Positions 1 to 38,985 of a stretch of 38,985 nt of DNA are shown one piece after another. The position numbers were made by a program, and so were the translations under genes. The stretch's first letter is position 1. Every line of letters begins with the position of its first letter. The notes beneath the pieces were generated by a model. It did not search any database. It saw only the letters and a list, made by a program, of their open reading frames with translations, and had not been told where the DNA came from. The stretch comes from an uncultured Alphaproteobacteria bacterium (lineage in GTDB: Bacteria; Pseudomonadota; Alphaproteobacteria; HIMB59), in assembly GCA_902617465.1 (NCBI GenBank), contig CACMWO010000005.1, positions 1-38,985 of the forward strand. The letters run 5' to 3'.

Positions 1-639
1 TCTTAATACAGTAAATTCATCGCAAACTTCTATTACCTCATCTAATTTATGCGAAATGAATATGATAGATTTATTTTGTTTTTTTAAATTTCTTATAATT
101 GTATAAAGTTCGTTAATTTCTTTTTGTGAAAGAGAAGCAGTGGGTTCGTCCATTATTACAATATCAGCATCATGAATAAGTGATCTTGATATTTGAACAA
201 TATGTCTTTGAGCAATACTAAGGTCTTTAATTTTTTCATTTGGCTCAATGTTTGCTTCAAGATCTTTAAGTAGCTGATTTGTTTTATCTTGCATTAAACC
301 CCAGTCGACTAAACCATTAGATTTAGTTATATGATTACCAATGAAAACATTTTCTGTTACTGATAATTCATCGAACATAACTGACTCTTGGTGAATAGCT
401 GAAATACCCAAGCTTAAAGAGGCACTAGGATCAGGTATAGATTGTTGTTTGTTATTTAAATTAATTATTCCACTATCAGGTTGGTAAACACCACATAGAA
501 TTTTTACTAATGTTGATTTACCAGCACCATTTTCTCCTAAAAGTGCATGAATGCTATTTACTTGGAGCTGAAAATCAACTTTTTGGAGTGCTTTTACTCC
601 ATGAAAATTTTTTGAGATATTTTTAAGCTCAAGTTTCAT
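1..639 (-). CDS. Sugar ABC transporter ATP-binding protein, RbsA/XylG/RhaT type (C-terminal part cut by window edge)
   Basis: Own translation of the minus strand from ATG at 639: MKLELKNISKNFHGVKALQKVDFQL...LLGENGAGKSTLVKILCGVY...LSIAQRHIVQISRSLIHDADIVIMDEPTASLSQ...IIFISHKLDEV. Walker A, signature-like motif and Walker B present; absent from the supplied ORF track because it runs off the edge. Confidence 0.93.
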   Translation of the reverse strand, partial: MKLELKNISKNFHGVKALQKVDFQLQVNSIHALLGENGAGKSTLVKILCGVYQPDSGIINLNNKQQSIPDPSASLSLGISAIHQESVMFDELSVTENVFIGNHITKSNGLVDWGLMQDKTNQLLKDLEANIEPNEKIKDLSIAQRHIVQISRSLIHDADIVIMDEPTASLSQKEINELYTIIRNLKKQNKSIIFISHKLDEVIEVCDEFTVLR

Positions 640-646
640 TTGTAAA

Positions 647-671
647 CACACGACCACTTAGTGATCGTGTG
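647..671 (-). promoter_or_regulatory. Intergenic RNA stem-loop between binding-protein gene and ATPase gene
   Basis: CACACGACCACT-T-AGTGATCGTGTG; on the minus-strand transcript all 12 positions pair, one as a U-G wobble. Ends 7 nt before the ATPase start codon. Confidence 0.7.
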
Positions 672-688
672 CAAAAATATATATTTAA

Positions 689-1675
689 TTAAAAGATTTC
701 TGCGAACTTATCGATATTTGAAGCATCAAATATAAATGGATCTGCCATTGCTGCATTATTACCTGCACCTATGCAAATTTCACCCATTCTGCCAGTTGGA
801 ATACATTCTCCTTCTTGACCTGTGTAAGCACCAGATGCAATTTGATGTGATAAATAAACAGCTGAGTAACCTAAATCAATTGGATTCCAAATACCAAATT
901 GAATTGCAGCACCACTTTTAACATGTGCTTTCATTTCACTTGGGAGTCCAAGACCAGTTACAAATACTTTTCCAACCAATCCTTGATCTTCAACAGCTTT
1001 TGCTGCTGCTACGATACCAACAGATGTTGGGGCTATGATACCTTTGAGGTTTGGATGTTTTTTAAACAAACCAAGAGCTTCTTGATAACTCTTATCGAAA
1101 AGGTCATCACCATATACAGTATCTACCCACTTCATCTTAGAGTATTCTGGCTTTGCATGTTCTTTTTTCATTTCTTCTATCCAAGCATTTTGATTTGTTG
1201 CCTGACTAGTAGCGCTTAGAATTGCAAATTCACCCTCATCACCCATTGAATTTTTCATCCACTTAATATTTGATGAGCCAATAAGTGCAGTATTAGATGG
1301 GTCTAAGTTCATAATTCTTCCCTCTTCAGCGATACCAGAGTCCCAAGAGATAACTGTAATTCCTCTGTCCATAGCTTTTTTACCAATTGAAGCAAGAGCA
1401 TCCCTATCGTTAGCGGAGATAGCAATAGCATCAACTTTTTGAGCTATTAAAGAATTAATAACTTCAATTTGAGCTTCAGCAGTAGTAGTAGCTGGGCCAG
1501 TATAAATAACTTCAACTCCCCCAATTTCTTTCGCAGCTTCTTCGCCACCTTCGGCAGCTGCCTCAAAAAAACCAATACCTAAACCCTTTACCACTAACGC
1601 AATTCTCATATCAGCTGCATTAGCACTAAAAGCAAACAGGATTGATGATATTATTACTAAAAATAATTTTTTCAT
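689..1675 (-). CDS. rhaS: Rhamnose-type sugar ABC transporter substrate-binding protein (periplasmic binding protein, RbsB-like fold)
   Basis: Signal peptide MKKLFLVIISSILFAFSANAA; MRIALVVKGLGIGFFEAAAEGGEEAA...TTTAEAQIEVINSLIAQKVDAIAISANDRDAL typical of RhaS/LsrB-like binding proteins; next to rhamnose catabolic genes. Confidence 0.82.
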   Translation of the reverse strand: MKKLFLVIISSILFAFSANAADMRIALVVKGLGIGFFEAAAEGGEEAAKEIGGVEVIYTGPATTTAEAQIEVINSLIAQKVDAIAISANDRDALASIGKKAMDRGITVISWDSGIAEEGRIMNLDPSNTALIGSSNIKWMKNSMGDEGEFAILSATSQATNQNAWIEEMKKEHAKPEYSKMKWVDTVYGDDLFDKSYQEALGLFKKHPNLKGIIAPTSVGIVAAAKAVEDQGLVGKVFVTGLGLPSEMKAHVKSGAAIQFGIWNPIDLGYSAVYLSHQIASGAYTGQEGECIPTGRMGEICIGAGNNAAMADPFIFDASNIDKFAEIF

Positions 1676-1844
1676 TTATTCCTCCTAATATATTTAGTAT
1701 TAATATTATTTACTCTATTTCATTTTAAATCAATTAATTTTGAGAAGTTTTAGTATAATAAATTTTTTTTTATAATTGATTTTATGAAAAAAATGATTTT
1801 TATTTTTTTATTGAAGGTTATTTTTTTTCAATTAAAAACGTTAC

Positions 1845-3926
1845 ATGAGATTTCAAAAAAGCGTAATAAATAAATGGGATAATAAATTTAATAAATTATC
1901 TAAACTTGATCAATTAATATTAAGATCGAACCTACTAGGTGGAGATTTAAAAGTTACCAACTTTGGTGGAGGAAACACCTCCTCCAAGATTTCTGTGAGA
2001 GATCCTATAACAAAAAAAAATGAAAAAATTTTATATGTCAAAGGGTCAGGAGGAGATTTAGGTTCAATTAAAAAAGATGGTTTTGCAAGTCTTTATTTAG
2101 ATAAATTTAATAGCCTTAAAAATATTTACAGGGGCTTTAATCATGAGGATGAAATGGTTGGATATTACCCGATGTGTACTTTTAATAATAATCCTAGGGC
2201 TGCCAGTATTGACACACCACTTCATGCCTATGTGCCTTATCCTGAAGTAGATCACACTCATCCAGACTCAATTATTGCCCTAGCAACAATGAAAAATGGA
2301 AGAGATGTTATTAAAAAAGTTTATGGAAATAGTGTTGGCTGGATTGACTGGCAAAGACCTGGTTTTGACCTAGGATTAAAAATGGAAAACTTAATTCATA
2401 AAAATAAAGGTATTATTGGAATAGTGCTTGGTCATCATGGATTATTTACATGGTCAAATACAAGTAAAGAGTGTTATTCAAATTCTGTAGACTTAATAAA
2501 AAGGGCTCAAATGTATTTAAATAGCTCTATTAAAAAATATTCATTTGGAAAGCCTATTTACAAGAATAAATCAAACCCTGAATTTGAAATAAAATTAATA
2601 ACAACTATTCGAGGAAGTCTCTCTAATGAAAACTCAAAAATACTTAACTTAGACAAATCAGATATTACCTTAGAATTTGTTAACTCAACAAATTTGAAAA
2701 AAGTTGCTGCAATTGGAACTTCTTGCCCTGACCATTTTCTCAGAACAAAAAGATTGCCTATGGTTTTACCTCCATTGTCAGATTTAATTAAAAATGAAAA
2801 TAAAATTCACAGTATCGTTAAAACATATTTAGAAAAATATAAAGAAGCATACACAAAGTACTATAATAGAAATAAAAGCAAAGGATCTCCAAACCTTAGG
2901 GACCCGTACCCAGTAATAATTCTTATACCTGAGTATGGAATGATGTCTTTTGCAAAAAATAAATCAACTGCACGTATCTCAAGTGAGTTTTTTTGTAATG
3001 CAATGAATGTAATGAAAGGCGCGGAGGGTATAAGCAAGTACACAGGACTTACTGAAAAAGAAGCATTTAGAATAGAATATTGGGAGTTGGAGGAAGCAAA
3101 ATTAAGAAGAATGCCTCCAGAAAAAGAGCTTGCTGGAAAAGTAGCTCTTATTACAGGTGCGGCTGGGGGAATTGGATCAGCTACTGCAAGAAAATTCCTT
3201 AGTGAGGGTTGTTGTGTAATTTTAACGGATATAGATAAAAAAGCACTTAATTCAAAACACGAGGAGTTTAGTACAGAATTTGGCAGAGATGTTGTTCATT
3301 CTATATTAATGGATGTCACTAGCGAACAAGATGTTAAGAGAGCTGTATCGAATAGTGTAAATGCTTTTGGTGGTATCGATATACTAGTTGCAAATGCAGG
3401 ATTTGCATCAGCAGCTCTATTTGAAAAAACATCTTCAAAACTTTGGGATAAAAATATGGATATCTTATCAAAAGGATGTTTTTTAATAAGTCGTGAGGTA
3501 TACCAAAAAATGATTGATCAAAAAAATGGAGGTTCAATTATATTTGTCTCAAGCAAAAATAGCTTAAATGCATCAAAGGGAGCGTCAGCATATAGTGTAG
3601 CAAAAAGTTCTTTGCTTCACCTTTCTAGATCTATTGCGCTGGAGGGTTCAAGTCATAAAATTCGTTCAAATGTCGTAAATCCTGATGCTGTTATTCAAAA
3701 CTCAAAAATATGGCAAGGTGAGTGGACCAAACAAAGAGCAATCAGTAATAAAATTAGTGTTAATCAAGTTGAGGAATTTTACAAAAACAGAAGTTTATTG
3801 AAAGTAAGCATACTTCCAGAAGATATAGCTGAGGGAATTTACTTCTTCGCAAGTTCTAAATCGAAAAAATCAACAGGAAATATTATCAATGTCGATGGAG
3901 GTAATATAACATCATTCACTAGATAA
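1845..3926 (+). CDS. rhaD: Bifunctional rhamnulose-1-phosphate aldolase / short-chain dehydrogenase
   Basis: N-terminal class II aldolase (GGGNTSSK, HTHPDSI, LGHHGLFTW) fused to C-terminal SDR (GKVALITGAAGGIGSATA, NAGFA, YSVAKSS). Confidence 0.92.
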   Translation: MRFQKSVINKWDNKFNKLSKLDQLILRSNLLGGDLKVTNFGGGNTSSKISVRDPITKKNEKILYVKGSGGDLGSIKKDGFASLYLDKFNSLKNIYRGFNHEDEMVGYYPMCTFNNNPRAASIDTPLHAYVPYPEVDHTHPDSIIALATMKNGRDVIKKVYGNSVGWIDWQRPGFDLGLKMENLIHKNKGIIGIVLGHHGLFTWSNTSKECYSNSVDLIKRAQMYLNSSIKKYSFGKPIYKNKSNPEFEIKLITTIRGSLSNENSKILNLDKSDITLEFVNSTNLKKVAAIGTSCPDHFLRTKRLPMVLPPLSDLIKNENKIHSIVKTYLEKYKEAYTKYYNRNKSKGSPNLRDPYPVIILIPEYGMMSFAKNKSTARISSEFFCNAMNVMKGAEGISKYTGLTEKEAFRIEYWELEEAKLRRMPPEKELAGKVALITGAAGGIGSATARKFLSEGCCVILTDIDKKALNSKHEEFSTEFGRDVVHSILMDVTSEQDVKRAVSNSVNAFGGIDILVANAGFASAALFEKTSSKLWDKNMDILSKGCFLISREVYQKMIDQKNGGSIIFVSSKNSLNASKGASAYSVAKSSLLHLSRSIALEGSSHKIRSNVVNPDAVIQNSKIWQGEWTKQRAISNKISVNQVEEFYKNRSLLKVSILPEDIAEGIYFFASSKSKKSTGNIINVDGGNITSFTR

Positions 3927-5296
3927 TGGTGTCTTCTGAGAAACTAAATATTGTCCTCGATATTGGTAAAACAAACGTCAAGTTAACATTTGTTGATAGC
4001 ACTAATAATAAGACAATAAAATTTTTTAAAACAAAACAAAAAAATATTTATAGACATGGTATAAAAATTTTAAATTCAAATTCTATATTTGAGTGGGCAC
4101 TAAAAAAAATTACCTACATTGGAAGAATGCACAAATTAGATAAATTTGTTTGTACTGCTCATGGAACCTCTATTGCTCTTATAAGTTATGATGATAAAGA
4201 GCTTTTGGCTTGTACAGATTATGAATATAAATTCGATAAATTATTTAATAATTATAAGAAAATAGCACCTAAATTTAATGAAAGTTTCTCTCCCTTTTTA
4301 GAAAATGGACTTAATATAGGTCAGCAAATTTACTATTTGTATAAAAGAAAACAAAAACTTATTAAGAAAACAAAATACATCCTTAATTATCCTCAATATA
4401 TTGTATGGAAGCTCACTTCTAGTTTTTCATCTGAGATATCATATGTAGGCTGTCATACGCATTTGTGGGATTTTAAAAGAAATAAACTCTCCTCTTTTGT
4501 TAAAAAAATAAAATTAGAAAAAAAATTTCCACAAATAAGAAAGGCATGGGATACCATAGGACGAAAACAAATTGGTGAGTCAAATTTAAAAATTATAAAT
4601 GGGATCCATGATAGTAATGCGTCCTATTTATATTTTAAAAATTCAGATATGAAAAATTTTACCTTGGTTTCAACGGGAACTTGGTACATCATATTTAATC
4701 AAAAAACTCCTTTAAAAAACCTTAACCCTAGTCTTGACATGTTAGCTAATATTGATGTTTTTGGAAAACCTGTTCCAACTATGAGATTTATGGGTGGAAG
4801 GGAATATGATCATTTAATGGGAGTATTTAAAATTTCAAATAAAGCTAGAGCTATTAAAAATTTTAGTTTTCATGACTATTTGATTTATCCTAGTTACGCA
4901 TCCGGTGGAGGGTTTTCAATAAATAAAATTAATATTATTTTATATGAAAGGCTTAACAAAGGTCAAATTTATTATCTAATTTGTCTATATATTTCGTTTG
5001 TAATTAATTTTTGTTTAAACCAAATGAAATCTTCAAATACTATAATTCTTGATGGGCCAATTACTAAAAATATTACAATTATGAAAATACTTTCATCATT
5101 GAGAAAAAAACAAATAGTTCTAAAAAATAAGAGAGAAATAGGAACTACTCTAGGAGCTACAAATTTATTTAATATTAAGAAGAAAAATAAATTACAAACA
5201 GTTGTTATAAAAAAGTATCAAAATCAATCTATTCAAGCTATTTACAAAAATTGGGAGCAGAACCTTTATAAAAAAGAGTTATTTAGACATTCTTAA
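3926..5296 (+). CDS. FGGY-family carbohydrate kinase, probable rhamnulokinase
   Basis: N-terminal LDIGKTNVKLTFVD phosphate-binding motif, STGTWYI, C-terminal LGATNLF; start overlaps rhaD stop (TAATG). Confidence 0.8.
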   Translation: MVSSEKLNIVLDIGKTNVKLTFVDSTNNKTIKFFKTKQKNIYRHGIKILNSNSIFEWALKKITYIGRMHKLDKFVCTAHGTSIALISYDDKELLACTDYEYKFDKLFNNYKKIAPKFNESFSPFLENGLNIGQQIYYLYKRKQKLIKKTKYILNYPQYIVWKLTSSFSSEISYVGCHTHLWDFKRNKLSSFVKKIKLEKKFPQIRKAWDTIGRKQIGESNLKIINGIHDSNASYLYFKNSDMKNFTLVSTGTWYIIFNQKTPLKNLNPSLDMLANIDVFGKPVPTMRFMGGREYDHLMGVFKISNKARAIKNFSFHDYLIYPSYASGGGFSINKINIILYERLNKGQIYYLICLYISFVINFCLNQMKSSNTIILDGPITKNITIMKILSSLRKKQIVLKNKREIGTTLGATNLFNIKKKNKLQTVVIKKYQNQSIQAIYKNWEQNLYKKELFRHS

Positions 5297-5316
5297 TTTT
5301 TGTTTAATATAAAAAT

Positions 5317-6471
5317 ATGTTCAGTAGCATTAACAATTGTCATAACTTTGAGGATTTTCGGATTCTAGCAAAAAAAAGACTTCCGTCACCGATATTTCAT
5401 TATATTGATGGCGCAGCTGATGATGAAGTAACTTTTCGAAGAAATACCGAAGCGTATGATAAATGTGACTTAATTCCTAATGTGCTAACCGGTGTAAAAG
5501 ATATTGATATGTCTACAACTGTAATGGGGCATAAAATAGAAATGCCAATTTATTGTTCCCCAACAGCTTTACAAAGATTGTTTCACCCTGATGGAGAGAT
5601 TGGGGTTGGACTGGCAGCGGAAAAATATGGAACAATGTTTGGGGTTTCTTCTCTAGGAACTGCGAGCATTGAGGAAATATCTAAATTAATTTCGACTCCA
5701 AAATTATTTCAACTTTATGTGCATAAAGACGAGGGACTAAATAATTATTTAATTGATCAATGCAAAGAACATAATTTTGACACAATGGCCATTACAGTTG
5801 ACTCAGCGGTTGGAGGTAACAGAGAAAGAGACTTATATTCAGGTTTTACAATTCCATTAAATTTATCCTTAAAGAGTATAGTGAGTTTCGCTACACACCC
5901 TGCTTGGGCTTTTAATTATTTCACAAAACCAAAATGGGAATTAAGTAGCTTAAAAAAGCATGTAACAGAGGGCACTAATGTGATGACCAGTATTGGCGAT
6001 TACTTTACAAAAATGTTAGATAACTCCTTATCTTGGAAAAAGATTGAAGACATTAATAAAAAATGGGGAAAGCCGTTAGCAATCAAGGGTATTATGTCTG
6101 TAGACGATGCCATGAAAGCCGTAGATGTTGGAGCATCTGCTATTATGATTTCCAATCATGGTGGAAGACAATTAGATGGATCTCGATCTCCTTTTGATCA
6201 GCTTGAAGAAATTGTTAATGCTGTTGGTGATAAAATTGATGTGATATGCGATGGTGGTATCAAAAGAGGAACTCATGTTTTAAAAGCTCTTTCATTAGGC
6301 GCTAAGGCCTGTTCGGGTGGTAGAATGTATCTATACGCTTTGGCTGCAGGGGGCCAAAAAGGTGTAGAATTAGCTTTAAGCAATCTCAAAAAAGAAATCG
6401 AGAGAGATATGATTTTAATGGGAGTTTCTAATATTAATGAGCTTTCAAAGAAAAATTTAAGATTTAGGTAG
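5317..6471 (+). CDS. lldD: FMN-dependent alpha-hydroxy-acid (L-lactate) dehydrogenase
   Basis: FHYIDGAADDEVTFRRN, FQLYVHKD, AITVDSAVGGNRERD, SNHGGRQLDGSRSP, DGGIKRGTHVLKAL: LldD/glycolate oxidase family motifs. Confidence 0.9.
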   Translation: MFSSINNCHNFEDFRILAKKRLPSPIFHYIDGAADDEVTFRRNTEAYDKCDLIPNVLTGVKDIDMSTTVMGHKIEMPIYCSPTALQRLFHPDGEIGVGLAAEKYGTMFGVSSLGTASIEEISKLISTPKLFQLYVHKDEGLNNYLIDQCKEHNFDTMAITVDSAVGGNRERDLYSGFTIPLNLSLKSIVSFATHPAWAFNYFTKPKWELSSLKKHVTEGTNVMTSIGDYFTKMLDNSLSWKKIEDINKKWGKPLAIKGIMSVDDAMKAVDVGASAIMISNHGGRQLDGSRSPFDQLEEIVNAVGDKIDVICDGGIKRGTHVLKALSLGAKACSGGRMYLYALAAGGQKGVELALSNLKKEIERDMILMGVSNINELSKKNLRFR

Positions 6472-6474
6472 CAA

Positions 6475-7053
6475 TCATTGTTGTTTTGTTAATTCTCTAA
6501 TTAAAATATTCAGGTCACTAATAAATATTCCTTGATCTATGGACTTATCAAAGTACATGGTGCAATGGTGTCCCAAAAAGTGGTCATTTAAAAAATTCAA
6601 AGCATTTTCTTCACCGCTCCAAGTTTTACTAAAATCTTCAGACGCTTGAAAAAAAGAATTTAAAGACTCCTCGGAGCAATCATTCCAAAAAGCAGGACAG
6701 TAGTTAGTTCCGTCTCCTTTAAATAGATTGATGTATGCATCCAACACTATAATTTCAAAATTAGGGTAATTAACTTTTTTATACTGACTGACATCAACAT
6801 CACTTAAGTCAGTTAAAAACTGTTTTGATAGGGAGTCATAATATAAGTCATAGTTTAAAGCTTTTGCTCCTTCAAAATTTTCATTGAAGAAGAGTATAAT
6901 TTGATCTCGTATCTCAATCTCTTCAATCGGATCCAAAGACCAGTAGACCTCCTCTAAATAACCTACACAATAATCTTGATCTGACGAGTATAAATTTGAA
7001 TAAAAATTTAAATTAACAATGAAAATTATTACAGAAAGATATATTTTTGACAA
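6475..7053 (-). CDS. Secreted hypothetical protein
   Basis: ORF with N-terminal hydrophobic segment; no family recognised. Confidence 0.6.
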   Translation of the reverse strand: MSKIYLSVIIFIVNLNFYSNLYSSDQDYCVGYLEEVYWSLDPIEEIEIRDQIILFFNENFEGAKALNYDLYYDSLSKQFLTDLSDVDVSQYKKVNYPNFEIIVLDAYINLFKGDGTNYCPAFWNDCSEESLNSFFQASEDFSKTWSGEENALNFLNDHFLGHHCTMYFDKSIDQGIFISDLNILIRELTKQQ

Positions 7054-7058
7054 AATAT

Positions 7059-7550
7059 TTAATTATTACTTCGAAAATCCCACGGATATTCAAATTCCAT
7101 GGACCACATTCCAAGCTTATTAGATTTAGCATATTCTTCATCTTGTATGTATTTATTTGAGTATTTTCTATATGCGAATGCAAAACCCTCTCTGACCAAG
7201 TAACTGCTTAATGACAGACCGTTGACAAAGCATTCACCTAATACTCTTCCATAGACGTCTTTTCCCTCATCAGTACAACTAATTTTATTATTTGTTACTT
7301 TTGCAATTAAAGTATCTTTTGATATTTTTCCACATGCAACCTTCCCTTCACTTGCAATACAAGTCTGATTGATTTCAGGAGCATCTATTCCACTAAAACG
7401 TATTTTAATATCACCTAATTTAATTGTATCTCCATCAACTACGGTGACATGAGATGCAAATAGGTTATTTACGATTAAAAACAGTGAGGAAATTAGGTAA
7501 ATAATAGAAAATTTTAGTGACACGCAATATTGTACTTTTTTAAACGCCAA
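7059..7550 (-). CDS. Thermonuclease (SNase-like) family protein, secreted
   Basis: VVDGDTIKLGDIKIRFSGIDAPE, YGRVLGECFVNG, LVREGFAFAYRKY: SNase fold motifs; N-terminal hydrophobic segment. Exact start uncertain (overlaps upstream gene by 37 nt). Confidence 0.88.
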   Translation of the reverse strand: MAFKKVQYCVSLKFSIIYLISSLFLIVNNLFASHVTVVDGDTIKLGDIKIRFSGIDAPEINQTCIASEGKVACGKISKDTLIAKVTNNKISCTDEGKDVYGRVLGECFVNGLSLSSYLVREGFAFAYRKYSNKYIQDEEYAKSNKLGMWSMEFEYPWDFRSNN

Positions 7551-7960
7551 TAATTATAGGGCCAAGGAGTAATAAAACCAACAAAAAGCATTATAGGAAC
7601 AACCCACCAAGTAAGCATTGCCCCTCCTGTTAAAACAACGTCTGTAACATTCATAGCTATTTCCATTGATATCATAGAAATAAAGCTCATTCCAAGAGCA
7701 GTACTAATTGCCTGTTTTAGAGAAAAATTTTGTCTTAAAAGAATTATTGTTTCTAGGATAATGCTAGTAATCAGTCCATTAATGATTGCTAAAATCATTA
7801 TATTTAAGGTTGGCCAAGCAATTTCATTAATTTGAAAGTAAAATATAGTACCAAGATCTCCTATAGCACATCCAATTAAACACCACTTAGTATTATGAGC
7901 ACTTTTTTTCCAGGTATGTTTACATTTCCAATTAAAGTTGGTGAGAGTTGAAACAAACAT
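7514..7960 (-). CDS. DUF4396-like membrane protein
   Basis: Four predicted TM segments and a C-terminus PWPYNYWRLKKYNIACH that resembles DUF4396 proteins. Confidence 0.68.
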   Translation of the reverse strand: MFVSTLTNFNWKCKHTWKKSAHNTKWCLIGCAIGDLGTIFYFQINEIAWPTLNIMILAIINGLITSIILETIILLRQNFSLKQAISTALGMSFISMISMEIAMNVTDVVLTGGAMLTWWVVPIMLFVGFITPWPYNYWRLKKYNIACH

Positions 7961-7971
7961 TGTTTTTTATT

Positions 7972-7993
7972 TACTATATACTGGTATATAGTA
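7972..7993. promoter_or_regulatory. Perfect inverted repeat in divergent promoter, candidate CsoR operator
   Basis: TACTATATAC-TG-GTATATAGTA (10-bp arms, 2-bp spacer), 10 bp upstream of the csoR ATG and 11 bp upstream of the divergent DUF4396 gene. Confidence 0.6.
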
Positions 7994-8003
7994 TAGTAGT
8001 TAT

Positions 8004-8297
8004 ATGTCAAATATTATTAAAATAAATAAAAATCCAGACCATATTAAAAATATTCATCGTATTAATCGAATTCACGGTCAGCTTAAAGGTGTTGAAAAAA
8101 TGATTGTTGAAAAAAGATATTGTCTTGAAATTTTACAACAAACTAGAGCTATAACTTCAGCAATAAAATCTTTAGAAAATAACATACTTAATAAGCATAT
8201 TGACCACTGTGTTGTAGATGCTATGAAAAAAAATGACAAACAAAAAAAACAAAAAATAGAAGAATTACAAGATTTACTTAGAAAATTTAATAATTAA
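8004..8297 (+). CDS. csoR: CsoR/RcnR/FrmR family metal-sensing transcriptional repressor, probable Cu(I) CsoR
   Basis: RINRIHGQLKGVEKMI, RYCLEILQQTRAI, HIDHCV; Cys40/His65/Cys69 have the same spacing (25, 4) as the C-H-C copper ligands of CsoR. Confidence 0.88.
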   Translation: MSNIIKINKNPDHIKNIHRINRIHGQLKGVEKMIVEKRYCLEILQQTRAITSAIKSLENNILNKHIDHCVVDAMKKNDKQKKQKIEELQDLLRKFNN

Positions 8298-8302
8298 AAA
8301 AA

Positions 8303-8785
8303 TTGTCGTTTCTTTTAAAAAGAATTTTAATATTTGTTATTGGTCTTGCAGCAATAATAATTTCTCTTCTGTATTTTTTAAACCCTAATAAAAAGGAAAG
8401 CAACAATATAGAAATAACTAATATCGAAATTGACGAAAAATTAATTAGTCAAATTAACTTAGGTAAATCTCTTTATGTGACTCATTGCGCGTCATGTCAT
8501 GGAGATAATTTACAAGGTCAACCCAACTGGAGTACAAAAAAAGATAAAGATGGTCATAACCTCTCCCCACCCTTAAATGGAACAGGTCATACATGGCATC
8601 ACAGTCAAGAACAGCTCTTTAATATTATTAGGTATGGATTTAAAATTTATAATGAAAACTACGATGGTAAAATGCAAGGTAACGACAAATTAAATGATGA
8701 TGACATATGGTCTATTTTAGCTTACATGAAATCTGTTTGGCCTGAGTCAATACAGAAAAAATACGATACCATAACTAAACATTAA
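8303..8785 (+). CDS. Class I cytochrome c, membrane-anchored
   Basis: N-terminal TM segment; haem motif CASCHG; possible distal Met in GKMQG; DDIWSILAYMKSVWP. TTG start. Confidence 0.87.
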   Translation: MSFLLKRILIFVIGLAAIIISLLYFLNPNKKESNNIEITNIEIDEKLISQINLGKSLYVTHCASCHGDNLQGQPNWSTKKDKDGHNLSPPLNGTGHTWHHSQEQLFNIIRYGFKIYNENYDGKMQGNDKLNDDDIWSILAYMKSVWPESIQKKYDTITKH

Positions 8786-8965
8786 TTTTTAACATAGCTA
8801 AACGATTAAATACCCCTAAAAAGTAAATTTAATAAGATTAAAGGTTGATAATATTGATCTTTTGATATCAATAAATTGCATGTTGTTTGGGCTTTTAATG
8901 TGTTTGAAATCATTCTCATTTTGTTAAATTCAATCACACATATTTTTTATAGGAGGAGGATTTCT

Positions 8966-10276
8966 ATGAAATTAATAAAAACACTAACGGCTTTGATAGC
9001 TATTTCTCTATTTGGAGCAAGCTACGCAAATGCCGGTTCTCACGCATATACAGGCCCTGACCTGTCGGGAGAAAAATTAACAATCTTTGGTCCATGGTTG
9101 GCGCCACAAGATGATGATTTCAGGGATGTCATATCAATTTTTGAAGCAGCAACAGGAGCATCCGTTGAGTATGGTGGTTCTGATGAATTTGAATCAATTA
9201 TTAATATTGACTGTCAAGCAGGTAGTCCAGCAGATATAGCTGTATTCCCTCAACCAGGATTAGCAGCAAATATCGCAGCTACAGGTTGCTTATCTCCATT
9301 AGGAGACGACGTTAAACAAATGGTTCTAGACAATTATGCTGCAGGACAATCTTGGGTAGATCTTACAACATATAAAGATCCAGTTGGATTTGACAAATTC
9401 TACGGGGTCTTTTATAGAGTGAATGTTAAGAGCTTAGTTTGGTATTCACCAGATAACTTTGAGGACAACGGTTATGAAATACCAGAAACTATGGAGGATT
9501 TATTAGCATTAGCTGATCAAATGGTAAGTGATGGTAATACTCCTTTCTGTATAGGTTTAGGTTCTGGTGGTGCTACTGGATGGCCAGCCACAGACTGGAT
9601 GGAAGACATTATGTTGAGAACACACTCACCAAACACTTATGATCAGTGGGTTTCAAATGAAATGAAGTTCAATGATCAAAGAGTTATTGATGCTATGGAT
9701 TTCTTTGGATCAATTGCATTAAATGACTCATATGTTAACGGTGGTACAAAAGCTGTTGCAACGACTGACTTCCGAGACTCTCCAAACGGATTATTTACTT
9801 CTCCTGCGGAGTGCATGATGCATAGACAAGCTAGTTTTATTCCAGCATTTTTTCCAGAGGGAGCAGAAGCTGGTGTGGATTATGATTTCTTTTACTTTCC
9901 ACCATTTGCATCTCAAGACCTAGGTAAGCCTGTTTTAGGTGCTGGGACTTTAATGGCCCCAACTAATGACAGACCAATTACTACCGAATTCATGAAGTTC
10001 TTACTTCACCCTGAAGCTAACGAAAGATTCATGGAAAAAGGTGGTTTCTTGACACCTCATAAGTATGTTGATACTAGCAAATACTCTAGTGATACATTTA
10101 GAGGTCTTCATGAAATCCTAATGAATGCAACAACTTTCAGGTTTGACGGATCAGACTTAATGCCTGGTTGGGTTGGCGCAGGTTCTTTCTGGACAGGTAT
10201 GGTTGATTACACCAATGGTAAATCAGCCAAAGATGTCGCAGACGAGATACAAGCTAGCTGGGAAGCTGGTCAATAA
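8966..10276 (+). CDS. Alpha-glucoside-type ABC transporter substrate-binding protein (AglE-like)
   Basis: Signal peptide MKLIKTLTALIAISLFGASYANAG preceded by AGGAGGAGGA; extracellular solute-binding family 1 protein. The ORF track start (8876) is upstream of the likely start. Confidence 0.85.
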   Translation: MKLIKTLTALIAISLFGASYANAGSHAYTGPDLSGEKLTIFGPWLAPQDDDFRDVISIFEAATGASVEYGGSDEFESIINIDCQAGSPADIAVFPQPGLAANIAATGCLSPLGDDVKQMVLDNYAAGQSWVDLTTYKDPVGFDKFYGVFYRVNVKSLVWYSPDNFEDNGYEIPETMEDLLALADQMVSDGNTPFCIGLGSGGATGWPATDWMEDIMLRTHSPNTYDQWVSNEMKFNDQRVIDAMDFFGSIALNDSYVNGGTKAVATTDFRDSPNGLFTSPAECMMHRQASFIPAFFPEGAEAGVDYDFFYFPPFASQDLGKPVLGAGTLMAPTNDRPITTEFMKFLLHPEANERFMEKGGFLTPHKYVDTSKYSSDTFRGLHEILMNATTFRFDGSDLMPGWVGAGSFWTGMVDYTNGKSAKDVADEIQASWEAGQ

Positions 10277-10295
10277 AAAAAAGTAATTTTCTTAT

Positions 10296-10324
10296 CTAAG
10301 GGCGAATAGTATATTTGCCCTTAG
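10296..10324 (+). promoter_or_regulatory. Intergenic RNA stem-loop between binding-protein gene and permease gene
   Basis: CTAAGGGCGAA-TAGTATA-TTTGCCCTTAG: 11-bp stem on the plus-strand RNA with one G-U wobble, 7-nt loop. Confidence 0.75.
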
Positions 10325-10345
10325 AGTTTCTCATAAAAAAACTTA

Positions 10346-11329
10346 ATGAGCATATTTTCTTTAGCACTAACTGTTCTTATTGGTGTACTTGTTTTTGTAG
10401 CTTTTTTTCACTTTTCAAACTTTTTACTTGATTACTTTCAATTAAAAACGCCAAAAAAAATTGCTTGGGAAAACTCTATAAGGGTTGTCATATTTATTGG
10501 TCCTGCATTTATAGTCTTATTCGTCTTTATAATTTATCCTGTATTTGAAACTATCAGGTTAAGTTTTTACGACAAGTTAGGAGATAATTTTGTAGGGTTG
10601 TATAACTACGCTTGGGCAATCAAGGATCCTGATTTTAAAAGAAGTATTATTAATAATTTAGGTTGGTTGATAGTTGTGCCAACACTTAGTACATTTTTTG
10701 GTTTAGTTATCGCAAATTTAGCAGATAGAATTTGGTGGGGATCAATTGCTAAATCAATAATATTTATGCCTATGGCAATTTCATTTGTTGGTGCGGGAGT
10801 TATTTGGAAGTTTATGTATGATTATAGAGGGCCAGGCGACCAACAAATTGGCCTTCTCAATGCTATTGCAGTCGCATTGGGTTTTGAACCTCAAGCTTGG
10901 TTGACAATACCAATTTGGAATAATTTTTTTTTAATGGCAATAATGATATGGATACAAACTGGTCTTGCCTTGGTCATTTTTAGTGCTGCACTTCGTACAA
11001 TACCTAAAGAAACCTTAGATGCAGCTAGGATAGATGGTGCTAGCGAGCTTAAAATTTTTTGGAAGATTATAATCCCATATCTTGAACAAACAATCTTAGT
11101 AATTTGGACCATAATCACACTCTTAGTCTTGAAAGTATTTGACATAATCTATGCCATGACCAACGGTCAATGGCAAACAGAAGTGCTAGCAAACTTAATG
11201 TATGACTGGATGTTCAGAGGTGGTGGGGACACTGGTAGAGGAAGTGTTCTGGCCTTTTGTATATTAATAGGTGTTATTCCAATATTAGCATGGAACTTGT
11301 ACAGGCATAAGCAAGACCAAAAAGTATGA
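10346..11329 (+). CDS. Sugar ABC transporter permease (AglF/MalF-like)
   Basis: Multiple TM segments; binding-protein-dependent transport motif EAA-like TLDAARIDGASELKIFWKIIIPYL. Confidence 0.88.
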   Translation: MSIFSLALTVLIGVLVFVAFFHFSNFLLDYFQLKTPKKIAWENSIRVVIFIGPAFIVLFVFIIYPVFETIRLSFYDKLGDNFVGLYNYAWAIKDPDFKRSIINNLGWLIVVPTLSTFFGLVIANLADRIWWGSIAKSIIFMPMAISFVGAGVIWKFMYDYRGPGDQQIGLLNAIAVALGFEPQAWLTIPIWNNFFLMAIMIWIQTGLALVIFSAALRTIPKETLDAARIDGASELKIFWKIIIPYLEQTILVIWTIITLLVLKVFDIIYAMTNGQWQTEVLANLMYDWMFRGGGDTGRGSVLAFCILIGVIPILAWNLYRHKQDQKV

Positions 11330-12465
11330 AAAAAATAAGATTATCATCACTTTTCTCACAATTATTATTGCTAATTTTTGTTATTGCATGGATAGCTCCA
11401 ACTTTTGGACTATTTATTAGTTCTCTAAGAGATAAAGATGTTCTTGCAATTAGTGGATGGTGGACCTCTTTTACTACGACAGAAGTGAATGAAATATATC
11501 GAACTGAAGGAAAAGATGCTCAAGTCAAAGAGGGAGACTACTATTTTATTAAAAGTAATTTATTTGGTGAAGATAAAGGAAAAGAAATATTTCGATTTGG
11601 TGTTACATCAAAAAATATTGATGAATATCAAGTAGGTGAGTCTGCATTATTTAAAGATGGAACAGAAATTACAGTATTGGAAAATGGTGACTATATATGG
11701 AAATCACAAGAAGAATTTAAAAAGAAGAAAGGTAAAAGGGTATTTGTATCAGCTAAAAGCCCTCCAAGTTTTACTTTAGATAATTATAAGGAGGTTTTAT
11801 TTAAAGAGGGTTTAGGACAAGCTTTTCTTAACACTTTTGCCGTTGCGCTACCATCAACCTTGATACCATTAATTATTTGTTCTTTTTTTGCCTATGCCCT
11901 TACTTGGATGAAGTTTTATGGTCGTGATATTTTACTAGCAACAATAATCGCATCTCTTGTTGTTCCATTACAGATGTCATTAATACCTATTCTTACTATT
12001 TATAATGACTTTGGTGCTTTATTTGGAGTTGCTGCAAAATCATATCCTGGTATTTGGATGGCTCACACAGGCTTTGGTTTAGCATCTACTACATTTTTAT
12101 TATGGAATTTTTTAAAGTCTCTTCCACAAGAAATGATGGAAGCAGCAAAAGTCGACGGTGCGACTCATTATGATACCTTTATTAAGATTGTTGTACCTTT
12201 ATCTATTCCTGCTTTTGCATCTATTTTTATTCTTCAATTTTTATGGGTTTGGAATGATCTACTAGTTGGTTTAGTATTTCTAGATAAACATCCTAGTGAA
12301 ATTATTTTAACTGCAAAATTAAAAGAATTACTTGGTTCTAGAGGAGAGAATTGGGAAATACTCACAACAGGTGCATTTGTTTCAATGACAGTGCCTTTAT
12401 TTATTTTCTTTTCTCTTCAAAGATACTTTATAAGAGGATTGGTGGCAGGATCTATCAAAGGATGA
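11326..12465 (+). CDS. Sugar ABC transporter permease (AglG/MalG-like) with extended periplasmic insertion
   Basis: EAA motif MMEAAKVDGATHYDTFIKIVVPLS; about 130 aa between first and second TM segments, as in AglG-type permeases. Confidence 0.87.
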   Translation: MKKIRLSSLFSQLLLLIFVIAWIAPTFGLFISSLRDKDVLAISGWWTSFTTTEVNEIYRTEGKDAQVKEGDYYFIKSNLFGEDKGKEIFRFGVTSKNIDEYQVGESALFKDGTEITVLENGDYIWKSQEEFKKKKGKRVFVSAKSPPSFTLDNYKEVLFKEGLGQAFLNTFAVALPSTLIPLIICSFFAYALTWMKFYGRDILLATIIASLVVPLQMSLIPILTIYNDFGALFGVAAKSYPGIWMAHTGFGLASTTFLLWNFLKSLPQEMMEAAKVDGATHYDTFIKIVVPLSIPAFASIFILQFLWVWNDLLVGLVFLDKHPSEIILTAKLKELLGSRGENWEILTTGAFVSMTVPLFIFFSLQRYFIRGLVAGSIKG

Positions 12466-13778
12466 GTAATAGAATAGTAATTATTGGTGCAGGAAGTACA
12501 AACTTTGGTCTGGGTATTGTTGGTGATTTTTTTAAATCCAAAATTTTATCCGGCTCAACTTTAGTACTTCATGATATCAATCCTGGAACGCTTAAAAATA
12601 CCTATGAAATTGCACTCTCTTACAAAGAAAAACTTGGTGTAAACTTTAATATTGAGTCAACAACTTCACGATCTGATGCACTAAAAAAGGCTGATTTTTG
12701 TTTAATATCAATTGAAGTCGGTAATAGATTTGAACTGTGGGAACAAGATTGGAAAGTGCCACTGCAATACGGCATCAAGCAAGTTTATGGAGAAAATGGA
12801 GGCGCTGGTGGATTATTTCATGCAATGCGTCAAGTTCCAGCAATAATCAAAATATGTGAAGATATTGAAAAAATTTGCCCCGAGGCCTTTGTGTTTAGTT
12901 ACTCAAATCCTATGCAAAGAATTTGCCATGCATTAAATAATCGTTTCCCAAATTTAAGAATTACTGGGTTGTGTCATGAGATTGCTTCAATGACTCGCCA
13001 GCTCCCTTCACTAATGGAAACTAATTTAGATAATATTGAATTTGAAGCGGGCGGTTTAAATCATTTAAGCATTTTACTAAGTGCCAAATATAAAGACTCT
13101 GGTAAGGATGGATATCCTTCTATTAATAAAAACTTTGATAATTATTATTCTGATTTGGTTAATGATCATGAAGGGTTTTTTTCAAATGCTGGTGCTGAGA
13201 GAGGTTTATTTTTTGAATTATTTAAAAGATATGGTTACCTCCCAATTACAACAGATAGTCATTTAGGAGAATATATACCTTGGGCCTATAGCGTAGTAGA
13301 TCATGATGGAATTTTAGACTTTTATGATAAATATAAAAAAAGGTGTTTGGCTTTTTTTTCTAATGACGGTTATGAAAAATTTTTTGATATGAGCCATCCT
13401 GAACCTCACGAAAGAGCTATACCTATTATAGAGAGTATTGTTGAAGACTTAAATATGCTAGAGCATGCTGTAAATATAAGAAACAATAATTTTATTGATT
13501 GTCTTCCAAATGATATTGTAGTTGAAGTACCAGCAATAATTAATAAAACTGGCATACACGGAATTAAATTAGAAAACTATCCCAACTCTTTTGGCTCTCT
13601 TCTTAATTCACAAGTTGGCACAATACAATTAACAACAAAGGCTATATTAAATGAGTCAAAACAAACAGCTATTCATGCTCTTTTAGCTGATCCGCTCGTT
13701 GAAAATCCAAACTCAGCTAGTTCTCTAGTAGATACAATGATAGAATTTCAAAAAGATTATTTAGGATACTTAAAATAA
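12462..13778 (+). CDS. Glycoside hydrolase family 4 enzyme (CHE subtype)
   Basis: N-terminal NAD-binding IVIIGAGSTNFGLG, SYSNPMQ, GLCHEI, GGLNHLS; start ATG overlaps permease stop (ATGA). The 12351 start in the ORF track is an out-of-frame extension. Confidence 0.85.
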   Translation: MSNRIVIIGAGSTNFGLGIVGDFFKSKILSGSTLVLHDINPGTLKNTYEIALSYKEKLGVNFNIESTTSRSDALKKADFCLISIEVGNRFELWEQDWKVPLQYGIKQVYGENGGAGGLFHAMRQVPAIIKICEDIEKICPEAFVFSYSNPMQRICHALNNRFPNLRITGLCHEIASMTRQLPSLMETNLDNIEFEAGGLNHLSILLSAKYKDSGKDGYPSINKNFDNYYSDLVNDHEGFFSNAGAERGLFFELFKRYGYLPITTDSHLGEYIPWAYSVVDHDGILDFYDKYKKRCLAFFSNDGYEKFFDMSHPEPHERAIPIIESIVEDLNMLEHAVNIRNNNFIDCLPNDIVVEVPAIINKTGIHGIKLENYPNSFGSLLNSQVGTIQLTTKAILNESKQTAIHALLADPLVENPNSASSLVDTMIEFQKDYLGYLK

Positions 13779-13783
13779 CATAA

Positions 13784-15112
13784 TTGGATAATTTCTCTTT
13801 TTTAAAGGATTTTCCTTCTAGTTTTATCTTTGGCACTGCAACTTCATCTTATCAAATTGAGGGAAATCAATATGGTGGTTGTGGCAAATCTATATGGGAT
13901 GATTTTGCTAAAAGAAAATTAAATGGGATAGATGGCTTAAATGCTTGTAATCATTATGAATATTTTGAAGAAGATATAAAACTGATTAAAGATCTTGGGT
14001 TTAGGGCTTATCGATTTTCATTTTCATGGCCGAGACTATATCCTGAAAACAATCGAGAATTAAACAATGAAGGTGTTGATTTTTATCACAGACTTTTAGA
14101 TAAAATTTTAGAAAATGGCTTAGAGCCTTTTCCTACACTTTACCATTGGGATTTGCCAATTCGTTTTTCACACATTGAGGGTTGGGAAAACAGAGATACT
14201 TGTAAGCATTTTGCTGATTTTTCTTATTTTATATCAAAACAATATGGTGACTTGTTTAAAAAGATTGCAACCATTAACGAGCCTTGGTGTGTTTCGTGGC
14301 TTAGCCATTATTTAGGTGAACATGCACCAGGTAAAAAAAATATTAAATCTGCTACAACTACTATGCACAATATTTTGTTAGCACATGGTTGGTCTGTTGA
14401 GGCTTTAAGAGTGAATAAGTCTCATGAAATAGGAATTGTATTAAACAACCAGTATGCAGAACCCTTAGATCAACAAGATGAAAATATAAATGCAACAAAA
14501 TTATTTGATAGTATTCACAATAGATGGTTTTCTGATGCTATTTTTAAAGGAAAATATCCAGAGTTAGCCTTAAGTGTTTTGGAGAAGCACTTACCCGAAA
14601 ACTATGAAAATGATTTAAAAAAAATATCTTGTGGCCTTAATTGGATCGGTTTGAATTACTACACAAGATCGATTATAAAATTTGAGAAGTCTGAAGATAA
14701 TATTAATTATAAAACACTAAGAGGGTCTCTAAAAAAAACTGATATGGACTGGGAATTTTTTCCTAAAGGATTAAGTTATTTTATAAAAAGAATAAACAAT
14801 GAATATGATAATAAAATTCCAATATATATTACTGAAAATGGAATGGCTAATAATGATAAATTGGACTCAAATGGAGAGGTTAATGACTCAGATAGAATAG
14901 AATTTTTTAATTTGCATTTGAGGGAAATTTTAAATTGTATAAATGAGGGATTACCTGTTATGGGATATTTTGCTTGGTCTCTACTTGACAATTACGAGTG
15001 GGCTTTTGGCTATTCAAAAAGATTTGGTTTAGTCTATGTAGATTTTGATAGTTATAAAAGAGTTCCAAAAAAATCCTATTACGAATTTTCAAAAAACTTG
15101 CTTCAAGTTTAA
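13784..15112 (+). CDS. Glycoside hydrolase family 1 beta-glucosidase
   Basis: FIFGTATSSYQIEG, TLYHWDLP, TINEPW (acid/base), YITENGM (nucleophile), YFAWSLLDNYEWAFGYSKRFGLVYVD. TTG start. Confidence 0.95.
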   Translation: MDNFSFLKDFPSSFIFGTATSSYQIEGNQYGGCGKSIWDDFAKRKLNGIDGLNACNHYEYFEEDIKLIKDLGFRAYRFSFSWPRLYPENNRELNNEGVDFYHRLLDKILENGLEPFPTLYHWDLPIRFSHIEGWENRDTCKHFADFSYFISKQYGDLFKKIATINEPWCVSWLSHYLGEHAPGKKNIKSATTTMHNILLAHGWSVEALRVNKSHEIGIVLNNQYAEPLDQQDENINATKLFDSIHNRWFSDAIFKGKYPELALSVLEKHLPENYENDLKKISCGLNWIGLNYYTRSIIKFEKSEDNINYKTLRGSLKKTDMDWEFFPKGLSYFIKRINNEYDNKIPIYITENGMANNDKLDSNGEVNDSDRIEFFNLHLREILNCINEGLPVMGYFAWSLLDNYEWAFGYSKRFGLVYVDFDSYKRVPKKSYYEFSKNLLQV

Positions 15113-15139
15113 TGACTAAACCTATAGTCATTGTTTTAT
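15110..15139 (+). terminator. Possible intrinsic terminator or attenuator after the GH1 gene
   Basis: AATGACTA-AACCTA-TAGTCATT (8-bp arms, 15111-15132) followed by GTTTTAT; the stem has only two G-C pairs, so termination efficiency is doubtful. Confidence 0.4.
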
Positions 15140-15175
15140 ATTAATGCAAAAAAATGCTAAAGTTTTCAACGTATA

Positions 15176-16207
15176 ATGGCTAATGTAACTCTTAGAAATA
15201 TAAGAAAAAACTATGATAAAACTGAGGTAATTCATGGTGTAGATCTTGATATAAACTCTGGGGAATTCATAGTTTTTGTTGGACCATCAGGTTGTGGGAA
15301 GTCCACGCTCCTTAGAATGATAGCCGGCCTAGAGGATATTACAGAAGGTGAAATATCAATAGGTGGAGAGATTGTAAATAAAATCATTGCAGCAGAGAGA
15401 GGTGTTGCGATGGTTTTTCAATCTTATGCATTGTACCCTCACATGACAGTTTTTGATAATATGGCATTTGCTCTTAAACAGGCTAAAACTCCGGTCGATG
15501 AAATACAAAGAAGAGTTAAAGAGGCAGCTAAAATTTTACAAATTGAAAATTTATTTGAAAGGCTTCCAAAGCAACTATCAGGTGGGCAGAGACAGCGTGT
15601 GGCAATTGGTAGAGCTATTGTAAGAGACCCAAAAGTTTTTTTATTTGATGAGCCTTTATCTAATTTAGATGCAGCACTTCGAGTTCAAACAAGAATTGAA
15701 ATAGCTAAACTTCATAATCAGTTAACTGCTACGATGATATATGTTACTCATGATCAAGTTGAAGCAATGACTCTAGCAGATAGAATTGTTGTTATAAATC
15801 AGGGTATCATTGAACAAGTTGGAACCCCAGTTGAACTTTATAATTCTCCAAAAAACCAATTTGTAGCTGAATTTATTGGTTCCCCTAAAATGAATATGAT
15901 TAATTTACAAGATAAACAAAGTCTAAATTTAAAAAATCTTAACGTTCCAAGTGAAGCTAGCAAAATAGGAATAAGACCTGAACATATTAGTTTAGCAAAT
16001 AATGACTCTCATAAACTTAGAGGCACTGTCAGACATATAGAAAATTTAGGTGAACACTTATTGTGTTATGTCAATCTTGAAATGAATAGTGAGATCACAG
16101 CTAAACTTGACGTAAATAGCAATATCAGCGTTAATGAAATTATTAATTTAAATTGGCATCAAGATCATCAACACTTTTTTGACTCTATGGGTTTTTCGAT
16201 AAACTAA
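15176..16207 (+). CDS. Sugar ABC transporter ATP-binding protein (MalK/UgpC/AglK family)
   Basis: [77 protein letters not shown]-terminal TOBE-like region. Confidence 0.95.
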
Positions 16208-16209
16208 TA

Positions 16210-18159
16210 ATGTCTGATAATCCTGAACTAGGGGTATGTTATTATCCAGAACACTGGTCGGAAGATTTGTGGATAAATGATGCAAAAAATATACAAAAAA
16301 ATGGTATTAAATGGGTTCGAATAGCTGAATTTGCTTGGTCTCGGATAGAGCCTAACCCTGGAGATTTCAATTGGAATTGGCTGGATAAAATTGTGGATAT
16401 CTTGGGTAATAACAATCTCAAAATTATAATGTGCACACCTACTGCAACTCCTCCAAAATGGTTAGTAGACCAAATGCCCGATATGGTTGCAATTGATGAA
16501 AGTGGTCAAGCTAGGAAATTTGGATCGAGGAGGCATTATTCTTTTTCACATAAAGGCTATCAAAAAGAAAGTCAGCGGATCACTAAAGCAGTGGCAGAGA
16601 GATATGGTCAAAATAAATATGTACAAGCGTGGCAAACAGACAATGAATATGGTTGTCATGAAACAACTTACTCTTGGTGTAAATCTTCTTTAACTGAATT
16701 TAGAGTATGGCTTAAAAAAAAATATAAAAATATAGATGACCTTAATAAGTCTTGGGGTAATGTTTTTTGGTCTATGGAATATCGTTCATTTAATGAAATT
16801 GATCTTCCCAATCTTACTGTTACAGAAGCAAATCCATCACATAATTTTGATTTTCGAAAATTTAGTTCTGAGCAAGTGAAAAATTTTAATTCTCAACAAG
16901 TAAAAATATTAAATAAATATTCTCCTGGACGACCTGTAAGTCATAATTATATGGGGCACTTTGTAGAATTTGATCATAGAGAAGTTTCTAAAGATTTAGA
17001 TATTACCGCTTGGAATAGTTATCCTTTAGGTAATCTTCAAAATATGCAAATTATTGCTAGAAAAGATAAAAAACTTATCAATGATTGTTACAAAATCGGT
17101 GATCCTGATTTTCAATCATACCATCATGATCTTTATCGAGGAATGGGTCGGTTATGGATAATGGAACAACAACCAGGGCCAGTAAATTGGGCCAGATATA
17201 ATCCTGTTCCCATACCTGGTGCAGTTAGAATGTGGACTTGGGAGGCATTTGCTCATAATGCAGAAGTTGTAAGCTATTTTAGATGGAGACAAGCACCCTT
17301 TGCTCAAGAGCAAATGCATTCAGGTCTTATGTTAAGAGATAATTCTCCTAATATTGGTAGTCAAGAAGTAATGCAAGTAAGTAAAGAGATTCAAATGATC
17401 AACTTGCCAAAAACTGAAAATTCAGAAATAGCTTTAATGCATGATTACGAAGCTTGTTGGATGACAGAGCTGGATGGGCAAACAGCAGATTTTCACTATA
17501 CGCGTTTGATGCTTGATTTTTATAAGTCAGTTAGGGTAAACGGGGGTTCACTAGACATTATTGGTAAAAATGATGATTTTAGGGGATATAAGTTAATTAT
17601 TATTCCATCTTTTGTTCATTTAGATGATGAAATTTTTCAAAAAATTGTCTCTTCAGGCGCGAAAATATTAGCCGGCCCTCGAACAGGAATTAAAAATTCA
17701 AATTTCCAGATATCAAAGAATTTAAGTTTGGAGGGTCTCGGATATCAAGTCACAAGAGTAGATGCATTATCATATGATCTTCCAATTAAAGTTGATTGGA
17801 AAGGCATTAAAGGCCATCTTCATGTTTGGAGAGAGCAAGGGAAGAGTTCAGGTGTAGTTGAGGGCAACTCAGAAGACGGTTTTCCTGTTATGACTAGTGG
17901 AAACAAAGGAAATTATTTATGTGGATGGCCAGATGACAACTTGTTAAGTGCGATAATGAGAGAACAAATGATATCTGCAGGTTTAAAACCTATAACTCTT
18001 CCTGATTATCTTAGAGTCAGAAGAAGAGGTAATTTGTTATTTTTTACAAATTATGGAAAAGAGATTGTTAATATACCAGATTATTTTGAGGGGGATATTT
18101 TATTAGGATCAAAGAAAATGAAACAGGCAGATGTAACTATATTAGAGTCTAAAAAATAA
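16210..18159 (+). CDS. Glycoside hydrolase family 42 beta-galactosidase
   Basis: GVCYYPEHWSEDLWINDAKNIQKNGIKWVRIAEFAWSRIEP, WQTDNEYGCH, IMEQQPGPVNWA: GH42 motifs. Confidence 0.95.
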   Translation: MSDNPELGVCYYPEHWSEDLWINDAKNIQKNGIKWVRIAEFAWSRIEPNPGDFNWNWLDKIVDILGNNNLKIIMCTPTATPPKWLVDQMPDMVAIDESGQARKFGSRRHYSFSHKGYQKESQRITKAVAERYGQNKYVQAWQTDNEYGCHETTYSWCKSSLTEFRVWLKKKYKNIDDLNKSWGNVFWSMEYRSFNEIDLPNLTVTEANPSHNFDFRKFSSEQVKNFNSQQVKILNKYSPGRPVSHNYMGHFVEFDHREVSKDLDITAWNSYPLGNLQNMQIIARKDKKLINDCYKIGDPDFQSYHHDLYRGMGRLWIMEQQPGPVNWARYNPVPIPGAVRMWTWEAFAHNAEVVSYFRWRQAPFAQEQMHSGLMLRDNSPNIGSQEVMQVSKEIQMINLPKTENSEIALMHDYEACWMTELDGQTADFHYTRLMLDFYKSVRVNGGSLDIIGKNDDFRGYKLIIIPSFVHLDDEIFQKIVSSGAKILAGPRTGIKNSNFQISKNLSLEGLGYQVTRVDALSYDLPIKVDWKGIKGHLHVWREQGKSSGVVEGNSEDGFPVMTSGNKGNYLCGWPDDNLLSAIMREQMISAGLKPITLPDYLRVRRRGNLLFFTNYGKEIVNIPDYFEGDILLGSKKMKQADVTILESKK

Positions 18160-18162
18160 TAA

Positions 18163-18894
18163 TTACCTAATACTTCTTCCACCATCTACTGGCAAAGTTA
18201 GACCAGTCATAAAAGATGCAGCTTCGCTAGCTAAAAAATAAATAACACTTGCAACCTCTTTTGGTTTTCCAATTCTTCCAATAGGATGATTTTCTCGCAT
18301 TCTTTTTTCGTATTCTTTTAAAGTTAAATCTTTTTTAAAAGAAGCAAGCATCGGGGTATCTATCGCTCCTGGTGCAACTGCATTAACTCTTATATTATGT
18401 TTTGTCAAATCAAGAGCTAAAGATGCTGTAAAAGATATCAATGCACTTTTTGATGTTGCATATGCCAACATATTCTTTGCTCCTCTAATGCTGTTAATTG
18501 AAGCTAAATTTACAATTGATGATTGCTTACCCTTTTTGAGCAATGGTAAAGCATATTTGCACGCTAAAAATGTACCAGTCACATTATTATTAAAGTGGTA
18601 TGTCCATTCATTTAAAGGTGTTGTTTCTAGATTTCCACTTAATCTGACACCTGCGCTATTCACAAGTACATCAATTTTTTTATACTTTTTATTTATAATT
18701 GAAGCTAAGTTTTTCCAATCTGAGTTATTAGTTATATCTATTTTATGATATTCAATTTTTTTACTTATGATATTGGGCTTTTTTAAGCATGTCCCAATAA
18801 CTTTATATCCATTATTATGGAATAATTTACATGTGCTTTTTCCAATCCCTGACTCAGCACCAGTAATGAGAACAATTTTCCTCCTTGAATTCAA
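18163..18894 (-). CDS. Short-chain dehydrogenase/reductase
   Basis: VLITGAESGIGKSTCKLF, NSAGVRLSG, YATSKSALISFTASLA, RVNAVAPGAIDTPM, FMTGLTLPVDGG. Confidence 0.92.
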   Translation of the reverse strand: MNSRRKIVLITGAESGIGKSTCKLFHNNGYKVIGTCLKKPNIISKKIEYHKIDITNNSDWKNLASIINKKYKKIDVLVNSAGVRLSGNLETTPLNEWTYHFNNNVTGTFLACKYALPLLKKGKQSSIVNLASINSIRGAKNMLAYATSKSALISFTASLALDLTKHNIRVNAVAPGAIDTPMLASFKKDLTLKEYEKRMRENHPIGRIGKPKEVASVIYFLASEAASFMTGLTLPVDGGRSIR

Positions 18895-18896
18895 AA

Positions 18897-20741
18897 TTAA
18901 ACGCCTTTACGCTGTTTACTCTTACCTGTTTTGAAATCGTCTAGGGCTTTTTGATTATCGTCTGTTATTGGATCTTGAAGTGTTGGGCTTTCCCAAAAAG
19001 CAGTTCCCTCTAACCATTCGTAGCCATGAGTTTTTATAGCAATAACATAAGTTTTATCTGAGTCTTTGGCTCTTTTAAAAGCGGCCTCTAACTCTGAAGT
19101 TGAACTAACTGTCTCAGCGTTTGCTCCCATACTTTTAGCGTGATTTTCAAAATCTACAAATTGGAGATTGGTCGCTCTTGCAGCACGAAGATTACAAATA
19201 TACTCCTTACCTCCTTTCGCAAGTTGAAGTCTATTGATAACCATATGTCCGCCGTTATCACATACAATGATAATCAGTTTCTGGTTGTAAAGAACTGAGC
19301 TATAAATATCACTATTATTTAGTAAGTAAGATCCGTCTCCAATAAAAACAACTACATCCTGATCGGGTTTAGCCATTTTAATTCCAAGTGCTCCCGATAT
19401 TTCATATCCCATACAACTAAAGCCCCATTCAGTTTCGAAAGTATTAAGTTGCTTTGGCTTCCAGACTTGAACTACCTCACCAACAAGCCCTCCTGCAGCT
19501 GTAACAACAATGTCACTTGGATCTGAATTTCGATAAACTGCTCCCACTGCATGGGCATACGAGGGTTCTTCTTGATTTGTAGGACCACTTTGTTTTTCAA
19601 CATAAGCATCCCATTCATCTCTCTCTTTAATTGCTCTTTGGTACCAAGTGTTAGGAGCCCTCCAGTCGCCAAGAGCATCTGATATTTGTTGTAAACCAAT
19701 TTTAGCGTCACTAATGACGGATGTAGCTAAATGCTTAGTGGTATCGAAGCGAGCTGTATTTACTGAAACTAATTTAAAATTAGGATTTTCAAAATTTGCC
19801 CATGAACCGGTGGTGAAATCAGCTAATTTTGTACCTATAGCTAAAGCCAAATCAGTGTCTTTGGATAAGCTATTAGAGGAACCCTCACCCAATGCTCCTA
19901 CAGCACTTATATAATAGGGGTCATCTCTAGTCATACATCCTATCCCCATTACAGTTGAAGTTACTGGGATATTGTGTTTTTTAGCAAAAATAGATAGCTC
20001 TTCCTCTGCCTCAGAATACAGAACACCCCCTCCTGAGATAATAATTGGTTGTTTAGAATTCATTAATTTTTCAGCTGCCTGCTTAACTTGTCTTGGATCA
20101 GGGTGAACTCTTCTTACCTCATGAATTCTCTCTTCGAAAAATATTTCAGGATAATCAAATGTCTCTCCTTGAACATCCTGTGACATAGCAATGGTAGCAG
20201 GACCACAATCAGCAGGGTCTAGCATTAGTTGGATTGCTTGTGGGAGAGATGCAAGAATTTGCTCTGGTCTTGTAATTCTATCAAAATATTTTGATACTGA
20301 TTTAAAAGAGTCATTTGCTGTTTCTATGGGAGAATTAAAATTCTCAACTTGTTGTAAAACAGGATCAGGGAAGCGACTAGCAAATGTATCTCCTGGTAAA
20401 AGCAATATTGGAAGACGATTGCTCATCGCAACAGCAGCAGCTGTAACCATATTTGTTGCACCTGGTCCTACTGATGAGGTAGCAATAAAAATTTGTTTTC
20501 TCCTCATCGCTCTGGAGTAGCCTATACCCGTTAAAGCCATACTTTGTTCATGATGTCCTCTGTAACCAGGAAGATCAGATTGAAATTCTTCCATTGCTTG
20601 ACCTAAGCAAGCAACATTACCATGGCCATATATTGCAAATGCGCCAGGAAATAATGGTAGTTTTTTTTCATCAATAATCGTTTTTTGTGCAATTAAATAT
20701 TTAAAAAGTGCATGAGCACAAGACAATTTAATGGTTTTCAT
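18897..20741 (-). CDS. iolD: IolD-like ThDP-dependent 3D-(3,5/4)-trihydroxycyclohexane-1,2-dione acylhydrolase
   Basis: MKTIKLSCAHALFKYL..., YGHGNVACLGQAM, GYRGHHEQSMALTGIGYSRAMRRKQIFIATSSVGPGATNMVTAA, ThDP site GDGSYLLNNSDIYSSV. Start at 20741 preceded by GGAGG; ORF track start 20846 is too long. Confidence 0.86.
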   Translation of the reverse strand: MKTIKLSCAHALFKYLIAQKTIIDEKKLPLFPGAFAIYGHGNVACLGQAMEEFQSDLPGYRGHHEQSMALTGIGYSRAMRRKQIFIATSSVGPGATNMVTAAAVAMSNRLPILLLPGDTFASRFPDPVLQQVENFNSPIETANDSFKSVSKYFDRITRPEQILASLPQAIQLMLDPADCGPATIAMSQDVQGETFDYPEIFFEERIHEVRRVHPDPRQVKQAAEKLMNSKQPIIISGGGVLYSEAEEELSIFAKKHNIPVTSTVMGIGCMTRDDPYYISAVGALGEGSSNSLSKDTDLALAIGTKLADFTTGSWANFENPNFKLVSVNTARFDTTKHLATSVISDAKIGLQQISDALGDWRAPNTWYQRAIKERDEWDAYVEKQSGPTNQEEPSYAHAVGAVYRNSDPSDIVVTAAGGLVGEVVQVWKPKQLNTFETEWGFSCMGYEISGALGIKMAKPDQDVVVFIGDGSYLLNNSDIYSSVLYNQKLIIIVCDNGGHMVINRLQLAKGGKEYICNLRAARATNLQFVDFENHAKSMGANAETVSSTSELEAAFKRAKDSDKTYVIAIKTHGYEWLEGTAFWESPTLQDPITDDNQKALDDFKTGKSKQRKGV

Positions 20742-20854
20742 TATTCCTCCAAAAAAAATAACAATTTGAATATTACATGATAGAAAAGTAATTTGAATGA
20801 AAAAACCTTTTAATATTGAAACTTTTTTGAAATAACTTTTAATCAATAGATAAA

Positions 20855-21817
20855 ATGAAAATAGCTATATTAGGTAAAGTTCACCCAAATGGGCTTGAGT
20901 TTTTGAAGAAAAATAAACTAGAGGTCATTGAAATAGAAAATATTGAAAGTCAAAACTTGATAAAAGAATTAAGATTTGTTGATGGGATTCTGTTAAGAAC
21001 AGCAAAGCTGAAAGAGGAGGTTTTACAACATTGTGAAAATTTAAAAATTATATCAAGACACGGTGTTGGCTATGATAATGTAGATATAAATTATCTTAAT
21101 AAAAAGAAAATTGCTCTTTGTATTACTTCTACTTCTAATGCAGCAAGTGTAGCAGAACATGTCTTATCTATGTTTATTTACTTAACAAAAAACCTTTCTC
21201 TATCAGATAATCTTGTTAAACAGGGTAATTTTGAAAAAAGATCGGAACTACCTGACATTTTTGAGTTATATAAGAAAAAAGTTCTTATTATTGGTTTTGG
21301 TAGAATTGGCAAAGAAGTTGCAAAAAGATGCAAAGGATTTGATATGGAGATACATGTGTATGATCCTTTTTTGGATAAAGATTTAATTATAAAAAGTAAT
21401 TGTGTGCCTATAGAAAAAAATGAGGGATTAGCTTTGTCTGATTTTGTCAGCATTCACTTACCTTTGAATGAAAAGACAAAAAACTTTATATCTCAAAATG
21501 AATTAAACCTCATGAAGAAAAACTCTGTGCTTGTAAATACTTCTAGAGGAGGAATAGTTAATGAACATTATTTGTTTCAAGCATTAGAATCAAAAAAAAT
21601 CCGTGCTGCTGGTATGGATGTATTTGTATCGGAGCCCCCTGAGCCTAACCACCCTTTTTTTAGTTTAGATAATATTTTGCTAACACCTCATAATGCAGCA
21701 TTAACTTTAGAGTGTAGAGAGAGAATGTCTCTTGAGGCATCACAGAATATACTTTATTTTCTAAAAAATATGTCAGCACTTAATGAAGATAATTTAGTTA
21801 ATAAAAAATTTATTTAA
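20855..21817 (+). CDS. D-2-hydroxyacid dehydrogenase (SerA-like)
   Basis: ISRHGVGYDNVD, VLIIGFGRIGKEVAKR, VNTSRGGIVNE, GMDVFVSEPPEPNHPFFSLDNILLTPHNA. Confidence 0.9.
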   Translation: MKIAILGKVHPNGLEFLKKNKLEVIEIENIESQNLIKELRFVDGILLRTAKLKEEVLQHCENLKIISRHGVGYDNVDINYLNKKKIALCITSTSNAASVAEHVLSMFIYLTKNLSLSDNLVKQGNFEKRSELPDIFELYKKKVLIIGFGRIGKEVAKRCKGFDMEIHVYDPFLDKDLIIKSNCVPIEKNEGLALSDFVSIHLPLNEKTKNFISQNELNLMKKNSVLVNTSRGGIVNEHYLFQALESKKIRAAGMDVFVSEPPEPNHPFFSLDNILLTPHNAALTLECRERMSLEASQNILYFLKNMSALNEDNLVNKKFI

Positions 21818-21819
21818 AA

Positions 21820-22692
21820 TCAAATATCAGATAAAAGTTGCTCTCGACCCTTAGTGCTTGTTTCAATTTTATGAATATTGCCACCAGCACGATCGTTATC
21901 TGGATCTGCTCTTAGAGATGTCACATAAAGACTTGATAATTCCGCACCTCCAAATGTAACGCAGGTAGGTGTATTAGTTGGAAGATCTACTTTTTCTATA
22001 ATTTTTTCATTTATTGTATCAATACAAATGACACATTTTCCTCTAACTCTTGCTGACCAATAATTATTTTCAATATCAACAGTAGCACCATCTGGCTCTC
22101 CAACATTGTTAAAGATCATATTAGAGTCTCGTTTAACGAATGTCCTAAAATCTTGAGAATACTCAAATTTTTGTATTAACCCTGTTGGGGTATCAGCAAA
22201 GTACATTAAATTTTGTTCTTGTGAAAACGCTATTCCATTTGAGACAGTAATGTTTGATAAAAGGTGTGTTAAGGATAAGTCTGGAGCTAGTCTGTAAAGA
22301 TTGGCTATAGGCTTTCTGTTTATTTTATCTGGATCCTCGTTATATGTACCAAATACAATACCTCCATATGGGTCTACTTTTGCATCATTGATACGAGTTT
22401 CCTTTATATTGTTTTCAACGTCACATATTTTTTTAAAAGATGAAAAATTTTGATCAGCAATAGCAATAAAATTAGGGAAACCAATTATAAAACCATCTTT
22501 TTTTCTTGGCAGAATAAAGCCTGCCCTATCCGGTAAATTAAATTCAAAACTTTTATTTTTATCATCAAGTTTAAAAGCTTTTTTTCCCTGTATGTCAGTC
22601 CAAACTAAGCAGTCATATCTTGGGTCCCAAAAACAACTTTCTCCGAGTATATTTTCACATTTAAGTACAGTTGAAACCTGAGCATTATTCAT
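21820..22692 (-). CDS. SMP-30/gluconolactonase/LRE family protein
   Basis: GESCFWDPRYDCLVWTDIQGKKAF, SNGIAFSQEQNLMYFADT, EPDGATVDIENNYW, PTNTPTCVTFGG. Confidence 0.9.
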   Translation of the reverse strand: MNNAQVSTVLKCENILGESCFWDPRYDCLVWTDIQGKKAFKLDDKNKSFEFNLPDRAGFILPRKKDGFIIGFPNFIAIADQNFSSFKKICDVENNIKETRINDAKVDPYGGIVFGTYNEDPDKINRKPIANLYRLAPDLSLTHLLSNITVSNGIAFSQEQNLMYFADTPTGLIQKFEYSQDFRTFVKRDSNMIFNNVGEPDGATVDIENNYWSARVRGKCVICIDTINEKIIEKVDLPTNTPTCVTFGGAELSSLYVTSLRADPDNDRAGGNIHKIETSTKGREQLLSDI

Positions 22693-22693
22693 A

Positions 22694-23779
22694 TTAATTA
22701 ATTATATTATTTTGCGATATATTAGTAATCAAATATGATTTTGGACAATCATTTAAAATTTTTTCTGTTATATCTTCTCTTTGAATATTAGATGTTAAAA
22801 TTACTGTGCAACCACCAAATCCAGCTCCTGTAAGTCTAGCCCCAAGAGCACCATGTGACCGGGCTTTTTTAACTACATAATTTAATTCTGGACTTGAGAT
22901 TTCATAATCATTATCCATAGAGGAGTGACTCTCATTCATTAATTCTCCAAATGCCTGTGCATTATTATTTTTTAAAAATTGAACAGCTTTTTTTACTCGA
23001 AAATTTTCTGAGATGACATGCCTAGCTCTTTTTAAAATTTTAGGATCTTTGATTAAACTTAAGTTAGTAATTTCAGCATGTCGTAATGAAGGAATATTAA
23101 GAAATTTTGCAGCTGCTTCTGTCTCTCTTTTTCTTTCATTATACAAACCTTCTGAAAGTTTACGTGTACTTCCGGAATGAATTACGACAAAAGTGTACTC
23201 GCTAAAGATAGGTATTATTTCTGTGCTCAAATTTTCACAATCCAAGAATAGTGCCTGACCAAATTTAGCTATCGCTGAAGACATTTGATCCATTATCCCA
23301 CAATAGGTTCCAATAAAATTATGTTCAATCAATTGTCCTATCTGAGCAATTTTGGTTAGTGGTAATTCTAGATTCACCATTTTACATAAAGCCTTTATCA
23401 ATGCGATCTCAAGCGCCGCGGATGAGGACAAGCCAGAACCAGCAGGAATATCAGATGTCACAGACAAGTTAAGACCTGACATATGATGTCCCTCCTTTCC
23501 TAAATAAAATAAAGCACCTCTTACAAAATCTATCCAAGATCCATCTGTTTTAGAGTCAAAAAGAGAAGATTTTTTTCCAAATTCATCGGAAATTCCAACA
23601 ATTTGTGAGTCTGATCGTGGGCCAATACTAACTTCGATTTTTTGATCAATTAAAGTAGGAAGCACAAAACCGTAGTTATAATCAGTATGTTCTCCAATTA
23701 AATTTACTCTACCATGCGCTTGTGCTGAAGAGACAGGTGAACATTGAAAGTTAGTTTGAAATAATTTTACACTATTCAT
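22694..23779 (-). CDS. galK: Galactokinase
   Basis: HGRVNLIGEHTDYNYGFVLP, SVTSDIPAGSGLSSSAALEIA, GALGARLTGAGFGGCTV: GHMP galactokinase signatures. Start at MNSVKLF (23779) is preferred over 23794. Confidence 0.95.
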   Translation of the reverse strand: MNSVKLFQTNFQCSPVSSAQAHGRVNLIGEHTDYNYGFVLPTLIDQKIEVSIGPRSDSQIVGISDEFGKKSSLFDSKTDGSWIDFVRGALFYLGKEGHHMSGLNLSVTSDIPAGSGLSSSAALEIALIKALCKMVNLELPLTKIAQIGQLIEHNFIGTYCGIMDQMSSAIAKFGQALFLDCENLSTEIIPIFSEYTFVVIHSGSTRKLSEGLYNERKRETEAAAKFLNIPSLRHAEITNLSLIKDPKILKRARHVISENFRVKKAVQFLKNNNAQAFGELMNESHSSMDNDYEISSPELNYVVKKARSHGALGARLTGAGFGGCTVILTSNIQREDITEKILNDCPKSYLITNISQNNIIN

Positions 23780-24830
23780 CTGGCTTTTCATCACCCCGCA
23801 AAATACGAGCTGAGCGCTCTGGAGGAAGATCTACAAGAAAAAATCCGGCAATCTGTTCAACACCTGCTAAATATTTAAGTTTTGTTTTTGATCTGCGAAT
23901 TGGTTGAAAACAAATGTGAAGATGATGGAATTTCTCATAACCTTTTGGCGATAGCTGCCATGCAAGTGTATAGGGCATAGGAGAATTAAATATTGCATCT
24001 AATTTCTTAGAGGCTTCAAGAATTAGTTCTGCAAGATCCTGTTGCTCCTCATCTGAAAGTTCAAATAAATGAGATATTTTTCGATATGGAACAACCCAGA
24101 TCTCAAAAGGGTATCTTGCCCATCTTGGAACAAAAGATATTGCAGTATTATTTTTTTTTAAAATTAATTCTTTGGGTATGTCAAATAAATATTTATTTAG
24201 TGGATTAATTTTTTGAGCAATAGATTGTTTTTTTATTATTTCTGGAATATGTCCAAAACTATAAATTTGTCCATGCGGATGTTCTAATGTTACACCAATT
24301 TCTTTTCCTTTATTTTCAAATGGTAAAATATATTTAATTTTAGAGTTATTAATTAATTCTTTAGTCCGAAAAGATAATGCTTGGATGATTAATTCAATTC
24401 TCTCCAAAGGCAATTTGGAAAATTCATCATTGTGATTTGAACTATAAGAGATTACATCACAATTTCCAGTTGCTCTATCTGTGTTTATTTCTAAGGATGG
24501 AAATTCAGATCTTTCTAAATGAAGAGAGCTGAATCTATTAGTAAAAATAGCAACTTCATATTGATCAACTGGAATATCTGTGGGATTTTTATTATTTGTC
24601 ATAGGACATAGAGGACAATCAAGTGAGTTAGGAAGAAAAGTTCTATTTTGTCTAGTTGATGAATAACCTACCCACTCAGATCGAGTTGGGTGAAACCGAA
24701 GATGGGTTTGATTATCTAAAATAGGGGGTAAACCCTTAAAAAACTTATAATTTAACTCATTTTTACTAAATAAAATTAGCTCTTTACCCTCACCTCTATC
24801 AATTTTTTTTATAAATGGGTCTTTAATCAT
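23772..24830 (-). CDS. galT: Galactose-1-phosphate uridylyltransferase
   Basis: CPLCPMTNN, LPFENKGKEIGVTLEHPHGQIYSF, FHHLHICFQPI. Confidence 0.94.
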   Translation of the reverse strand: MIKDPFIKKIDRGEGKELILFSKNELNYKFFKGLPPILDNQTHLRFHPTRSEWVGYSSTRQNRTFLPNSLDCPLCPMTNNKNPTDIPVDQYEVAIFTNRFSSLHLERSEFPSLEINTDRATGNCDVISYSSNHNDEFSKLPLERIELIIQALSFRTKELINNSKIKYILPFENKGKEIGVTLEHPHGQIYSFGHIPEIIKKQSIAQKINPLNKYLFDIPKELILKKNNTAISFVPRWARYPFEIWVVPYRKISHLFELSDEEQQDLAELILEASKKLDAIFNSPMPYTLAWQLSPKGYEKFHHLHICFQPIRRSKTKLKYLAGVEQIAGFFLVDLPPERSARILRGDEKPDE

Positions 24831-26155
24831 TTAAAGGCTGGTAGCATTGAGCCATGAGCATCTATTAGCTCATCAACCATTTTCCATATTTGATCTAAAT
24901 TGAGCTCTCCCGCAGTGTGAGGATCGAGCATTGCAGCATAATAAATTGAATCTTTTTTTCGGGTCTTAAGCGCTTCGACGGTTAATTGTTGAACACTAAT
25001 ATTTGTTTGAATCAAATTTGCCAAATGAATTGGCAATGGCGGCACAACTTGTGGAACCAAATCATCTTCTTGAACAACACACGGAACCTCAACACAACTA
25101 TTATTAGGTAAATTGGGTATCAGATTTGTGTTTAAAACATTACCGTAAATAATATCTTTTTTTCCTGTAATCATAGATAAAATTACTCTTGATGCATACT
25201 CTACAGATTTATTATTATCTATTTTTGGATTACTGAGCATATCTTTTTCTTGTTTATCCCATTCTAGAATTTGTTTTTCACATCGACGAATATATTCATT
25301 AATTGGAATATCAAATTTTCTGATTAAGTCTTTTTGGTGACTTTTTATAAACCAAGGAGTATATTCAGCAAAATGCTCAGATGATTCAGTAACAAAATAA
25401 CCAAGTTTTTTTAATACTTCATATCTCACTTTGTTTGAACAGCCATCCCAATTAGTACCAAAATCTCCTGTCTCACCTTTTTGAAAGATTTTAGGATATA
25501 GATCCTCTGTTGAACCATTATTCAATTTTTTTGCAAACTTAGTAAAAAAGGACATGTGGTTGATACCAGAACACTCAAACTCAATTTTGTTAAAATCCTC
25601 ACCTATGTCTCTAGCTAAATCAGCAACAGTACCTTGAACTGAATGGCAAAGTCCTACATATCGAAGTTCTGGTACGAAGTGAGAAAGACCAAGACAATTA
25701 ATGGCCATTGGATTTACATATTGAAGCATCATTGCCCTTGGGCATAGCTCTAACATTTCTTCAGCAATTTCAACTAAAACAGGGACTGTTCTTAACCCGC
25801 GCATAATTCCTCCGATGCCTACGGTGTCTGCGATAGTTTGTTGGAGCCCATATTTGGCAGGTATTTCAAAATCAATCAAAGTTGATGGCTTGTAGCCACC
25901 TACTTGTATCATTACTATAACAAAATCAGCCTCTTTTAAGGCTTTTTTTCTATCATTTGTTGATTTGATTGATGCTGAAACTTTAAGAGAGGACGCAACC
26001 TTATCTGCAACTATTTGAGAAGTTTTTAGCCTTGATGAGTCAATATCATATAAAGTAATTTCAGAAGAATTTAATTCTGACTCAAGTAAAATATCTGTCA
26101 AAATATTTTTCATAAAAACAGTGCTTCCCGCGCCAACAAAAGAAATTTTAGTCAA
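24827..26155 (-). CDS. Glycoside hydrolase family 4 alpha-galactosidase (MelA-like, CHS subtype)
   Basis: ISFVGAGSTVFMKNILTDIL, MLQYVNPMAINC, GLCHSVQGT, GINHMSFF. TTG start; ATGA overlap with galT. Confidence 0.9.
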   Translation of the reverse strand: MTKISFVGAGSTVFMKNILTDILLESELNSSEITLYDIDSSRLKTSQIVADKVASSLKVSASIKSTNDRKKALKEADFVIVMIQVGGYKPSTLIDFEIPAKYGLQQTIADTVGIGGIMRGLRTVPVLVEIAEEMLELCPRAMMLQYVNPMAINCLGLSHFVPELRYVGLCHSVQGTVADLARDIGEDFNKIEFECSGINHMSFFTKFAKKLNNGSTEDLYPKIFQKGETGDFGTNWDGCSNKVRYEVLKKLGYFVTESSEHFAEYTPWFIKSHQKDLIRKFDIPINEYIRRCEKQILEWDKQEKDMLSNPKIDNNKSVEYASRVILSMITGKKDIIYGNVLNTNLIPNLPNNSCVEVPCVVQEDDLVPQVVPPLPIHLANLIQTNISVQQLTVEALKTRKKDSIYYAAMLDPHTAGELNLDQIWKMVDELIDAHGSMLPAFK

Positions 26156-26157
26156 AT

Positions 26158-27009
26158 CTATCCCTTACTAGCGCCCAAGGTTAAACCAGCTATGAAATGT
26201 TTTTGCATTAAAAAAAACATTATGACAGGTGGTATGGCTGCCATGATAGAACCTGCAGATAAAAGATGATACGCGGATATCCATTGACCATTTAAAGATT
26301 TCAAACCTGCTGTGATAGGCATCGCATGGTGGCCTTGTATCAAAACAGTTGCCCAAAAAAAATCATTCCAAATAAAAGTAAAAATTAATACTGATAGTGC
26401 CGCGATAGCAGGTCTAGTCAATGGAAGAACAATTTTTAAAAATATATTAAATTCCGAGGTACCATCTATTCTTGCGGCTTCAAATAATTCATTTGGTAAA
26501 GCTTTTATAAAGTTTCTCATAAACAAAGTGCAAAAACCTGTTTGAAAGGCAACATGAAATAAAACTAATCCTGTTACTGTATCATACAAGCCCATTTGGT
26601 AAGTTAGGTCTCTTACGGGTATCATTAAAATTTGAAATGGAACAAAATTTCCAGCTATAAATGTAAAAAATATAAACAAGTTTGCCTTAAATCTGTATGA
26701 TGCAAGTGCAAATCCTGTCATGCAACTTAATGCAACAGCTCCTATCATTGTTGGTATAGTTATTTTAAAACTATTCATTATATAAGAAAGCATTGGTGTA
26801 TTTTGAAAAACATCTTTTAAATTGCTAAATAATAAAAATTCACTTGGCACTCCCCATAAATTTCCTTGAGCAATATCTCCGAGGCCTCTAATGGATGTGA
26901 GCATTATTCCAATTAGTGGTATCAACCATATTAATAGTGAAATAGGTATTAAAACTCTGTAAGAAATTTGATTAATTAATGGTCTTTTTTGAATAGGAAT
27001 TGGAAACAT
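26158..27009 (-). CDS. Sugar ABC transporter permease (MalG-like)
   Basis: EAA motif ELFEAARIDGTSEFNIFLKIVLPLTRPA; TM segments. Confidence 0.92.
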   Translation of the reverse strand: MFPIPIQKRPLINQISYRVLIPISLLIWLIPLIGIMLTSIRGLGDIAQGNLWGVPSEFLLFSNLKDVFQNTPMLSYIMNSFKITIPTMIGAVALSCMTGFALASYRFKANLFIFFTFIAGNFVPFQILMIPVRDLTYQMGLYDTVTGLVLFHVAFQTGFCTLFMRNFIKALPNELFEAARIDGTSEFNIFLKIVLPLTRPAIAALSVLIFTFIWNDFFWATVLIQGHHAMPITAGLKSLNGQWISAYHLLSAGSIMAAIPPVIMFFLMQKHFIAGLTLGASKG

Positions 27010-27926
27010 TAAAGACCTTTTTTCTCACTTTGATACATACGGTAGATAAAGAAAAGAATATAAAACATCATGATTGTAAATAATACTGCTGCAATTGCAG
27101 ATCCATATCCCATTCTATAGCCATACTCACTAAGGGCTGTTTCGAACATATAATACGCTAAGACATTTGTGGAGCCCCAAGGGCCACCTTGAGTCATAAT
27201 TGCTACCATGTCAAAACTTCTTAATGATCCAATAACTGTTACAACGATAGCTAAGAATGTTGCAGGTCTCAGTTGTGGTAAAATAATATTTTTAAATAAA
27301 GAGAAACCTTTAGCACCATCCATTCTACCAGCCTCAATTTGATCGGTATTAAGATTGTTTAAGCCAGTAAGATACAAAATCATACAGTAGGCAATTTGTG
27401 GATATATGCCTGCAAAAATTATTCCATAAGTTGCAAAATCTTCATCTGCTAAAATTGCGTAATTGCCAAGACCAATTGCCTCAAGGAATGGTCCAATCAC
27501 ACCGCGTGGATTATAAAACCAAGCAAAAATAATTCCAATTACAACTTGAGAGATCACAAAAGGGAAGAAAAAAAGAGATTTAATTAGCCTAATTCCAAAA
27601 ATTGTTTGGTTTAAAAAAATTGCCAAACCTAATCCGATAGGAACGGCCAACATAAAGAATATCAACCACTTAATATTATTTATTAAAGATATATAAAAAT
27701 ACTCATCATCTAGTAATTCAATGTAATTTGAAAATCCTACGTAAATTGCTGGTGATAAACCATCCCACTGTAACAAAGATATATATAAAGAGTTAAAAAT
27801 TGGCCAAATAACGTAAACGAGAAATAAAACTAGGCCTGGAAATAAAAAAATCCAAGGGGTTAATCTTTGTTGATTAAGCTTCCACCATGATGATTTTCTA
27901 TAAGGTATTTGAGTAGAGCTTGGCAC
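27009..27926 (-). CDS. Sugar ABC transporter permease (MalF/UgpA-like)
   Basis: TPWIFLFPGLVLFLVYVIWPIFNSLYISL; DQIEAGRMDGAKGFSLFKNIILPQLRPA. Confidence 0.92.
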   Translation of the reverse strand: MPSSTQIPYRKSSWWKLNQQRLTPWIFLFPGLVLFLVYVIWPIFNSLYISLLQWDGLSPAIYVGFSNYIELLDDEYFYISLINNIKWLIFFMLAVPIGLGLAIFLNQTIFGIRLIKSLFFFPFVISQVVIGIIFAWFYNPRGVIGPFLEAIGLGNYAILADEDFATYGIIFAGIYPQIAYCMILYLTGLNNLNTDQIEAGRMDGAKGFSLFKNIILPQLRPATFLAIVVTVIGSLRSFDMVAIMTQGGPWGSTNVLAYYMFETALSEYGYRMGYGSAIAAVLFTIMMFYILFFIYRMYQSEKKGL

Positions 27927-27935
27927 CTTTGTTTA

Positions 27936-27959
27936 GGGGGTGGCACAAAGGCCACCCCT
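27936..27959 (-). promoter_or_regulatory. Intergenic RNA stem-loop between binding-protein gene and permease gene
   Basis: GGGGTGGC-ACAAAG-GCCACCCC (27937-27958), G-C-rich stem in an AT-rich genome. Confidence 0.75.
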
Positions 27960-27969
27960 ATTTCAATAA

Positions 27970-29211
27970 TTATTTATATACTCTTTGACGTACTTTTTCT
28001 AAACGCTCAAGAATTTTGTCTCTTCTATCTGGGTTCACCATATACTCTTGAAAACCCTTCATTCCTTCAGAAGCCATTTCTGCAGGAGCATCTCTATCGT
28101 AAAATTGTGCCATAGCGTAAGCATTATTTAACATATTTAAACCTGCTTCTAAGAATGGATCTGGATCGACTTTAGAGCCACTATTGACAGGCAACTGTCC
28201 GAGAGTTTTATTCATCTCTTCTTGAACATCAGCTCTACTTAAAAAGATTAGGAATCTTTTTGCGTCTGTCTTGTTTTTTGCACCTGATGCAATATGCATT
28301 GTATCAGTTGGTGCTTCTTCAGCCATTGGAATACCTGGGGTTATCTCCGGAAATTGGAAAAAACCAAGATTATCATTAGTTAGTCCACCCTCTTTAAATA
28401 ACGCTACTGAGAAATTTCCCATGACATACATAGCAGCTTCTCCGTTTACCATTGGAGGAATTGCTTCCTGCCAAGCTAGCGAAGCATGATTTTCTAAAAA
28501 ATAACCTGGTTTGACTAATTCATCCCATTTATCAAATACAGCATGAACTTTAGGATCTGTGTATGGAACCTCTCCTTTTGTCAAAGCCATGTGAAATTCA
28601 TAACCATTAGTTCTTAAATTTAAATAGTCAAAAACACCAGCTGTTGTCCAAAGATACTTTGATCCAATTGTAATTGGAGTGATGCCTGCAGCTTTGAGTG
28701 TTGCACAAGCAGCTACAAATTCATCCCAAGTTGTTGGTACTGAGATGCCATTCGCTTCAAAAAGATCTTTTCTGTAATATACACCCCATTGATAATAAGT
28801 GTAAGGGATACCCCATTGTTTTCCGCCAATTGTCATTGGTTTTTTTGCGTGGGACATTCCTTCTGTCAAATTTCCATCAACCCAACCAGTATCAGACCAA
28901 ATATCAGATACGTCTTCTACAAGACCTGCTCTTACAAAAGGTAACATTCTGTTTCCTGCGTACCAGTTAAAAACATCTGGTGGATTTGTGGTTAAAAAAT
29001 TTCTAATTGCTTGTTTGTAACCCTCATGATCAAAGTTATTCACCTCGATAGTCACATCAGGATTTTCTTCTTGGAACTTATTAAAAGCCCATTCAAATGC
29101 AGCCTTAGGTGCTGGATCAGTTAAGTCAGTATTGATAACCAGCGTGCCTGCAAAAGCAGAAGAATAACCTAAGCTAGTTACAGCAATTATTGTAGCTAAG
29201 ATTTTTCTCAT
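27970..29211 (-). CDS. Sugar ABC transporter substrate-binding protein (family 1)
   Basis: Signal peptide MRKILATIIAVTSLGYSSAFAG preceded by GGAGG; GTLVINTDLTDPAPKAAFEWAFNKFQEENPDVTIEV. ORF track start 29235 is upstream of the likely start. Confidence 0.92.
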   Translation of the reverse strand: MRKILATIIAVTSLGYSSAFAGTLVINTDLTDPAPKAAFEWAFNKFQEENPDVTIEVNNFDHEGYKQAIRNFLTTNPPDVFNWYAGNRMLPFVRAGLVEDVSDIWSDTGWVDGNLTEGMSHAKKPMTIGGKQWGIPYTYYQWGVYYRKDLFEANGISVPTTWDEFVAACATLKAAGITPITIGSKYLWTTAGVFDYLNLRTNGYEFHMALTKGEVPYTDPKVHAVFDKWDELVKPGYFLENHASLAWQEAIPPMVNGEAAMYVMGNFSVALFKEGGLTNDNLGFFQFPEITPGIPMAEEAPTDTMHIASGAKNKTDAKRFLIFLSRADVQEEMNKTLGQLPVNSGSKVDPDPFLEAGLNMLNNAYAMAQFYDRDAPAEMASEGMKGFQEYMVNPDRRDKILERLEKVRQRVYK

Positions 29212-29361
29212 ATTTATTCCTCCTACAATTACCAATTTGAGATAATAAAGGTAATATTGTTATATAACGATGACAATATACAAGTAATTATCTACTATTA
29301 AAAATCAAAAATATAAGTATTTAAATTTCGAAAAATTTATTAAAGCTTAAAAATAAAGGTT

Positions 29362-30342
29362 TTAGTTGGATTTTGACAGATACTTTTCCCACTTCCAAGC
29401 AGTCATTAATATGGTTTTCAAATCTGAGTATTTAGGAGACCAATTTAATTCATCTTTAATTTTTTTATTATCAGCAATTAATTGCGTTGGATCTCCTTTT
29501 CTTCTAGCTGATATTTCAAAAGATATTTTAGTATTTGTGATTTTTTCAGCTAAATTAAATATTTCCATGACACTGAAACCTTGGCTATTGCCAATGTTGT
29601 AAATATCAGATTTTTTTGTTTGCATTAAATTTTCCAAAGATAGAAGGTGGGCTTCAGCAATGTCCATAACGTGTATATAGTCGCGTATGCAAGTTCCATC
29701 CTTTGTATCATAGTCGTCACCATAAATAGTAAAGTTTTCTCTTCTGCCTGACGCAGTTTGTAAAATGAGAGGAATAAGATGTGTTTCAGGTTTATGTCTC
29801 TCACCAATTGAGCCATCTATATGAGCTCCGCATGCATTAAAATATCTAAGTGAGATGTATTTAAAACCGTAAGCTTTGTCATAGTCTTTTAAAACTTTTT
29901 CGATAACGGCCTTTGTATTTCCGTAAGGGTTTACAGGAGATATCTTTTCATCCTCTGTAATAGGAATATTTTGTGGCTCTCCATATACTGCAGCAGTGGA
30001 AGAAAATATAAAGTTAAGAATTTTTAGTTCTAACATACAGTTAAGAAGATTAAGTGTATTAATTACGTTATTTTCATAATATTTCTTTGGATTAATATAA
30101 GACTCTCCAACATTTATCGATGAAGCAAAATGCATAACCACTTCATACTTATTTTCTTTAAGAATTTTATAGACGTGGTCTTTATTAGATAAATCACAAT
30201 TATGTAATTTGTAGTTTTGAGAATTTAATTCAAACCCGGTTGATAAGTTATCAAGTATTTCTATTTGGTAATCAGTATCTTGGAAGCGTTTTAACATATG
30301 AGAGCCTATATATCCTGCCCCGCCAACAACTAAGATTTTCAT
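29362..30342 (-). CDS. galE: UDP-glucose 4-epimerase
   Basis: ILVVGGAGYIGSHMLKRF, FSSTAAVYGEP, NPYGNTKAVIE, LRYFNACGA, RDYIHVMDIAEAH. Confidence 0.96.
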   Translation of the reverse strand: MKILVVGGAGYIGSHMLKRFQDTDYQIEILDNLSTGFELNSQNYKLHNCDLSNKDHVYKILKENKYEVVMHFASSINVGESYINPKKYYENNVINTLNLLNCMLELKILNFIFSSTAAVYGEPQNIPITEDEKISPVNPYGNTKAVIEKVLKDYDKAYGFKYISLRYFNACGAHIDGSIGERHKPETHLIPLILQTASGRRENFTIYGDDYDTKDGTCIRDYIHVMDIAEAHLLSLENLMQTKKSDIYNIGNSQGFSVMEIFNLAEKITNTKISFEISARRKGDPTQLIADNKKIKDELNWSPKYSDLKTILMTAWKWEKYLSKSN

Positions 30343-30446
30343 GAATTAACCTTATAATGGCTCATTAAAAATTTCATAGGAATAATTTTATTTTCAAATG
30401 AGACTAAAATAAATTGTTCAAAATTCATTAAAATGCAATAATTTTA

Positions 30447-31532
30447 TTGATTTCTATGATAAGCAAAAGTAGTAAGATTTCAGCAAAAGATTATGAGCTT
30501 TTCCTCAATTACTCTAAAGAATTAGGATTAGATCGAACAATGGTACAGGCAGCTGGGGGAAATACCTCGATCAAGGACGGCGATACAATGTGGATTAAGG
30601 CCTCTGGTAAATGGCTTATCGACACAGGTTCATCAGAAACAATGGTCGCAGTAAGTATTTCTAAAATTAAAGACGCTCTTAAAAATAATAACTGTTCTTA
30701 TGATGATATTCTAAAGTCAGTTGATTTAATAAATTCACCAAAAAGGCTTCGTCCATCAATTGAATCCCCAATGCATGCCATTCTTAATTTCAAATATATT
30801 TTTCATACACATGATATTTACGTTAATGCATTAGCTGTACAGAAAAATTCCCACATAAAATTTAAAGAGATACTTTCAGATCTTAATTGGAAATTTATAC
30901 CATATGTTAAACCTGGTATCGAACTCTGTCGTAAAATAATGGAAGTTAAGACACAGAAGGATGATATTTTTATATTAGAAAACCATGGTCTTATTATTTG
31001 TGGTGAAGATTTAAAGGAAATAAAAAAGCTAAATCAACTTGTTAGATATCGCCTAAAAGAATTCAATGATAAAACTAATATTGTCGATAAAAATAAATCT
31101 AATTTTAAAATTGTTAATCTAAAGAATACTGGATTTAAATTTTGTGAAGATAATCTAATCAATGAACTCGCCTTTCATCAACCTTGGATTGACAAACTTA
31201 CTACAGGGACGCTTCTACCTGATTTTTTAGTATTTCTTGGACCAAAACTTCTAGCTCTTGATCCAAAAGCTAATGGTTTTGTTGAGAAGCTAGATAAAAT
31301 ATCCAAAGAACCTTTACCCCTCAACTCATGTGTAATTTTAATTGGGCATGGCGTTATAATTCGTGATAATGCGTTAAGAGGAACAGTTGAAATAATTCGA
31401 TGTATATATGATTTGTTATGTCTGATACCAGATAATGTTGATCTTCAATATTTAAGTGAAAATGAAATTAGCTTTCTTTTAAATTGGGAAGCGGAACATT
31501 ATCGACAGAGTCAGAACAAAAAAATCTTATGA
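30447..31532 (+). CDS. Class II aldolase/adducin family protein
   Basis: AAGGNTSIKDGDTMWIKASGKWL, FHTHDIYVNAL, ILENHGLIICGEDL. Confidence 0.87.
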   Translation: MISMISKSSKISAKDYELFLNYSKELGLDRTMVQAAGGNTSIKDGDTMWIKASGKWLIDTGSSETMVAVSISKIKDALKNNNCSYDDILKSVDLINSPKRLRPSIESPMHAILNFKYIFHTHDIYVNALAVQKNSHIKFKEILSDLNWKFIPYVKPGIELCRKIMEVKTQKDDIFILENHGLIICGEDLKEIKKLNQLVRYRLKEFNDKTNIVDKNKSNFKIVNLKNTGFKFCEDNLINELAFHQPWIDKLTTGTLLPDFLVFLGPKLLALDPKANGFVEKLDKISKEPLPLNSCVILIGHGVIIRDNALRGTVEIIRCIYDLLCLIPDNVDLQYLSENEISFLLNWEAEHYRQSQNKKIL

Positions 31533-32812
31533 AAAAACCTAATTTCAGAAATAATATTGCTGTATTGGATATTGGTAAAACACATGCCAAGGTAATCTTA
31601 TTTGATGCTTATCATTTAAAAGAATTGGAGGTTTTTCAAACCGAAAATTTTATTTTGAATAACTCGTTGTATCCACACTTTGATATAGACTCGCTTAAAA
31701 ATTTTATCATCAATTCTTTAAGTAGTATTGCGGAAAAATACTTAGTTGACTCAATATTTGCATCAACTCATGGCGCATGTATAGCTTTGATGTCTAAAGG
31801 AGAACTAGCCCTTCCTGTTATTGATTATGAATTTGATGGTCCTGATAAACTAAAATCAGAGTACGACCGAATACGCCCATCATTTAATCAAACTGGTAGT
31901 CCACGCATGAGTGCTGGATTAAATCTTGGAGCACAATTATACTGGCAATATAAGTATTTTCCAAAAGAGTTTGCAAAGATTGATCAAATTTTATTTTGGC
32001 CACAATATTGGACCTATTGGTTAACCGGTATTTGTGCTAGTGAGATTAGCTATGCTACCTGTCATTCAGATTTATGGGATATTAAAGAGAACAAATTTGT
32101 TGAACTAAAAACTTTTGGCATTGAGTCAGATATTAGTTTTCCGCCCATAAAATCTGCATCAAATATACTTGGAAATTTGAGAAAAGAGTTGGCTAATAAA
32201 ACAGGCTTGTCTGAGAACACATCAGTTTATTGTGGGGCTCATGACTCAAGTTTAGCTTTAGTTTCAGCATATTTAAAAAGAGAATTACCTTGTTCAATAT
32301 TGTCAACAGGCACTTGGGTAACTCTTTTTTCATTAGGTTCAAACCAGATTGATATCTCGGAAAAACCTGGTCTAATGATCAGTTGCGATTGTTTTGGTAA
32401 CTTAGTTCCCAACTTCAGATTTCCTGGAGGAAAAATATATGAAAGACAAATTTCTAAAAAGAATAAGTCTTCTTTTAATCATGAAAATATCAATATATCG
32501 GATATAAGTCTCATTGATTTTGAAGATATAGAAAAGGCTAGGTTTGTAAATAAGGCATCTAATGAAGAAATAAATTTTCATGACATTGAATCAAATAAAG
32601 CAGAGGCAATAATCTCCGAATTACTTGCCAATCAAACATTGATTGGATTACAAGCAATAGGTTCAAAGGGACCAATTATTTGTTCAGGCCCTTTTGCGAA
32701 AAATAAAACATTTTTAGGTACTATCGAAAAAAAATGGGATTATCCTGTTATAGTTGAGGACAATCACCTTGGTATATGCAGAGGTATTGCTGACTTAGTA
32801 ACAAGAAAATAG
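31529..32812 (+). CDS. FGGY-family carbohydrate kinase
   Basis: AVLDIGKTHAKVILFDA, STHGACIAL, CGAHDSSLALVSAYL, STGTWVTLFS. ATG at 31529 overlaps the aldolase stop (ATGA). Confidence 0.85.
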   Translation: MKKPNFRNNIAVLDIGKTHAKVILFDAYHLKELEVFQTENFILNNSLYPHFDIDSLKNFIINSLSSIAEKYLVDSIFASTHGACIALMSKGELALPVIDYEFDGPDKLKSEYDRIRPSFNQTGSPRMSAGLNLGAQLYWQYKYFPKEFAKIDQILFWPQYWTYWLTGICASEISYATCHSDLWDIKENKFVELKTFGIESDISFPPIKSASNILGNLRKELANKTGLSENTSVYCGAHDSSLALVSAYLKRELPCSILSTGTWVTLFSLGSNQIDISEKPGLMISCDCFGNLVPNFRFPGGKIYERQISKKNKSSFNHENINISDISLIDFEDIEKARFVNKASNEEINFHDIESNKAEAIISELLANQTLIGLQAIGSKGPIICSGPFAKNKTFLGTIEKKWDYPVIVEDNHLGICRGIADLVTRK

Positions 32813-32817
32813 AAAAT

Positions 32818-33903
32818 TTAAGGTTTTAAAATAAATAGATTTGAGTCTGTCTCATCTGCAATAATGTATATATTGCCCATTTGGTCTATTTCTATGTCTC
32901 TGACTCTTCCAATTTGATCTTTGAAAATAATTTCTTCTTTCACAAATTTATTACCAATTCTGTGTAAAACAGATAGATACTGAAACTTAAGTGAAGATAC
33001 TAAAAGTGAATTTTGCCACTGAGGAAATGCATCACCATCATAAAATTTAATGCCACTTACCGCGATAGAGGGAACCCAAATAAATTCTGGTTTTAAAAAA
33101 CCAGGTTCCCAAGCATTACCATCTCCAATTTTAGTTCCAGAGTAATTTGTTCCTCCCCATCCTATTTTCTTCCAACCATAATTAGTACCTCCAACAACTT
33201 TACCTATAAAGTCTCCTCCTTTAGGTCCATGATTAGATATATAAATAGATTTAGTATGAGGATCCAAAGTCATCCCTTGAGGGTTTCTAACACCAATTTG
33301 AAATAACTCAGGAAGCCAATCATTACCCAATATGAAAGGATTATCTTTAGGATACTCACCATTTTTATGTATTCTGATTATTGAACCAATTGAATTTGAG
33401 AAGTCCTGAGCAATCATGCCTTTTCCTCTCTCACCAATGCTAACATAAAGGTAATCATCAAGTATTTCTATTCGAGAACCAAAGTGTTTACCATTACCAA
33501 AATATGGTAAAGCCTCATAAATAAGTTTTTCATTAATGAGCTTATTTTCTTTAAGCTCAGCAGAATACACTGCAGTTGTGTATTTGCCATTTTTCTTAAT
33601 TGAGCCGGTAACCCATATAAAATTCTTTTCACTTACAATATCTAAAAGCCCTCCTTGGCCATGTTGAACAAAAGGAATATTGTGATCAATTTTTGTTTGT
33701 GAATAATCGTTTGTATTTATAAGGAAGATTTCACCTGATTTTTGAGTGATCAATAAGTGATCATCTATCCAACTCATCCCCCAAGGATTATCCAGAGAAA
33801 CTTTGGTTTTTTCTAAAGTTTTTGAATATAAATGGGTACTGAAAAGTATTAAGAAACATAAAATAAATAAAAAAATAGTTTTAGAAAAAATTATTATCTT
33901 CAT
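32818..33903 (-). CDS. PQQ-dependent sugar (aldose) dehydrogenase family protein, secreted
   Basis: LDNPWGMSWIDDHLLITQKSGEIFLI, HGQGGLLDI, GVRNPQGMTLDPHTKSIYISNHGPKGGDFI, RVRDIEIDQMGNIYI. Confidence 0.9.
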   Translation of the reverse strand: MKIIIFSKTIFLFILCFLILFSTHLYSKTLEKTKVSLDNPWGMSWIDDHLLITQKSGEIFLINTNDYSQTKIDHNIPFVQHGQGGLLDIVSEKNFIWVTGSIKKNGKYTTAVYSAELKENKLINEKLIYEALPYFGNGKHFGSRIEILDDYLYVSIGERGKGMIAQDFSNSIGSIIRIHKNGEYPKDNPFILGNDWLPELFQIGVRNPQGMTLDPHTKSIYISNHGPKGGDFIGKVVGGTNYGWKKIGWGGTNYSGTKIGDGNAWEPGFLKPEFIWVPSIAVSGIKFYDGDAFPQWQNSLLVSSLKFQYLSVLHRIGNKFVKEEIIFKDQIGRVRDIEIDQMGNIYIIADETDSNLFILKP

Positions 33904-33943
33904 ACAGTCAGTAATAAACCGCCGGTTATAAACATTTTAACAG

Positions 33944-34978
33944 TTATTTTACACCAAGTTTTTTTTGAAGGTCACTTGAAGAAGTAGTGTATCTAAAAAC
34001 ATACTTTTTATCGCTATGACAATACTCAAACATTTTTTTAGCTGCAAGTGCAGCTTCATGAAATCCACTCAAGATTAACTTTAATTTACCAGGATAAATA
34101 CAAATATCTCCAACAGCAAAAACTCTTGGAACAGAAGTTTCAAAATTTTCAGTATTCACTGATATTAAATTTTTCTCTAAATTCAAACCCCAGTCTGCGA
34201 TTGGGCCTAATTCTATTTTTAAACCAAAAAAAGGGAATATTGCGTCAATATCGTCTATGGTTGTCTCATCATCAAGTGTCACTTTGACTTTACTGTTATC
34301 ATTTTTTTCAACCTTTTTTAAACTTCCCATATTGAAATTTACATTGCCTTTATCAACTAAAGACATAACTTTATTTACAGAGTCTTGAACTCCTTTAAAT
34401 TCTTTTCTTCTGTGTACCAAAGAAACTTTTTTGGCTATTCCTTGAAATCCCATTACATAATCCAGTGCAGAGTCACCACCACCAATTATTAAAATATTCT
34501 TATCTTGAAAATCAGATCTTTTTTTAACAGAGTAAAAAATATGTTTATTTTCTAGCTCCTGAGAACCCTCTGCAGGAAGCTTTCTTGGAACAAAACTACC
34601 TGCACCTGCTGCAATCACAAGAGACTTGCATTTAATGGATGTGCCCTTATCGGTTTCAACTAAAATATCATTATCATTTAAAGATATTTTAGAGGTTAAT
34701 TGATTGAGATGATAAGAGGGATTGAAAGGCTCAGCTTGTTTTATTAAATCATCGGTAAGTTCTTGGCCGGTAATAGCAGGCCTACTTGGAATATCATATA
34801 AATTTTTATCAGGATATAATTCTGCGCACTGCCCTCCTATTTTATCAAGGTTGTCGATTAAATGAGCCTTCATATCTAAAAGACCCAATTCAAAGACTTG
34901 AAACAGACCACATGGACCAGCACCGATAATAACAACGTCTGTTTCGTGGCTTCCGCCTGATTTAATAATATTGGTCAT
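33944..34978 (-). CDS. Ferredoxin/flavodoxin-NADP+ reductase (thioredoxin-reductase-like type)
   Basis: DVVIIGAGPCGLFQVFELGLLDMKAHLIDNLDKIGGQCAELYPDKNLYDIPSRP; ILIIGGGDSALDYV; VFAVGDICIYPGKLKLILSGFHEAALAA. Confidence 0.93.
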   Translation of the reverse strand: MTNIIKSGGSHETDVVIIGAGPCGLFQVFELGLLDMKAHLIDNLDKIGGQCAELYPDKNLYDIPSRPAITGQELTDDLIKQAEPFNPSYHLNQLTSKISLNDNDILVETDKGTSIKCKSLVIAAGAGSFVPRKLPAEGSQELENKHIFYSVKKRSDFQDKNILIIGGGDSALDYVMGFQGIAKKVSLVHRRKEFKGVQDSVNKVMSLVDKGNVNFNMGSLKKVEKNDNSKVKVTLDDETTIDDIDAIFPFFGLKIELGPIADWGLNLEKNLISVNTENFETSVPRVFAVGDICIYPGKLKLILSGFHEAALAAKKMFEYCHSDKKYVFRYTTSSSDLQKKLGVK

Positions 34979-35013
34979 GTCTTATTATTATAATAAATGT
35001 TACTTGAGTTAGA

Positions 35014-35106
35014 TTATTTGTTTCTTTTGTAAATATCAAAAACCATTATCGCTATTGCTAAAACTGCGCCAAATATACCCAATAAAAGCGAGGTTTCTAA
35101 AGTCAT
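35014..35106 (-). CDS. Small single-TM protein (30 aa), putative
   Basis: Own translation of an otherwise empty gap upstream of the reductase: MTLETSLLLGIFGAVLAIAIMVFDIYKRNK, one hydrophobic helix with a basic C-terminal tail. Confidence 0.45.
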   Translation of the reverse strand: MTLETSLLLGIFGAVLAIAIMVFDIYKRNK

Positions 35107-35182
35107 ATTTATAATCTAACCAGTTAACTCTATTATGGTAATCAATGCATTTCTAGTTTAAAAAAAAACTAGGAGAAATAAG

Positions 35183-36295
35183 GTGGGGGCAAAAAAGTCA
35201 GATTTTTTTGATTCAAGAGATAAATATTTATCATTTGTAAATTCTACCAACGAAAAAAGTCGAATAGCTTTTCAATTAGCGAAGTATTTAAAAAATTCTA
35301 AAATTACTAAGGATGCATTTAGAATTTTTGATGCTGGGACAGGAGATGGCTCAGTTATCTGCACATTGCTATCGGCTGTTCATGACAAATTCCCCGAAGA
35401 TCCAATTATAGTTGTTGGAAAAGAAATTAGTATCGATGATATTAACAGTCTTCTAAATTATCTTGGTTATAGATTTTTTGAACATAAGAATTTAGTTTTC
35501 TGTATAACAAATGCATCTTATAGAGAAATTAATGATAATCGATTCACAGATTGTAAATTAATTAAAAAAGAATTAGTTGGAAATTCAAGTTTTAGTTTCA
35601 ATCAGCAACTCATGAATATGGGTGAGGTTATAAGAAAAAATTGGGATATAAAAGAGGATACTTCTTCAACCATATTGAGACCGAAGCAAAAGACACTGAT
35701 GGTTATATATAGGAAGGATCAAAAAATTGCATTGAAGCATTTGATACCAAGTAAGTTAGAGAGTATTCCAAAGTTTTACGACTATATAATTGCATCTCAA
35801 GCTTTCAGGCTAAGATCTCCTTACGACAGAACACTTAAGCTAGTACTTATTCCATTATTAAAAATGTTAGATGTAAAAGGTCAGCTATTTTTTATTTATT
35901 CATCCGGAAATGATTTTTCAAAAAAGCTTCTCAAATTATTCTTTCCAAAAATTAATCCCTATCAATTTAGTGATCCCAAAAAATTTGTAGAAAGCCTGAA
36001 TAAAAAAATACCTCATTTTAGAAAAAAATTTAAAGTATCCATATCTTCATTTTTATTTTCATTTATAAACCTATCATTATCCTCTAAGAAAAAATTTTCA
36101 CCGATGAACTCTCTTGGATTATGGAATGCTATCACCTATGTTGGTCAAATATCCGAAAATGAACAAAAAAGTATTAAAATAAGTATTAATTTTCTAGATA
36201 AAATTAGCAATAGTGCAAAAAAACTTAAATTGCAATTTAGTGATTATCTTTTAAGATTTGAAAAGAATAATTTTAAAAGTCATTTGGATGAGTAA
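35183..36295 (+). CDS. SAM-dependent methyltransferase-like protein, function unknown
   Basis: FRIFDAGTGDGSVICTLL resembles class I methyltransferase motif I; GTG start; overlaps dddP by 8 nt. Confidence 0.55.
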   Translation: MGAKKSDFFDSRDKYLSFVNSTNEKSRIAFQLAKYLKNSKITKDAFRIFDAGTGDGSVICTLLSAVHDKFPEDPIIVVGKEISIDDINSLLNYLGYRFFEHKNLVFCITNASYREINDNRFTDCKLIKKELVGNSSFSFNQQLMNMGEVIRKNWDIKEDTSSTILRPKQKTLMVIYRKDQKIALKHLIPSKLESIPKFYDYIIASQAFRLRSPYDRTLKLVLIPLLKMLDVKGQLFFIYSSGNDFSKKLLKLFFPKINPYQFSDPKKFVESLNKKIPHFRKKFKVSISSFLFSFINLSLSSKKKFSPMNSLGLWNAITYVGQISENEQKSIKISINFLDKISNSAKKLKLQFSDYLLRFEKNNFKSHLDE

Positions 36296-37574
36296 TTTTA
36301 CAAGTAAATTTGCAGACCGTAAAATTGGCCCAAAGTTTTTCGAAACAATTAACCAAAATTTTGAAAATCAAGTATACAAACCTAGACTCTATGAAGAAAA
36401 AATTGACTTCGACCGTTTGCGTATGTACCGACTCAATAGAGTTTTAGAGCAACTACGATTAAATAATGTTGGTGCTTGCATATTATTTGATCCGATCAAT
36501 ATAAGGTATGCAACCGACAGTAGAAATATGAGTTTATTTACAATGCATGAACTCGTGCGATTCGTATTTATTTCTGCAGAGGGAAAAGTAATACTATTTG
36601 ATTATCCAAAGAGCGAGCATCTCTCAGAACATTTATGCACGATTGATGATATTCGAGCAGTTGATAGTTGGGATTTTTTTTCAGCAAATAATTTTGTTGA
36701 TAAAAATGCAAAAAAATGGGCTGGCACTGTTCAAGATTTAATGAGAGAGCATTCACCTGATAATAATTGCCTTGCAATAGATGTTTCCGATCCAGTTGGA
36801 ATACAAATGTTACTTAAACAGTTTAATGTTAAACTAGTGAACGCCCAAAAGTATATTGAGCTTGCAAGATCTATTAAATCTGATGATGAGTTAATTTGCA
36901 TGAAAGCTTCTATTGAGACTGCTGAAAAAGGAATGTGGCTAATGAGACACAAACTTCAGGCAGGTATGACAGAAGAAGAACTTTGGTCATACATGCATAA
37001 AGTCAATATTGAAAATGGTGGGGAATGGTTTGAGACTCGTCTTTTAGTATCTGGACCACGAACAAATCCTTGGCTTCAAGAATGCAGTAACAGAGTCATT
37101 GAGTCTGGAGATTTAGTTGCTTTTGACACAGATATGGTTGGACCGTACGGTTACTGTGCTGATATCTCTCGAACCTTTGTTGAGGGCAATCGTCTAAATG
37201 ATGAACAAAAAAGGCTCTACTCAATGTCTTTAGAGCATATTAATCATAACAAATCTCTGATTAAAGCTGGTGTAAATTTTAGAGAATTTGCAGAAAAATC
37301 CTGGAAATTGCCTGATAATTGCTACGATAATCATTATCCATGCATTATTCATGGTGTCGGTCTTTGTGATGAATGGCCACTTGTTGCTTACCCAAATAGA
37401 GATTTTAGCAACGCGGATTACTCAGCCAATTTTGAGGAAAATATGACTATCTGTGTAGAGAGTTATGTTGGTGAAGTTGGCGGCAAAGAAGGAATTAAAC
37501 TTGAGGATCAGTTCGTTGTAACCAAAGATGGCTTGAAGCAACTAAGTTCATTTCCTTATGAGATAGATATCTAA
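36288..37574 (+). CDS. dddP: DddP-like DMSP lyase (M24 metallopeptidase superfamily)
   Basis: Close to remembered DddP motifs: FDPINIRYATDSRNM, GGEWFETRLLVSGPRTNPWLQEC, FDTDMVGPYGYCADIS, IIHGVGLCDEWPLVAYP, CVESYVGEVGG, GIKLEDQ. Likely start is ATG 36288 rather than 36258. Confidence 0.87.
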   Translation: MSNFTSKFADRKIGPKFFETINQNFENQVYKPRLYEEKIDFDRLRMYRLNRVLEQLRLNNVGACILFDPINIRYATDSRNMSLFTMHELVRFVFISAEGKVILFDYPKSEHLSEHLCTIDDIRAVDSWDFFSANNFVDKNAKKWAGTVQDLMREHSPDNNCLAIDVSDPVGIQMLLKQFNVKLVNAQKYIELARSIKSDDELICMKASIETAEKGMWLMRHKLQAGMTEEELWSYMHKVNIENGGEWFETRLLVSGPRTNPWLQECSNRVIESGDLVAFDTDMVGPYGYCADISRTFVEGNRLNDEQKRLYSMSLEHINHNKSLIKAGVNFREFAEKSWKLPDNCYDNHYPCIIHGVGLCDEWPLVAYPNRDFSNADYSANFEENMTICVESYVGEVGGKEGIKLEDQFVVTKDGLKQLSSFPYEIDI

Positions 37575-37575
37575 A

Positions 37576-37896
37576 CTGATTGGATATTTTTATTTAGCTG
37601 CAGCGGTCTTCTTCGGGATACTTTCAAATAATTTTGCAAAAATATCAAATGGATACGAGAAATTCATACCAACCTCACTAAGTGCTATTTCCATAGTAAT
37701 CGCGGTCTTTTTTATTTCTAAGGTAATGAAGTTTTTACCAATGGGAATTGCCTATGCCTCTTATGCTGGTTTAGTGATTTTTGGAACGTTCATATTAAGT
37801 ATAATTAAGTTTGGTCAGAGTCCAAACTTATTTGGAATTCTTGGTTGTGGGCTGATTATACTTGGTATTGTTATGGTAAACGCTCTGGGTAAATAA
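37576..37896 (+). CDS. Small multidrug resistance (SMR/EmrE-like) family protein with non-ATG start
   Basis: Own translation: LIGYFYLAAAVFFGILSNNFAKISNGYEKFIPTSLSAISIVIAVFFISKVMKFLPMGIAYASYAGLVIFGTFILSIIKFGQSPNLFGILGCGLIILGIVMVNALGK*; four TM segments, PMGIAYASYAG matches the SMR PTGIAYAIWSG motif. Absent from the ORF track. Confidence 0.75.
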   Translation: MIGYFYLAAAVFFGILSNNFAKISNGYEKFIPTSLSAISIVIAVFFISKVMKFLPMGIAYASYAGLVIFGTFILSIIKFGQSPNLFGILGCGLIILGIVMVNALGK

Positions 37897-38790
37897 TTAC
37901 TTCATTCCAGTCATAGTAATACCTTCAACAAATCTTTTTTGAGCAACTATGAAAGCCACAATAAGTGGAATGGTAACAGTAACAATCGACGCCATCATAG
38001 GTCCAAATTCATCACTATCTATACCACCTCTAAATTCTCTAATACCAAGTGGTGGTGTAAATAAATCACGATTACCTGTGATAACAATCCTAGGCCAAAA
38101 ATAATCATTCCAGTGAGCAACAACTGAGAAAATTGCAAAAGCTAGTAACGCTGGTATAGCTACAGGAAGCATGACTTTCCAAACAATAGAATATTCTCCC
38201 ATACCATCCATCCTTGCAGCATCAATTAGTTCATCTGGTACTGTCATAAAGAATTGCCGCATTAGAAAAATTCCAAACACAGATATCGTCCACGGTATTA
38301 TTAAGGCTGCATAGGTATCCACCAGTCCAGCTTTTGCTAACATGACATACAACGGTAAAGCGATTGCATGTACAGGTATTAATAAACAGAACAGAACCAT
38401 TGAAAAGACAAATTCCCTGCCTTTAAACCTAAGCTTGGCTAGTGCATAAGAACATGGAAGTGCAATCAATACTTGTATTAAAAAGATTGAAACAGTCACA
38501 ATCAAACCGTTCATTAAATACCTTGGAATTGGGGCTTTTTTGAATGCAAACCAGAAATTGTATTTATAAGGTCGCATTGTGCATACCTCTTCAGTGTATC
38601 CGTGCTTAGTACAAACTGGGAATGTTTGAATCTCCTGTGCTCCGACTAAACCTCCAGATATTGACTGAATTTCTTGTTGAGATTTAAGTGACATTGAAAC
38701 CATCATGTAGAATGGGATCAACACAATTAATGCTCCAATGATGAGCAGCCCATGCTTCCATGACTCTCCAATATAATGTCTAGCTAACAT
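37897..38790 (-). CDS. Sugar ABC transporter permease (MalG/UgpE-like)
   Basis: DELIDAARMDGMGEYSIVWKVMLPVAIPALLAFAIF EAA motif. Start MLARHYIG at 38790 is preferred over 38814, directly after the upstream permease stop. Confidence 0.9.
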   Translation of the reverse strand: MLARHYIGESWKHGLLIIGALIVLIPFYMMVSMSLKSQQEIQSISGGLVGAQEIQTFPVCTKHGYTEEVCTMRPYKYNFWFAFKKAPIPRYLMNGLIVTVSIFLIQVLIALPCSYALAKLRFKGREFVFSMVLFCLLIPVHAIALPLYVMLAKAGLVDTYAALIIPWTISVFGIFLMRQFFMTVPDELIDAARMDGMGEYSIVWKVMLPVAIPALLAFAIFSVVAHWNDYFWPRIVITGNRDLFTPPLGIREFRGGIDSDEFGPMMASIVTVTIPLIVAFIVAQKRFVEGITMTGMK

Positions 38791-38791
38791 T

Positions 38792-38985
38792 TTAGTAATG
38801 TACCCTTTTCTCAATCACATATCTTTGGAAGAATGTTAGCAAGATTATAAAAATTATAAACACAACAGTAATCGCTGCACCAATACTTGTAATATTTTGT
38901 TGAATTGCTTTTTCAAAAATTGCGTACATCATTACATACGTTGTTTTGGCAGGACCTCCTTTTGTAAGAATTTCAATTGTGTCAA
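38792..38985 (-). CDS. Sugar ABC transporter permease (MalF/UgpA-like), C-terminal fragment cut by window edge
   Basis: Own translation: DTIEILTKGGPAKTTYVMMYAIFEKAIQQNITSIGAAITVVFIIFIILLTFFQRYVIEKRVHY*; TKGGP motif typical of MalF-like C-termini. Confidence 0.88.
   Translation of the reverse strand, partial: DTIEILTKGGPAKTTYVMMYAIFEKAIQQNITSIGAAITVVFIIFIILLTFFQRYVIEKRVHY

Follow-up and report, generated by a model that had tools for sequence, protein, structure and literature searches.

A DddP-like M24B metalloenzyme of a HIMB59-order alphaproteobacterium that falls outside the DddP clade

Gene organization of the locus

The stretch of DNA analysed here, referred to as the window, comprises 38,985 nucleotides of an uncultured alphaproteobacterium and carries a dddP-like gene as the second of three tightly packed genes (35183-37896, Table 1). 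The open reading frame is intact, from an ATG to the stop codon at 37572-37574, as a first reading made from the sequence alone had already delimited it; an alternative TTG start lies upstream, at 36258, and homologues favour the ATG. The preceding gene overlaps the dddP-like gene by 8 bases, while the following one begins 1 base past its stop, with CTG (37576) or ATT (37579) as the start. The lack of an ATG, GTG or TTG start keeps this last gene out of standard ORF listings.

Table 1. Features of the three-gene run (positions in the window)
Feature	Position	Strand	Remarks
370-aa protein of an order-wide family, FDAGTGDG motif	35183..36295	+	no Pfam match (at E 1), no PDB sequence match
dddP-like M24B metalloenzyme	36288..37574	+	428 aa; PF01321 + PF00557; 4rzy E 2.6e-90
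SMR/Qac-type transporter, 106 aa	37576..37896	+	read from the DNA; PF00893 on identical relative in L020

The upstream protein was modelled with a pLDDT of 50, and its best fold match, a weak one, is a histamine N-methyltransferase (E 3.5e-3). It is possibly a SAM-dependent (N-)methyltransferase and may represent an unrecognised methyltransferase family. Its homologues are found in 31 of 40 relatives and also occur apart from the dddP-like gene, hence only some members of the genus pair the two genes. The SMR protein, scored through its identical relative, is best matched by the NCBIfam QacCGHJ model of quaternary-ammonium exporters, with 75 bits against a cut-off of 160, and the gene is present in 46 of the loci fetched, counting the window genome.

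The source genome is AT-rich and comes from the HIMB59/AEGEAN-169 order, with 41 loci in named single-cell or metagenome assemblies, one of them labelled HIMB59. Sugar-use genes abound around the locus (GH1, two GH4, GH42, galactokinase, FGGY kinases and sugar ABC transporters), in agreement with the sugar-catabolism setting described in the sequence-only reading, and, also as stated there, acuI, acuK and prpE were not seen among the window ORFs scanned, which are a part of all ORFs of the window. Just past the 3' end of the window, relatives (L020/L022, L022:10719-11954; L298:18356-19899) have a three-gene ABC transporter and then a phosphonoacetate hydrolase, which matches PhnA over the cut-off, and an aldehyde dehydrogenase, a block that suggests phosphonate use.

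Fold and nearest structures

The dddP-like protein consists of a Creatinase_N and a Peptidase_M24 domain. DddP structures top its PDB ranking both by sequence and by fold, with RlDddP (4rzy) far above chance at the E-value given in Table 1 and RdDddP (4b28) at 1.9e-85, followed by prolidases at about 1e-15. The AlphaFold model has a pLDDT of 54, a low confidence, and supports the assignment of the M24B fold only; for this protein and for its upstream neighbour the input alignments held close relatives only, which accounts for the low pLDDT of both models.

The M24B fold and the two Pfam domains would also suit a peptidase or amidohydrolase (an Xaa-Pro dipeptidase, a creatinase or an ectoine-hydrolase-like enzyme), many relatives are publicly annotated as 'Xaa-Pro peptidase family protein', and hydroxyproline or amino acid genes are found close to two of them. 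DoeA/EutD ectoine hydrolase, creatinase and prolidase indeed have the two-domain pita-bread fold in common with our protein, but their solved examples are about 14-22% identical to it, the peptidase and DoeA equivalogs score 20-62 bits, far below their cut-offs (62 of 630 for PepQ, 41 of 575 for DoeA), and the creatinase equivalog has no listed match. Moreover, the protein has the sixth DddP-type ligand (RlDddP Asp297), which is absent from an M24 outgroup at 26% identity, and DddP itself shows no peptidase activity on valine-proline (PMC5395565). We therefore regard a peptidase or amidohydrolase as unlikely, and the earlier view of the gene as a member of the DddP superfamily of M24 proteins, and neither a prolidase nor a creatinase, is borne out, together with the complete metal site and the equivalents of Tyr366 and Asp377.

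Active site and characteristic residues

To describe the active site we used the RlDddP numbering. All six metal ligands of the M24 site, as the sequence-only reading had claimed, align with those of RlDddP (D280, D282, D292, H355, E391 and E406, equivalent to D295, D297, D307, H371, E406 and E421), and they are kept in 33/33 DddP, in 23/23 members of the query clade and in 94/96 other DddP-like proteins. The proposed catalytic pair is formed by Y350 (Tyr366) and D361 (Asp377), the latter being the Asp of the GLCDEW segment singled out before; the pair is found in 33/33 DddP, 23/23 of the query clade and 75/96 of the other DddP-like proteins. W363 (Trp379) is present as well, and together with the pair it is retained across the query clade (23/23). 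In the structural work on DddP, Asp377 was proposed as the base, and the other chain was described as forming a tunnel with its N-terminal domain (PMC4108388), while a Trp is said to bind the DMSP sulfur (PMC5395565).

The motifs GGEW, ETRLL, SGPRTNPW, QEC and HGVGLCDEWPLVAYP are present and aligned with RlDddP, and the LCDEW segment is identical to that of roseobacter DddP. It should be noted, however, that the segments GGEW, ETRLL, NPW and HGVG-DEWP, which had been taken as DddP-specific, are widespread in DddP-like proteins, soil and root-nodule bacteria included. Since they are common to most of these proteins, at the sequence level they mark the superfamily and not the lyase, and as diagnostics of DddP they were rejected.

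Concerning positions that do separate the groups, we picked eight columns (Rl W95, N99, A103, F140, A214, R258, G282 and G400) from the DddP-invariant positions at which the query differs, so that they illustrate the DddP split and constitute no independent test of it. DddP reads WNAFARGG in 31/33 sequences and WNAYARGG, with a Tyr at F140, in the remaining 2/33, whereas the query clade reads F[L/E/N][Y/F]DC[N/S/K/H][S/N]N in 23/23; the query keeps 0/8 of the DddP residues, and two members of its clade retain Asn99. The N-termini differ likewise: among those compared, nearly all of the DddP clade show RKIDP or a near form, then RxEIGPT, mostly ending in LAFxEW, whereas the query clade lacks the motif RxEIGPTxLAFxEW and shows RKIGPKF followed by a different sequence. 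Both the motif and the column set were defined here from the sequences compared. The residue changes of the query clade may be located at the N-terminal-domain tunnel.

Profile scores and phylogenetic placement

Against the NCBIfam DddP equivalog NF043017 the query scores 373 bits (E-value 1.9e-111), 227 bits short of the cut-off of 600, and only profile positions 50-439 are matched. Many other matches below the cut-off also start at about profile position 50, with 280-440 bits and several copies per genome. Proteins at or above the cut-off occur in 12 of 385 alphaproteobacterial genomes and matches at E 1e-30 or better in about 80; judging from these profile matches, DddP sits within a much larger DddP-like M24 superfamily. 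In the alignment the query is 35-38% identical to roseobacter DddP, the characterised RlDddP and RdDddP included, and 38-45% to other members of the DddP clade, the maximum among DddP-like proteins being 49.5%. Its nearest relatives outside the order include proteins from Paraburkholderia, Pseudomonas sp. MPC6, Rhizobium and Caballeronia, at 43-48% identity.

A first tree was computed from 158 rows under LG+G4, with a DddP clade of 33 rows that includes RlDddP, RdDddP and the annotated Oceanisphaera DddP; both this tree and a 77-row mixture-model tree were built without the Fusarium, Aspergillus and Oceanimonas DddP enzymes. In the former the query lies outside the DddP clade (SH-aLRT 100) and forms with its HIMB59-order homologues a separate clade (SH-aLRT 100), and the latter yields the same placement. 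This clade sits among DddP-like proteins whose sources include rhizobia and Burkholderiales. AU tests rejected its grouping with the core (roseobacter) DddP (p = 0.0003) and did not reject a sister position to the whole DddP clade (p = 0.149). The backbone among the DddP-like clades is poorly resolved, hence the claim is limited to what these trees support, namely that the HIMB59 clade is not nested within DddP. Both trees thus speak against the identification of the gene as dddP, since placement outside the DddP clade is the outcome that the sequence-only reading had itself named as refuting it.

Taken from the sequence comparisons, then, the protein belongs to the M24B family, has an intact six-ligand site with Tyr366 and Asp377 equivalents and is placed outside DddP; by every membership test available that separates DddP from its relatives, it is probably not DddP.

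It could nevertheless be a divergent but genuine DMSP lyase, whose di-iron site would bind DMSP, with Asp361 taking the alpha proton, DMS leaving and acrylate being formed. The conserved ligands and Tyr366/Asp377/Trp379 equivalents of the whole clade, the exact roseobacter LCDEW segment, the rank of DddP as best PDB match and the sister position left standing by the AU test all speak for it, and the DddP family tolerates divergence: FgDddP and RdDddP share 32% identity, yet E. coli carrying the FgDddP gene produces DMS (PMC4108388). Against this stand the position outside the DddP clade and the shortfall to the equivalog cut-off, the change of all eight columns examined and the missing N-terminal motif, and the fact that the catalytic residues also occur in most DddP-like proteins, those of soil and nodule bacteria among them. 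Together with the gene content discussed below, we hold a DMSP lyase to be rather unlikely, though it is the main rival of the reading favoured below. The earlier claim of a dddP gene, and with it of DMSP cleavage by the organism, is weakened by the placement and by the broad occurrence of the motifs, and not disproved, because the sister relation to DddP was not rejected.

DMSP-related genes in the organism

The genome of the window encodes a DmdA homologue (G000:C7:14287-15387, L299) that is 96% identical to a relative's protein, and since the latter passes the cut-off of the DMSP demethylase equivalog, DMSP demethylation is likely in the source organism. This suggests that the cell meets DMSP, a point in favour of a lyase, whereas AcuI over the cut-off was found in 0 of 11 related HIMB59-order genomes, a point against it; neither the presence of DmdA nor the absence of AcuI decides the question.

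Eleven HIMB59-order genomes (G030 and ten others) contain 9-14 GcvT-domain matches each, at a size of about 1.4 Mb, several of them within long ORFs of 800-1000 aa; demethylation-type enzymes are thus strongly represented for genomes so streamlined.

Neighbourhoods in relatives

A dddP-like homologue is present in most of the searched genomes of the window's genus. One genome of this genus (G819, L155/L042) carries a decayed copy, with five TGA and three TAA codons inside; the genes around it are also broken up, and the assembly is possibly poor.

At many HIMB59-order loci a GbcA-like Rieske oxygenase is found close to the homologue, and at others a homocysteine methyltransferase. The homologue of G259 (L297) has divergent Rieske, ALDH, DHDPS-like, DAO and homocysteine methyltransferase genes alongside, and an L-carnitine-dehydrogenase-like gene lies 3' of the homologue in three f2 genomes. 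Outside the order, the DddP-like proteins of Rhizobium, Paraburkholderia, Caballeronia, Pseudomonas sp. MPC6 and Parasedimentitalea share the same ligands at up to about 50% identity and some of them have betaine or methylamine genes nearby, but their N-termini and pocket columns are diverse, and the operon with the SMR and 370-aa genes is particular to the query clade. The Rhizobium acidisoli plasmid relative lies in a set of Rieske, reductase and M24 genes with a 4-hydroxyproline epimerase and proline/betaine ABC genes; other plasmid relatives adjoin a Rieske and a hybrid-cluster reductase gene, and the Parasedimentitalea relative, also on a plasmid, has MttB and sarcosine oxidase nearby.

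MttB occurs within about 5 kb at 15/80 DddP-like loci versus 0/21 DddP loci, whereas the pooled methylamine/betaine markers, at 32/80 versus 4/21, do not differ significantly (p 0.12); neighbouring loci share ancestry and are not independent. A Rieske oxygenase was rejected as a required partner, being absent from the whole genomes of six near-complete close relatives. The neighbours in G259 and R. acidisoli are suggestive of a hydroxyproline (betaine) pathway, which was discarded as the direct context since proline racemase-family epimerases occur in 2 of 11 HIMB59-order genomes only. Overall, the neighbouring genes point to methylated onium substrates without proving them.

Proposed function

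The explanation we favour, with about an even chance of being right, is that of a DddP-like M24B dinuclear metalloenzyme which, with its HIMB59-order homologues, makes up a clade separate from the DMSP lyases and whose substrate would most likely be a betaine-type methylated onium compound, rather a quaternary amine than DMSP. A carboxylate substrate would bind at the di-iron site and Asp361 would take its alpha proton, both as proposed for DddP, while the leaving group or the cleaved bond would differ, because the DddP-specific columns and the N-terminal motif are not kept. Two things suggest the onium substrate: the operon, with its SMR transporter gene and putative methyltransferase gene, and the surroundings of relatives, where Rieske, homocysteine methyltransferase, DAO and MttB genes occur. 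A more specific version, which we consider quite improbable, is an M24 lyase with DddP chemistry (di-iron, Tyr/Asp) that would act on a quaternary-ammonium acid and release a methylated amine, working in HIMB59/AEGEAN-169 with the co-encoded methyltransferase and SMR exporter.

Implications for dddP surveys

The gene is not to be counted as evidence of DMS production by the organism. This bears on surveys, since dddP is reported to outnumber all other ddd genes in Tara Oceans data, with about 65% of the total (PMC10686828), and at least one global survey searched for it with an HMM at E 1e-30 and then checked residues and trees (PMC8520302). Although it is placed outside DddP, the HIMB59-order clade passes this E-value by a wide margin and has the residues proposed for catalysis, and surveys at E 1e-30 would probably retrieve it as dddP. 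Should the clade not be a DMSP lyase, the number of cells that produce DMS could be overestimated; should it be one, HIMB59/AEGEAN-169, a common open-ocean group, would be an unrecognised source of DMS.
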